From positions 10,240,193 to 10,304,192 of the forward strand of contig SCHM01000001.1 in the NCBI GenBank assembly GCA_004123355.1: a stretch of DNA of 64,000 bases, read 5' to 3'. Position 1 is the stretch's first letter. The number at the start of each line of letters is the position of its first letter. A program made the translations under genes and the position numbers. Source of the stretch: Amphirosellinia nigrospora. Its lineage: Eukaryota; Ascomycota; Sordariomycetes; Xylariales; Xylariaceae. This document shows, piece after piece, positions 1-64,000 of this stretch. The notes under the pieces were generated by a model that ran no database searches, was not told where the DNA came from, and worked only from the letters and a program-made list of their open reading frames with translations.

Positions 1-15
1 CCTCGACTTGTCAAA

Positions 16-1292
16 ATGGTTCATACTCCCAGCACTCTTGCGCTCTTCAGCGCTGTTCTCGGCGCCGTCTCGGCTGTTCCTACTCCTCAGCCGGGTCGTT
101 TCACCGTCAACCAGACTCGCAATGCGAACTTCAAGCGACACGGTCCCGCTCAGGTTGCCAAGACGTACCTGAAATACGGACGTCCTGTGCCTGCCGAGCT
201 CGCCGCTGCCCTGGGCTTGACCAAGCGCAGCTCTGGCTCCGTGAACACGTACCCCGAGGAGTACGACTCGGAGTGGCTGACCCCTGTCCAAATCGGCACG
301 CCCGCTCAGACGCTCAACCTTGACTTCGACACGGGTTCGTCTGATCTCTGGGTCTTCAGCACCGACACCCCCTCGAGCTCCGTCAACGGGCAGACGCAGT
401 ACAACCCTAGCAAGAGCAGCACCGCCAAGAAGCTCAGCGGTGCCAAGTGGAACATCGGCTACGGTGACGGCAGCTCGTCCAGCGGTATCGTCTACACTGA
501 CGTCGTCAAGATCGGCGGCCTTTCGGTCGCCAGCCAGGCTGTCGAGTCCGCCCAGGTCGTGTCCTCCTCTTTCACCGAGGAGGGCAACCTTGACGGCCTT
601 CTCGGTCTCGCGTTCAGCACCCTGAACACCGTCACCCCCACCCTCAAAAGACCTGGTTCGACAACATCAAGGGAAGCCTCGACTCCCCCATCTTCGCCGT
701 CGATTTCAAGGCTGGCGGTGTTGGTAAGTCTAGACATAATCCCCATCTATGACTCCCGTGAAGGGTGTTATTTGGCTGAGTTTGCTAACATATCGCCTGC
801 AGCCGGCACCTATGACTTCGGCTTCATTGACAGCAGCAAGTACACGGGTGCCATCACCTACTCTTCCGTGAGCACTCGCCAGGGATGGTGGGAGTTCTCC
901 GCCTCCGGCTACGCCGTCGGTAGCAGCTCGTTCAAGTCGTCCAGCATCGACGGCATCGCCGACACTGGCACAACCCTCCTGTACCTGCCCAGCAGCATCG
1001 TCAGCGCCTACTACGCTCAGGTCTCTGGCGCCAAGAGCAGCAGCTCGGCCGGCGGCTACATCTTCCCTGCAGCGCCACCTTGCCCAACTTCACCTTCGGC
1101 GTCGGCTCTGCCCGCGTGATCCCCGGTAGCTACATCAACTACGCTCCCTACTCCGGCAGCAACTGTTTCGGTGGCATCCAGACCAGCTCAGGTCTGCCTG
1201 TCAACATTTTCGGCGATATTATCCTCAAGGCCGCGTATGTCGTCTTCGACAACAACGGACCCCGTATCGGCTGGGCCAACAAGTCCTTGTAA
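16..1292 (+). CDS. Secreted aspartic endopeptidase, family A1 (aspergillopepsin/penicillopepsin-like)
   Basis: Pepsin-family protease, probably secreted and acid-active. The start gives a signal peptide (residues 1-20, ending AVSA), then a propeptide with a Lys-Arg site at residues 70-71. The first catalytic motif is DTGSSDLW (Asp at about 105) and the second is [10 protein letters not shown], encoded near 961. An intron at 724-802 (GTAAGT...CTGCAG, with TTGCTAAC) joins GGVG to GTYDFGFID. Two one-base losses break the frame: near 645, in a C-rich run before the KTWFDNIKG-like segment, and near 1067, where the reading moves to PNFTFGVGS. With these bridged the protein has the family's usual length of about 400 residues and ends in RIGWANKSL. 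Family assignment is firm; whether the breaks are real or sequencing error is not decidable here. Confidence 0.88.
724..802 (+). other. Spliceosomal intron in the aspartic protease gene
   Basis: Donor GTAAGT, branch-like TTGCTAACAT and acceptor CTGCAG. Removal joins the two halves of the pepsin fold in phase 1, giving [11 protein letters not shown], which fits the family. Confidence 0.8.
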
Positions 1293-1918
1293 GCGCTGAG
1301 ATGACTATAAATGGCTGCATAATGTCTTGGGCACGGGTTTGTTCGTCTAGATAGGCTTAGACGACACTGCTAGATAGTGAATGAAAAAAATACTGAGAGC
1401 TCTCTCAAACTTCAATGCATTTTTGGATGGAATTTTTGCGGTTGTTTCGCGTCTTAGAGATTCGAAGAGAGTTCGATGATCATGTGCATGATAACCACAG
1501 CTTATTACCAAGATTAACTAACCCCAGCATAGACGTGGTGGGTGGGAAACGTAGAAAAGTAGATCGCACAATACTTGAAGCCCCTGAGATGAACGAAATT
1601 TGAAGTGAGAACCTTGAAAGTGATGGTCACACTAGTCCGTACTTGTGATAGATGAATAGTAATGAGGTCTCTGCCCGAGAGTCCGTCTCGATCGTTTTCT
1701 CCGAGGCTAGTCTGTCTCGGTGAATTATAATAGGGTGAATGATGGGATATGATGCCGCGCTACTACACTACTATAAGTAAAATGAACCTAGAAACGTATT
1801 CCCCGCTCTCGTGCCTAGGTTAGATAGCCACCGCCCAATCACGATAAGCGAGCTGTGGTCGACAATCTGGGTTCGATTCCCAGGGGAGGGAGGTCTTTTC
1901 ATAATTGGTACCTGGTAT
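1293..1918. other. Intergenic stretch, no gene seen
   Basis: It lies between the convergent protease genes. The only notable item is a T-arm-like hairpin near 1866-1884 (CTGGG stem around TTCGATT) followed by GGGAGGGA. No matching 5' acceptor strand was found, so it is not called as a tRNA. Confidence 0.6.
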
Positions 1919-4076
1919 TTATAGCTCAGCTACATCCTCTTCATTGCCGTCATCAACAACAAACCAATCCCTCACCACAGCTGTTCCCTTCACAACCGTT
2001 TCCCACACCTCTGGCACACAAGTCCCTGGCTTCAATACGTAACACTTTGGCTGAGGTCTCTCGGGAGGCGTATTCCGCACACTCCATACATCCTTGGGCC
2101 CTACCGTAACCAACCCATCCGTCAAGGGCACAAGTCCCGTCGCGATGTCTCGGTTAAACGTGGCGCGCGTGAAGATGGCGTGAGCTGCAGCCGGTGCATA
2201 TGATGGCACCTCGTGCCCAGCCTGGAACACGCGAGTGAAGGAGAAGTTGCCGACTTGGCGCGTCATGCCACCGAGCTCGTCGTCCGTCGTCAGCAGCGGC
2301 GCGTATCCGGCCTCGGCGAACTCAGCCGCGCGCGACCACGGTACTGCCAAGCTGGCCGCCTCGCCTCCGACCCAATTGCATGCGTAGTCGCGGTCGCCGT
2401 ACATGAGGTGCACCTTGACACCGTAGTCGAGGAGGCTGGCTATCGACTCTAGAAACCCTCCGTGGAGGAAGTCGAACGTCCCTATGAATCCGGTGGCAGC
2501 TGCGGTGGAGTGCTCCGAGTAGTTCACCGGCACGCCCAGAGCCGCGAGCACCGACTCTTGTCTTAGGTAGCCGTACATATGCGGGGCTGGAAACGGGTCA
2601 TATTTTGGGATGAGCGACTACAACACTCTGAGTCAGTTATTGCTGTTATAGCGTGAAATATGAGGGTGCAAGAACGTCGTGCTCTGAAAGTTGCCAAAAC
2701 GGGAAGAGAATGTCTCCGAGAATTACGTACTATCGTACCACCCGTGGTCAAAGCTCTGGTAATGCTCCCAGTCGTTCGTGGCGCAATATGCGGATGCATC
2801 GTTGCAGGGCTGCGTGAGGTCCTCTTCCCACTTGGCGGAGAGGCTCATGAAGAGTGGCTCTTTGCCTCTCATTGAATCCTGGCATCTTTGAACCTTTTCC
2901 TTGCAACCGCCCGGTCGCGTCCAGTTATACCATAGTTCCTCGTAAATAGTCTGATTGAAGACCTGGATATCGTAGGTCTTCGCTGCCATGTTAGCGTAGT
3001 GCATCTGAGATTGTTTACCGGGGCATTGCTACGTACGTTGTTGTAAGGGAAGGATATGAAACTCTCGTGCTGGACCACCATATCTATCAAGCCGTCAATG
3101 ATACCTAGGGTATCCAAATGGAGGTAGTGTGCCTCTTTCTCAGTCGAGCTCCCGTTAACGATCTTGTCATTTTGCTGACGTAGGAAGTGGAAAAAGCCAG
3201 GCCCGTAGTGGCCTCCATAGCTTTCGGCCCATAGACTGATGCGATTGTCTGCCGGCTTGTAGTGCGGGAACTCAGCAAACCAAGTTTGAGCGAAATGCCA
3301 GAATGCGTGCGCTGCTTGTGCGGTGGTGTTGGGTGTCTGGGTAAGCTTCTGGCTGCTGAAAGTTCCGACATGATGTGTCAAATTGGATTCTGGTATGCCA
3401 TCGCTGAAGTCGGCAGGCTCTATTTGGAAACCATCGCCATCCTCGCTTACGGTGGCCGTGCCGTTTGTCAACTCGTCGTATGAGAATCCCACCTGTGTTG
3501 GCTGGTCGATGTAGAGCATGTTGACCTCATTATTCCAACTCCAGGGATTGAGATAGGTTGATTTAGAGTCCGATCCTATAAAACAAGGCCCATTCTCTTC
3601 AAGTAATCCCATCATTGACGAGCCACCTGGCCCGCCGTTTAGCCATATTGCTAGAGGGGCATTTGCTGTGTTCTTCCGAGCCTCGAAAAACCAGAAGAAC
3701 CTGGTCCGAGTGTATGTATAAGCGTATGAGCTAGATTGAGAGTATTGACGACTTAGACTTACGTATTGACCGGATAGTCTTGAGTCTCGCCGTTCGGACC
3801 ATCGTCGAGAAAGCCAGGTGGAAGGTGCACGTAGCCAGAGTAGGACTTCACTCCAGCGGTTGTCTCACAGATTTCAGGCTGCAAGGTATTATGTTATCGT
3901 GCCGCTCTAATAATTAATTGATTAAATTGACCTGATCCCACGCTTACCTCTTTGAATGAGATTGTGACGTTCTCATGAAATTTCGATTGAAGCACTGTTA
4001 TCCCCGTAGGCTGAGGAGGGAACTGTGCGAATATGAAGCCGAAGAGGCTATACTCGACGAAAATAATTTTAAGCAT
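1919..4076 (-). CDS. Secreted serine carboxypeptidase (S10 family, carboxypeptidase S1-like)
   Basis: Serine carboxypeptidase that releases C-terminal residues from peptides, probably extracellular. The start at 4076 gives a hydrophobic leader ([18 protein letters not shown]). Exons joined by GT-AG introns (for example 3879-3947) give the oxyanion motif [10 protein letters not shown], then [15 protein letters not shown], the nucleophile motif [11 protein letters not shown] (near 3220), the Asp motif [11 protein letters not shown] (near 2400) and the His motif [10 protein letters not shown] (near 2210). Several N-glycosylation sequons are present. The reading around 3020-3035 needs either a very short intron or a frame correction. 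After the intron at 2618-2730 one extra A in an AAAA run (near 2605) breaks the frame. The intron at 2618-2730 is homologous to one in the flavoprotein gene at 57.6-59.6 kb (see findings). It converges on the aspartic protease gene. Confidence 0.88.
2618..2730 (-). mobile_element. Candidate introner-like element (intron copy A)
   Basis: A 113-nt intron in the carboxypeptidase gene, donor GTACGT and acceptor TTGTAG. Its first 49 nt match the intron at 58498-58644 at 38 positions, and its last 26 nt match at 23 positions; donor and acceptor line up exactly. A shared block also lies in the middle (TGAGGGT...AGAA on the + strand). The host genes are unrelated, so shared ancestry of the introns themselves is the simplest explanation. 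'Introner-like' is an inference from two copies. Confidence 0.6.
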
Positions 4077-7000
4077 ATTTTATCAATATCAACTTGGATC
4101 TCAAGCAAGTTAGAATACGGGTTTGAGTTCGTAAGTCGTGATGAGGCGGCCGTTGAGAATTAAGATGGCGACTAGGATCACGATGTCGGAGTTCGGACTT
4201 CTGCCTCTTTTGGTATAGCATCTACAATAGTATGTTAAACCACATTTGATTAACTGTGTCCAAGTATTACCATCGTCCCCTTCAGGACCCCCGACTCCCC
4301 AATGATTTCAATTAACCGAGGCGGAAGAAGATATATGCGCCTTGTACTCGCGCATTTCTAGACACCTTTTGTTAAGAGAACGAGGATGAGTACGAAAAAT
4401 GTCAGAAGACCCTGTGATAGGGGTAGGTCATCTATACTTGTTGTTGCGCGAAGGTCTCTAAATCTACCTTCGTAGACGTAACTGGGCTATATACAGATGA
4501 TTCGTTGTCAGTGGCTTCATGACATAAAATTTATTGAAGGTATGCCTGGTTGCAGTAGAAGTAGCAAGGTTCAAACGTAATACTACAAACTCGAAATTTA
4601 TCTGTGAGGAGCTTCGTGTGAGTCACGCATAGGGTCCTAATACCATCCATGCGCTAATTCCTAGCTATACAGATCCCAACCCCTTATCATTCCTAGTGAG
4701 GTAGTGTCGGTGATGCACAAAGGTAGCGATAACATTGCCAAAGCGGCGTGCCTAACACGAGGGGTGTGAATCAACAACATCTTCATAGTCGCAAACTTCG
4801 TTTTCCCTGTACCTCTGATAACTCGTCAATAGGAATAACTAATGGAGAGTAGAGAAAAAAATCATCCTCACGACTCCTTTTTACTGAAATAAAATTCTCC
4901 CCTCGTTGATGTGCACTAACTAGACTGACAACAATCCACCTCCTATGAGATCGTTTCTGCTTACCTCACATTTTTTGGCTTTCCGTGCCTTACTTGCCCA
5001 TTATCATCTATGTCAGTCACATTACCTCTCTCTTCTATCTTCAACAACTTACGCCTTTTCTAGCGCTGAGGCATGTTAAAGATGACATAACACAGGTCTT
5101 CAATTAACACTGATATCTGGTTGACTCTGGAACACCTGGCATAGTCATTGGCTCAATAAATTTACCGTGTGCTGCGTGGATTACAAGACACCATAAGGCG
5201 GTACAATACAGTATATATGGAAACTACAAGGATCGGAGCGTCTTTTTCTCTAGTTTGCGATCTATACTATATGAATTTGAACGATAGTAGGCCTGGTGTC
5301 ACGAAGCGCAACCACATAAACAAAGAGATTCCTATATATATGGTCAGATAACCTCCACGAGGATGGTTCTAGAACTTCGTGCAGCACCAAGTGTCTATCG
5401 CCTATTATATACTGGGTTCATGGCACCTAGCACTAGAGAAACCGTGAGATTGTATCTGCAATTCAAGGAGCAAGTTGTCTTACCTAGACTACTGGGTACC
5501 CTACACCATGTTACTATCTCGCAGAATCTAAACTTATCCTTGATTCCCCCATCTTTCCCGTAATGAATCAAGCCATAGTTCCGATCATCGGCCTATCTTA
5601 CTCTTGCCTGATCACGTATGACTGAGCAATACACCTAACTAGTAACGTACGTATGTATTTACGATGCATAATATGGCAAGGACATGTGAAACGGTGTCAG
5701 GCCGAGCCCTTCTATGATTAGAGGGGGAAACTCTCCAAACCCGGATAAGTCCGAGGAGTGCACAGCATAGCCCTGCGATTAGTTCAACTGGATAGAGGTC
5801 ATTCATAGTCAATATCTGCGCCTGTGGAACCCACATCGGCGATTTCTAAAAGGCACCAATGCATAATTGATTGAGGATTTATCCCGCGTGAGTTACGAGT
5901 CCTGCGTAATATGAGACATTGCATCGCTGTCTAGGTAGGGTAAACATAAGACAAGATTCTGTTCAACGTCACACTGGTGAGGCAATATCCAAGTGCTATA
6001 AAAATTTATAGATGAGAGACCTCTCTTTGTGCCTTTGGAGACATGAGAACAGGCGTATATCTTTGAGGAATACGTGAATCTGATAGCCAAGTTTCAATGT
6101 CATAAGATGATGATGAAAGTATAGAACTAACATTTTGATGCGAAATTATGCAAAATTATCTACAACTTTATGTTGTTCGGTTTTTTGGGGGGGGGGGGGG
6201 AGGGGGGGTTTATTATTCGTGGAGGCGAGGGGATAGAGAGAAAGGGGGATGCTTTGCTTCACGTTTGAGGATATGATAGCGAAAGTGCTTGAAGTTAGTT
6301 CTAAGTGGCGGAAAAAGCTATGACTCGACATCCTATAGGCTTTTAGCTATAATCACAAGCAACTTGGCTTGCTTGACTGCCAACTGCGATCATGTGAATT
6401 TGTACCAGTTATTTCCGTATGTACCAAGTGTCACCTCTTAAATTGTCTCACCTATGCGGTCTAGGCGTCTAGAAATGAGGTAATAGATTTAAGAATGCAA
6501 ATACCAATTCGTTCAAGCCGTTGGTTGCTTTCAAAAGTAGAGTAATCTGGGCTTGGCCTAGATGGATTTTTTTTTCGTGGATGTGCTACGTAGCTCTGAT
6601 GCAGTGACTTGTATGACTATCTCTTGTTTAGGAAGTATGTTACATACACCGAATGTGGGGAACACGTTCTATCAGAAGTTTTCTATATTTCAGTTTTCTC
6701 CGGTGGCGCTCCGAAATTCTATCGCTACTCTTGCCACAAGAGTGTAATATTGTCTAAGTATATATATTGCGAAGGGAATGAGTTAGCTCGACCAATGCGT
6801 TTATGGCGCGGATATTGGATATTCTGTCTTGTAGTTTTTTTCTCCCTCGCGCTATCCTCATAGTATTCCACCTCAAACAATGTTGTTGATATCATTTGTG
6901 TCACTGGCATGCTTCTTCGGTAACCCAAATTGAAGACAGATCGGTTATCTGCTTACTTGATACGGAGAAAGGGGTTGGCGCCACGCTCGTGAGCGAGACA

Positions 7001-7360
7001 CCGTGCAATGTTTACACAACTCGTGAAGAACTCTCGTCGCACTAAAAAGTAATGTCGGGTTTTGTTGGGCTGAGACATGTCTACCAAATCCTCGGCACTC
7101 GGAATGTATGGAGGATATCTTCGCCAAGACTGGGATTTCACTGTTTCAATTTATCCCTCACCATACATAACGATCTACACCAGTATTCGTAGCGTCGTTT
7201 AACCTTGTGGCGTGAATTCCCACGTATAACTGATATCTTGGCATGTCGCCAGTTCCTAGTGATCTTGCTTTCTTGATGTCAAAACACAACAACAACGCCG
7301 CCACCACTGAAGGTTCTGTGCCTTTTCATTAAAGTGTTTTTTGTCATATTCTTACTCACG
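4077..7360. other. Gene-free region of about 3.3 kb
   Basis: No ORF here resembles a known protein or shows a plausible exon structure. It separates the carboxypeptidase start from the antiporter start, so it should hold both promoters. It contains a striking G homopolymer at 6187-6208. Confidence 0.6.
6187..6208 (+). repeat. Poly-G tract (G14-A-G7)
   Basis: Fourteen consecutive G, one A, then seven G, preceded by six T. This is the longest homopolymer noticed in the window. It could form a G-quadruplex or mark an assembly problem. Confidence 0.95.
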
Positions 7361-9411
7361 ATGCCTACCCTTGACGTGAGTGAACTTAATGTTGTGGTGG
7401 CAATTCTTGGTAAGTAGGGAACAAGTATGGAAGAACATTAAGACGAATACTTACTCTATCATCAAGGCTCGTTTGCCGTGGTATATGGCTTGTTTGCTGT
7501 TTGGTTCAAGAGCGTGTGGTATCTTGGCGAGGCTTGTTCGTCATCCTTCCTTCTTCATCTAGAAGCAGGATTCACTAATAGCCATTTAGTGCCAGCTTTC
7601 ATTATCGGCGTTATCCTGGGCCCTGTGGCAGCAAAATTTCTTGATCCAGAAAGATGGGTTCAGCAGCATTAGGTCAAGAACCTACAATCACGCTTGGCGT
7701 AATGAGAGTGATGATTGGGATTCAGCTGTAGGCACGATTTTCGCTCACGACGCCTAGTGACCTCTCCTTCACCAGGCACTCCAATGTCCGGAACTATATA
7801 GCTGATAAATATTCAATAGCGTGATTGCGGGATACCAGCTGCCTGCGAGATATCCCCATTGGCACTGGAAGGAACTCGCTGTCTGTCTTATTCCCATAAT
7901 GACTCTCATGTGGTTGGCAACCTCGATGTGCATTTTTGCAACAATACCTAATGTATCGCTTCTGGCTACTCTGGTTATTGGTGCCTGCGTTACGTCAACG
8001 GACCCTATTTTATCTCAAGCTGTTGCTAAAGGCCCTTTCGCCGACAATATGTTCCTCGACCACTCCGCGAGATCATTTCTGCCGAAGCAGGTGCAAATGA
8101 CGGTTTTGCATCCCCGTTCTTGATGCTCTCGGTCAATCTCATGCGTCTATCTGCTGGACGTCCAGAGACCATAGTCGAGACAATAATCGAAAGGGATACC
8201 AGTAGAGGTGTGGGATCGCATCCCGATGATATCGGTATTGCGATCGGGAATTGGGCGATAGAGACTCTTGTGTACATTGTCTTATTGGCCAGTATCTATG
8301 GCGTCGCGACAGGATACTGTGCTAGAATTGCCATTCGCTTTTCGTTATCTCACAAGTGGATTGATACGGAAAGCTATCTTCTCTTCCCCACCGCGTTGGG
8401 TGTGAGTGATTCCTCGAAATGGTGTTGGCGTCCTTGTAGAAACGTGGCTTGGCTAACTTCGCTAGTTATTCATCGTTGGAACTTGTGGAGCTATTGGGAC
8501 AAGCGATCTTCTCGCCTGCTTTGTTGCCGGATGTGCCTTGAATTGGGATGGGCAATTTTTAGCCGAAACCGAGCGACGACATGATGAGGTCAATTCTTGC
8601 ATTGACGTATTACTGAACTTTGGCGGCTTTATGTACGTCGGAACAGCCATACCATGGGGCAATTCCATCAACCTGATACCACTGGTATCACTTTACCACG
8701 ATTACTTGGCCTTGGAATCCTCGTTCTGCTTTTCCGTCGCATCCCTGCCCTGCTCATTACCTACAAGGCTATGCCCTCGGCGGTCAAAAATTGGAAAGAG
8801 GCTGTATTCATGGGCTATTTTGGCCCTATAGGCGTTGGGGCGGTATATTATCTTGAGCATACCCGCCTTCTATTCCATTCGGACAACCCACGCGAAAAGG
8901 CACTGGTGGATGCTCTTTGTCCAGGTAAGATCAAAGGTAAATTACTAGACTCCTTACTGACTATCCTGCAGTTGTCTACTTTCTTGTTTTCGTATCGATC
9001 GTCATTCACGGCCTTTCTATACCGGCATTAAGCTCATTCTATAGATACTACGGCGTGAGCACAATCACAGATGGTAAGAAATCGGAACTACTTCCTTCTC
9101 TTTTTGACGACATCGAAAACATTAAGTTTCCTCTCTGAGCCAATAAGTCTTCAAGCCTTTGGACCCCCAAAAATTGCGCCCCGAATGTTACAGCTAACCC
9201 CGAGTGTTTTAGATGCAGTAGAGCTTCAGAGGAGAAGTATCTACGTTCCGACACCCCCAATGCTGTCAAGGGAGACCAAGACACCTTTGTCGCTTATAAT
9301 CGCTTCTTCCGTCCATTAGCCAGTCTCAGCATTCTTCCACTGGCTCGCACACCCAGCTGTGAAGATCAAGATAGCACTTTTAGGGAGATTAGAGAAGAGA
9401 TAAAGAAATAG
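7361..9411 (+). CDS. Plasma-membrane Na+(K+)/H+ antiporter, CPA1 fungal Nha1/Sod2 type
   Basis: Monovalent cation/proton antiporter for Na+/K+ extrusion at the plasma membrane. The start MPTLDVSELNVVVAILG matches fungal Nha1-type N-termini. Conserved membrane segments follow across introns: FAVVYGLFAVWFKSVWYLGEA, PAFIIGVILGPVAAKFLDPE, and the ion-binding segment GACVTSTDPILSQAV. After those come ISAEAGANDGFASPFLML, GAIGTSDLLACFVAGCALNWDG, NFGGFMYVGTAIPW and TLPRLLGLGILVLLFRRIPAL. GT-AG introns include one starting at about 7414 and one ending at about 7821. Frame breaks lie near 7656, 8050, 8655 and 9100, most explained by one missing base. The C-terminal tail is short compared with yeast Nha1 and ends at TAG 9409-9411. 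Family call is firm. Confidence 0.85.
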
Positions 9412-10344
9412 GAGACAGGTACTTTACTGCAACTACCTTGGTCTATATGATAGAGTAGGTGGGATGACCTGTTTATATACACGATGGATGCCTTGTGCCC
9501 TTGTACAGTACCTGTGGTGACTCCTTGACCTAGTATTACTTCAGCAATTAGCGAGGTTTACCAACCTACTGTGTTTCATAGTCCAATATCAAGATGCAAA
9601 CAAAAGCTTAGCCAGTCTAGATTATGCATTGCCTCCCATCCCTCTTGAAAATCAATGAGGCGAGAGTACGCCACATCATGAACATTGCGAGGGACTTATT
9701 ACTCTCATAAGAAATTGAAAACTAATGGGAAAACTTCGCGAGTTGTCGGAATTTAAAGTTATACCTATATGCTTAGGCGCAAACTAAATTCCCGTGAAAT
9801 ACTAATAAATGACTAACACTGAGCCTTTCTGTTCTTATCAGATTATCTTCAAGGTGCGATGAGACTTTTTACGATTAGTAGCCATTGATGCCAAGTATAG
9901 CACGATGCATAGCAATCAACTTTAGTATTTAGGTAGTCATGTTAATTTAAGAGAGCAACGAAAAGTACTTGATTTAACAACATTTTATAATTTCTTATGT
10001 ATCAAGTCGCAATAAAACAGATTGTTATATTAGTAGCATGGGTTCTCGAGCGCGCGCCCGGACATGATCCGGGCATAATCGCTCGCAAACACCCAACTCC
10101 TCGTTTTCAAGAAAGGGTATATCTAAACCTTCTACACGCGGTATTAGTATTTGTAATGGGGTATCTAGTTTAACTTTTTTATATGATGCTTCAGGCGTCA
10201 GCTTGCGTATGCAAGTGCGTAGGCTGGTCAGGTACACCCTCCGAAGCAGGAGGCGCCTGTTTTAGGTTTACTTGCCACCCGAAAACCTCATCGTGGTCCC
10301 CTTGTATTGATGAACACGTGTCTTCCTAGCGTTCACCTCGGATC
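9412..10344. other. Intergenic, no gene seen
   Basis: AT-rich. The only structure noted is a nested hairpin at 10048-10084 (GAGCG...CCCGGA-CATGA-TCCGGG...CGCTC), about 260 nt upstream of the GT90 start. The minus-strand ORF spanning it resembles nothing recognised. Confidence 0.5.
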
Positions 10345-12258
10345 ATGCGCTATGGTTCAGTCAATTTCAAATCTGTAACATATGAGAAGAAGAATATTAG
10401 TCGAATGATGGTGGTTAGACGACTACTCGCCTTCCATGGCCCGTTTTCAAATATTTCGATTCAACATGAGCTCAGATACCTCTATACCGCAGCTCTCATT
10501 GCCATGGTGTTCTACCTTGGTATCCTAAATCAGCTCGACATACCTGGCGTAGGTTTTCCGACTAGGTTTCCTAATAATTCCCCATCGCCAGTCACGAAGC
10601 ACCCGATTCAGAAGTTAGCCAAAGACGCCCAAGTCCACTTTGACCAGCTGCTAGCCAAGCGCTCCGTCACACTAGGACAAGCTGCAATTCAGTATCGCGA
10701 ACGCCGTAGAAGGCATCCTCCGCCGGGGTTTGATACGTGGTTTTTGGCTGCACAAAACACCAATGCGGTCGTAGTCGAAGACTTCTTCGATCGTATTTAC
10801 CACGACATAGGTCCGTTCTGGGCATTCGACCCGACGCACCTACGACGAATGATTCAGGATAAACAACATTACATACGCGTCCGAGACGGCAAGGCATGGT
10901 TTGTGTCAGATCATCTCGAGCTTCGTCAGCCCTGGGTGCAGCGATGGACGGAGCTGGTGCAGGAAATGATGCCCAACTTGCCTGACCTTGACATGGTCCT
11001 TAATGTCATGGATGAGACGAGAGTTCTAGTCCCCTGGGAAGATATGACTAAGTATGTAGCCGAAGAACAGCGTCAGCGCAAATTCTTTCCTCCTTCCGAG
11101 GCGGTCATTGAATACACCAAATATCGAGATGAGCATCACGACGATGACGAGCCGGCGATCGAGGTCAAATGGATCAGTGACGAGAAGCATCAATACTGGG
11201 ATCATTACCGTGTGACTTGCCCACCAGATACACCGGGTCGCAATGTGTCTAGCTTTGAGACCCTCCCTCGCCCGCCAAGTTACCCAACACATCCCATGCC
11301 GTATACGATGGAAGGTTTTATCAAAAATTTCACAGCGTCGACGGATCCTTGTTTGCAACCCCACCTTCGTGGTATGCACGGGACTTTTATCGAAAGCGTC
11401 AGCATGTCGACGACGCATTCCCTCTTCCCCATTTTCGGCGGATGCAAGTTACCTGGCAACAACGAGATTCTAATACCAGCTGGGATGATTCTCGATAGCG
11501 ACGATCTGTTTAGTGGGGGCGATACCCACGGCGGAGACTGGCCGCGGAAGAAGAATAAGCTGATATGGCGCGGTGTGGCGAGTGGCGGGCGGCATAAGGA
11601 CAACAATTGGTGGGGGTTTCAACGCCACCGGTTCGTCCAGATGATGAACGGAACCGCTGTATCGCTCTTGGAGGCGGGCGAAGATGTCGCTCCTAGCTTC
11701 AACTTGTCAAAGGCCAGTAAGCCTCAGGCTCTGGCGCGAAGAAACGGTAGCTTAGGCAAATGGCTTTCATCGGTCAGCAACGTGGCTTTTGTCAGATTCG
11801 AGTGTTTTCCTCAGCAGAAGGACAAGAATTGCTGGTATCTGAATCCGTATATGAAATTGAAAGAGCCAATGCACATGAAAAATCAATACGAGTACAAGTT
11901 CCTACCGGATATCGATGGGAATTCATATAGTGGGAGGTTTCGGGCGTTCATGCGGAGCACGAGTCTGGTGCTGAAGTCGACTATCTATTCAGAATGGCAC
12001 GATGACCGAATTATCCCTTGGGTTCACTTTGTGCCCTTCGATAATACCTTCACCGACATCTATACCATTCTCGACTATTATCTCAATGGACACGATAACG
12101 AGGCACGAAAGATTGCAGAAGAGGGGAGAGATTGGGCTGAGAAAGTCATGCGAAGGGAAGACATGAGACTATACGTGTGGAGATTGCTGTTGGAATATGC
12201 AAGGGTCATGGATCCGAGTCGGGAAAGGTTGGGTTTTGTAGGGGACTTGAAGGACTGA
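10345..12258 (+). CDS. CAP10-like glycosyltransferase (GT90 family), type II membrane protein
   Basis: An intact single-exon gene of 637 codons. GT90 proteins of the Cryptococcus CAP10 group transfer xylose or other sugars in the secretory pathway; the acceptor here is unknown. A membrane anchor lies at about residues 47-64 (LYTAALIAMVFYLGIL), followed by a lumenal stem and catalytic region. Recognisable family blocks are the central KLIWRGVASGGRHKDNNWWG, then YKFLPDIDGNSYSGRFRAFM, LVLKSTIYSEWHDDRIIPWVHF and VPFDNTFTDIYTILDYY, with EEGRDWAEKVMRREDMRLYVWRLLLEYAR near the end. Translation could also begin at the Met pair at 10405, which would still keep the anchor. No frame break is present, in contrast to most neighbours. 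Confidence 0.9.
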   Translation: MRYGSVNFKSVTYEKKNISRMMVVRRLLAFHGPFSNISIQHELRYLYTAALIAMVFYLGILNQLDIPGVGFPTRFPNNSPSPVTKHPIQKLAKDAQVHFDQLLAKRSVTLGQAAIQYRERRRRHPPPGFDTWFLAAQNTNAVVVEDFFDRIYHDIGPFWAFDPTHLRRMIQDKQHYIRVRDGKAWFVSDHLELRQPWVQRWTELVQEMMPNLPDLDMVLNVMDETRVLVPWEDMTKYVAEEQRQRKFFPPSEAVIEYTKYRDEHHDDDEPAIEVKWISDEKHQYWDHYRVTCPPDTPGRNVSSFETLPRPPSYPTHPMPYTMEGFIKNFTASTDPCLQPHLRGMHGTFIESVSMSTTHSLFPIFGGCKLPGNNEILIPAGMILDSDDLFSGGDTHGGDWPRKKNKLIWRGVASGGRHKDNNWWGFQRHRFVQMMNGTAVSLLEAGEDVAPSFNLSKASKPQALARRNGSLGKWLSSVSNVAFVRFECFPQQKDKNCWYLNPYMKLKEPMHMKNQYEYKFLPDIDGNSYSGRFRAFMRSTSLVLKSTIYSEWHDDRIIPWVHFVPFDNTFTDIYTILDYYLNGHDNEARKIAEEGRDWAEKVMRREDMRLYVWRLLLEYARVMDPSRERLGFVGDLKD

Positions 12259-12742
12259 TAGTTCACGAGGGTTGCATACCGGAAAATGTTGATCGTTGCT
12301 AATGAGTTGGACTCCAATGACCAGGGAGCTGCGTTCCGACGGCCAACCTAAATTGATATAATAATCGTCGTATTGTTATTAGGACTACCGAATACTATTA
12401 ATTCCTGATTCTAGGTATTTGATGGTTGAGGGTGCGGTGAGACGAGTTACATCGCGGAGCAAGCATAGTAGTAAAACAAATGTTTAGTCAATAGGAAGCA
12501 ATATTCACTCCTCGACCTACAAATAGGCATACACAATCGGGCTTCTTGTGAGTCGACATACCATACTAGATCCTGCACTAATAATAATCTCTCTTTGGGA
12601 CGGACGATGCTAATTGTGAGATGCTCCTGAAAGACTAAGGGCATATGATACTAAGACAATTACTTGACGCCAAGTAATGTGTGACATTCTACTTTATATC
12701 CGCCTCTATGTTCGGGCGGACAATCTTCTTCCAACCTCGAGC
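12259..12742. other. Intergenic between convergent genes, nothing seen
   Basis: AT-rich, no supported gene or repeat. It holds the 3' ends of the GT90 gene and of the minus-strand unknown gene. Confidence 0.5.
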
Positions 12743-13948
12743 TTAGTAGCGGTTATTCTTGAATTCGAGGTCTTTTCTGAAAGTCCATGAAGATACATCG
12801 CTAGAGACGTTCTTATAGCCAAGTGTGCCTTCGATTAAGCTGAGGATTATCGTTGGCGAGACTGTTTGGGCGTGGTACCGCGACTCCGAGGCAATCGTTA
12901 AACGGTCAAACACAACACCAAGGCCAAACGCCGATTGATGCAATTGGACCTCAGCCAACGGTGGCTATCATGACAGATTGGTTAGTTACGTCAAATTCAT
13001 AGCGATAGTGCATGGGTGTGAGATTTACCCTCGTCGTATTGTTATGGTTCGTCCTAGCCCATTTCTTCAGGTAGTCGGCTATGAACTGTAGAGTTGGACT
13101 GTGACTGCATTGGATGTTGATTGAATCATGACCGTGGCTGTGCATGATGAGGTGGTAGGGTGGCTTAAGGAGGAGGTCGTCCGGGCGCGGTATCACCCCA
13201 ACGTCGGGTATCATGTCGAACGAGGGCGACGTCTCAGTGGTGATGCTGTGCTTTTTGGGCGCTTCAACAACAGCGGCGTTACCAGTCTTGTTGTCGACCG
13301 CCACGTCTGCCCAGTCGTCGGCAGCTGCGGGCTTGACAGTTAAAGCTGCGCCGATTTGTACTTTTTCGAAGACCTTTAACAAATTCCCCGAAAAGAAGAT
13401 AGTATGTAGGCTTTTGATGGAACTGCACTCTTAGGCAGGGATATTAAGAATCCTTTCTGCTGATCTAACCAACTGACGCCCATTTCTTGGCCCTTAGATG
13501 CCTGGATGCTCACAACTGTGTCAGTTTTATAAGTGATAAATGTGGAATATAAGCTCATACTCCGATAGAAATGAGGATGTGGCTCCCTGTCCGCTCCAAG
13601 AGCGTATCTGCCCACTCTGTATTCTCCTCATCGTCGGCGAGAGTGCTAAGAGCTGTACAGAAAGTCTCGACTGATGCAGCGACTGACGGTGCCAGTGTGC
13701 CTTTGTCAGGGTAGAAAGCACCCAACTCGGCGAGGAGGATAGGCCATTCTGGATTGACGGTAACCCTTACGCCTATCACCTCCTTCAGGTTCCGGATTGC
13801 CTTCTGTACGGGCGCATCTTCGTTATCCCAGGCGTCGCGGATGCCGAGCTGTACCTTGACCGGGCTGTCAGGACACGGTTATGTTAGCCCTGGTTACTTC
13901 ATCGGACGTCTGTGCTCCGCGTGCAAGTACTCACAGTTTAGTAGACAT
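12743..13948 (-). CDS. Unrecognised fungal protein, multi-exon, frame-broken
   Basis: I do not recognise the family. The start at 13948 encodes MSTKL, then a GTGAGT...GACAG intron leads to PVKVQLGIRDAWDNEDAPVQ and a long in-frame exon containing NPEWPILLAELGAFYPDKG. A second intron (GTATGA...ATCCAG, about 13500-13560) joins GSHILISIG to ASKGQEMGVSWLDQQ. The frame changes near 13390, then continues through KVQIGAALTVKP and the motif HLIMHSHGHDSINIQCSHSPT to HYRYEFDVTNQSV. It changes again near 12958, and the C-terminus ends LEFKNNRY. The coding signal is supported by splice sites and frame continuity rather than by homology. With breaks bridged it is about 380 residues, with no signal peptide or membrane segment, so probably cytosolic. 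Confidence 0.55.
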
Positions 13949-15298
13949 GGTCGGTGGACCTCAACTGCTGCGGTCGACGCGTAACTACGGCGTTCTCGAT
14001 TACAGCTACGGTAAGGAGTTTCCACATCTTTTCAAAGATTGCACGGGAACGACGTGCGTTTTTACCATACACGCCGACAGCGCGATCGCGACACGGTAGC
14101 TTAGGCTTTCTCGTAGGCTTTTCACCTGAATCAAGATAGTCCGCGTTAAACCTTGCCAAGGCCTAGCTGAAGGGCCCGGGTAGCGGCGGTGTTGGCGGCC
14201 GGTAGTCTAGGCTGCCTAATAGTGTAGAGATAGCGTACCTACATTCATCCTGTCCAGAGAGTGTACATGGCTAGCAAAGCCAAGCTAAGGCTGCCTTTCT
14301 ATTCCGATTGGGAGCGGAATGGTCCGGCTGACTCGCTTTGATGTAGAGGTCTTGTCGTGGCTAACGCTATAGCTCTCGGTGGTACTATAGTAGCTCAATT
14401 GGTTTGAAGCCTGGACTCCTAAAGAGGGAGGGGTAATTGCAAATCGGCAGTGGCTGCCTGCTAACGGCTATTGAGCAAGCGGTGTGATGGAACTTTGAGG
14501 TCTGCATTGGACGTGTGGTGGAAGTATCGCATTCCGGATTGTGGCAGGACAATGCAGGTACCCGTTTCAGGTCTTGTCGTTGAATGCATGGCCACCCGCT
14601 CGGGCCAAGCCATCAGGTAGCATATCAGTTCATCTCGCTTCGCTCTCCTGCATCGTAGATGCGATGTTCTTCTGTTCTAGAGAGTCCTTCTACGCTTTCC
14701 GGAGCCTGAAACGATTCGTTGCAATGCGATTGTATGTAGGACCTCCAATGCAGGACTCTGGGCTGAGTTGTTGCGAGACTCTGTCTAAGTTGGACAACTT
14801 GTCCTTTGTCGATAGCACTAGTTATAGCGTCTACGGAGCTGAATTCGAAGGATTTTAGATGCCTGCTGTATGTTGGGGAAACTTTAAACAAGCCAATCAA
14901 AAGCTTGGGCTAACTGAATACTTTCTGTTCGGCAAGGCTAGAAACAAGCTTAAATGCATGACTAGGGGCAAGGGTAGCGTTGGGAATGGCTTCAAAGCTT
15001 GAACGGATTGGGAAGGGCTGGAACTCATAGTAGCGTTGGCCGAGAGGTTGCTCCAGGACAAATCGCAAATACTGTACAATATCAGAGACAGAGAACTAGT
15101 TGACGGAAAATCGAGTGGAGGAAAGCATCACAAGATGACTATATAAGTCGTTGTCTGCACCCGATGTTCCTTTGTCGTTGATCATCTACCATAGCACCAC
15201 CACAACCTACAAAGCCCCTTAAGACCTCACCTCTTAGAAACCAATCAAACACCAACTTCATACCATTTTCCAGAAATATTCGGACACCATTCGCCAAC
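13949..15298. other. Intergenic of about 1.35 kb between divergent genes
   Basis: Expected to hold two promoters. A TATATAAG box sits at 15140-15147. Around 14391-14440 the text resembles the first half of a tRNA (TAGCTCAATTGGTT, then GGACTCCTAAA) but no T-arm follows, so it is at most a decayed tRNA. Confidence 0.5.
15140..15147 (+). promoter_or_regulatory. TATA-like box upstream of the gene at 15299
   Basis: TATATAAG about 150 nt before the start codon; the transcript would have a 5' UTR of roughly 120 nt. Based on motif and position only. Confidence 0.4.
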
Positions 15299-16413
15299 AT
15301 GTCTAAGTTGCCCCCAGTCGAGAAACTTCCTCTAGCTATTCGCAAGAGTGGTTAGTTGGACCCGTCCCCATTTTCGAACAAGCACCACAATTACTAACAG
15401 ATGCGACCCAGTGAGAGATGATTGGGACGCAAAGAAGGGAGAAATCGAAGCCAAAATCTCTGAAGTCTTGGGTGTTGCATGGACCATCGATGTAAACCCT
15501 AACCAGATCTACGCCTACTCGGATACCAGTGCGTATGCAAAGGAAAACTTGGGTCGATGCCTTCATGAGTGAGCATTCAACGATACTACATCGCATTTAG
15601 CCAGAGGGGATGTTAACACTATATTTAGATATTTCCATAGTGCTGCGAGTAGACTGCAAGAGTTCGAGGAGAAGTACGGAGAGGACGGCCTGAACGAGCT
15701 GAACGCGATCGCCCACGCTCACGTCCTGACATTGGACTTGGACGACCAAAAGCGTTTCTCGTATTGCGGTGCCGACATTAGCGAGGGCCAAATCCGCCTC
15801 CTGTTCTCTCCTAACGGCCTAGGCTCGAACGTATCATCTTGCTTGGACCGTGATGTCCTGCTCAAAGCTCTCAACGATGCACCTGCCCAGGATGGAGTCA
15901 CGATGAGCTACATGGTTCGAACAAGTATCCGCGAGGACTATGATCCTAAAATTGAAGCGATTCGGGAGCGCGTTGCCGGGCTTCTGGCTAAGCCTGACAT
16001 TAAACTAAACCCCAATTTCGAGGAGAACTTCGCCAAGTTGTTGGAAGAGAGCCAGAAGAAGAAGTCACAGTTGACTAGTGACTGGCAGAGAGTCTTTGGA
16101 AGCTGGACCAGGTCATACTTCGAGGGCCTGGCTAGTCAACTAGATTGGCAGAAGTTCGAGGATGACGAACTCCTGCAGGAAGGCTTCAATGATGTGATCG
16201 ACAAGGGAGAAGTCGTGTTCAGGATCGTCGACAAGCTCGTGAAGGGGTCATACAACGAGTGCGTGATCGAGGATGGAGTTCTCTATCTTCAGGTAAGATC
16301 CTTTTGCATTCTGTTTCTCTTGAGCTTAACTAACAGAGTAATATCAGACTACTCCTCAAGCATGGGGATCGAACACTGATAGCGCCGCCAATAAGCTAGT
16401 TGATCTATTGTAA
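15299..16413 (+). CDS. Unrecognised soluble fungal protein, intact four-exon gene
   Basis: No family recognised. The start MSKLPPVEKLPLAIRKS is followed by three well-formed introns: GTTAGT...CAG joining KS to VRDDWDAKKGEIEAKI, GTGAGC...TTTAG joining RCLHE to YFHSAASRLQEFEEK, and GTAAGA...TCAG joining GVLYLQ to TTPQAWGSNTD. The product is about 310 residues, acidic and helix-rich, with no signal peptide or membrane segment. Visible segments include LTLDLDDQKRFSYCGADIS and DWQRVFGSWTRSYFEGLASQ. Frame integrity across four exons makes it a confident real gene of unknown function. It ends at TAA 16411-16413. Confidence 0.75.
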
Positions 16414-18193
16414 GCGGGAGAGGTACTTATTGAGGTTGTTAGGGCATGACTGGGACGGCGATAGAGATGCGCACATGAGGAATCGGATTCTCTCGTCATT
16501 AAAAAAAATCAAGTCATACTAATAGATGTCTTGAGATGCTTCTTGAAAGCTTACATTTAAAATGCTCATATTATAATCCCGGATGTTCCTAGGTTAGCAC
16601 CTTTCCCCTTTCCACGATGGGCCGCTCTTAGTTTTTCCCTATTCCCTGGGAGAGCATTTCTCTTAAGGAGCTTTCCCAGAAGAAAACCGCAAGATCTTCA
16701 AGATCCTTTGATTAATCCTCTAGGCTGACGCCTATATTCATGATATCAAATCATTATCTACGTCGCAAACACAATTGCGTGTAGTTCTCTACTTTATCTC
16801 GCGACGACCTATAGGCGCCGAGCTATACTATTATCCGAATCCATATCCGTGACTGACGGCGAAATCCGGCTGGGATCTCCTGTCGAGGCCTTTATATTGG
16901 CCTCTCTGGGCCATCCTGACTTTCCAGATTAACGTTGGCCCTATTTAGACTTTCGGGCTTGACCTAGCAATGTGCCACGAGTATTTCGACGACAACCGAG
17001 GTGATACTGGACCAATAGCCCCGTGTTTATCGCGATGTCGTGCTCTTACATTGTACGGCCGCGGCCTGATTGATTCTCCGACACTGTCAATACAAACATG
17101 ATGCCTGTCTACATTGCTAGAGGGCTACATGTTGCTCATGCCAACTCCAGAGATGGTTCCTAATTTATAGTGGACAGTATAGAGGATCAAAGGTATCAAA
17201 GTTATGGGCGGCTGGTAAGGGCTGGTAAGCAAAGTACTATCGAGGGAGTTCTTCTGCATTGATGTAAGGTAATACGTCGATTGCTATATTAGATTGGACA
17301 ATGGGGCCGGGTGAATTGTGTCTCGCACGGGAAGATGATGGGGTATGGAGAGGCCGGCGCAGATGTTATTGGTGGGGTTTGAAGCCATAGGTTAAAGTTA
17401 TATCGCCTTACGATGTGTTAGACTTTTTCTGTCAACAACCTTATGCCCCTTATTGCGCGTTTGTGTGGCAAGTAGATGCGACAGGAACGACCATGGAAGC
17501 CGTAGCGACATTTCTGTGGACTCAGCCTCTCATCCTCTCTTATAAGTAGTCTTGCTTATAGACATGGCATCGCAGCCACCGGGACTATTTACCTATGTTA
17601 AGATTGGCTTAGGAATACCCGTGGACGGGCACCGAACTCCAGCTTCTCATGATCATGCATATAATTTTCCATTGGAACTTATCCCATATGGGACCAGAAA
17701 CATGCGGCTCTTGCCAACGTCAGCTACTTACATAGGGGTAACTTCCAGGTTGGGTTGATTGTCTGTGTAACTGCCTACCTACCGGGTACCTGATAGGTAC
17801 CTAATGATAGGATTACCTCATTGTTTGCGTGAAGGGCCTATGAAGCACTGTGGTTTAGTGGTTATGACTGCTAGCAACGTCCATCTGAGGGGTTTCCCAG
17901 TAGCCTGCCTTGAGAGTTACCTAGTCCATCGCAAGAGTTACCTAGGTCCCATCGCATCTTGAGATGAACCACCCGTCCCAAGTGCCTGCCATAAAAGACG
18001 TAACACCAGTAAGCGGTCGCCAGCACTTCTCTTCGGAATGAGAGCCGTAGGGTGGAGGCAACGAAGCAACGGGTTCATTCCAAACTATTTTTTGTTTGTT
18101 GTTTGTCGTAACCAGCTTCACAAAATACATCAAGCACCAGTCATACACACCTCTCATTTTCGACTAGTATACAGGCAGAATTTTAACGCTAGG
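16414..18193. other. Gene-free region of about 1.8 kb
   Basis: No ORF with homology or exon structure. It contains short palindromic GGTACC/TACCTA-type motifs near 17780-17810 and again near 17930-17945. A tRNA-D-arm-like string (GTGGTTTAGTGGTTATGAC, 17849-17867) has no matching T-arm. Confidence 0.5.
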
Positions 18194-18310
18194 GAATCTA
18201 ACATGGATATTTCGAGTATGCTCAACGCTGAGGGATCCAACATGGATATCTCGAGTATGCCCAACGCCGGGGGATCCAACATGGATATCTCGAGTATGCT
18301 CAACGCCAGG
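18194..18310 (+). repeat. Three tandem 39-bp repeats at the 5' end of an oxidase gene
   Basis: The unit (GGATCCAACATGGATATCTC and 19 more bases) occurs three times with period 39, ATGs at 18203, 18242 and 18281, and only a few substitutions. It is in frame and encodes a 13-residue repeat (SNMDISSMLNAxG), so each unit supplies an in-frame start codon. Confidence 0.9.
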
Positions 18311-19805
18311 GGAATCCAGTTTAAGACATGCCTGGATCCAGACTGGGATCTGTATTGCTTAACCTATAATTCGCGCGTCCCAGCCGTACCACAGATCGTG
18401 ATCCTCCCAGCGACCATTGAACAAGTCTCACAAGCTGTCTGCTGTGCGGCCGCTTGCGGCCTCAAAGTTCAGGCTCGGTCAGGTGGTCATTCGTACGCAT
18501 CACACAGTCATGGTGGGGTCGATGGGGCTGCGGTCATAGATCTGCGAAAATTCCAAGACATTCGTCTCAACAAGGATAACATCGCTCTCGTGGGTGGCGG
18601 CGTGAGGCTGGGCAGCCTGGCCACTGCTATCTTTGCCGGAGGCCAAGCGGCTATTGCGCATGGCACCTGCCCGACTGTGGGCATCGGTGGTCACTTCACA
18701 CATGGCGGCTTTGGCTATCTGTCGCGCGCATGGGCCTTGCTATGGACCATATGTCGGTTTAGATGTTGTCCTGGCGGATGGAAAAATTGTCCAGGCGACT
18801 AAGGACAGGAATAAACAAATCTTTCGTACGTTTGCTACCCTACTCTCGACTTTATGTTGCGGAGGTCCTCTGGGAGCTAACGTATTAGAATAGGTCATGC
18901 GTGGAGCTGCGAATTTCGTTCGGGATTATTGTCAACTTCTACCTTCGCACGCAGCCGGCTCCGAGGCAGTCGTCAAGTGGTCCATTAACGCCCTGAGGCA
19001 ATGAACAGCATTAAAAATGCGACCGAGGCCTTTAGACGGGTACAAACCTTACCCGATCACGGGCCTGGTGTCGATAGAACATTTGGACTTGTAGTTTTCC
19101 TCCAACACAACCGTTTCACGCTCAACGGTACGTACCTGGGAAGCATAGACAGTTCCGTTCGACCATATTACCAGGGTTGATGTGTTTTTTTCAACACAAA
19201 AGAAATTGCAGTTAAATTTGGCCAACTCAACTGGCTCGGTTGGTGCGAGAGGTAGCTGGTGGCATGAAACTCGAGCCTAGTCCCTGCAATCCAAAACGCC
19301 AGTGTTTTTTTGCCAACTCTGCTGCGGTGGCAAGACCTGGGTTGTCTCCAAGTGCCGGAAAGATACTTCAAGTACTGTTGAGCAACGGCGCACAAGCTCC
19401 GATTGATTACTTCATCAGCTTCCAGCTTTATGGCGGGTATGATAGCCAGATCACCGTCCGCTCTATATCAGACGACTCTTTCGGGCACCGGGATGCAATG
19501 TGGATCGTCCAGCATCATGGCTCCATCAACGACTCCTCCGGCCGAACTGATTTTCCGGAGGAGGGTATTGGATTTCTTAAGGCTTGAACAAGGCCCTGGG
19601 GTCTAGACAGGAGCTTCGAGTATACTATGCTGACCCGACACTGAAGCGAGAAGAGGCGCTAAGACTTTACTACGGGCGGGAAGCTTGAGGACTCGTGCGG
19701 TTGAAGGGAGAGATGGATCCCAACGATGTATTTTCCACCGCAATCAATTCCGCCAAAGTTCTGATAGTGATGTTGACGGCGGGCAAATATGATTATCGAC
19801 AATGA
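18203..19805 (+). pseudogene. FAD-linked oxidase of the berberine-bridge-enzyme type, heavily frame-broken
   Basis: A flavin-dependent oxidoreductase of the PCMH/BBE family. The FAD-binding region is clear: PQIVILPATIEQVSQAV, then the flavinylation motif ARSGGHSYASHS (His linked to FAD in relatives), ALVGGGVRLGSLATAIF and HGTCPTVGIGGHFTHGGFGYLSR. Frame breaks follow near 18732 (TGGGCC where TGGGGCC is expected) and 18752. VGLDVVLADGKIVQATKD then continues in another frame. A probable intron runs from about 18830 to 18896. Further breaks occur in the C-terminal half, and a TGA lies near 19687 inside the family's typical YYG...LVRLKGEMDPNDVF ending. No signal peptide is seen. The number of lesions is higher than in other genes here, so real decay on top of sequencing error is plausible. 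The tandem repeat at its 5' end is unusual. Confidence 0.7.
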
Positions 19806-21003
19806 AGATCGAAAAGCATTGAGGCGAAAGAAAATAGGTAAAAAAAATCGTTGACCAGTCAGGGATTCCTAATATACTGTGGAGGGCCATTAGTCAGCCA
19901 CTATACCTACTTAGGTAGCTATAGTCGCTGCAGTGGCTAGTACAAAATGACCACCTGCCTGCTGAGTGATCACCAGTTGCAAATATTATTATAGGTAGTG
20001 TTAACAGAATGGTCGTGCCTCGTTCAGCTCTTGGACGAAAGGACGAGTAACTTGTACGACATTGTAGCGTTGCAAGAGAACTTAAGTCTTTCAGATGCCT
20101 TGAACCATATTACCTACCGTATCTGAAGTATCCAGATTGATCCTTCGCAATGTAGATACTCCGTAGCATTGTTAACTATATCAACTATCAATGTATAAGA
20201 CGTTAGGCCGTAAAAACTGCGAGAGGTGCCTAAGACACCAACAAATAGAATCAGTATTACAGAACTATTTGGGAGGGAAAAGTGCACGTTAGTGTGTACT
20301 AGTAGCTTGTCGCGTCCGAATAACGATGCCAGTGATAGCCAGCTACTCATCCCTCTGTCGCGTTACTAGATGCCAGCAACAGATGATGGGGAGGAGCGTG
20401 GGTAGCCAATGTCTGGTGTTAAGCACCGAGAAGCGTACATTCTGTTTACCCCTGTGAAGCTTGCGCAGGCTTGCATCTTGCGATGCAATGTGCCCTAGTA
20501 GTGAGCTTCATACTGGAGGTAGGACCTATAAACACTCTCTGCCATAGCTCTATCGTGGGCATTAAGGATCTCCGACGCGCTGTTATAGCGAATTCAGCTT
20601 ATAAGGTGCCCGTTTGGTCGACGTAATCGTCCTCAAGTAGGTAGGGAAAACGTCTCATAGCGATAGGGTAGGGACTTGATCATCGAGACGGTATCTAGTA
20701 CCAGCGGCCGGGTTAGGAGGTGTAGGAAGGCGTTCAACGAAGCGCCTATGATTCGTAGATGGCGACCTTTTCGTATACAGTGAGTGGTATGAAGGCATCG
20801 TAAGGGTAGTGATGTGTTCAAGTCGTGTGTACCTCCGGCGTGATAAGGAAGCCATCAGGGCACTACCACCCGATTTCCATATAAGCCCATGTCGACGCGA
20901 TGGCATTGCGAACTCATCTCTCCCTTTTGATTCATCATTTTCCAGCTTCTGTACTTTCTGTTACCCCGCATGGAGAACCTTCAGAAAATTTCGCACCAAA
21001 AAC
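19806..21003. other. Intergenic, nothing supported
   Basis: No gene recognised. A palindromic ACCTACTTAGGTAG-type motif lies at about 19907-19920. Confidence 0.5.
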
Positions 21004-21204
21004 ATGGTGTTCCAGTCATTCGGTATGCCTCCATCGTCGCAAACCTTGGGCACCCAGCCCACACGTCAATACCCGGGAGCGGACTCAAAACCTCCACCAC
21101 AACGACACTCACCACATCCATTCGACCCGGTATGTATAGTGTGTTCATAGTTTGATCAATCTTCTAATAATTGATTATAGTTCTTCAGAAACTTATGCTA
21201 TTAG
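21004..21204 (+). CDS. Possible small two-exon protein of 49 residues
   Basis: ATG at 21004 opens MVFQSFGMPPSSQTLGTQ and a Pro/Gln-rich stretch to HPFDP. A 51-nt GT-AG intron (21130-21180, GTATGT, CTAATAATTGA, TTATAG) in phase 0 leads to FFRNLCY and a stop. The intron is well formed, but there is no recognised homologue, so this is a tentative call based on structure alone. Confidence 0.28.
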
Positions 21205-21763
21205 CAGTTAGTGATGTTGCACATGTAAATGGTGGATACTTGTTCTGACCTTTATGCGATAGCTTCTGTCTGTCGCTTCTCGTCGCAGCGACATTGAAGA
21301 ATGCTGCACATATGAATCTGAGCATTTTGTGATGGAAGAGTGGTGTTGAATAATTAGTGGTGGTAGTTTGGGAAGATAGAAGCTTTAAATTGAGATATGG
21401 TGTTGGCTTGAGATAGGGCGATTGATATCTCATGCTCGTGATGCCCTAGACCCATTGTGTGCCCTGTCAAATCGAGGTTAGTGAGGAGGGGAACTTGGAA
21501 GCTCCTGCTTTTATATGGAATAGTACCTACTAGTATATGGGTATGAGTGGGGTTAGCGGGATTGCTACAGCAAACCACTTGCCACATCGCTAATTAATTT
21601 GTCAAGCCACTACAGCTACTTTCCCACGCCACACTTAGACTAGTAACAATGAATTGCGTATCTGCCTACTTACCTAATCTACCTATGATCTTCTCATATA
21701 AACTACCTTACTACCTAATCTAGAACATTACATGCGCCTTGACACAAAAGCAATCGTAATGAC
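21205..21763. other. Intergenic, nothing supported
   Basis: Upstream region of the membrane-protein gene. It contains several CTACCTACTTACCTAATC-like short repeats (21655-21725), a motif type common between genes in this window. Confidence 0.5.
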
Positions 21764-22773
21764 ATGGCCTCAGAAGCTCGATTACCTACACCTCTACGTT
21801 CCCTCGAACGTCCTTACAACTATGTTTCTCAGGCCCTAGTCGCCGCCTCGTATCCTCTACGGGGATATACTACTTCTTACGTCATCCGGCCTTTTACCTC
21901 TATTCTTAGGTCGACTACTCCCGCTTTCCATCATCTCGACCTCGTGTACATGATTCTCTTTGTTTTCACTTTCTTGCCTCAGTTTGCCTTCTTAGCCATC
22001 TTTCATGGCCGCGCTGCGTGGCTAAACGCGGTGGTCCTGGTGTTAGGAGAAGGCTTGGTTATCATCCAGGGTCTCTTCGAAGGCTTTTTCGTTGATGAGT
22101 GCAGGGTGGATGTATTTGATGTGAGATCCCTTTACTGCACCATTCGTCCCGTCACGACGCGCTACGTGACACCGATCCGAAAGTTGGTCAAAATTACGAC
22201 AGCCATTCTTGCTAACGCTGTGCAGGCACACTCATAAACGAAGACCTCGAGCACCTCGTTGCGCCGCACCGACTTCTGTTCCCCGATGCGCCCAACTCAG
22301 TTAAGAAGCTTGGCAAGCCAACAAATGCAGCGGTTTATCAGCCGTGGAGCTTGGTTCAGATCGTCGAACTCATTGCCTGTCTACCACTCAATCTCATTCC
22401 GTACTTCGGCACACCGGCCTTCATCATCATTACTGGTGCTCGGCTGGGAACATTTGCGCACTATAGATGGTTCGAGCTACGCGGGTTGAGCAACAAGGAG
22501 CGGAAGCTGGCCATTCGAAACAGGAGTTGGGAATATACATGGTTTGGCACGATGGCTATGATACTGGAGCTCATACCTATACTATCGTTCTTCTTCCTCT
22601 TGACATCTACAGCAGGCTCGGCAATATGGGCTGCAAAGCTGGAGCAGCAAGGACAATTGTCGTCAGAAGTGCCAAGAGAAGTGCCAGAGCAGAATCCAGA
22701 CGAGCCACCGCCCCGTATGTGGACAATCCTATATAGATACCGTTGTAGGTTTGATAGTTCTCAGGATGGCTAG
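21764..22773 (+). CDS. Multi-pass membrane protein, Rrt8/outer-spore-wall (EI24-like) family
   Basis: Integral membrane protein resembling fungal Rrt8/Lds1/Lds2 proteins, which are associated with lipid droplets and the spore wall in yeast. Exon 1 (from 21764) carries two hydrophobic segments, LVYMILFVFTFLPQFAFLAIF and LNAVVLVLGEGLVIIQGLF. An intron starts at GTGAGA (about 22120) and ends at GTGCAG (about 22226). Exon 2 gives TLINEDLEHLVAPHRLLFPD, then LNLIPYFGTPAFIIITGARLG, the family block HYRWFELRGLSNKERKLA and a last segment MILELIPILSFFFLLTSTAG. Joining the exons needs a one-base correction at the splice junction. The tail is charged and Pro-rich. Fold family fairly sure, function not. 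Confidence 0.7.
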
Positions 22774-23897
22774 AACTGAGAATTGTGTGTTACATGCCAT
22801 TACCTGATGATTGTATTGTGAGAATCCGTTTACCCTGCCCGTTATCCATTATGCGACTACCCGGTGTCATCATCAAACTCCACGATACTCCATATTGTCT
22901 TATAAGTTACAAAGTCCGAGAATGAGATGTAAGTGCTACGTTTTCTGTCTTTTCAATCTATTCAAATTTGCTCCGCCAAAGGCGTTACAAGTAAATGGCA
23001 ATATCGTTTCAGCAAAGGCTCTCATCAGAAGTACCCCCGCATTGGCATTGATCCTGCCTGCAACATTTATGTTGAATTATTGCACTCTACATCTCAGTTG
23101 TACTTTTTTTTATCGTCTTCCATGTTAGCCTCAGATTACCTGACTATTTATCGCCTGCACTCACTGGAAGCAGAACACGATACCCAAGTGTATTTCAGAA
23201 AGTCAAACCATCATTCACAATTATGTACGCTGACTATAATCGATAGGTAGCATTTCGATTTGGCGTCTCATTAAGCAGATACCTGCTTGTCTCAAAGAAT
23301 ATGCCAACTCTACTTGTCACGCCGCAACCTCCTCCTTTCCACCTCCAACGATGTTAGCAAGCGTAGGAATGAAGTGGTCACGTTACGCCTACGTCCTATG
23401 TATTGGTCCACGGGTGTTTCCCGCGTTTGTCTTGGAGCAGGAGGTGCCCTGAGAGGTTGTTAGGCACGGTAGTTGCCTACCTATGACGGCGAAAGTGATG
23501 TGGCAGGATAGATGATGCAAGCACTTGCTTGGATTTCGGCAGCTTGGCCAGTGAAATCGTGAGCCATCAACGTGCCTTCTTCTCCCTTCAATATAAGCAC
23601 GCGCTCACTTATATCACGGGAAGGTACGACACACATGGAGCACGCACTAACCATGTTCCAAGCTGGAGAAAATTTCCCTCCCGTTTTCATACTCTTCCTT
23701 TCTCACCTTTCCTCCTCGACTTTACCAACTCCCACACTTTTCCCTCTCACCTCCTCTCTTGTATCTCCCTTCTTCCTCTTCTCTCCTCACTCCTCAACCT
23801 AGGCAGTCATTCGTACAACGCCATATCAGCATCTATCACAGGTCTATCAACAGCCAGTCAGATATTCAGACATTCAACCACACTCGCCCAAACAAGA
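22774..23897. other. Intergenic; pyrimidine-rich promoter of the repeat protein
   Basis: No gene supported. The segment 23690-23800 is strongly CT-rich (CTTCTTCCTCTTCTCTCCTC-like), a feature of many highly expressed fungal promoters, and lies about 100-200 nt before the start at 23898. Confidence 0.45.
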
Positions 23898-26800
23898 ATG
23901 CGTCTCGGCGCCCTCCTGGGCCTCATCGGGGCCGCGAGTCTCACAGGTCTGTCTTCGGCTCAGCAATATGGTAATTCGTATGTACAGCCCCTCTCTTCCT
24001 ATTCCAATAAAATCACCTCCTCTTTCCTCGGATGGAGTTGCACTCCTAAGCTGGGCTGAGGCTAACTTGTGTCAATTTCGCAGACCTGGCACCTCTGGAA
24101 GCGGAGGTAATCCTGAGAACGGATCAGGCCCAAGTACTGGGTCCGGTTCTGGCACTGGATCCGGACCAGGATCCGATCTGGCTCGGTTCCCGGCACTGGA
24201 CCTAACACTGAATCTGGTTCAACCCCTGGAGGCGGGTTCGGTGGCGGATCTGGCCATGGGACTTGTCCTATTCCCCCGCCGACAACTGTCTTCATCACCG
24301 TCACCCCTGCTGTTCTCCCCAGTTATACTGTCATGTCCACCGTTGTTTCCACCGTCACCATTGCTGCATCTCCTGGTTCTGGTGGTCCTGGGTCTGGTAA
24401 TCCTAACCAAGGCGGCTCAGGTCCTGGTCCTTTTGATACATCATACTCCATCTGGTACACGGCCCGCTCTCATGGTCTCCCGCCGGCGTGCCAGCGTCTA
24501 GCCCTGTTTACTGGTCTACTGACTACCTCACTCTTACGTTACCTCCAGCCCCAGGTCAAGCAACTTCAAGCATCGTCACCTATACTATCGTCTCTCCAGG
24601 GCAGAGTTACAATCCTTCCAATACCAATTATGGCACCCATCCGCAGACCATCACCGTGACTCAGCCAGGGGTTGGAGGACCAGGAGGTGCTGGCTCCGGA
24701 AGTTCACCTAGCGGAAGTTTTCTCTCTCCATCGGTGTCAAACGCTCCGAACAATGGAGGTTCTGGTGGTGTCTCTGGCAACCCTAATCTCGGTACAATCC
24801 ACCCCTAGGCCCTCCTTCACTCTCACCGAGACCATCCCAGGCAGTGCTCCAGGCAATGGCAGTCCTGGAAATGGTGGCTCAGGGAATGGCGAGTCTACAG
24901 GTACTCCGTACAACACCGTCAATTATCCTACGTCCCATACACCATTACTGTTACCATTCCTAATGGCGGGGCAAACCCCTCTTCGGGTGGACTTTCACCT
25001 GAGGGTCCTAATAGTCCTAATGGTCCAGTGGTCAAGGTAGCGCGTCTGTTATCCCTACTTTAGTATCTCCTGTTCCACCGGGTCCCTTCTCTGGTTCTTT
25101 TGGTGTCCCGCCATCAGAATCTCAGAGTGAGGTCCCTTTTAGTCCTTTCGGCGGCATCACCCCATCCAGCCAACACACAGGGACTTCTCCTAACGGAGCC
25201 AGCGGACCTGGAGGTAGCCAAGCTCTACCGACAATCACCATCACTTTACCTGGGGGATCACCAAATGGTCCTGGTGGTGTGGGTGGCAGCATTCCCATTC
25301 AAACTCCCACTATCACAGCCCCTAACGGGTCACCAACCAGTCCTAACGGAGGTGCGGGTGGAATCCAGCCGCTTCAGACTCTCACTGTCACCGTACCCAA
25401 CGGTGGGCAAGGCGGGAGCGGACCTCAAACACTGACTGTTACCATGCCTAATGAATCCCCCTCTGGCTCTAGTGGTGGTCTAGGTGGGAATGGACCTCAG
25501 ACTTTCACCATCACCGTACCTAATGGTGGCCAAGGTGGGAGCGGACCTCAGACACTCACTGTCACCATGCCTAATGAATCTCCTTCTGGCCCTAGTGGTG
25601 GTCTAGGTGGGAATGGACTTCAGACTTTCACCGTCACCGTACCTAATGGTGGCCAAGGTGGGAGTGGTCTTCAAACACTCACTATCACTGTGCCTAGTGG
25701 ATCTCCTAGTGGACTCAACAGTAGCCCAGGAGGGAATGGACCTCAAACACTCACAGTCACTGCGCCAGATGTATCACAAAACGGTCCCAACGGTGGCCAA
25801 GGCGAAAGCCAGCCAGTACCAACATTTACCGTCACAGTACCCAATGGGCCGTCAAATAGTCCCAATGGTGGCCAGGGCGAAACTCAACCTCTTCAGACGT
25901 TTACTGTCACTGCACCAAACGGTGGTCAAGGCGAAAGCCAACCTCTTCAGACACTTACCGTCACAGTACCGAATGGGTCGACAACTGGGCCTAACGGCGG
26001 TGAAGGTGAGAGCCAGCCGCTACCAACGCTCACCATCACGGTACCTGGTCAGTCCCCCACCAGTTATGGTTCTGGATCTCCTCAACAAGGCGGCAATGGT
26101 GGACTCGGTGGCACTGAAGGACCTCATGATACCGAAGTACTCCCTACTATCACCATTACCGTACCTGCTGGATCCCCTACTAGCAACGGTGGCGAACCTG
26201 GTGAGAGTCAACCCCTCCAAACTATTACCCTGACTGTTCCCATGCCATCCGCAACGAACGGGGGAGAAAATCCTGGTGTCAGCCAGCCCCTCCAGACATT
26301 AACTGTTACCATCCCTTTTGAAACCCCTACCGGTGTCGGTGGCGGATCTGGGCCAGGAGAGGGTCAGCCACTTCAAACCTTTACTATCACAGTGCCTGCG
26401 TCTCCGGGCTCGCCTGAAGGAGAGCCACAACTATCACAGTCACAGCTTCAGGAGGGTCACCAAGTAATCCTGCAGGCTCTGGCATCCAAGGTAGTTCATC
26501 TTGCGATGAAAACGAGTCAGGGCTACCAACCGGTGGGCCAGCATTCCCTTCACTGTCCGCGAGCTCTCCAGGTGGCCAAGGGGGTCAACCTGGTTCCCCT
26601 TCAAGTGGCCCATGGTCTCCTTCTCAACCTTCTGGCAGTCAGTCAGGAATCCCTTCATCCGGTCCCTGGCCCGAATCCGTCAATCCAGGCGGTCCCCTAG
26701 CAAGCACTTCACCTGGCGCCTCGGGCGTGCCGTCAGCATCTGACACTGGAGGTTCCCCATTTCCAGTGATCACTTTAACTTTGTCTGAGCTTACAATTGG

Positions 26801-28549
26801 GCCAAGTAACAGCGCCAACGGTGGCTCCCCACTGCCTTCGGCCCCCAAAGTAGCCCGGCAAGCTCAAATGGCGCAGCAAATCCTACCTCGGCCGGGCAAG
26901 GTAATCCTGCTGGCAGCCAAGGAAGTCCCTCTGGCAGTCAAGGTAACCCTTCAGTTGTACCTCCGGAGCCCTCAGGCAACTCCATTCTATCATCCAGCCT
27001 CGGTAATCCAACTGAGTCTATCCCAAACGGTAGCTATGGAGCGCCTCTGGTCAGCGAAACAACTCTTTTCCCTCCACAGGAGTCAAGTAATAGCGCCACA
27101 AATTCCAATCCCGTTTCGAGCACAGTTTCAGCACCATCATCCGCCGGTCCTCTTGGTCCTGAAGCATCTGGTTCTCAATCTCCCGTTTCTGCTAGCCCTT
27201 CACGAGGCCCCTTCTCATCTTTACCAAGCAGTGGGTGGAACTTTTCCACGTCCGCTTCTCAAGAAGGACCAGCCGGCGAATCTACGAACTCTCCAGTTGG
27301 TGGCTCTAATCCCAGCGAGACCACCTCTTGTACTGATTCCACTGCCGAGCCGAGCTCATCCGCTTCAGCATCTTTGTCGCCTAGCTTTCCACCACCCGTT
27401 ACACCCGCTCTTACATCGCCTACTGAGTCACCTACCAACGCATCACCCTCGGGTTCTTCAAGCAGGCCCTCTGGCAGCTCCGGCTCAGAGACCCCAACTG
27501 GCTGCTTGTCTATGACTACAATGGTGATCTCCACAATGACCTTTTCCTGGTGTGACCAAGTTGCATCTTCCACGCCGGGTGGGGCTGGTGAGACCGGCCA
27601 GGCCAGTATCCAGAATGGTGAAAATACCGCAACCGGCCCTCTGTCACCAACATCTGCGCCAGGCGGGTACGAATTCGGTTCTGCATCAATTAGCCAGCGA
27701 TCGCCTGCTACACTTGAAATTCTACGCAACTCAGTCACTAATGTTCCGTCGACTTTATCCACAGTTGTACTTCCTTCTCGCCCAAGCGTGGACACCCATA
27801 CCTCTAGCAAAGCCACTCCCTGTGGTGGATCTACTAATCAGGGCAACTTCACTCAAAATGTAAGTGATTCATATGAACTAAAATAGACCTTGGTTACTAA
27901 CAAATCTTTAGTTCGATGATCTCTTATTTCAGATCAGAGACAATTCCAAACCTATGCCAATGTTTACTCCCTATCACCGTTTCTACTACACCGGTGGTTT
28001 CACTGTGCCGCCTGTAGCTCGTTTTAAGCCATCTTCTGGTAATCTGATGCTCCAATTTACCCCCTCATCTATCTCCAACACCTCTCAAGAGGGAATCCCC
28101 GATGACACGGCTGACATAAATGTTGGACCTCAAAAACTTGCCACCTGCTTCTCATTCAACTTCACCAGGGTCAGTCTTGGCTGCGATTCCAAAGAGTCAC
28201 CCTGCTCGTTTACCTTCACTGGGTTCAAATATGATCGGTTCAAGCGAGCGACCGTTGATATTACATCGCAAACAGTCAGTATTCCGGCTTGCTCCATGCC
28301 AGATAATTGCGAATTAGTCCAGTCACCGTCTCTGGCTTCAATGATGTGACTTCGATTACCGTCAAAGCGGAATTGGATGGAAAGCCTACAACCTGGTGGG
28401 CTGATGATTTCACCTTTGGCTGGTTCAAGGACACTTGTGAATCTGGAATTTGTCGGTCTGGGGTCCCTAGCGGTATCAAGAAACCCAGTTGGACTGTGGG
28501 CGGTCAAGCAGCGTCGAAGCTGATGAGCCTGCTTGGAGTTCGTCGTTGA
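23898..28549 (+). CDS. Large secreted Gly/Pro/Thr-repeat surface protein with a C-terminal globular domain
   Basis: Likely a cell-wall or extracellular matrix protein of about 1,500 residues. The start encodes a signal peptide (MRLGALLGLIGAASLTGLSSAQ) split by an intron beginning GTATGT (about 23979) and ending TTTCGCAG (about 24083). A Gly/Ser stretch follows (GSGSGTGSGPGS), then many degenerate repeats of about 20-35 residues built on QTLTVTVPNG and GGQGGSGP (about 25200-26450). Ser/Pro-rich linkers follow to about 27860, where an intron (GTAAGT...TTTAG) precedes FDDLLFQIRDNSKPMPMFTP. The C-terminal 200 residues have cysteines (ATCFSFNFTRVSLGCDSKES) and end at TGA 28547-28549; they may be the uncharacterised domain seen at the ends of other fungal repeat proteins. 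No GPI signal was seen. The frame changes several times (near 24180, 24480, 24790, 24950, 25040, 26430, 26850 and 28320). Confidence 0.72.
25200..26450 (+). repeat. Degenerate coding minisatellite
   Basis: About 60-100 bp units encoding variants of QTLTVTVPNG plus a Gly-rich spacer. Some units are near-identical (around 25432-25530 versus 25553-25650, offset about 120 bp), indicating recent local duplication, while others have diverged. Confidence 0.85.
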
Positions 28550-29799
28550 TAACATGATTAATGCGTGCTATTTGGTGGACGGGAGGTGATCAGAACATCT
28601 CGCTTGCTTCGCACAGAAATTTGCTTGACATATAACGTCAGAAGCTACGTGGGCAAGGTTATCGCCTTGCCTTCGGCATAATACCTGTGGTAACGAAAAT
28701 TACAGATAGATACAATCCCACATCTGGCAGTTTTGGTCGGTCCAGAATGTAGTTATTTATGACTAGATCGAGTCAAGAATACTGTACTGAGTTTGATTTA
28801 TCCTTTGTTTCTACTCAGACGTATAATCAATGCCATCATAAATATCAGCAAGTTGTATCTCGCACTCCGGAATCAACCCATCGGAACCCTCCCTAATTCT
28901 TTAACCTTCTTATAGTAGAGCGACATAGTGTCATCCCGCACAAGTCATGTCACCCACGCCCACCTTTATCTTAGGCCTCATGGCTTAAACCACCTGAACT
29001 TATCCATATGAGGTTATAGAATCAAAGGTTGTTCAGGTCGTATTGGATGACGAGGAAGCTGCCGGGTTTGAATATGCCAAAACTTGTTTTCTAAATCAGC
29101 GCAACTCCGATGCGAGACTCGATTAATCACTATTACATAGATCTCGCACGGAGCTCGCCAAATATTACACTACATGGCTAACGGAGTTATACGAAGAGGG
29201 TAATATTTTTTAGTGAAGCGGCATAACTAATGTTGTAGCCAGAATACTGGATTGCCCACCATAAAATTCCTACATAGGGGAACAAAGCAGATATATTTTC
29301 AACAGTATAAAAGGGACTAATGATGAGAAGCTTCATCAAACACATATATGTCAACCTACTGTTACTCTTGCTCATGCTCTTCACCTTCCTATAACATTGC
29401 ACCTGCCGATCCTCCGAACTCCTTCACTCTAGGAAAAGCTTCTATCAATTGCATGGAGATTCTGCATGCCTGGGCTAGTTCTCCAGCTTGGTAAACCATT
29501 AATTCATTCTACAACTTAAAGGGCATTCGCTGGCAAAAGAAAAGAAAAGAACAGAAAAAAAACCGAGGGGTTGGGAAATGAGGTTCATCCTCCAAAACGG
29601 ACTTGCGCGTGCGCGTTGGTACCTATCGTTTTTACTCCAATTGAACATATTCTCACAAGGGTAGAGAAAGGACATCCAAGAAAGAGGAATCAAACTTCCC
29701 TCACATCCGGGTCAGTCTCGCCACTGGTATCCTTTTGGGGCGTGGTATGGTCCGTTCTCAGACTCGCCATGTTTGGAAGAATCCTCCTGCCCAGATCCC
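28550..29799. other. Intergenic between convergent genes, nothing seen
   Basis: AT-rich, about 1.25 kb, without a recognisable gene. It contains the 3' flanks of the repeat protein and of the unknown minus-strand gene. Confidence 0.5.
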
Positions 29800-30612
29800 T
29801 CAATGCCGCAGCGAGATCTTTTGGGTCAATATTGGTAAACGTTGCTTCATGGCTCGGATCTTGGGCTTTTTGGGATCAAATACGACAGGATCATTGACCG
29901 GGATGGTCCGTAATAGTCTCCCCATCGCCTGTGCAGTGGCATATCTTAGGTCGGCTGTCGCATCAACTATAACGTGCGCTAAGAATCTATTGTCGTTCTT
30001 TCGATTAAGAAGGATAGCGGTGTAAAGTTCTGGGACTACCCCTGGCGCTTGGGTACTGTTTTCAAGGAGATTTAAACGGACAGCATTCTTTTTGCCGTAA
30101 TTGCGTCCCTCAATCCGTTTTGTCCCAACAAAATAGGTTCGATCCTTTGTCTGATGCGCACTATGGCGTCCCCGCGTCCACGCTACACCTCCAGCTTTGA
30201 TGCCGGCAATTTGGGGGGAATAATTGACGGTTATATTATCAATCTTCTCTTCTGATCTCTCTGTTTCGCTCAATGTGAAATCGCCTTGAGGCCACAGTCC
30301 TACCACTTCGGGATCTTGGGATGACCTTTTGTTCTCATCTTGGAAACGAATGGAAATTTGGACTCGGCGGAAGCGTCTTTCCGAATTGTTGCCGGTGAAG
30401 CTGAAGCTAATAACGATCAAAGTTGCCGGACTATTTAAGTTCTTGCCGTGCACAACGGTATGTAGCTCAGCCTGGACAAGCAGCTTAGAGGTTTCGTTAC
30501 CGATGATGTAGGCTGGTTGCATCTCCCCCGGCCCGTTTCGAATACGAAAAGAGGTATCGTCCTTCACTGAATATAATTGGAATTTAATGGTATCCTTATT
30601 CGCCGACGCCAT
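29800..30612 (-). CDS. Unrecognised fungal protein, intact single exon
   Basis: A 270-codon ORF from ATG at 30612. It opens MASANKDTIKFQLYSVKDDTSF and is rich in beta-type segments (PATLIVISFSFTGNN, RRVQISIRF, DNITVNYSPQI). A distinctive C-terminal part follows: PELYTAILLNRKNDNRFLAH, then VIVDATADLRYATAQAMGRL and TIPVNDPVVFDPKK. No signal peptide, membrane segment or known catalytic motif is visible. The even, uninterrupted reading frame and its context support a real gene. The last 20 residues could be extension into 3' sequence if a base is missing. Function unknown. Confidence 0.65.
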   Translation of the reverse strand: MASANKDTIKFQLYSVKDDTSFRIRNGPGEMQPAYIIGNETSKLLVQAELHTVVHGKNLNSPATLIVISFSFTGNNSERRFRRVQISIRFQDENKRSSQDPEVVGLWPQGDFTLSETERSEEKIDNITVNYSPQIAGIKAGGVAWTRGRHSAHQTKDRTYFVGTKRIEGRNYGKKNAVRLNLLENSTQAPGVVPELYTAILLNRKNDNRFLAHVIVDATADLRYATAQAMGRLLRTIPVNDPVVFDPKKPKIRAMKQRLPILTQKISLRH

Positions 30613-32491
30613 GGTTTTCTAAAGTGGTTGTTTGGATAGATTGGAGGATAATAAGTCAAAGTGTTGTCGCGAAGCTGTGGAGGAAGGGAGAGAGGAGATT
30701 TCTGCCCAGCAGATTGGGAAAAGTTGTCCTTTTGTCAGCAGGGACGGGCCAGTCAAATCTATGCTGTAATGTCCAAGGGAGACCTGTGGCGTTGTGGCAC
30801 CCTCTACTCCGTAAAATCTCACACTTTGCCCCAGCACTAAAGACCGCGAGCGAGATATTTCTAGGTACGGACTATTTAACTTCTAGTTGTAGACGGTATG
30901 CTGCAAATACTTGGAGCTCCTAATAATCTTGCTTCGGGTATTTTGGCCGTTCCTCGATCCACGTTACAATCGTGACAAGGGCTTGTGTTCAAGTGGTTGG
31001 AATTTAGAGTTCGATTCAATTAATAATCTCTTTAGAGTCTCCAGGGTCTCTAGTTTCCTAATTCTAACTTCAATATAACCTCGCCCATGCCCTCAATTTA
31101 TAGACGAATCTTAGGACCTTTGGCTCTTCGCAGGCCTCCGAGAGTTTAACTCCTCGAGAGGGGTCGAGCTTATTTAAACCAATGTTATTAGGTCAATATA
31201 CGTATGTCTCAGCCCACGAAAATAATCGGAGTGATATCGGCCTTCCATGGCTTTCCAGGAGTCTTCAGGAGTCTGTGTGGCTCCTGTAGCTATGTCCTGT
31301 GGCTGGTTCGTGTGATAACAATTACTTCCTAGCGGCTGATAATCCGACTTAGGATTAACGATAAACCTTCTATTGCTATTGAAATTACTCTAAGCCCTTT
31401 ATCTAAGCTCTTATTTAAGCTCTTACGACATTAATCTAGCGCTTGCAACACTACTTATACCCAGCCCAACTAGGCTTATTCATCTTAGCAATAAAACCGT
31501 AAAGATAATTAATAGTAAACTAAAGAACCCGAAAAAGCTGCCTTATAAGTATATGTACCGACCTAATGTAGGTAATAAGCCACATAAAGATAAGTTTAAA
31601 ATCTATAAACACAAGGAGATAATCGCAACTTCGTGGAATGGATAGCATAGTTCAACGTTTTCACTGCGGCTCCTATAAATGACATTGCCGGGTTCATCAA
31701 TATGAGAAAGACGTGTCTCTACAAAGACTGCTACGATACCTAGCTAACCTACTTGTACCTACATATTAGTCAACTATAAATGTACTGTATAGGACACTTA
31801 CGCAATCGGTTGTGGAGTTGATCCAACCATATGGCAAACACCCACTCGATTAGCTTTGACATTTTCCTATTCTAGTAACTGCTACGGCTAGTCTGCGGCG
31901 CGTCGTTAAGCCTGAATACTAATTGTTCTAGACATGCGCCACAGGATCCAAACGTGTTACGTAGACATAGCACCCAATGGATATATTTTGCTACTACATC
32001 TGGAAATCTCTTCAACCCATAATAGCTTCACCACCACGGAGTAAGACAACATAGGGCTCAGTTACACCGTTCAGGTGACCCAAAAGAGATAGGAATATAA
32101 GTACTTACAGTAAAGCCCTCATACCCTATGGTTTGTTTTTCATCTTCCTTCCGTCGCTGTTAAAAACAGCACTAGCTATTGAACGGGAGCTAATATAATA
32201 CTTTTTAGCTGCTCAAGTAATGCTTATAAATTTTAAGCCTTGCCGTGCCATGCCTTATACAGAAGTTCGTTATATGACGAGACTCCCATGGGCTTGATTC
32301 TTAATTATAGATCACAAGGCTGGGGATTGGCAGTGGCACAGAAATAAGAATAGATACGGGAAATAAAATGATATAAACTGCCCATCTTCCTCGCAGCTTA
32401 ACTACTACTTCTTGCAAAATATCGTAGTATTTGTGTATTAACGCTTCGAAGCAACACAGCAATCCTCTCCCTCATATCCACGGATCTCAAA
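30613..32491. other. Gene-free, AT-rich region of about 1.9 kb, possible transposon relic
   Basis: No coding signal. The segment 31330-31640 is unusually AT-rich with repeated CTCTTATTTAAGCTCTTA-like words and stop codons in all frames, as seen in repeat-induced-mutated (RIP) transposon remains. No terminal repeat was found, so the origin is inferred only. Confidence 0.4.
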
Positions 32492-33859
32492 ATGCTGTTA
32501 AAGCTTTTCATCAACGCTTCTCTATTCAGTAGCCTCGCTTCCGCGTCTACAGGCACATTTTCGTTCTCGACGACTGTGACCTCATGCAGCTATGAGCTCA
32601 ACTCAGGTGGCGTGCCACCCAGTACGTATTCCCCAGTTACTATAATTCCCGCTTTGGGAAGATATTTGCATCGGCATGCTCTCTTGTCTCTTACATACCG
32701 TTATGAACTTCAACAAACAAGGAGTAAATTATTACCATATGCAGTAGCTTCGAACAACTAACTTCTTATAGCACCCGTCCCAACCAGCGAAACTGACTAC
32801 TATGGCTCGCAACTCACGACCACCACTACCACTACCGTTTCACCTCCAACCGTGACCATAACTGCCCCACGGTCACGGGAACGGACGCTGTATACCGCAG
32901 TGGTTTATACCTATGCAGTCCCAACTGTAACGGTCCCGATATCCATAAGCTACACCGATGTTTTGAAAACGGTGGCCACCGGCACCTTCGCCGCTACCGT
33001 CTGTGCCAATGGCGCTAAGCCAACCACCACCGTAACTAAGTGTGAGCCTTACTTCATGATTTTCGTTCTCATCCAGTGGGATATGGGAAGTAGTATAGCT
33101 ACTATTAACAAGTATCTTTGGACTCGATACTCTTGTTATCTTTCCGGAATTGCAGTATACCTTTGATAGATAAATCACTGACTCCTGATATACGCAGATA
33201 CGGGTACGTACAAGGCAATATCGGGGCAGCAGACCACGGTTCCAGCCACATACCCTGTGTTTGCTGTCTGCGCCACGGGGACAATCTACTCTACCATTTT
33301 GCTCCCGACCGTCACCTTGGGTGCCACTATCACCAAAACCGTAACACCCACGACATATGTTACGTCTTATACGACGACGACCACTAGTGAAATCATCTAT
33401 TATACAGTCACTTCTTACTTAACCACAGTAACATCAACTAGTACCACGTACACACCACACTCCATGATTGCGACTAGCACAGTCGCCTGTCCGGGTGAGA
33501 CACTCACAAAGACTCTAGATACCAGGTGTGCGCCAACGAACTTGATCGGTGCTATTAATGGCGAGGGACTCCTCAGTGGCCGATATGCGGACCGTACATC
33601 CGTCGTCTACACGCGCCAGGAACCTTGGGCTAGCGACTACACGGCGTGCTGCCAGGCTTGCATAGATAGCAAAGGCTGCGCCGCCTCCGAGTCTGGTGGT
33701 GGCGCCTGTGGGCTGCTCTACGGCGCCACGCCGCAGGGCGAGCCCGTCTGCGACGCCTTCATTTTATCGTTCACTTCATCTCCCAACGCGTACCCCGGCC
33801 AGAGTCTGATTATACAAACCGGTTGTGGTTTGATAGAATACGATGGAAGTCTGCCATAA
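32492..33859 (+). CDS. Secreted Thr-rich surface protein with a Cys-rich C-terminus
   Basis: The start encodes a signal peptide (MLLKLFINASLFSSLASAS). Exon 1 ends at VPP before an intron GTACGT...TTATAG (about 32622-32772). Exon 2 is Thr/Val-rich (SETDYYGSQLTTTTTTTVSP, AVPTVTVPISISYTDVLKTV). A second intron starts at GTGAGC (about 33041) and ends at TACGCAG (about 33197). The following part is again Thr/Tyr-rich (KTVTPTTYVTSYTTTTTSE). The last 110 residues carry about 8 Cys in a pattern (ACCQACIDSKGCAASE, GACGLLYG, PVCDAFILSF) reminiscent of PAN/apple-like or small Cys modules of fungal surface proteins. Probably heavily O-glycosylated and extracellular. One or two frame adjustments are needed, near 32875 and at the second splice junction. 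Confidence 0.65.
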
Positions 33860-34698
33860 GACAGTTCTCATTATCAAGAGAGCGTCGGATGCTAGGGTCG
33901 CAGGGGCTAGACAGTCACCCAAGGTGGACCCATCGTGTAAAATCTAGCTATATAGTGGCCAGAGGTCTTCTCCGTTTATCGGGAAGAACCTAGGAGCTCA
34001 ATGATATGAATTCCCTGCTCATGTCTGATTTATGAGTTGCTTCCCTTAGTTTTAAACAGCCGAAGACATGTGAGTATGTGTTGTGTTGTCTTGATTAAAT
34101 CCTGATTTCACTAAAACTCTAAAAATAGCGCGCTTGACCTAGTGAAGTAGTGGCGCCTAGGGGCTATTTGTCACAAGAGCTTGAGTAGAGGCTTGGAAAG
34201 AGGTTCAAAAATCAACTTCATAAACCAGTCTAGCTACAATTAGAAGTCCCTCTACGTGCTTTCTGATATGCTTATATACTCACAATTATGCCAGATTTTC
34301 CCAAACGTAGAGATTCTAATGTTGTCAAGTCTCTACTAGGTAATGGCAAAACTTCTTATTCATCATATGGATGTATTAGTTGTGGAAGTAGATGCAAAGT
34401 ACTAAAAATGTTAAGCCATCGTTTTAGAACCAAATATGTACTCAATTAAGATTACTGCTATAAGTCCAACCTAGTGCCGCTCTAACCTCCTCTGCGTGTA
34501 TAACCGTCAGTACACACACGCCTCTAAGATGTCTATCTACCTATTAGTAGGAATCGCCCATATGGCAAAATCTAGTAATCGAAACCCCTGAACACCGCAT
34601 TTCCATAGCTACCCTTGACAATGAATCCCCTAGGATCTAGAAATACACTACTCATACCCTCGTTATTTCATGGAGAAAAGGAAAAGAAAATAATTATA
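33860..34698. other. Intergenic, AT-rich, nothing seen
   Basis: Holds the 3' ends of the Thr-rich protein gene and the PKS gene. No gene or clear repeat. Confidence 0.5.
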
Positions 34699-37600
34699 TC
34701 ATCCGACTGTCGCCAGTAGGCCCATCTTCTCGACGACTGCTTCTGAAAGCTTCGCAAAAGTCAGCGTTGCGGCTAGGAGCTTTTGAAAAGGATAATCAAG
34801 GCCGAATTCTTTGAAAAGCCAAGTGCGGAACTCAGCGCCGATCATGCTATCAAGACCGTAGCTTGCAATGGATGCCTGGCCATCGAGCTCAATGCTATCG
34901 AGAGATATCATTAATATACTCGACAATCGCTTGGCGACGTGCTCCGAAATTGCCCTTGTCACGGCCTCCGGGCTCTCCAAGACAGCAGCCTTTAGAATTC
35001 GGGTGAACGTGTTTTCGCTGGTTTCGTTGTTGCTGTTGCCACCACCACCGCTGAGAAGGGTTTCCATGGCTGCCCGCGTGTGACGGAAACGAGAATCGCC
35101 ATGCCAAAATGCCTCCGCGGCCTCATCAACGGCAGACGCGGCCAACTCGCGGGGCTCCATTCCCATGATGACCTGCGACTCGTCTACGATCTTGCTTCCC
35201 ATAGTTTCGGGTTCCAAGTCAGATCGGGACGTAAGCATAGCTGTCTCGAAACCACGCAACATCTCGTGTTCGTCAATGCCGTACAGTCCCTTGCGGACTA
35301 GTGACGCTTCGATTGAGTCGTTGTCTGATACGACTCCAACGTCAAGTACCATCGGGAGTACGAGCGACGAAGCGGCAAGCCCTGCGGCGCGACGCTGTCG
35401 TGCAAGCGCGTCTAGGGCACTATTTGCGGCGCTGTAATTGGCCTGCCCGGTATTTCCTAATAGTGCAGAGATGGAGCTTGTCATGACAAAGAAGTCAGGG
35501 TCAATGCCTGCGCTCTCCAACGCCTTATGGAGGCTAAGTGCACCCTGTGCCTTGGGTTTGACACAATCCACGTATGATTGATATGTCATCTGCTCAAACA
35601 TGCCATCCTATAAGGTCTCAGCGTTAGCCACATCCGATAATCATTATGTCGAAGTTAAAGGGGGCGAATACAACTTACTTTAAGCACCATAGCTGCATGA
35701 ACCACACCACGTATCGGCCTCTGTGCTTGTAATGAAACCGCGATCTTAGCAACAGCTTCTTCGTCGGAAGCATCTGCGCGTAACACCTGGGTCGAGGCTC
35801 CTGCTAGCTCGATGTCGGCAACTAAACGAGCAGCCTCTGGCTTATCTATACCTGATCGTGATATAAATGCGAAATGCCTAGCGCCACATCCCATCATCCA
35901 TCTCGTCAAGCTGCGGCCGAGACCACCAAGACAGCCTACAAGGAGATAAGTGGCATCCGAATCGAGTCGTAACTGCTTGGACTCGGGGACAGTCTGGTTA
36001 TCACATATTAGCTATACTAATCAAAACAAGCATGTACGTAATAGGAGAAAACTTACCCATATTTGGCTGGTCTGTGGACGATACGTTACCACCATATCCG
36101 AGGTGACTTGATCAGTGCCTAGATTCTTCGCGACTTTGTCCCTGGCATCTTCGATATTAATCTGATGCGCATCGTTCGTTAATCCCACCTCAAGGAGGAG
36201 AGAATGTGCTTCGAGAAGATCTAATGTCTTGGCCATCAAACTTGACGTGGCGTTGGGAGATTCCCTTAGATACTTCATCGAAGACGGGACGAAGCTTGCA
36301 CCACGAGAAAATGGCACAGGGTCCAGTGCAATCTCAAGGGGCATCTCATCGAGTAGCAGGAAGCGACCAGATGGTGGAATATGCCTCCATACTTCCTGTG
36401 CCAAGTGTGTATTGAGGTCATGGGCAAGGACAGTAACAATGCGAGATGAAGACAAGTCCCGCTCATTGCGAATGAGGGTGTTTATAGCGCTGGTGTCTTG
36501 GGCGTGGAGAATGCAGCTGCTGTCTAGGCCGATGCGCGACGCATACAGCTCCTGGTCTTCCTCAGTGTGGGCAACGACGCTCAGTCTCCAACCCATGACG
36601 CTCGCCAGCTTCACTAGCATCTTGATGCTCTGCTCTGGGCCCGGTAGCGAAACAATAGTGTCACCTTTCTCGAGCTTCGCGCTAGTGAGGCAAAGGTTCA
36701 CGAGCGGGCACAATGAAGACATTGCTCGCACAATGTCCTCGTGGGAGACTTCTCGACTCCAATCACCGAGGATCGCATGTGCTGAGGTGGAGAACACTGT
36801 TTGTAACGTGTCGTGTGCCAATGTTATGGCCTTCTTTCCCGCAATATCCTGGCTGACTGACGAACCAGTTTGAACGACGCTACCTAGGACCAGTGTCCGA
36901 GAACCAGGAGAGTAAGACGGCCAGCTCGATGCTAAAACTTCAATCTCAACCTCGGCATCTTCTAAAGGAACTGGCTCTCCCCGTTCCTGGGACTTGAAGA
37001 CGAACTCGCCGTCATCAGTCTTGTTGACTAGCTTCAATGGGCCGTTGAGTGGCAATTTTTGTGGTTGGTTTCGGCTCAGAATCTGGTTCAAGTTGTCGTG
37101 TGGCTGAACTCGAGAGATGAACAGAATATCGCGGTGCAACCAAAACTCTGTGTCGCAGCCAGAGTCCTTAGTAGCTGTCGAACCTATCATACGGGTGATA
37201 GCTCGTGATATGTCTTTTGACTCTTCTGCTTCATCTACATCGAGCAATACGGCTCTAACGGCGGCTTGCTCGGAACGAAGGACGCGCAAAAGTCCCTCGG
37301 CCATGCCAGCTACGCCCAAATAGCTCGCTGGGTGGCCCTGTCTCGCGCCTCTGGTTAGCCATAGAACTGGCAACCCAGATGAGAGCAGCTGCTTCACGGC
37401 ATCAAACTCCTCTTTGCTTTCAAGTATCGAGGCGGACATGGCACCAGTTAGATCATCAACTACTATGTAACGATCCTGTTCTTGGTTAAACTCAGAGATG
37501 ACTTTCTCTTGAACGTCAAACTGGCATTGGAGTCGCGATAAAACGTCCCCCAAGCCTTGCAAGCTTCGATCCTGTGGTGCGGAGATGATTGTTATTTCCT

Positions 37601-40600
37601 CCTTGTGGTCGGGATGAGAAGCCGCATCGTGGTCGTTCGTGCTGACTATAGCCTTTCGGAGGAGAGTGTGCTCAGCCACCTGGATCGAGAATGATGCTGC
37701 GGATGAATCTAAAGACAGAGGCGACTGAGACGAATAACCCAGCCATCCAGCTTCGGCCACGAGGCGTAGAAGGGGTCTGGGGTCCGCTAGTGAGACATGC
37801 AAATCGGCGATCACCATGTCATAAACACCGATGGTACCCTCATCCCAATTATCAACATGAGGATCCAACGTGATCTTTTGAACCCGCGATTGTGCCGATT
37901 CGGACAGGACGACTTCCTCCTCTTCATCCGCCTCAGCGATGACGCCAACTGTGATGGTTGTTTCATCAGAGACAGCCCCTATTATGGCATCTACCAAGGA
38001 CTGTGTCACAGGGGTGGAGACAGGTGCGATAATGAGAGCGTTAGACATTCCTTGACGATGAGTGATGAGATCAACACATCGCGCAAGTTTCTCAACATCA
38101 TTATCAGTATCTGGCCATAATCGAAGCATGTCCTCATTGCGGAGGGTCTCGATATCGGGTTTCCAAGACATGATAGAGAAAGGCTCGGGACCGTTCGACC
38201 TACTGGCAATAGCATCAGGGATGGCGGGGAGTGCAGCCTCGTAGGCCGTGCAAGTCAAGTTCTTGATATCCAAAAGGAGTCGGCTGTCACTGGAGCTGAG
38301 CTGGACGTTGGTATTGAAGCGACGCGCCTCGAATCCATCGGTCCATGCAACAGCATGGCCTACATCAACCCCTCGCCAACTCTTGCTGGAAACAGCGATA
38401 CTTCTTCAATATGCGTTGGCACAACGCCGCATGACATCTCCTTATGCTTCCCCGCATTGATCGAGATAATGATGAGCTGCAGGCAGGCATCGATGCTAGA
38501 TGGGTGAACTAGGTAGCGTGATTCGCCCTGCATTTCCTCGGGGCAGCATTCCCGTACTGTAACATCGCCCGTAGCGTGGTGGAGAGTTCGAGCAGTGCGA
38601 GCATGACGCAGTTGCTGGAACGTCTTTCCATAGTAGAACCCTACTCTGTGGAAAGCATCATACCATCTCTTAGCCGATACACGCTGCGTAAGTGCTGACT
38701 CCTCGACGGGAACCCTGTCGCGAGACCCAGACTCCTCTGGCACGTTGATCGCTGATATTCGACCATTACAGTGGGTTGTCCACTCGCCATCCGCCCTGGA
38801 GACTCGACGGAGAAGGTGTACCAGTTAGATGATGGGTCTGTGGGCGACACTAAGTTAAGTATTGTTTCCACGCCATCGTCATCATCAGGTACTACTAGCG
38901 CTGTCTTTATGTCAACATCTCGCAACTTAACGCCTTCGAAGGCCTTCCCTGATATTTCGCAGATCTGCCGCAATGCCTCTATAGCCAATGATAGGTGGCC
39001 TGCTGCGGGAAATATTGCTGTGCCGCCGAGCTGGTTGTATCACAATTAGTCATACTTATATGAATAAAACAAAGCTTCAAGAGACGAGGAAGAAGCAGTG
39101 AGGTGCTGTAAGGGGGAAAACCTACATTATGGTCCTTAAGCCAGGGCACATCACGCTGTCTTAAGACATTGCTCCAACTGGCCGCCTTCTTGGAGAGTCC
39201 CGACACTCTGCTCCCAAGGAGATCATGGCGAGGGTATATACGTGCTCGCTGCTCGGCGCTGGCGCGAGACTCTGCCCAGTAACGTTTTTCGTAGTTCCAT
39301 TGATATGTCGGGAGATCAACCAGCAAATGCCGAGTCTTTTGTTTACGGCTGTCATTCTTTATGCCGCTGTCATTAGACACATTGACTTCTTCTAAATCAA
39401 CCGAATACCCGGCTACGAATAGCGAACCGGCAACTGCGAGTAGACGATCTGCGTCGTTCTCGTGACGCTTCAGTGACGGTATGTAGGCGATACGATCTCG
39501 CATAGAGTCATTGCTGAGACGAATCTGTTTGAAAGGTCCAGCCAGGGCTGAGTGCGGGCCGATTTCAACCAAATGAGTGATTGTCTCAAATGCTGAGTTT
39601 GTACCTAATTGTTGTACAGCCGTATTAAAGAGCACCTTGTTGCGAAGATTAGCGCTCCAATAGCCTGGCTCTAGCGACTCACAGGAAGGGTCAACAATTT
39701 CGCCCGTTACCGAAGAGATCATGGTTGACCGTGGACGACGCCATAATAAGTCGTCCTCAGAAACATTTCTCAGCACCGGGGCCAACATATCGTCGTAGGC
39801 CTTACCGACAGAAGCCATGTGAGTGAGTGGTACGCTCGACCGTGGAAGTTCGCGGGCAAAGATTTGCTCCGCATTAAGGGTATCTTTTATCCGTGAGATT
39901 GGGCCTTCTCGACGCTCAAAGTCACACTACTTGGCGAGTTCTCGCAGGCGATGCAAACATCTTCCGCCGCAAAAGGCGATAGATACTTCTCGACTTCCTG
40001 CGCTCCTATGCCAACAGCCAACATAGTACCTGATGGTGAGTATCCCGTCACAGCACGGCCACGGCAAAACGCAGCAAGGATAGCTTCAGGGGCACTGATA
40101 AGCCCAGCAGCATAGGCTGCTCCGATCTCACCGGACGAGTGGCCGATGCTCACCTCAGGGGTAATATTCCACTGAGCGAATAGATCAACTAGGGCAATTT
40201 GAATGGCCGTGCAAAGTGGCTGGGCGACATCAGCCTCGTTGATCCGCTTTGCGTTGCTCTCGTTGTTATTCAGAAGAAGTTCGGCTATCGTGAATGATGG
40301 CTTCGGGTGCACTTTGCTAAGAATTCGGTCCAAGTGATGTATTGTGTCCAAAATGACCGGAAATGCCTGAAGAGCGATCCTTCCCATACCAACCCATTGT
40401 GCCTATAGATTGATGAATTAGTAACAATACATAACTATGCTGTGGCAATACTTACTCCTTGGCCAGTGAAGAGAAAACCAACGGAAGCGGACTTTTTCGA
40501 AACAGATCCAGCATGCGAACTCGCGAGAGCAAAGGCTTCAGCTTCTAAACCTTCTCTTGCTACAACATAGGCTCGATGAGCGAACTTAGTTCGCCGTAGG

Positions 40601-42580
40601 TTGAGAGTATATGCGAGATCGGCAAGATGGTACTCATGAGCTACAGCGCCCACGGCACTTATGTTGCGTAATAAAGTCGTCTTGTCGTGTGCAGAAAAGC
40701 AGAGAAGATACGCGGCTTTAGAGGCCTCTGCTGTCTGAGCTTCTACCTTTTTCGTGGCGTGTTGATACCACGGATATAGAGAATCGATCGATTCAATGAT
40801 AACATGACCGTTGGTGCCGCCGTATCCGAAGGACGAAACACTGGCTCTCCGTACATCAAAATCACTTGGCCACGGTGCTGTGTTAGCGTGGACCTTTACG
40901 TTCCACTCCTTTTCTTTGACTATGTTATCGGGAAATGTCAGCATACTCCCATTCTACTCAGGCGAGCATCTTCAGAGACGCAACATTGGTTGGGGTTGCT
41001 CACTTTCTGGGTTTAAGTTTTCGAAGAATGCAACTCCCGGTATTGTTGATGACTCGGTCATCAGTGCCGCTTTCATAACGGCAAAGATGCCACTCGCTGC
41101 CTCGGAATGGCCGATATTGGGTTTCACTATTCACAGCGTCAACAACGAGGCACCCAGGTAATAGGCTCTAGGGAATGGTTACCTGCTCCAACAAGAAGAG
41201 GCTTATCCGTCGATCTTGTGTCGTTCAACGCTCGCGATATCGCGTGTACCTCAATCGGATCACCTACAGGTGTTCCTGTTCCGTGCAGCTCGGCGTAAGC
41301 AGTATCACTAGGGTCAAGATTGGCCTTTTCATATGCCATCCGCACAACGCTCTCTTGACCCTTCTTACTGGGATGAGTTATCCCCATTCCTTCGACCTTT
41401 CCATTGCTATTAAAACGATTCTTAGTAAAGCTACACTCTTGGGGTGTTCCACACGCGGCAAGGATTGCGGATCCAGTGATGCGGGCTCACTTACGTGTTA
41501 ACGGCTGTCGCGCGGACCACTCCGCGGATTGGGTCGCCATCTCGGATTGCGTCGGAAAGACGCTTGACGTATAAAGCTCCAGCACCCTCAGCTCGACCGT
41601 AACCGTCGGCCGAGGCATCGAATGTATGACATGTTGATGTAGGGGATAAGATGCCCAACTTTGCTGTGTTCATGTGTTGATCTACAGTCATAATAAGGTT
41701 TACGCCACCCACGATAGCAGCGTCGCAATCTCGGTTGCGTAAAGCGTGACACGCATTGTGCAGCGCGTATATCGAAGATGAACATGCCGTGTTAATTGTG
41801 AAACTACGTGACTTAGTCAGCATTCGCGGCCGTTTTTCGGCGGAGTGTACAAGGTCAGGAGATTGCTATGTCGTTGTCAATGTCTTACCTCGGGCCATTC
41901 AAGTTGAATACGTTCCCTATCCGATTGCTAATAATACCCGTGTCTACCCCTGTCGCGGCGTAGTTATGCCGGAAATCCGGGTCGCGTATTGATATTTGTT
42001 CTATTGCAGGGGACACCCCAGTTAGAATGTTTCCAGAAAAAAATTATAGATTAAAAATGGGGTGAGAAACTGACGATAATCTGCTGTGAACGACCCCACA
42101 AATACAGCCGTATTAGATCCGGCAATAGAGTCCAACGTAACACCTGCTGAAACTAAACATTCATATGATACTTCGAGCATCTTTCTCTGCTGGGGATCGA
42201 GCCATTGGGCCTCAATAGGTGTTATGTTGAAAAAAGTTGGGTCGAAATCCTCTGCCCGGCCGCCAAGAAGTACCCAGCCACGTTAAATGAGCCGGGCCGT
42301 GCGAGGTTTTCGTGGTAGTGACCGTCAATATTGAAACGGGACTCGGGAACTTTCGGTGTCTGTCCTGATCGTTTCTCGACTAGCATTTGCCAAAACGAAG
42401 AGTCGGAGTCGACGCCACCAGGAAGACGACAGGCTACGTGCCGGTTGTTAGTCCATCAATCATCAGAAACTCGCCTAGACGGAGTCCTTTGAGTGAGTAC
42501 GTACCCATTCCACAAATGGCCACAGGCTCGAGGCCTGAATCCTCAAGCCCATCGTCTTGCTGTACCAACCCTGGCGACAT
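34699..42580 (-). CDS. Highly reducing type I polyketide synthase (KS-AT-DH-[MT/ER remnant]-KR-ACP)
   Basis: Iterative fungal PKS of about 2,300 residues. The start at 42580 reads MSPGLVQQDDGLEDSG...VAICGMACRLPGG across an intron. KS (about 42500-41000) has active-site NTACSSS, ELHGTGTPVGDPIE and KPNIGHSEAASG. AT (about 40500-39300) has FTGQGAQWVGMG, split by an intron, and GHSSGEIGAAYAAG. DH (about 39250-38300) has WLKDHNLGGTAIFPAAGH, split by an intron, and SSIDACLQL. The segment 38250-36050 lies where methyltransferase and enoylreductase occur in relatives, but the SAM and NADPH glycine motifs are not seen. KR (about 35990-35300) has LLVGCLGGLGRSLTRWM and MTSSISALLGNTGQANYSAA. ACP (about 34950-34740) has YGLDSMIGAEFRTWL. 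At least seven GT-AG introns are consistent. Single-base breaks lie near 42263, 40990, 39905, 38795 and 38365. No thioesterase is present. Product unknown. Confidence 0.88.
34740..34950 (-). other. Acyl-carrier-protein domain of the PKS
   Basis: Contains the phosphopantetheine attachment motif YGLDSMIGAEF (Ser codon near 34849), followed by the LTFAKLSEAVVEKMG helix. It lies at the extreme C-terminus, as in most highly reducing PKSs. Confidence 0.85.
35300..35990 (-). other. Ketoreductase domain of the PKS
   Basis: Rossmann motif GCLGGLGRSLTRWM and catalytic Ser/Tyr/Asn context TSSISALLGNTGQANYSAANS are intact. An intron at about 35604-35672 joins VLK to DGMFEQM. Confidence 0.85.
36050..38250 (-). 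other. Methyltransferase/enoylreductase region of the PKS, apparently degenerate
   Basis: A long uninterrupted reading segment in the place of MT and ER. MSWKPDIETL and YDMVIADLHVSLADPRPLLRLV echo methyltransferase surroundings, but no GxGxG SAM motif precedes them. LEKGDTIVSLPGPEQSIKML sits where ER domains have a glycine-rich NADPH loop, and it lacks those glycines. Probably structural only; judged by eye, without alignment. Confidence 0.55.
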
Positions 42581-45500
42581 GTCGAAATTCAAATTCACTC
42601 TAGCAGGTGTTGCTCGAGAGTCTTCCTTCTCGGTTTGGGTCCGCGCTGTCGGGTGGGAGGTCGCTGCTAATAAACAAAATTCCCCTTAGATACCCTGCCC
42701 CTAGTCTATATCATCTACCGGCCACTTGGTCCCAAACATCTGACAAATTTCTCATGCCATTCGACAATCACGGTGAAGCGCCCCAGATCGGTATCCTCCA
42801 GGTCCACAATCTCACCTTGGTCCACATTAGGTTGCCGGTCCATGTTTCATCGGGGGTCCCGGACACTTCACTAGGCTCGGCGCCCCATTCTGCTGGGTTA
42901 TGTGCATGGAGGAATTGCTGTACCAGTTGATAGAGAGGTCAGATGCCTTACAGTAGTGCCAATAGTATTGCGTACTATGTTAGTGTAGGAAAGCAATAAC
43001 GCGTCAATAACCGTTCATTGTAGCTATTCGGAACACTGGATATGCCGAAGAACAAATCCCGAAGACAGATAGGATAGCATACACGCCCGCAAATGGTTTA
43101 CTACTATGTAGAGGCTCCCATATACGTAACTACTATCTATCAGGGGATATTCAATTCCACCAGCCCTCCCACTCCCTCACACTCTCTTCTGGCTTGCTCG
43201 CTCGCTCGCCCTATCTCTCGCCGTCTAGTCCATTCCTCCTACCTGACGGCGACGATTGCCGTAGAAGCCAACGGATAACCCCATCTCCGTCTGCAAGGGT
43301 ATTGACCATTACCCTGACTACCAGGGTATCTTGGTGTAGCGCACCTAACTAGGTATAAACCTAGCGCGACTCCGGCTAACAGGCACTGAGAAATCCATAA
43401 CCCACTTTCCAATCCTGTACTGTAGCTCTTAGTGTACATTCTTGTTTACGCCGTCGATTCTCGTGCAGTGCAGTAGTACAAGTACAAATAGAGTATCTAG
43501 TCAACTGAAAGATAAGACTCTCATGAAGGCGACTTGAGATGAGCGTATCGTTGAGGACCGTCTATGTCTCTGGTGGCCCATTACACACCAGTATCTTAAC
43601 TATTGCCTATTCCTATTCTATCAGTATCACCGAGAGCATGATAAAACTAGCAGCAGCGACAGTAGTGGGTGCTATGTTTCCTTTCGTTAGATGCCTACAC
43701 TAACTAACATTACCTACATTTGGAGTGGCATCAGGCTTATATACACTACCTAGGAAACAATAAATCCAAACGGAGTCCATCCATATGCACGGGCTTTTAC
43801 AAATACACGGAGGAAAGCAATACTGATGTGAGGAACCCCAGACTCGTCCAAACTTGGCACGATCCGCACACAAGCGGTCGATCTCTCGGACCATGCAGGT
43901 AGCCCCCGAATAGTATGGAACGTCTAGAAAACGGCCGGAGCTTCCTATCGCATCCAAGGGCAGTTCTCAATCGGGGTGGCCTAGCCAACTTAGCTCCGCC
44001 AGGATTGCTAGTCCGTGCATAGTGCATGTTCCGCTCGGGGAATCATCCTTCGTGCCTGGCTGCCATCCCCCATTAAGGTAATATGGGTCCCCTATCTTTC
44101 ACATGTCGGGGATGAATGGCGGTCTTGGGACTGGGGATCGCATGAACGTGCCCTGGCCTGGCCGGGGAGAACCCAGAGAAAGGGATGACAATCAGCAGAG
44201 TTCATGCAGGTGTAAATGAGCATGCGTCTGCCGAGCTGTCAACTGCGGATCACGTACGCACGCTCGGTACGATCGTCACCAGGAGCAAGAACTCTCCGCC
44301 GCCGATACGTTACATGTTGCTCGCCCTCCCTCCACGACACCTTGGTTCAAGCGGGGTGTCTGTCAGCTTCGACTATATGTATGTATGTTTATATGTATAT
44401 CGGTGTGCAGCTATTTGTATCTTGAAAATACAAGTCATTGTTAGCATTGGGCTTCCCCAGCCCGACATTCTGGTCGACTACTGCATGACACTTCTTCCTT
44501 ACCCCAGGACGGGCACCCACTCCGCTGCGAGTCATACTTGTACTTAGATTTGCTGACAGGCGAGCGTTCGCTCTTGGCTTGTGCGGTACGAGAATGAAAA
44601 TTTTGCTCCGAGGGCGAGGAACAGATACGCAATACGCTAGGAAGCGTTAAGCAGATCCCGGAATAGTGGGGAGCGATCCGGGGTCACATCGCGGGTAGGC
44701 TCAACAAGGTTCCGGCACTCCATCAGGATCACATGACATGGGTATGAATACCTGTCAACGTCTTAAGCGAAATGGCAAATCTTAGGGTCTTTGGTGTAGT
44801 GCGAAAGATCCCGGATAAAACAAGCTTAAGATCAACCCAATATAGGCTCCACTCATCCCAGTCGCTTCTGGTGGCAGGCCGGTACGTACAGTAGGTAGGG
44901 CGTCATCATCGCATCATACCCCGTAATAGGTTAATAGTAATTTAATAAAACTACCTGCTCTTGCTTCCGCAGACCCGACAATGACTAGACATATAAACAT
45001 ACCTTTAACTCGTTGGCAATGTGGCTAGTGTGTGGCTAGCGTGTGGCTCTCTCGCCTTTGGTCTACAGTACGTGCAGGAGGTGAATAGTAAGACCACAGC
45101 AGCTCATTAAAATTCACTCACATCTAGAGTAACTACAAGGGCAATCACCAAGCGCGATATATTTTGCCGTTTCGGCACTGTATTCCAGTCTTTTCTCCTT
45201 TACTTCCGCCTTGGTGTACTTTCTTCTCAAATGATACGTTGTAAGTTACAGAAACCTTCCATTACAACGTACAATTTGAGAGATCACAACACCCATATGA
45301 AATTCATGCTATTTTTGTATCATCTTTCCCAGTGAAGTCATTGTATAGATTTGTCTTTTCCTGAGTTACACTTTAGTCTGCCAATTTTAAAACCGAGCGC
45401 CTCCGGTGATAAAATGGTTACATTGCAATTAATCAGCGGAAGTGTTCAGACTCTGTTCAACGTCATAACTACACTAGAATCCCGTATCATTAAAAATCCT

Positions 45501-46212
45501 ATAACAAGGGTTTCAACAGAGATGCAGATTAAAGTAACATTGTAGGGTGTCAAGGGGGCCATGCAGGAGATGACCATCTCCCTCTTCAGCCGAGGCGGGA
45601 GATATGCAGATTATATGTCCGGGTACCCTTCATACAGCTGCCTTCCAAGATTAAGTATAGATACGGGCAAGCCGAAATTGGACGTAGAGCCTCACACTCG
45701 TAGAACTACATTATAAACAATTTACAGTTCAAGTTCACAATACGTGGCAATATGAGACAACATGACCAACCCAATGAATGTAGAGTTATATCTATACAAC
45801 ACCGCTTCTGAGTTCCGGGGTAAGTACTTCGGCATATCGGGCTCCGACTTGGGCTAGTTGTCGAACCAGTTTCAAACCCCCAAACCCCACTCCGTCGCAG
45901 CCCGACCCCACGACCGAACCATATACTATTTATTTATTTACACACACGTGTAACGTCGAAGGTATCTGCAATTAAACCAATTTGTGTGGCAAGCAAAAGT
46001 ATGTAGAAAAATAAAGTTTGAATAATATGACAAGCTGATAATTCCATGTCTACGTCTTTAAACAGCGACCTCACATGACCACTCGCAAATAACATTTTAT
46101 CGCACTTGCTGTTAATAGTACTGGTATTCATTGATTAATCGAGAGACAAAAGGGAGACGCCTTCAGCCGGGGTAGTTAGGTTGTAGCTATCGGCAGCTTT
46201 CAGTCGACCGGA
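42581..46212. other. Gene-free region of about 3.6 kb upstream of the PKS
   Basis: No coding signal recognised in either strand. It includes a CT-rich stretch (43160-43230), short TATG/TATATG repeats (44375-44400) and a small three-copy GTGTGGCTAG repeat (about 45022-45050). It should contain the PKS promoter near 42581-43000. Confidence 0.5.
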
Positions 46213-46798
46213 TTATTCCTCTACGCCGCGAAGCTTAAGCTCCCAAAGCTCGGCGACTTGTCTTGTCCCCAATGATCGTTCTCTTCAGCTGTTGAAATCA
46301 GTTGAAACCCTGCCCGTTTATACAGCCTCCGTGCCCCTTCGAGTGCGGTGAACGTCCAAAGCGCAATCTTCCCATAGCCCCTCTCACGCGCGAAGAGTAT
46401 GCACTCATCGATTAACTTCGAGCCCAGTCCCATGCCTCTAGCTGCAGCGCTCACCGACAATAGCCGCAGGTGAGCCGTGTTCGACTCGGATCTGTGCTTG
46501 AACAGAGCGATTGAGCCTAGGAACTGGGAGGTCTCGACGAACTCAGCGATAAACACGCGTTCAAGGTCAGGATCATAATTGTCGAGAAAATCTGCAGCTA
46601 CGCGTGCAGTAGATGATTCAAAGCTTGTTCCCCAGCCGAATTCCTCTGCGTACTATCGTTTATCGTTAGCCTACCGTGATCAATTCGAAGACATATTCTT
46701 ACCTGGGAGCCGTGCTGGCTGATTATCATGCCCATATCACCGGGGCGGTGCGTTCGAATCCTGTACGCTGGCGAGGAGCCCCTATCACCAGACGCCAT
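46213..46798 (-). CDS. GNAT-family N-acetyltransferase
   Basis: An acetyl-CoA-dependent acyltransferase. The start at 46798 reads MASGDRGSSPAYRIRTHRPG. A GTAAGA...CGATAG intron (about 46656-46704) joins ISQHGSQ to YAEEFGWGTSFESS. GNAT signatures follow: VFIAEFVETSQFLGSIALFK, the acetyl-CoA loop SAAARGMGLGSKLIDECI and FTALEGARRLYKRAGFQL. The C-terminus is frame-broken near 46257: reading on in the next frame gives QVAELWELKLRGVEE, which fits this acetyltransferase group, and ends at 46213. It resembles the acetyltransferase half of bacterial MarR-GNAT proteins, without the MarR part. Substrate unknown; no operon-like link to neighbours. Confidence 0.82.
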
Positions 46799-49182
46799 TG
46801 TATATGAGCAAGGCTCAAATATGTTCCAAAAGAGACCACTAATTGTGCACGAGCTAAATAAAGGTTGATTAAGTTTAGAGATAGTGCCTTTCGGATAGTC
46901 ACTTTCAGAAGTATTAGCAAGTAGTAGGTGACACAACCTACCGGAAACATGAAAGGAAACTTGAATATACTGTGTAGTAAATGGGTGACTCATCGTGGTT
47001 ACGAGATGCACCACCCTTGTTCATTGAGTCTCCTCCTCATGGGTATTGTCACTTGTCGCCGTCCGTCCCCGAACAACCTTGGCACAAAATCCGAAGTCGG
47101 AGCACTGATCCAGTCATACGGTTGAGGAACTATCATGATAAGTTGCACCAAATGTCGGCTTACCAGAACGAATAAGTGATTCAAAACGAAAGTTACGAAG
47201 CTATATCGACTTCTAAGACAGTTGTTACGTATCCCCACTATATTCTTAATGCATCGGCGTTTGGATAAATAGAAACAACTTACCCGTTTCTAAAACTTCT
47301 CATACATGACAGCGGCATTGTCGATATCAATCTCATCCGAAACAACGAAGCTTGGTTTCGTATTGCATGTGATGTCCAAATCTTCTGTACGTTTTGATAT
47401 TGCATCATCCTGTAGGTAAAAAAAAAAAAAGTCCCTAATAGGTAAAGGGAATTGGCTGGCCGACCTTGTCAAACAACTTTCCAAAACTCAAATCTTATCA
47501 TACACTTACGGAAAGCCTCAGTTGAGACACCTGAGCCACTAACAGTGATTGGTTAGTTGGCGCACTTAAGCATCAGAAGAACTCCTACCCCAGCAAGGTA
47601 AATAAGCGTACAACAAATCTACTTAGCATCCAAGCGCTGAGGAGCAAGGTCTACAACGAACGCGCGTAAAGCATCAAAGTAGTGAAATAGGTGACTATCA
47701 AACCAATAAGTCTAGCTCCTAGTTTTAAGGCGTTGAAGTCAGCATACAATACTCCTAAGCACTAGGCTTTTCCCGTTCAAAATATCAACATTCCGCGTAC
47801 ACTAAATCGGGGTTTTAGCTTAGAAAGTTGTTTAAGTAAACAGAAATAGTTCCGAGAGTTACACACTGCGCCGCTGCAAATCTAGGGTTCGCAATTGCGA
47901 TACCGACCGTCAGCAACCTTGAAGGGCATGACAGCACGGCTTCCCCTTCTGAAGAGAGTCAACTCTTGTCCCACTTCATTCACTATACCATGATTTTCGT
48001 ATTTGAATATGTACCCCGAAGTTATACTAACCGTGAATCGTAATTCTGCTACAATTCTCTCTTCACGAATGCTCTAGCTCGTGAAGCAGGAAAGGATTCT
48101 CTCGGCCACACTCTCTCTCCTACAGAGCTTCACTTACTACCAAAAAACCAAGCCCGCAGATCGTGGTGTGCGTTATTATCGGTCATGTTTTCCTTGGGTG
48201 GTGTGAAACGGGGAGTCTAATAGTCGCGACGCTAACGACGACGATGCCGTCCGAATGCTTTATCTCGGGTTCCCCACCTCTTCCATCTACACTTTAAAGG
48301 GCTCGACATATCTAACTGGCTTCATTATAGGTAGCGGGACGATTGTTGAATACGCTGACGATGGGTTATGTGCAGCGGATAGGAGGGTCCAGGTTGATAA
48401 TAATTCAAGAAATATTCGAGTTCAAGGAAACTCTCTTATATAAAGTATTTGGTCACTGTACATAAATGCCTATTTATTAATTGCAGGCTATTATGTGTTC
48501 TCTCTCTGTTTGACATGCCGTTCCCCGTGCAGAATTGCTGGAGCTCTCACGGATTTCTGCAGGGGCCAAGAAGCCATAGTTTGTGGGCATAGGGTGGTCT
48601 GGCTGACCTGGATGTAGGAACACGTGACCTAACCTCCGAAGATTCCCCATTTGAGTCTGTATACCCCTTGGGAATAGCTTCACCTGGCGTTAGTATCCAC
48701 TTCTCCGTGACAGGAGCTGACACAGTGAGGCCTGATTCATCAGTCACCTGATCTTGTGCGTTTCGCGCTAGAATGACGTATATAGTAGATCCCAAAGTGC
48801 TATTACTTGGTTGCCCTCTCGCCTACCTATTCTATAAGCAGGTTTTTTTGGGGCGATTGGGGCGATCTGGTTGGCCGTTAAATATCCCGGGTTCAGAATT
48901 TACAGTGGAGGAAGTACCTAGATAGACCAGTATGCCCCGCATTCCCCGCTCCCCACACCACTTCAGCTCGTAAGCCTCATCTTGGATTTATAAGGTTACC
49001 TCCGAGTGCCAAATAGCAGGAGTTCACTAAGAAACCCCTACTCCGTACCAAAGTGGCCGTTACCCATCTAAAGCTTAAACCAACCGTTCGGGAGTCCATG
49101 TCAGTCTTCCCGGGAGCCGCTATAACGCTTGAACTTGATTTGGTAGAATATGGGGCCCAGTATTATTGCGCTAACCTTTGAA
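46799..49182. other. Gene-free region of about 2.4 kb
   Basis: No gene supported. It contains an A-homopolymer near 47418-47429 and otherwise ordinary AT-rich text up to the left target duplication of the MITE. Confidence 0.5.
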
Positions 49183-49191
49183 ATCCTAGAG
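49183..49191. repeat. Left target-site duplication of the MITE
   Basis: ATCCTAGAG directly before the left inverted repeat, identical to the copy at 49594-49602. Confidence 0.88.
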
Positions 49192-49593
49192 CAGGTCAGA
49201 TTCTCGGACGTCACGTTTTGATAACCACACGTCAACTAGCCGCATTTAGAAGCGTTCACCCCACAACTAACCATCTATACACAGCACATAACTCGAAGTT
49301 AGCATTTATATAAGCAGAACTTAGCTAATACTGCTATAATTATATATAATAAAATTTTAATAAATATAAATATATATAGCTTATTTTCTATAATTTTTTA
49401 AAAATATATATATGTAAGATATAGAATATTAGTTTGGTGGTATATATGTAGCTTAATCTGTAGATTTAACCGGGGCTACATTGTGCACCTAGCTAATCAA
49501 ATGACCAGGTTTGGCCTTGAAGTGGGGTGGACTTCCGTATGCGGCTAGTTTGACGTGTGGTTATCAAAACGTGACGTCCGAGAATCCGACCTG
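49192..49593. mobile_element. MITE: nonautonomous DNA transposon, 402 bp
   Basis: Ends CAGGTCAGATTCTCGG and CCGAGAATCCGACCTG are inverted repeats. The match extends inward through GGACGTCACGTTTTGATAACC, ACACGTC and CTAGCCGCAT to about 54 bp per arm with one gap and one or two mismatches, then less perfectly to CCACCCCAC. It is flanked by a perfect 9-bp direct repeat ATCCTAGAG. The core (49310-49440) is very AT-rich and non-coding. Long arms with a 9-bp duplication suggest a Mutator-like parent; if the true duplication is 8 bp, hAT is the alternative. Confidence 0.9.
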
Positions 49594-49602
49594 ATCCTAG
49601 AG
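49594..49602. repeat. Right target-site duplication of the MITE
   Basis: ATCCTAGAG directly after the right inverted repeat, identical to the copy at 49183-49191. Confidence 0.88.
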
Positions 49603-49805
49603 GAGCGCAAGAATACCAGCTTAAGTCGGCCCTTCTGTATAGATTCCTGCGGGATTACTCACGGATTAAGAAATACACCGAGAACTATGATGACTACTCG
49701 ATCTTTTTTACTTAGATATAATGCTTTCATACTCTCACCTTTTGGTTGGGGATTGGTTCCTTCACACCTGCAGTAGTGGTATCGACTTATAGCTGAATTG
49801 CTACC

Positions 49806-51357
49806 ATGATGGAGAGGACACTAAAACACGCCGCCAATTGTGTAAGTAAAGTGTAATAGCTCCGCCTATCTATTCTCCGTATAATCTAACGTATATCAGT
49901 GCTTCACGCTCTCCGCGTTGCTGGGCAATACGACGACCTTATTCCCATCTAGCCCAGGTTACGAGTCCTCCGTGGCCTCATACTTTTCTGGTCAAGAAAT
50001 CTCGCTTCGCCCAGCCTGCATTATCTCACCCGAGACGGCGGAGGAGGTAGCAAAAGCAGTACGCACATTGACGCGCCCGACATATTCGACTGAAGGCAAT
50101 GAGACGACGTGCCCGTTCGCAATCCGATCCGGGGACACGCTCCAGCGGCAAATGCCGCCAACATCGACGGAGGGGTCACTCTCGATTTACGGCGCCTCAA
50201 TTCCATCACCGTAAGCCCGAGCAGATCCACTGTTTCCATTGGCGTGGGAAATACATGGGACACCGTCTACGCTAAACTAGATGCCTTGAATCTAAGCGTC
50301 GCGGGAGGGCGATCCGCCGGAGTTGGCGTCGGGGGGCTTAGTCTTGGCGGCGGCATGTCATTTTTGGCACACGCTATGGCTGGACTGCCGACACGGTCAA
50401 AAATCATGAGGTAGTATTAGCAGACGGGTCCATCGTCAATGCGAATGCGGTAGAAAACTCAGACCTCCACTGGCTTTGAAGGGAGGTAGCAACAATTTTG
50501 GCGTTGTAACTCGTGTCGACCTAGAAGCATTTGAACAAGCCCTTTCTGGGGCGGATCACTAGCTTTTTCGAGCGACGAAGTGAGCGGTGTAGCACGGAGG
50601 TCGCTAAGATCAACTCTCCTGATGCCTACGACGAGTACGCGGCAGTGGTGCTCAGTTGGGCTTACGCACCTCCAGCCGGGACGGTTGTTGGTTCCAAGAT
50701 AGCATACACGAAGCATGTAGAGAATCCACAGGTTTTTGATGGTCTCACGAGCCTGCCGACACTGTCTAAGAGTTTAGGTATTACCAATGCGTCCCAACTG
50801 GCCATACCTGGAAGAAGGTTGACAGCCAGAGGTGAGTGCCCCAGGAACTAGAGCGGTATGCTTCATCTCTAACAGTCGCGAAGACAGTATTGGGCTACCA
50901 ACACAATGGTTTCTTCCGCGGCGGCGATCGAAGCAACCTATCATCGTTTCAACGAAAGCATCCCAACTTTGCATCCGTCGCCAACGTATCCTTCGGCTAT
51001 ACAATCGAGCCACTTCCGCCAGCCCTATACGCACGACACGCAGACACGAATGCTTTAGGACTCGGCAAAAACAATCAATCACTGTTCATTGGACTTTTCT
51101 TCGCAGCTTGGACGGATCCGGCAGATGACGCACAGGTGGACAAGGCTGCTCGGGGGCTGTTGAAGGCAATGGAAGATGATGCTCGAAATATGGGCGCTGA
51201 CAATCCCTTTCAGTATCTCAACTATGCGGCATCCTGGCAGGATCCTATCGCTAGCTACGGTACCGAGAGCGTTGCACGGCTACGCAAGGTTATCAAAGAG
51301 GTAGACCCACGCGGAGTTTTTACTCACCAGGTCCCTGGTGGCTTCAAGGTCAAATAG
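49806..51357 (+). CDS. FAD-linked oxidase of the berberine-bridge-enzyme type
   Basis: A flavin-dependent oxidoreductase of the PCMH/BBE family. Such enzymes often tailor fungal secondary metabolites. Exon 1 (49806-49841) gives MMERTLKHAANC and a GTAAGT...ATCAG intron (49842-49899) joins it in phase 0 to CFTLSALLGNTTTLFPSSPG and SYFSGQEISLRPACIISPET, matching the family's N-terminus. The flavinylation motif SGGHAPAANAANIDGG needs one G added at the GGGG run at 50131. STVSIGVGNTWDTVYAKLD and GVGVGGLSLGGGMSFLA follow. Breaks near 50395 and 50471 (TGGCT where TGGGCT is expected) interrupt VVLADGSIVNANAVENSDLH and LKGGSNNFGVVTRVDLEAF; another occurs near 50835. The C-terminus is intact (QYLNYAASWQDPIASYG ... 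FTHQVPGGFKVK). No signal peptide, so probably cytosolic. It sits 220 bp from the MITE. Confidence 0.82.
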
Positions 51358-52020
51358 AGAACTTGGTAGCTGTTCTCTGCTACGGATAAACGGGATTAGA
51401 AAAGGCTGATCTTGAAAATAAAGGTAGTAGAAATCAAAGAGCCTAGTCTCAGGGCAGAGTGGCTGCTTATTGTGAGGCGTTGTTTGAAAAGTACCTTGTA
51501 ACACGATCACATGTATACACCCTGGGCGAGAAATATGTAGGAAATACACTAACTGAATTGTTATGAACATCTTGTGTTCTCGCAATCTGAAACGAAAGTT
51601 CCGTACTTTCTTTCATGTTTTTTTTCCCTTTTTTTTCTTTCTCATTTCCGTTTTTCTCTGCTATCCCCACTCTCTCCCCTGGTTTTTTCTTCTTTTTTCT
51701 CTCTATACTCATACTGATGATACTTGTAGACTTGGCAAGATAAGGAAATGTAAGTTGCAAGAGTGGGGAGATTATTACTACGAATTTTGACTTACCAGGG
51801 TTTGGCTCTGAATTGCTATGGCTCAGGTTTAACACTTAATCCTTCAAGAGCAAAGTAAGTGACGAGGCTGTCGCACTAATATCTTGTGTAGCCACACTGT
51901 GTCCTCGAAAGAGTTCAGAGGCACGAAGGTATATACTGCCATCCACGCCAACCACCCACCTCTTTTACCCTTCTCTCAATCTGAGGCGAAGCTTTGCTAT
52001 AAATACCCGGATCTTTACTG
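51358..52020. other. Intergenic; contains a CT-rich tract
   Basis: No gene seen. A T/C-rich stretch with several T runs lies at 51600-51710. Confidence 0.5.
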
Positions 52021-52487
52021 TAAGGCTTAGGTTCTCGACGATGGCTGATCTTTGATAGTCGAGATCTTCATCCACTACTCCCCCCTCTAGTGAATCAGTG
52101 CCAATACGAACGGCGGTATCTATTGCTTCTTCGCCAGGACGAGGTGCCCTGTTAGGAATGCCGTATTCGCGAGGGTCTTGTGCTGGATTATACCGTACGA
52201 GCAGCTCGAGGTTTTTCTTGCTGTTAGTCGATAAACTAAGAGGCCAACACTGGCTAAGCTCTTGGCAGTGTGTGGCTTTCGCCTTTAACGAAGTTGGATG
52301 TCATTTCTGTGACGAAGGTGGTGCTGAATTTTCGGAATTGGCTAATTATGGGTCGTGAGATATTGAGAGAGGTTTTGGCAGTGGAGTTTTTTTTGAGTCT
52401 AAGGTCTTGGAAAGCCTTTGAGTACAAAGCGCATATATATGGCCCTGTCAGTTGAAAGAACAGTCGCGTTGTTCCTGAGCTTAACAA
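52021..52487 (-). CDS. Possible small unrecognised protein (fragmentary)
   Basis: Minus-strand text around 52260-52030 reads as protein-like sequence (SKKNLELLVRYNPAQDPREY, then GIPNRAPRPGEEAIDTAVRI), and an upstream segment gives FRKFSTTFVTEMTSNFVKGE, which looks like the end of a mitochondrial leader followed by a mature start. Joining them requires one or two frame changes near 52220-52250. No family recognised. It could be an intact short gene damaged by sequencing error, or chance. Confidence 0.3.
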
Positions 52488-52763
52488 AACAATACGGTTA
52501 TCGAGGGCAATGATGCTGTATTGCTCTCGAAGCTCGAAGTTGGAGCTAGAATCTATATAGCTATGATGTTGAGTAGGAATAGGGATGGTGTTGTCGTACA
52601 GCGCGGAGGTTTGGAGACGGGTCCATTCTAGAGGGTGTGTAGGGGATCCTGTGCTAGATGTTGTTGGTATTCTCTACATTAGGTTATCATATTTGGTGTT
52701 TCTATTCCTTTCCTTCAAAGGTATGTTTATATCATCGCTAGGATCATAAAAGCGCTCTAGTCT

Positions 52764-55103
52764 TTACCCCTTGTGCGAGTCTTCCAATTCTGCCGCGAGC
52801 ATACCTTCAGCAATATTTTCACCATCCTCCGCATCTGTGACCCATTTTGACCCTATTTGTAATGCTGGAGTTAGTAACGCCTGTCAACAAGTACAGTGTA
52901 GGGGTTCGGGAGCTTATAGAAGTAGCCAGAGCGGGAAACACCTGCGAAGGTATCTCATGTCTAAGGTATGTTAAAAAGCAAATTGATGGCCCAATGACTG
53001 ACCTGCCACCTCTGGTTGCTCGAATCTCCAGTTCCATTTTCATTTGTTGGACTACGCATACCACTTGTCCGGCTAGTATTTCGTCCCCTTCATCCACTGC
53101 TAGCTCGACTAGCTTACCAGGAAACGGAACGACAACATGGCGCGGTTATTAATGTCTCCACGACGATGTCTCCCTGATGCCATGATGGCAGCGGAAGATG
53201 CGTTGCTGCTAGTCGCTTCGAGTGTAAAGGCTTGAGGTTGTTGAGAACTAGGATGCGAATACTCGATATCAGCTTTGAATGACGAAGGAAACTCGTTCCG
53301 AATCACACGTGTCAGTTTGAGGTGATGAGTCTCTTCTGTTGTCCCTTTGTGGGGAGTTGAAATTTTGAGAGCCCATGCATCTCCTTTTCGTAGTATCATT
53401 GCCGAGCTAGAGTTGATGGCTAGTGAAGTTGAAAATTTGTGCGTTGTCTTCATCGAATGGCGATAATTGCTGTTGGCTAGTAATGCTGCGAGAGATTTCT
53501 GATCCCGACATAAGTAGACTGATCATGTTCCCCTCCAGCCATGAAGTATCGCATAGTGATTGCTCGAAATCCTGATGCGCCACTATTGCACGTAACATAT
53601 ACAAGTTAGTTTTCACTCCTTCGATCCAAGTATCCTCAAGCGCTCGTCTGCATTTTGACAGCACAGTCTGTTGGCATCCGCCGGTGACAATTATCTTAGC
53701 GAGTAAGCTATCGTAGTCAGCGCCAACAATTGTCGGCCGACGATGGGTGAGATGAGTGTCGACCCTCACACCATGGCCAGTCGGCAAGGAGAAGGCTTCC
53801 ACCCGACCGATGCTTAACGTCCAGTCTTTATGGACATCTTCAGCAGTGAGCCGTAGCTGGATAGACTGCAGCTTGGGTACCTGTGCGACATCTTGTGAGA
53901 CATTTAGCATTTCAATTTCGTCAAGTTTTGCTCCCTGCGCAATCTCCAACTGTATCTTTACTAGATCAACGAGTGTGATGCATTCCGTGACAGTATGCTC
54001 CACCTGGAGTCGCGGATTGACTTCGAGGAAGTAGAACTCCTTTCGGTCTGCATTTGCAAGGAATTCGAAAGTACCAAGTGAGAGGTAGTTGATGTGCTGG
54101 GCCATCCGTAACGCTGCCTCGATGATCTCACCGACGAACTTGCGATCTTTGATAGTGCTGGGTGCTTGCTCTATAATCTTTTGGTATCTTCTTTGAATGC
54201 TGCACTCACGTTCCCAGAGGCTATTAGAAGTTAGAATTACTAATCCATAGCTATAAATAAAAGAAACATATACACTCTCAGAAAGCAGAGTAACTGGGTA
54301 GGTAGCAAAAGTGCGATAAAGGGAAAAAGAGTGAGCGTACTGGCGCACCTGACCTGTGCCATCACCAACGATTTGTACCTCGATGTGTCGGAAGCCGTCT
54401 ACCGCAGCCTTCTCGACAAAGATCTGACGCGAAGGGCTTTCGGAAATAGCTCGCTTCATGGCGTCTTCGAGGACGGATTCTTGTCGCACGAGTCGAATAC
54501 CCTTGCCACCTCCACCGTCCACAGCCTTGAGCATGATCGGCAGGCCAATCTTACTGGCGAACTCTCGGACCTCTCCTATCATCGCGGTCGGCTTATCCAT
54601 CGCCGGGAGCGAAGGGACACCGCATTGTTTGGCAAGCAGCTTCGCAGCGAGCTTATTCCCAGTTTTACCCAGAATATTCCATCCGGGACCGATCACAGTG
54701 ATTCCAGCCTCATCCCGCATGCGTCGGGTAAATTCGGCCGATTCAGATAGGAAGCCATACCCTGGATGAATCGCGTCAATTTTGTGCTGCTTCGCGATCT
54801 CTATGAGAGCTGTCACATCCAAGTAGCTAGCAGCAGAAGATACCGGCAGTACGTGAGTAGCACCTAACGCGTGGCTCGTGTCGCCGGGAGTTACGAGAGC
54901 AAATGTCTCGATTGAGAGTTCTTCTCGTGCGCAGTCAATGATGCGCTTCGCTATTTCTCCCCTATATACCCAGTAAGCGATTCAGACTCGTGATCGTACA
55001 ACTCTCAAAACATAGTTCACTACCTATTTGCGATAAGTAGCCGCTTTATCATCGGTCCTCGTGGAGGACCATGGGTGGGATCCGACGCCTTGTTGATCTC
55101 CAT
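52764..55103 (-). CDS. Acyl-CoA carboxylase alpha subunit: biotin carboxylase plus biotin carrier domain
   Basis: Carboxylates biotin with ATP and bicarbonate and carries it for the partner carboxyltransferase. The start at 55103 reads MEINKASDPTHG; a GTAGTG...ATATAG intron joins MIKRLLIANR to GEIAKRIIDCA. Family blocks follow: AIHPGYGFLSESAEF, the ATP-grasp loop LKAVDGGGGKGIRLV, FVEKAAVDGFRHIEVQI, RECSIQRRYQKIIE (after an intron of about 150 nt starting GTACGC) and EFYFLEVNPRLQVEHTVTE. The C-terminal domain has VPFPGKLVELAVDEGDEI and the biotinylation motif VQQMKMELE. A last exon reads VKWVTDAEDGENIAEGM and ends at TAA 52764. Frame breaks lie near 53420 and 53150. It is divergent from the carboxyltransferase gene across 422 bp. 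Substrate (propionyl-, acetyl-, methylcrotonyl- or other acyl-CoA) is not readable by eye. Confidence 0.88.
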
Positions 55104-55525
55104 CTTTTTATCTGTTCATGGTCCCACGATCGGCTCAACAATATGATTAGTACCAAATAGAGTGACTGAAAAAAAAACAAGCGGGCTTCGTTTCGTTTGA
55201 TCACTTTTTTTCTTTTCTTCGAGCGTCTACATACAGAATGGCGATATACGCGCGAACCTCGATCCCCTGTAAGTAAGCGGATCGCCATAATGGGGTAGTG
55301 GTGCGGGGACAACTAGAAAAGTGCCGAGGCCTTTACCTTGCTCGCTATTTCCACACCCAAGCTTCAATTTGACCCTCACTCTTTAAAGACATTTTTACTC
55401 TTCTTCTGTGTATCGACTAATTGGTGGGTTGAGCCTCTTATATGTGATTTAGAAACTTGGTCATTGATGTACGAATAAACCGGGGTTGTCTCTGCGCATT
55501 GGTAGAGAACAGTCCTATCGTTGGG
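55104..55525. promoter_or_regulatory. Bidirectional promoter of the acyl-CoA carboxylase subunit genes
   Basis: A 422-bp gap between two divergent start codons of genes whose products form one enzyme. It includes a T/C-rich block near 55200-55225. Shared control is inferred from arrangement; no specific binding site was identified. Confidence 0.5.
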
Positions 55526-57484
55526 ATGGCTTCCGACAAGGATGTATCTCAAAGAGCGCGGGAACGTGTAGAACAAGTCTCATCCCATGTCGCACGCGTA
55601 GAGTCTACGAAAGATGAAGTGTCTCAACCTCCCACACGCCGACGAAGGAAGCCCGCGTCGGCTTCGGCTGGCCTTCCGGCTGACTATTCCGACCGACTGG
55701 GCCAGATAGCGACGCTTGAGAAACTTGCTCGCACGCCTGACATCAATCACCGAGGCTATGCCCGACAGAAGAAAGCTGGTAAGCTGTGGGTTCGCGAGCG
55801 TGTCGAAGCCCTACTTGACGAGGGAAGTCTCCAGGAGATTGGTAGTGTTGCTGGCGATGTGTCCTGGAGCAAGGAAAGAGACCATGACGGCTCTGAGAAG
55901 GAAGTCATCACCGGCTTTACGCCGAGCAATAACGTTCAAGGATATGGACGTCTCAATGGACGGAAGATTGTCTTTACGGCAGATGACTATACTCTCCGAG
56001 CCGGTCACGCTGATGGAGCATTGATGGAGAAGACGCTGTACATCGAGAAACTGGCTCTGTCTCTACGGCTCCGATCGTGAAGCTCGTGGATGGATCGTCG
56101 GGCGGCGGGAGCGTTACTACGATACGAAAGGGGGATACTCATATATCCCTCCGCTTCCTGCCTTTGAACAGGTCGTCGCACAATTGAATATGGGTATCCC
56201 TAATCTCGGCGCTGTGCTCGGACCGGCCATTGGACTTGGCGCTGCGCGGGTAACGGCGTGTCACTTCAGTGTCATGGCTGCTAATATCGGGTCACTATTT
56301 AACGCGGGACCTCAAGTTGTCAAGGGCGCGACATTTGAAGAGGGGTTGACTATGGCCGAATTAGGCGGTTCCGACAGTAAGTCGATCTTGAAGCTTTTCC
56401 ACAATACCCTCGTCGAGGCAGGATTAACGACTCGCATGTGATTACTGTGAGGCGATACAATACGGAAGGGGTTGACACCGTTTACTAGTGCATTGTCGCA
56501 ACGGTACCATAGATAATATGGCGCGAGATGAACACGACGCATTCGAGCAGATCCGTCGCGTACTCGGCTACCTGCCTAACTCTGGTTTCGCGGCTCCACC
56601 AGTGATTAAGAGTAGTGATATCCCCGACCGGCGCGAAGAGGCGCTTCGAAGTATAATACCACGACGCAAGGAGCGTATGTACGATCCCCGGCGTCTCATC
56701 ACCGCAGTTGTAGACAAGGACTCATTCTTTGAGATTGGTGCGCTTTGGGGCACCACAGCAATCGTAGGCCTCGCGCGCCTCGACGGTCGCCCCGTCGGCA
56801 TCATCTCGAACAATTGCGAAAGCCACACGGGTGGAGCCCTCGATGCGTTGGGCTCCCAGAAGATAACAAAGCATCTCAAGCTCTGCGACGTTATGAACCT
56901 GCCCATCCTTCAGTTCGTCGACGTACCGGGTTACGCCATCGCACGGCCGCCGAGCGATCTGCGACAATGAGACATGGTGTAAATCTCGCCATGGCGTATT
57001 ACACAACTACCATGCCCGTTTTTAGTGTTGTTACGAGGCGTGCTTATGGCGTTGCTGGAGGTGTGATGCTCGATTGCCGTGACCCTCGTATGCGTGTAGC
57101 GTGGCCAAGTGGCGATTGGGGGTCGCTGCCACTCAAGGGCGGAATTGAAGTCGGCCATTCGCACGAGCTGAAAGAGGCGGCGAGGAAAGGTGGCCAAAAG
57201 CTAGCTGATGAACTACATGCGAGCCTAGAGGCTGAATACAACGCGCTAAGTAAGGACTACACATCGCTTCACATAGTTCTTCGCACTCGATCAATCGTGA
57301 TCGGAAATTCACTAACCTTGACACATAGTGAATCCTGTGAGGACGGCAAATGCATTTGGCGTTGAGCAGATAATCGATCCTGCGCTCGGTTGTCTGTAAC
57401 TGGATCTCCCATGTTTACGAGGAACTCATGGAGGAGAGGTTGTCGAAGAGAAGGGCCGGAACGCTTCATGCATCATTTGCATAA
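55526..57484 (+). CDS. Acyl-CoA carboxylase beta subunit (carboxyltransferase)
   Basis: Transfers the carboxyl group from carboxybiotin to an acyl-CoA. The start at 55526 gives MASDKDVSQRARERVEQ. N-terminal half of the crotonase-like fold: GYGRLNGRKIVFTADDYTL and AGHADGALMEKTLYIEKLAL. Then IVKLVDGSSGGGSV and LNMGIPNLGAVLGPAIGLGA. An intron (GTAAGT...TACTAG, about 56376-56488) leads to MHCRNGTIDNMARDEHDAFE. Second half: IIPRRKERMYDPRRLI, LARLDGRPVGIISNNCE, GGALDALGSQKITKHLKLC and QFVDVPGYAI. A last intron (about 57250-57328) leads to NPVRTANAFGVEQIIDP, and the end is EELMEERLSKRRAGTLHASF. One-base losses occur near 56070, 56130 (five G where six are expected), 56941 (ATCGCACG for ATCGGCACG) and 57405. 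It belongs to the MCC/PCC beta family and pairs with the gene at 52764-55103. Confidence 0.88.
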
Positions 57485-57634
57485 GTTCCTCTACTTCTTT
57501 TTAACCTATTCCCTGGGTAGGCCATGACACCCTTTGTGTTATATTAACCAGAATCATACGTTATCATCGTGAGTCGAGTAGTAACACATAAGGTCTCGAC
57601 TATTCTTGCAGACAATACCTCCGAGCTGTTTTAC

Positions 57635-59605
57635 CTAACTAGCAATTTCCGACATATAACCAGCCCTCTCAGCTGCTCCTTTGCCAGCTTTCTTCCCATG
57701 ATGACTCCCATCGTCAATCCGCTACCACCTGGATAGTTATCGAAAAAGAGACCTCCTAGAATCTCACCCGCGCACCACAGGCCCTCGATTGGCTTTCGAG
57801 TAACTTCACTTAAAACCTGTGCCTTGGGCGTCGCAGCGAGGCCGCCAAAAGTGAAGGTGATGCCACATGTCACCTCGACGGCCTGAAATGGCCCTTTCTC
57901 CAGCGGCATTGCCCAGTTGCTTTTGGGCAGAGACAGACCACGCGAGTTGCTCTGTGTTGACAAGCCATCTCTTATTGCTGGATCAAAGACTCGCGTTGGC
58001 TGTTCCGTCTGGAAGCTCTTGCAAGCCTCGTTGAATTGCTCGATAGTATCTAAGAACTGTTTCTTGTTTGTTAATCCCTTGTCGACGAGAATGTCCGCGA
58101 GGTCCTCGAGTGTCTCGGCTCTTAGGTTAGTCGTCACATCGTCCGCATATTCCTCTTCTCGCAGCCACTTTGAGCCGTCGGCATCCCACACCTGAAATGC
58201 GATGCCTTGGGGTTGTTTGAGAATCTCTCGTCCAAAAACAGCATAAGTGAAGTTACGAAGATCGAAGCCCTCATCAACAAATCTTCTCCCGTTCACATTT
58301 ACCATGATGCCGAGCGGATAGCCCGACTTTGTGAATTGGTTTGTTAATATCCGATCTCCTGAGTTTCGAGGTGAGTTGGCATCCCAAGCGACGGAATGGC
58401 AGCCCGAGTAATGCCCTTCGTGTGGATCGAAACATGTTAGTCGAGGTGTCTGGGTCAGGCGAGGGGATCGGGCACCGGAGGGTTTTCTACATACCGACTA
58501 CAATACTCGGAGTCAGTTATCGCCATTTGGAATTGATTTGTGAGGGTTTTAGAATCTTCTAAGCACTCTCTTGTCCTAATAGAGGAAACCTCATACTATG
58601 AAAGCTGCCAAAACAAGCAGACATTGATTCCGAGAATTGCTTACCTAGCATCGCCCGAATATTCTCCGCCATTCGATGTCCATCTCCCACATTGTACTTA
58701 GTACCCCGTACGTGCGCGACATCCCAGCCAGGCCCGAGATATTTTGCCCGAAGAGCCGGTGAAGCCTGAAACCCGCCGCATGCTAAGACTACGCCGCCCC
58801 CGGCTGCGATTGTGCTGAAATTTCCATTGCTGTACACTTTGATGCCAAGGACCGCATTTGTAGTGGCATCCGTGATAAGATCAACAGCTGGGCAGCTGAA
58901 ACGCACATTAACACCGCTTTTCTGCGCTAGTTCAAGGTACCATTGAAATAGCCCCTTTCCCTGTCCTAGTTCACGATGTTAATGCATTGCGAAGAGTACT
59001 GCCATGCGCAATCGGGCTCCTACCAATCATATTCATGACCATACCTCCCCAGAACTTATATCTCCCTTCTGTCAAAAATGACTGTCTATTAAATGACAGC
59101 ATGAACCGAGCACCATTATCCATCAACCACTGCACAGCTTCTCTTGATTTGTCTACGAGGAGATTAGCCAGGTCCGGATCTGCTCGCCCCTTTGTCACCC
59201 GAGCAATATCCTGCAGCATAATCAGTCGGGCATGCATCAAATACTGGTGGGATGATTACTGCGTGGAAATCCGCCTTTGAATATGGTTCCATCTCAATTT
59301 GATCAATAAGTTCTTGCGACAAGCCCTTGGTGCCATTTGGCTGGTATAGGTAGGGCAGCAAATCAGATAACCCATCGAAACAACATCGGAAGGCAGCTGC
59401 CGTAAAAAACTGAGTTCGGTTAGTATCCAAGCTGAGATATGAGAAGTAAGTCACTGCAGTTTACCGTATTGCCTCCAGCATCATCAAGTGGTGCTTTTTC
59501 TATAAGTAGAGTTCGTGCCCCCGCTTGAGCGGCCGTGATGGCGGCTGAAAATCCGGCATTTCCGCCCCCAACAACAATGACATCGAAAGTTTCGTCAAAT
59601 GCCAT
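57635..59605 (-). CDS. FAD-dependent dehydrogenase, fumarate-reductase/tricarballylate-dehydrogenase (TcuA)-like
   Basis: A flavoprotein of the FAD_binding_2 family that oxidises C-C bonds in carboxylic acids. The start at 59605 reads MAFDETFDVIVVGGGNAGFS (dinucleotide-binding motif). Exons joined by introns give LLPYLYQPNGTKGLSQELID, KGRADPDLANLLVDKSREAV, FMLSFNRQSFLTEGRYKFWG and GKGLFQWYLELAQKSGVNV. Then VVLACGGFQASPALRAKYLG, GCHSVAWDANSPRN, MVNVNGRRFVDEGFDLRNFT and the C-terminal FAD contact WCAGEILGGLFFDNYPGGSG. This resembles bacterial TcuA more than mitochondrial SdhA. One intron (58498-58644) is a candidate introner-like element, separated by only 3 nt from the next intron. The last 20 residues need a one-base correction to read AGKGAAERAGYMSEIAS. 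It lies tail-to-tail with the carboxyltransferase gene. Confidence 0.85.
58498..58644 (-). mobile_element. Candidate introner-like element (intron copy B)
   Basis: A 147-nt intron, donor GTAAGC, acceptor TTGTAG, within the flavoprotein gene. It is homologous to the intron at 2618-2730 at both ends and in a middle block (see that entry for match counts), with about 30 nt extra in the middle. It is followed after TCG by a second donor, GTATGT. Confidence 0.6.
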
Positions 59606-60385
59606 ACTATAGATTTGATACTTGCCTAAACTCGACACGCATTATTTTTTCATCCTACTTGGGTAAGAATGGCGTTCACCAAGCTTCGGGCATAATAGAG
59701 CAGGAGACTACTATGCCCGGTATGCACTGGCACTCTGGAGCGCCACAACCCCATTTTATTCGGCATCACCCGGCGTTGAGTGATACGGCACGTCAGACCA
59801 CAAGCAATCTCCAATTCACAAAACGAGGGGCGAGTATCGTGGTACCTAGGTAGACTCTTTAGGTAGGTAGCTTCGCCGGGTTCGCTTGCATGTTCTCCTT
59901 AAGGTAGTTCCAAGGTCTAACATACCCCCATCCTCCATAACTTATCACTGCTCAACGTGTTGATCATTCTCTACCTACTTAAAGTAGGTATCGCAATCAC
60001 TAGATGAAAATGAGGAGAATAGCTGGCGGGAATAATATTCCCGGGCTGTGGGAGCCAGTCCCCGGAAGACTATTAGAACAAACGCCACATGACCGATGTC
60101 CTATCACATAAGTCACACAACTTACGCATGAAGAAACCTCAATGGGCGCCACAACATGCACACCGTATCCAGACATCCTACAGCAAGATCCCCGCGTTGG
60201 AGTACTCTTAGATCACGAACAACTCGCTAAATTGATAAGCCGACCGTACTCTTATTGCTCTGTAGTGCTTATTTCGATGTGAAAATATGCATAACATGTA
60301 AGCGGTAGTAAGCTGTTTACAAGTTCCTTGGTCTCACTATATAAGAAAATTGTCTTCTCAATCAATCAAGCGTCAAGAATAATCC
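59606..60385. promoter_or_regulatory. Divergent promoter region of flavoprotein and MFS transporter genes
   Basis: 780 bp between two divergent starts. It contains palindromic TACCTAGGTA (59839-59850) and further TAGGTAGGTAG/CTACCTACTT motifs (59862, 59975), and a TATATAAG at 60338-60345. Confidence 0.5.
60338..60345 (+). promoter_or_regulatory. TATA box of the MFS transporter gene
   Basis: TATATAAG 41 nt before the ATG at 60386, so transcription would start very close to the start codon or translation may begin at the next in-frame ATG (60404). Confidence 0.5.
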
Positions 60386-61988
60386 ATGCGCAATTTTGGC
60401 ACAATGGAAGGCACGACGAAGCACGACGCCGAGGGCGTTGAAGACGCGAGAGAAGAGCGCCGCGGAGTAGACTTGGCGATTGGCGTTGCTCCAACGTCTG
60501 AGGAGGAAGCATCCGTGATCAGGAAATTGGATTGGCGGCTGATGCCAATGATATTCACGATATACTCGTTATCAGTCCTGGATCGATCGAATTTGGGAAA
60601 CGCCCACGTCGCCGGCCTCGATGAGAGCATCGGGCTCAAGGGCGATCAGTATTCTACTCTCGGCACTTTCTTCTATGTAACATGTGCGAATACTCCAATC
60701 TTGAACAATCAGGTCCTCCTCTAACGGGCGTAATTAGATATCATATTCCAAAGCGCTGCGGCTGGATGGAAGCATTTCCCTGCTCATTTATGGGTTACTT
60801 TCATCGTTTTCGCATTTGCTACCATTTCCTCTCAGGCAGGTGCTCAGAATTATGCCGGGTTCGTCCCAATGAAGAATCTAATAGACAGAGTGCCTCTGCT
60901 GACGAATAAAGAATGGTGGTCCTCCGTCTTCTTCTCGGCGCGACGGAGGCAATGTACGCCGGCGTGCCGGTATACTTGTCCTTCTTCTACCCCGGGATAA
61001 AGTCGGGTTTCGCCAGGGGATATTTCTATCTGGCTCTGCACTTGCGAACGCGTATGGCGGCGCCCTCGGCTACGCCATCACTCAGATCAAAAGTAATATC
61101 GAACCTTGGAGGATCCTGTTCCTTATCGAGGGCTTACCGACATTGATAATGGCAGTTGTGGCGTGGTTTTGCTTTCCCGATGACATTGAAAGCGTCAAGT
61201 TTCTTACGGATCGCGAAAAACAGGTCGTCAAGCATATGGTTGGCCGCGATCAAACTGCTGATGTCGTAAATCACACGGGTCTTAGGTTAAAGACTTCTTA
61301 GAAGCGTTAAGGATTGGAGAAGTAAGTTCCGATCACACGCATCGTTGATATTGTATCTAGCTGACCATATCCAGGTTATCTTACGGGTTGATGTATTTCG
61401 GCTGTAATGTCTCGTTTGCGTCGCTTCCGCTCTTCGTCCCGGCCATAATTGCGGAGATCGGACCCTTCACGAGAATCCAGGCAAACGGACTCTCGCACCC
61501 CCGTATCTCCTGACATTCATATTGATAATCGTCTGCTCTTTCATATCAGATCGAGTTAGGATGCGGGGGCCGTTCGTCTCTTCAGCGTGATTTCTGCCAT
61601 CGGGTTCCTCTTACTCGCTACCACCGAGGCTGCTGTACCTAGATATCTAGGTGTCTATTTCGCGATTACGATATTTGTCAGCGTCGCAATCCTTATACCA
61701 TGGGTCTCGAATACTCACAACACGGAGAGCAAGAGAGCTGGAGGGTTTGCCATCTTTGCGACGTTCGGCCAGGCTGGACCGTTGCTTGGCACGAACATAT
61801 TTCCGTCGAACGAAGCACCATATTACCGCAAGGGCTCATGGGTGTCCTTCTCATTTTGCCTACTGGTCGCAGTGACTTCGGCAATTTTCAGCTTCCTCCT
61901 ACATCGCGAGAATCGCAGATTAGACAAGGCACAGCTCGAGGAAGGGGAAGGAGGACTGTGCCCACGTAGGTTTCGTTATGTGATATGA
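60386..61988 (+). CDS. MFS transporter, anion:cation symporter family (allantoate permease/Tna1-like)
   Basis: Plasma-membrane uptake carrier for a carboxylate or similar organic anion. The N-terminus EEEASVIRKLDWRLMPMIFT leads into SLSVLDRSNLGNAHVAGLD, the signature first helices of this family. An intron (GTAACA...AATTAG, about 60678-60738) joins TFFY to DIIFQSAAAGWKHFPAHLWV. Further conserved text: VVLRLLLGATEAMYAGVPV, YLSFFYPGIKSGFARG, LANAYGGALGYAITQI (two frames) and PWRILFLIEGLPTLIMAVVA. After the intron near 61322-61374 come SYLTGLMYFGCNVSFASLPL and GLGLLATTEAAVPRYLG-like helices. The C-terminus ends RFRYVI, as in relatives. Breaks near 60860, 61035, 61300 and 61500. It is divergent from the flavoprotein gene, consistent with import of that enzyme's substrate (inference). 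Confidence 0.82.
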
Positions 61989-62808
61989 GAAACCAGCAAT
62001 GTTTAAATGGCGGTAAACATAGCAATCAGCTTATGTGTGACTACAGCTAGACTTAAGAACTAGATGCATGTTTTGTTATACTGAACACCCAGATAAAACT
62101 CATCATGCTGAAGACTGTCAAAGTCATTTACTGGTCTTCAGGGCTGACGTAAAGTCAAAGCCCCGCCAGGTGAAAATAATCCGTCTTCTGTGCCAAAATA
62201 TCTCCGTTTTGCGTCTGCTGCTTTCAGCTCCTCGTCACGACGATTAGCCGTGGCGAAGATGTCGATGTTGATCTACCCCTCATCGGTAGAGATGAATCCA
62301 TGTTTGTGGGGCCAGGGAACTGGCTTCGGTTGAAACAAGTTGCAATTGAGAAACTTTCATGAACCTCATGTCTTTTATATTGTGATAGAGTACGTAAGGT
62401 AAACCTGACTCGTGGCAGATTGGAGCTTGGATTTCATGAACATTCTTGGATGGGTTTAATCGCAAATCAACATATCGGCATTTCGGGGTCTTCGGAACGG
62501 ATGTAGCATTAGACAATACCAAACTCCGGAATGGTTGACACCCCTCTTCTTTCGTTCACACGGCTATATCTTTGATGTCCATATAGTCCGCAATTCAAAT
62601 GGCCGCTCGGGGCCTTTTCTCCTACGTACGGGTTTCCCGCCTAGATCGCATGTGTTCCGAGGTTTGACTAACCCCAATCACGCCCGCGCCCTCGTCACTT
62701 CTCCATTTCGCCTATCTAGGTACTCTTTGACCACAACTCCTTGCGCCTGGAGAACTGAACATAGCCCCTTTCCATATTCCCAACGTTCTTTCAATTCAAC
62801 TTCTAAAA
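61989..62808. other. Intergenic; promoter of the thiamine-diphosphate enzyme gene
   Basis: No gene seen in these 820 bp. A pyrimidine-rich stretch precedes the start at 62809. Confidence 0.5.
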
Positions 62809-64000
62809 ATGCTTCCGAAGGGTAAGTACTTTTTTTTTAATTCCCATCTAGATTTGAAAGACCACAGTGCTAATGTGCCAACTAGGTACACAACTGCTTT
62901 CGCTCTGTTTGAAGGACTCTGGGAGGTACGTTTCGCCTTATGTCCATGGGACGCAGTTAATGCTTACTTGCCTTGAAGGCTGGGATAACAACATGCTTTG
63001 TCAATGTTGGGTCCGATCATCCGTCCATCATCGAGGCGATTGTAAAGGGTAAGAGAGAGCGGCCGGACCGTTGGCCTAAGATGATTACTTGCCCTTCTGA
63101 AATCACCGCAATCTCCATGGCCGATGGGTATGCACGAGTAACAGGACGACCACAAGCTGTTGTCGTACACGTCGACGTAGGTACCCAGGCTCTTGGGCAG
63201 GGTATCCATAACGCAAGCATCGGCCGTGTTCCGGTCTTGATATTTGCTGGCTTGTGCCCATACACTGAGTCCGGGGAGCTTCTGGGCTCTCGCACGGAAT
63301 ACATGCACTGGCTGCAGGAAGCCCCTGATCAGAAAGCCATTGTGCGGCAATATTGTAGGTATACGGGCGAAGTTCGCACCGGACTCAATGTCAAACAAAC
63401 AATCGGACGTGCTCTGCAGTTCGCTGGTTCTGCGCCCAAAGGCCCGGTCTATATCGCAGGCGCACGAGAAGTACTTGCAGAAACGATTCAGCCGTATTCG
63501 CTTCAACAAGACCAATGGGTGCCCATCGGGCCGACTGCGCTCCCATCAGATGCTGTTCGCGATATTGCCACCGCGCTGATTCAAGCCGAGCGCCCTCTCA
63601 TCATAACGGGATACTCCGGCCGAGACCGACGAACGACTGATTTGCTCGTCGCCCTCGCAGACCTTGTCCCAGGGATACGCGTGCACGACACCGGCGAGTG
63701 ACATGTGTTTCCCCTTTTCACATATCGCGTCCGAAGGTTCTCGCTTCAGCACGCACGAGTGCACGAAAGATGCCGATGTCATTCTTCTCTTGGACTGCGA
63801 TGTCCCTTGGATCCCATCCCGCAACCCACCTCCCAAAGATGCAAAGATATACCACATAGACATCGATCCTCTTAACCAACAGATTCCGGTTTCTTTTTTC
63901 CCCGCTCACGGACGGTGGAAAGCGGACTCCCACACGGCTCTTACGCAGTTACTTGGCCACATGAAATGTGACGATTCGGTTATCGCTACGCTTCAAGATC
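62809..64000 (+). CDS. Thiamine-diphosphate-dependent enzyme (acetolactate synthase/oxalyl-CoA decarboxylase fold), partial at window end
   Basis: A ThDP enzyme of the pyruvate-oxidase-like family, cut by the window end. Start MLPKG at 62809, then two introns (GTAAGT...CAACTAG and GTACGT...CTTGAAG) giving YTTAFALFEGLWE and AGITTCFVNVGSDHPSIIEA. The N-terminal Pyr domain includes ITCPSEITAISMADGYARVT (the Glu of the ThDP-activating site), QAVVVHVDVGTQALGQGIHN and VPVLIFAGLCPYTESGELLG. The central domain has GPVYIAGAREVLAETIQPYS and ERPLIITGYSGRDRRTTDLL. A frame break lies near 63697, after which DADVILLLDCDVPWIPS, KIYHIDIDPLNQQIPVSFFP and LTQLLGHMKCDDSVIATLQD continue to the end. The ThDP-binding GDG domain lies beyond the window. 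No mitochondrial leader is seen. Reaction not assignable. Confidence 0.82.

Follow-up and report, generated by a model that had tools for sequence, protein, structure and literature searches.

A dispersed family of introner-like introns with a YA/TG insertion preference in a Xylariaceae genome

The origin of new spliceosomal introns is a long-standing open question. In the Dothideomycete fungi Fulvia fulva, Dothistroma septosporum and Zymoseptoria tritici, introner-like elements (ILEs) are described, in the portions of PMC4457414 drawn on here, as near-identical spliceosomal introns that occur by the hundred in unrelated genes and degenerate with age. The relevant part of PMC8469720 attributes to van der Burgt et al., in their work on ILEs, a preference for AG/GY (a slash within a site marks the insertion point throughout). 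For the Xylariales, the sites of stwintrons are reported to be random and unbiased in the corresponding sections of PMC12403724, and the large survey in PMC9860276, in the passages used here, presents ascomycete introners as an outlier with neither TIRs nor TSDs. A route linked to RNA or transcription has been argued for other fungal introners in parts of PMC8469720 and PMC12403724.

The window analysed here is a stretch of 64,000 nucleotides, in which the initial annotation had singled out two minus-strand introns (copies 1 and 2 in the table) as homologous sequences in unrelated genes. Their coordinates and the counts given for them are exact: both introns run GT..TAG, and identical bases occupy 38 of the first 49 positions and 23 of the last 26, a total of 61 of 75, compared with 40 of 75 for the best of 20,000 shuffles. 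The host proteins are indeed unrelated, one being an FAD-binding oxidoreductase and the other serine-carboxypeptidase-like, the latter as read from one upstream exon only. The proposal that the two belong to an introner-like family is likewise upheld by genome-wide searches, which return many more copies, and by a third complete copy in the window itself.

Table. Introner copies and associated features in the window (positions count from the first letter of the window)
Feature	Position	Strand	Description
Introner copy 1	58498..58644	-	Full length, 147 nt, GTAAGC..TGTAG; FAD-binding oxidoreductase gene; site CTAG/TCG
Near-terminal inverted repeat, 5' half (nt 5-16), copy 1	58629..58640	-	11 of 12 consensus positions complementary to 3' half
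Near-terminal inverted repeat, 3' half, copy 1	58500..58511	-	Between branch-point-like AACTGAC and acceptor
Branch-point-like element AACTGAC, copy 1	58512..58518	-	Read from sequence; contains RYURAY
3-nt exon TCG between copy 1 and next intron candidate	58495..58497	-	Inferred from frame and relatives' spacing
Ordinary 79-nt intron candidate	58416..58494	-	GTATGT..CTAAC..GAAG; frame continuity and relatives' spacing
Introner copy 2	2618..2730	-	113-nt deletion variant, GTACGT..TGTAG; serine-carboxypeptidase-like gene; site GATA/TCG
Introner copy 3	9074..9212	+	139 nt, GTAAGA..TTTTAG; site GATG/ATG; diverged (53 bits)
Weak match to introner positions 1-51	47817..47866	-	16 bits, E 0.0016; doubtful remnant

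The motif RYURAY, found in the branch-point-like element of copy 1, is quoted as the Aspergillus branch-point consensus in the part of PMC12403724 that deals with it. Directly downstream of the predicted 3-nt exon that follows copy 1 lies the ordinary intron candidate, whose AAG acceptor is unusual; with the exon included, the spacing of conserved residues is that of 87 of the 88 motif-matching relatives (120 listed). Copy 1 and the adjoining candidate are possibly excised in two ordered steps. Among the matches listed, the named relatives of the spliced flavoprotein belong to Nemania, Xylaria, Rosellinia and other Xylariaceae, at 83-86%. The best-scoring named relative among these matches (86%) carries the label Lasiodiplodia mahajangana, which belongs to a Dothideomycete; we take this label as doubtful because the other relatives listed near it are Xylariaceae. 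The ITS region likewise appears to be of Xylariales type. With protein relatives in the Xylariaceae (Sordariomycetes), the Dothideomycete connection suggested by the initial annotation very probably does not hold here. The borders of copy 2 are clean at A/TC, and the carboxypeptidase-like frame is lost ~20 nt downstream at an A-run (window ~2590-2617, minus strand), which reflects either disruption of the gene or a fault in the assembly. Around copy 3 the frame is open on both sides, in phase 1; the host is a membrane-protein gene, presumably a cation/proton antiporter, and a Pfam search with its short spliced peptide gave no match.

We searched the assembly to which the window belongs, 48.1 Mb in 11 contigs. 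The 147-nt intron gave 40 scored matches of 83 candidates, many of them full-length, the best non-self match among those scored being at 88%; the 113-nt intron gave 56 matches, many of which are two halves of one element, and two further family members used as queries gave 40 scored of 90 and 40 scored of 95. A 3'-end pattern allowing up to 3 mismatches matched the 48.1 Mb at 277 places (148 and 129 per strand), compared with 1 for the reversed control, and a 5'-end pattern matched the same genome at 223 places, compared with 10 in the control. The first 100 places were listed for each end pattern, and the listed places form 214 clusters, some of which are the two ends of one element; 158 loci were read, 34 planned short stretches lying outside the sample. 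A profile started from 26 copies yielded, at E ≤0.01, 192 elements in these loci and the window, and the 132 that match the whole profile are the set counted below, the other 60, partial or weaker, being excluded. All 132 run GT..AG, with 102 TAG and 30 CAG acceptors, which is partly so by construction because the profile and the search patterns include the intron ends. Lengths range from 102 to 169 nt, with 70 copies at 145-147 nt. Of 22 copies that were absent from the listed places, 7 would be caught by the 3' pattern, and a hand estimate scales the 277 matches to roughly 900 copies (about 500-2000). The family comprises a few hundred copies or more. As an observation on the same assembly, three 5.8S rRNA genes score above the cut-off near one end of contig C10 (104-257, 43832-43985 and 58339-58492; 39 scored of 1190 candidates), where the rDNA array may have been collapsed.

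The copies appear to lie largely within genes. With the introner spliced out, 123 of the 132 copies have at least one sense frame that is open over ±60 nt, compared with 76 for antisense frames, 76 without splicing and 94 after a 1-nt slip; over ±90 nt the corresponding numbers are 104, 46, 50 and 57. Random window positions are open at ±60 nt in 54% of cases, and at that openness the 9 closed junctions, at least one of which (copy 1) is closed owing to the adjacent intron, would allow up to ~20 non-coding copies (15%). As far as reading frames tell, the copies thus appear to lie mostly, if not all, on the sense strand of coding exons. A Pfam domain extends over the junction in all ten spliced peptides that were picked for long open exons. 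Among 20 spliced peptides drawn at random from the remaining 64 three-kb copies, 7 have a Pfam match (6 over the junction, 1 touching it) and 13 have none, including that of copy 1, whose short flanks end at an intron. The initial annotation had called for many genic copies set exactly between GT and AG, and this is what the frames and the ten chosen peptides display; the outcomes that it had named as contrary, an absence of further intronic copies or copies mainly outside genes within a larger repeat, are not what we find.

In the cases examined, protein relatives align without gaps over the spliced junction. In an AAA-protein gene, the introner interrupts an ATG codon; Xylaria species head the named relatives of the protein among the matches listed, reaching 86% across 98% of the query. 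The methionine of this codon is kept in 76 of 77 motif-bearing relatives (120 listed, 43 without the motif), so that A/TG very likely predates the insertion. Another introner (locus L031, 1501-1629) interrupts the gene of a Prp2-like spliceosomal helicase, which is gap-free through the junction against its best solved chains, 6rm8 and 6fa9, both of which bear the name 'Putative mRNA splicing factor', and which we name Prp2-like because DHX16 and PRP2 come next among the chains.

The unit is a ~147-nt repeat, the ends of which are its splice sites, and where it meets the exons no bases are detectably duplicated or lost. Flush target-site duplications (TSDs) of 4 to 8 nt are present at 0 of 132 copies (control mean 0.69 at 4 nt); flush repeats of 3 nt number 6, where the controls average 2.16 and reach 6 at most, and those of 2 nt number 7, compared with 8.4. 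What is new here is a strong target preference for YA/TG, unlike AG/G proto-splice sites. Among the 132 copies the exon bases are T at +1 in 98, A at -1 in 71, C or T at -2 in 101 and G at +2 in 65. A/T flanks 61 of the copies, compared with 867 of 14,388 flank positions (6%), and the full YA/TG is found at 31, compared with 124 of 14,388. T without A is seen at 37 sites, A without T at 10 and neither at 24, and the two bases are dependent (odds ratio 4.0, p 0.001). The flanks of proto-splice sites are not matched, with G at -1 in 25 and at +1 in 5 of the 132 copies.

No search pattern selects on the flanks. In a separate genome-wide pattern, the base after exact 3' ends is T in 33, A in 9, C in 7 and G in 1, a tally taken from 100 of 110 places, as listed, and overlapping the 132-copy sample; among 7 complete copies outside the listed places, A/T is found in 2 and T at +1 in 6. 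We rejected templated exon flanks as an explanation, given that the flank bases common to alike copies, including those at least 80% identical, are confined to -2 to +2. A frame-based set of ordinary introns gave 49 candidates, compared with 26 and 22 for two false-signal controls; A/T is found at 1 of these 49, which lean to G on both sides, the set being noisy and only indicative. A control set of ordinary introns chosen by codon score contained 0 candidates at the chosen cut. Intron phase could be called in 62 of the 132 copies (70 uncalled) and is phase 1 in 37 of the 62; we do not count this excess as an independent feature, since the way in which YAT and YATG are distributed over the frames accounts for much of it. 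The A/T sites nevertheless lean to phase 1 beyond the YAT background (22, 4 and 3 sites in phases 1, 2 and 0, compared with 116, 62 and 40), and the other sites fall in phases 0, 1 and 2 in 11, 15 and 7 cases.

Within the unit we observed a near-terminal inverted repeat, in which nucleotides 5-16 of the 5' end are complementary to positions -3 to -14 of the 3' end at 11 of 12 consensus positions, a level attained by 30 of 3000 shuffles. The ends are paired in the minimum-energy folds of 68 of 132 copies, compared with 78 of 660 shuffles, and RNAalifold predicts an 8-pair hairpin that ends 2 nt short of the 3' end. The inverted repeat displays no covariation (1004 paired cells, compared with 1000.6 shuffled), and the copies fold no more stably than shuffles (mean z -0.42 for 66 copies; -0.67 for the reversed control, 40 copies). 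It is therefore likely a feature of the founder, or one that acts only during propagation. The secondary-structure potential raised in the initial annotation does not extend beyond the inverted repeat, the overall folding energy showing nothing unusual. Two loose groups are distinguished by position 4, which is C in 63 copies, A in 67 and T in 2. One internal deletion joint is common to three copies, including copy 2, on contigs C1, C4 and C6, from which we infer that the deletion derivative has itself multiplied.

Of the 72 three-kb loci, 13 contain 2-4 copies, in no case on mixed strands, and 32 of 33 neighbour pairs within 1.5 kb are on the same strand, with 1 opposite; the pairs are not independent, one four-copy gene giving six. 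Four copies of unequal divergence lie on one strand within 1.65 kb at C1:10817734-10819379 (locus L037). Neighbours are no nearer to each other in sequence than random copies are (similarity 0.643 compared with 0.669, 28 pairs), and only 2 of 56 directed comparisons have a neighbour in the same gene as their best match. Local re-insertion in cis is thus unsupported, and the copies appear to have arrived from a common dispersed pool. Among the copies read, the two distinct copies most alike are 95% identical, and nearest neighbours have a median identity of 82%, so that current activity, which the initial annotation had raised as a possibility, is not borne out.

From these observations, we consider it probable that the window introns represent one Xylariaceae introner family, spread by reinsertion of spliced intron RNA into transcribed exon DNA. 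The spliceosome would release the intron RNA, as a lariat or an opened molecule, with the near-terminal inverted repeat perhaps keeping its ends together; the RNA would enter exon DNA under transcription, either through reverse splicing into the displaced strand or through break repair patched with RNA, and would then be copied into DNA. Since the next transcript splices the introner out, the host gene would be little harmed. Sense-biased, seamless insertion into exons without TSD points to a route tied to transcription and RNA, and the ordinary intron candidate retained 3 nt from copy 1 argues against gene replacement by cDNA. A point against the RNA route is that YA/TG is not predicted by plain reverse splicing at proto-splice sites. 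The lack of covariation in the inverted repeat, the ordinary fold stability, the 9 closed junctions and the 13 of 20 randomly drawn peptides devoid of a Pfam match also weigh against this reading. Because the site is YA/TG and not AG/G, its position would be set by something besides ordinary proto-splice choice, which may be a nuclease, a preferred break site or a strand-transfer specificity of a new kind. More tentatively, and with rather less confidence than in the RNA route as such, we hypothesize that the intron gain is both RNA-mediated and enzyme-targeted, with sequence-specific integration at coding-strand YA/TG that reflects neither proto-splice choice nor a TSD-making transposase.

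The same inverted repeat would also suit a MITE-like non-autonomous DNA element that carries both splice sites, inserts blunt or nearly blunt at CA/TG-like dyads and survives mainly in sense exons. The end-pairing folds, the partial dyad symmetry of the target (CA/TG), the dependence between A at -1 and T at +1, and frame counts that are compatible with up to ~15% non-coding copies all fit such an element; we nevertheless regard it as unlikely, given that TSDs are absent, that many neutral intergenic copies would be expected where just 9 of 132 copies are without an open sense frame, that neighbour pairs share a strand with one exception, and that the longest of the 132 copies measures 169 nt. 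Helitrons insert between A and T without TSD and have the ends 5'-TC ... CTRR-3'. A rolling-circle element of this kind would account for the A/T sites, the lack of TSD and the hairpin near the 3' end, yet the present ends are GT and mostly GTAG or GCAG, 37 sites have T alone, 10 A alone and 24 neither, and the distribution is genic with a sense bias, which together make a Helitron-like origin very improbable.

Descent from the stwintrons of the same order deserves somewhat more credit than a Helitron, and less than a MITE-like element: canonical introns could have been cropped from Xylariales [D1,2] sister stwintrons and multiplied as in Hypoxylon sp. CO27-5. The inverted-repeat architecture between branch point and acceptor is alike, and the 113-nt form is a multiplying deletion derivative. 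However, of the features of [D1,2] sister stwintrons, the internal junction YAGTRNGY is found in 0 of 132 interiors and the preceding G of a GGT start in only 25 of 132; the donor with the published 5'-NTIRE (GTATGTATAAAAAC) has 0 exact matches, and 39 with one mismatch compared with 15 in the control; and the sites here are biased, with hundreds of copies and not tens. This origin is quite unlikely. A series of duplications of introns or genes, whether local or segmental, with no dispersal of mobile introns, would explain the loci that contain 2-4 copies, including the locus with four. It is hardly credible in view of the differing host genes, of flanks that are unshared beyond ±2 nt even at ≥80% identity, and of the rarity with which a same-gene neighbour is the best match.

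Returning to RNA-mediated reinsertion, a target motif combined with the lack of TSD amounts to a fingerprint for the integration step. The YA/TG motif can be used for finding the responsible activity, for predicting insertion sites and for testing reverse splicing against break repair, and an integration activity that targets YA/TG would, if it exists, constitute a distinct route of intron gain. Our results indicate that canonical introners, besides stwintrons, have spread in Xylariaceae. Stwintron papers aside, we found no report of a canonical Xylariaceae introner family in the literature as covered here, the tables and supplements of PMC9860276 and PMC12403724 lying outside that scope.

Among the closest described systems are the Xylariales stwintrons, which, according to the relevant parts of PMC12403724, resemble the present family in belonging to the same order, in the absence of TSD, in multiplying deletion derivatives and in a near-terminal inverted repeat placed between branch point and acceptor. 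They differ in that the present elements are single canonical introns of ~147 nt in hundreds of copies, whereas tens are described there, and in that no site bias is reported in those parts, whereas a plain one is found here. The repeats themselves also differ, being AATTCTCGGA with TCCGAGTRTT in the present family and GUAUAAAAAC with GUUUUUAUGU in the stwintron NTIRE-10, as given in the same source; a search for the 5' element of NTIRE-10, taken together with the donor, gave 0 exact matches. The Pezizomycotina introners of Gozashti et al. 2022, in the part of PMC9860276 that describes them, are likewise ascomycete families without TSD, with direct insertion in Alternaria, whereas neither TIRs nor a target motif like YA/TG are reported for them in that part. 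The algal DNA-transposon introners of Huff et al., as relayed in portions of PMC9860276 and PMC12403724, share inverted repeats near the ends; they generate TSDs and recruit one of their two splice sites from target sequence, whereas the present elements carry both splice sites, with TSD unseen. With the Dothideomycete ILEs the family has in common hundreds of copies of similar introns in unrelated genes. Those elements belong to another fungal class, and their target, in the account available to us, is AG/GY, whereas it is YA/TG here.
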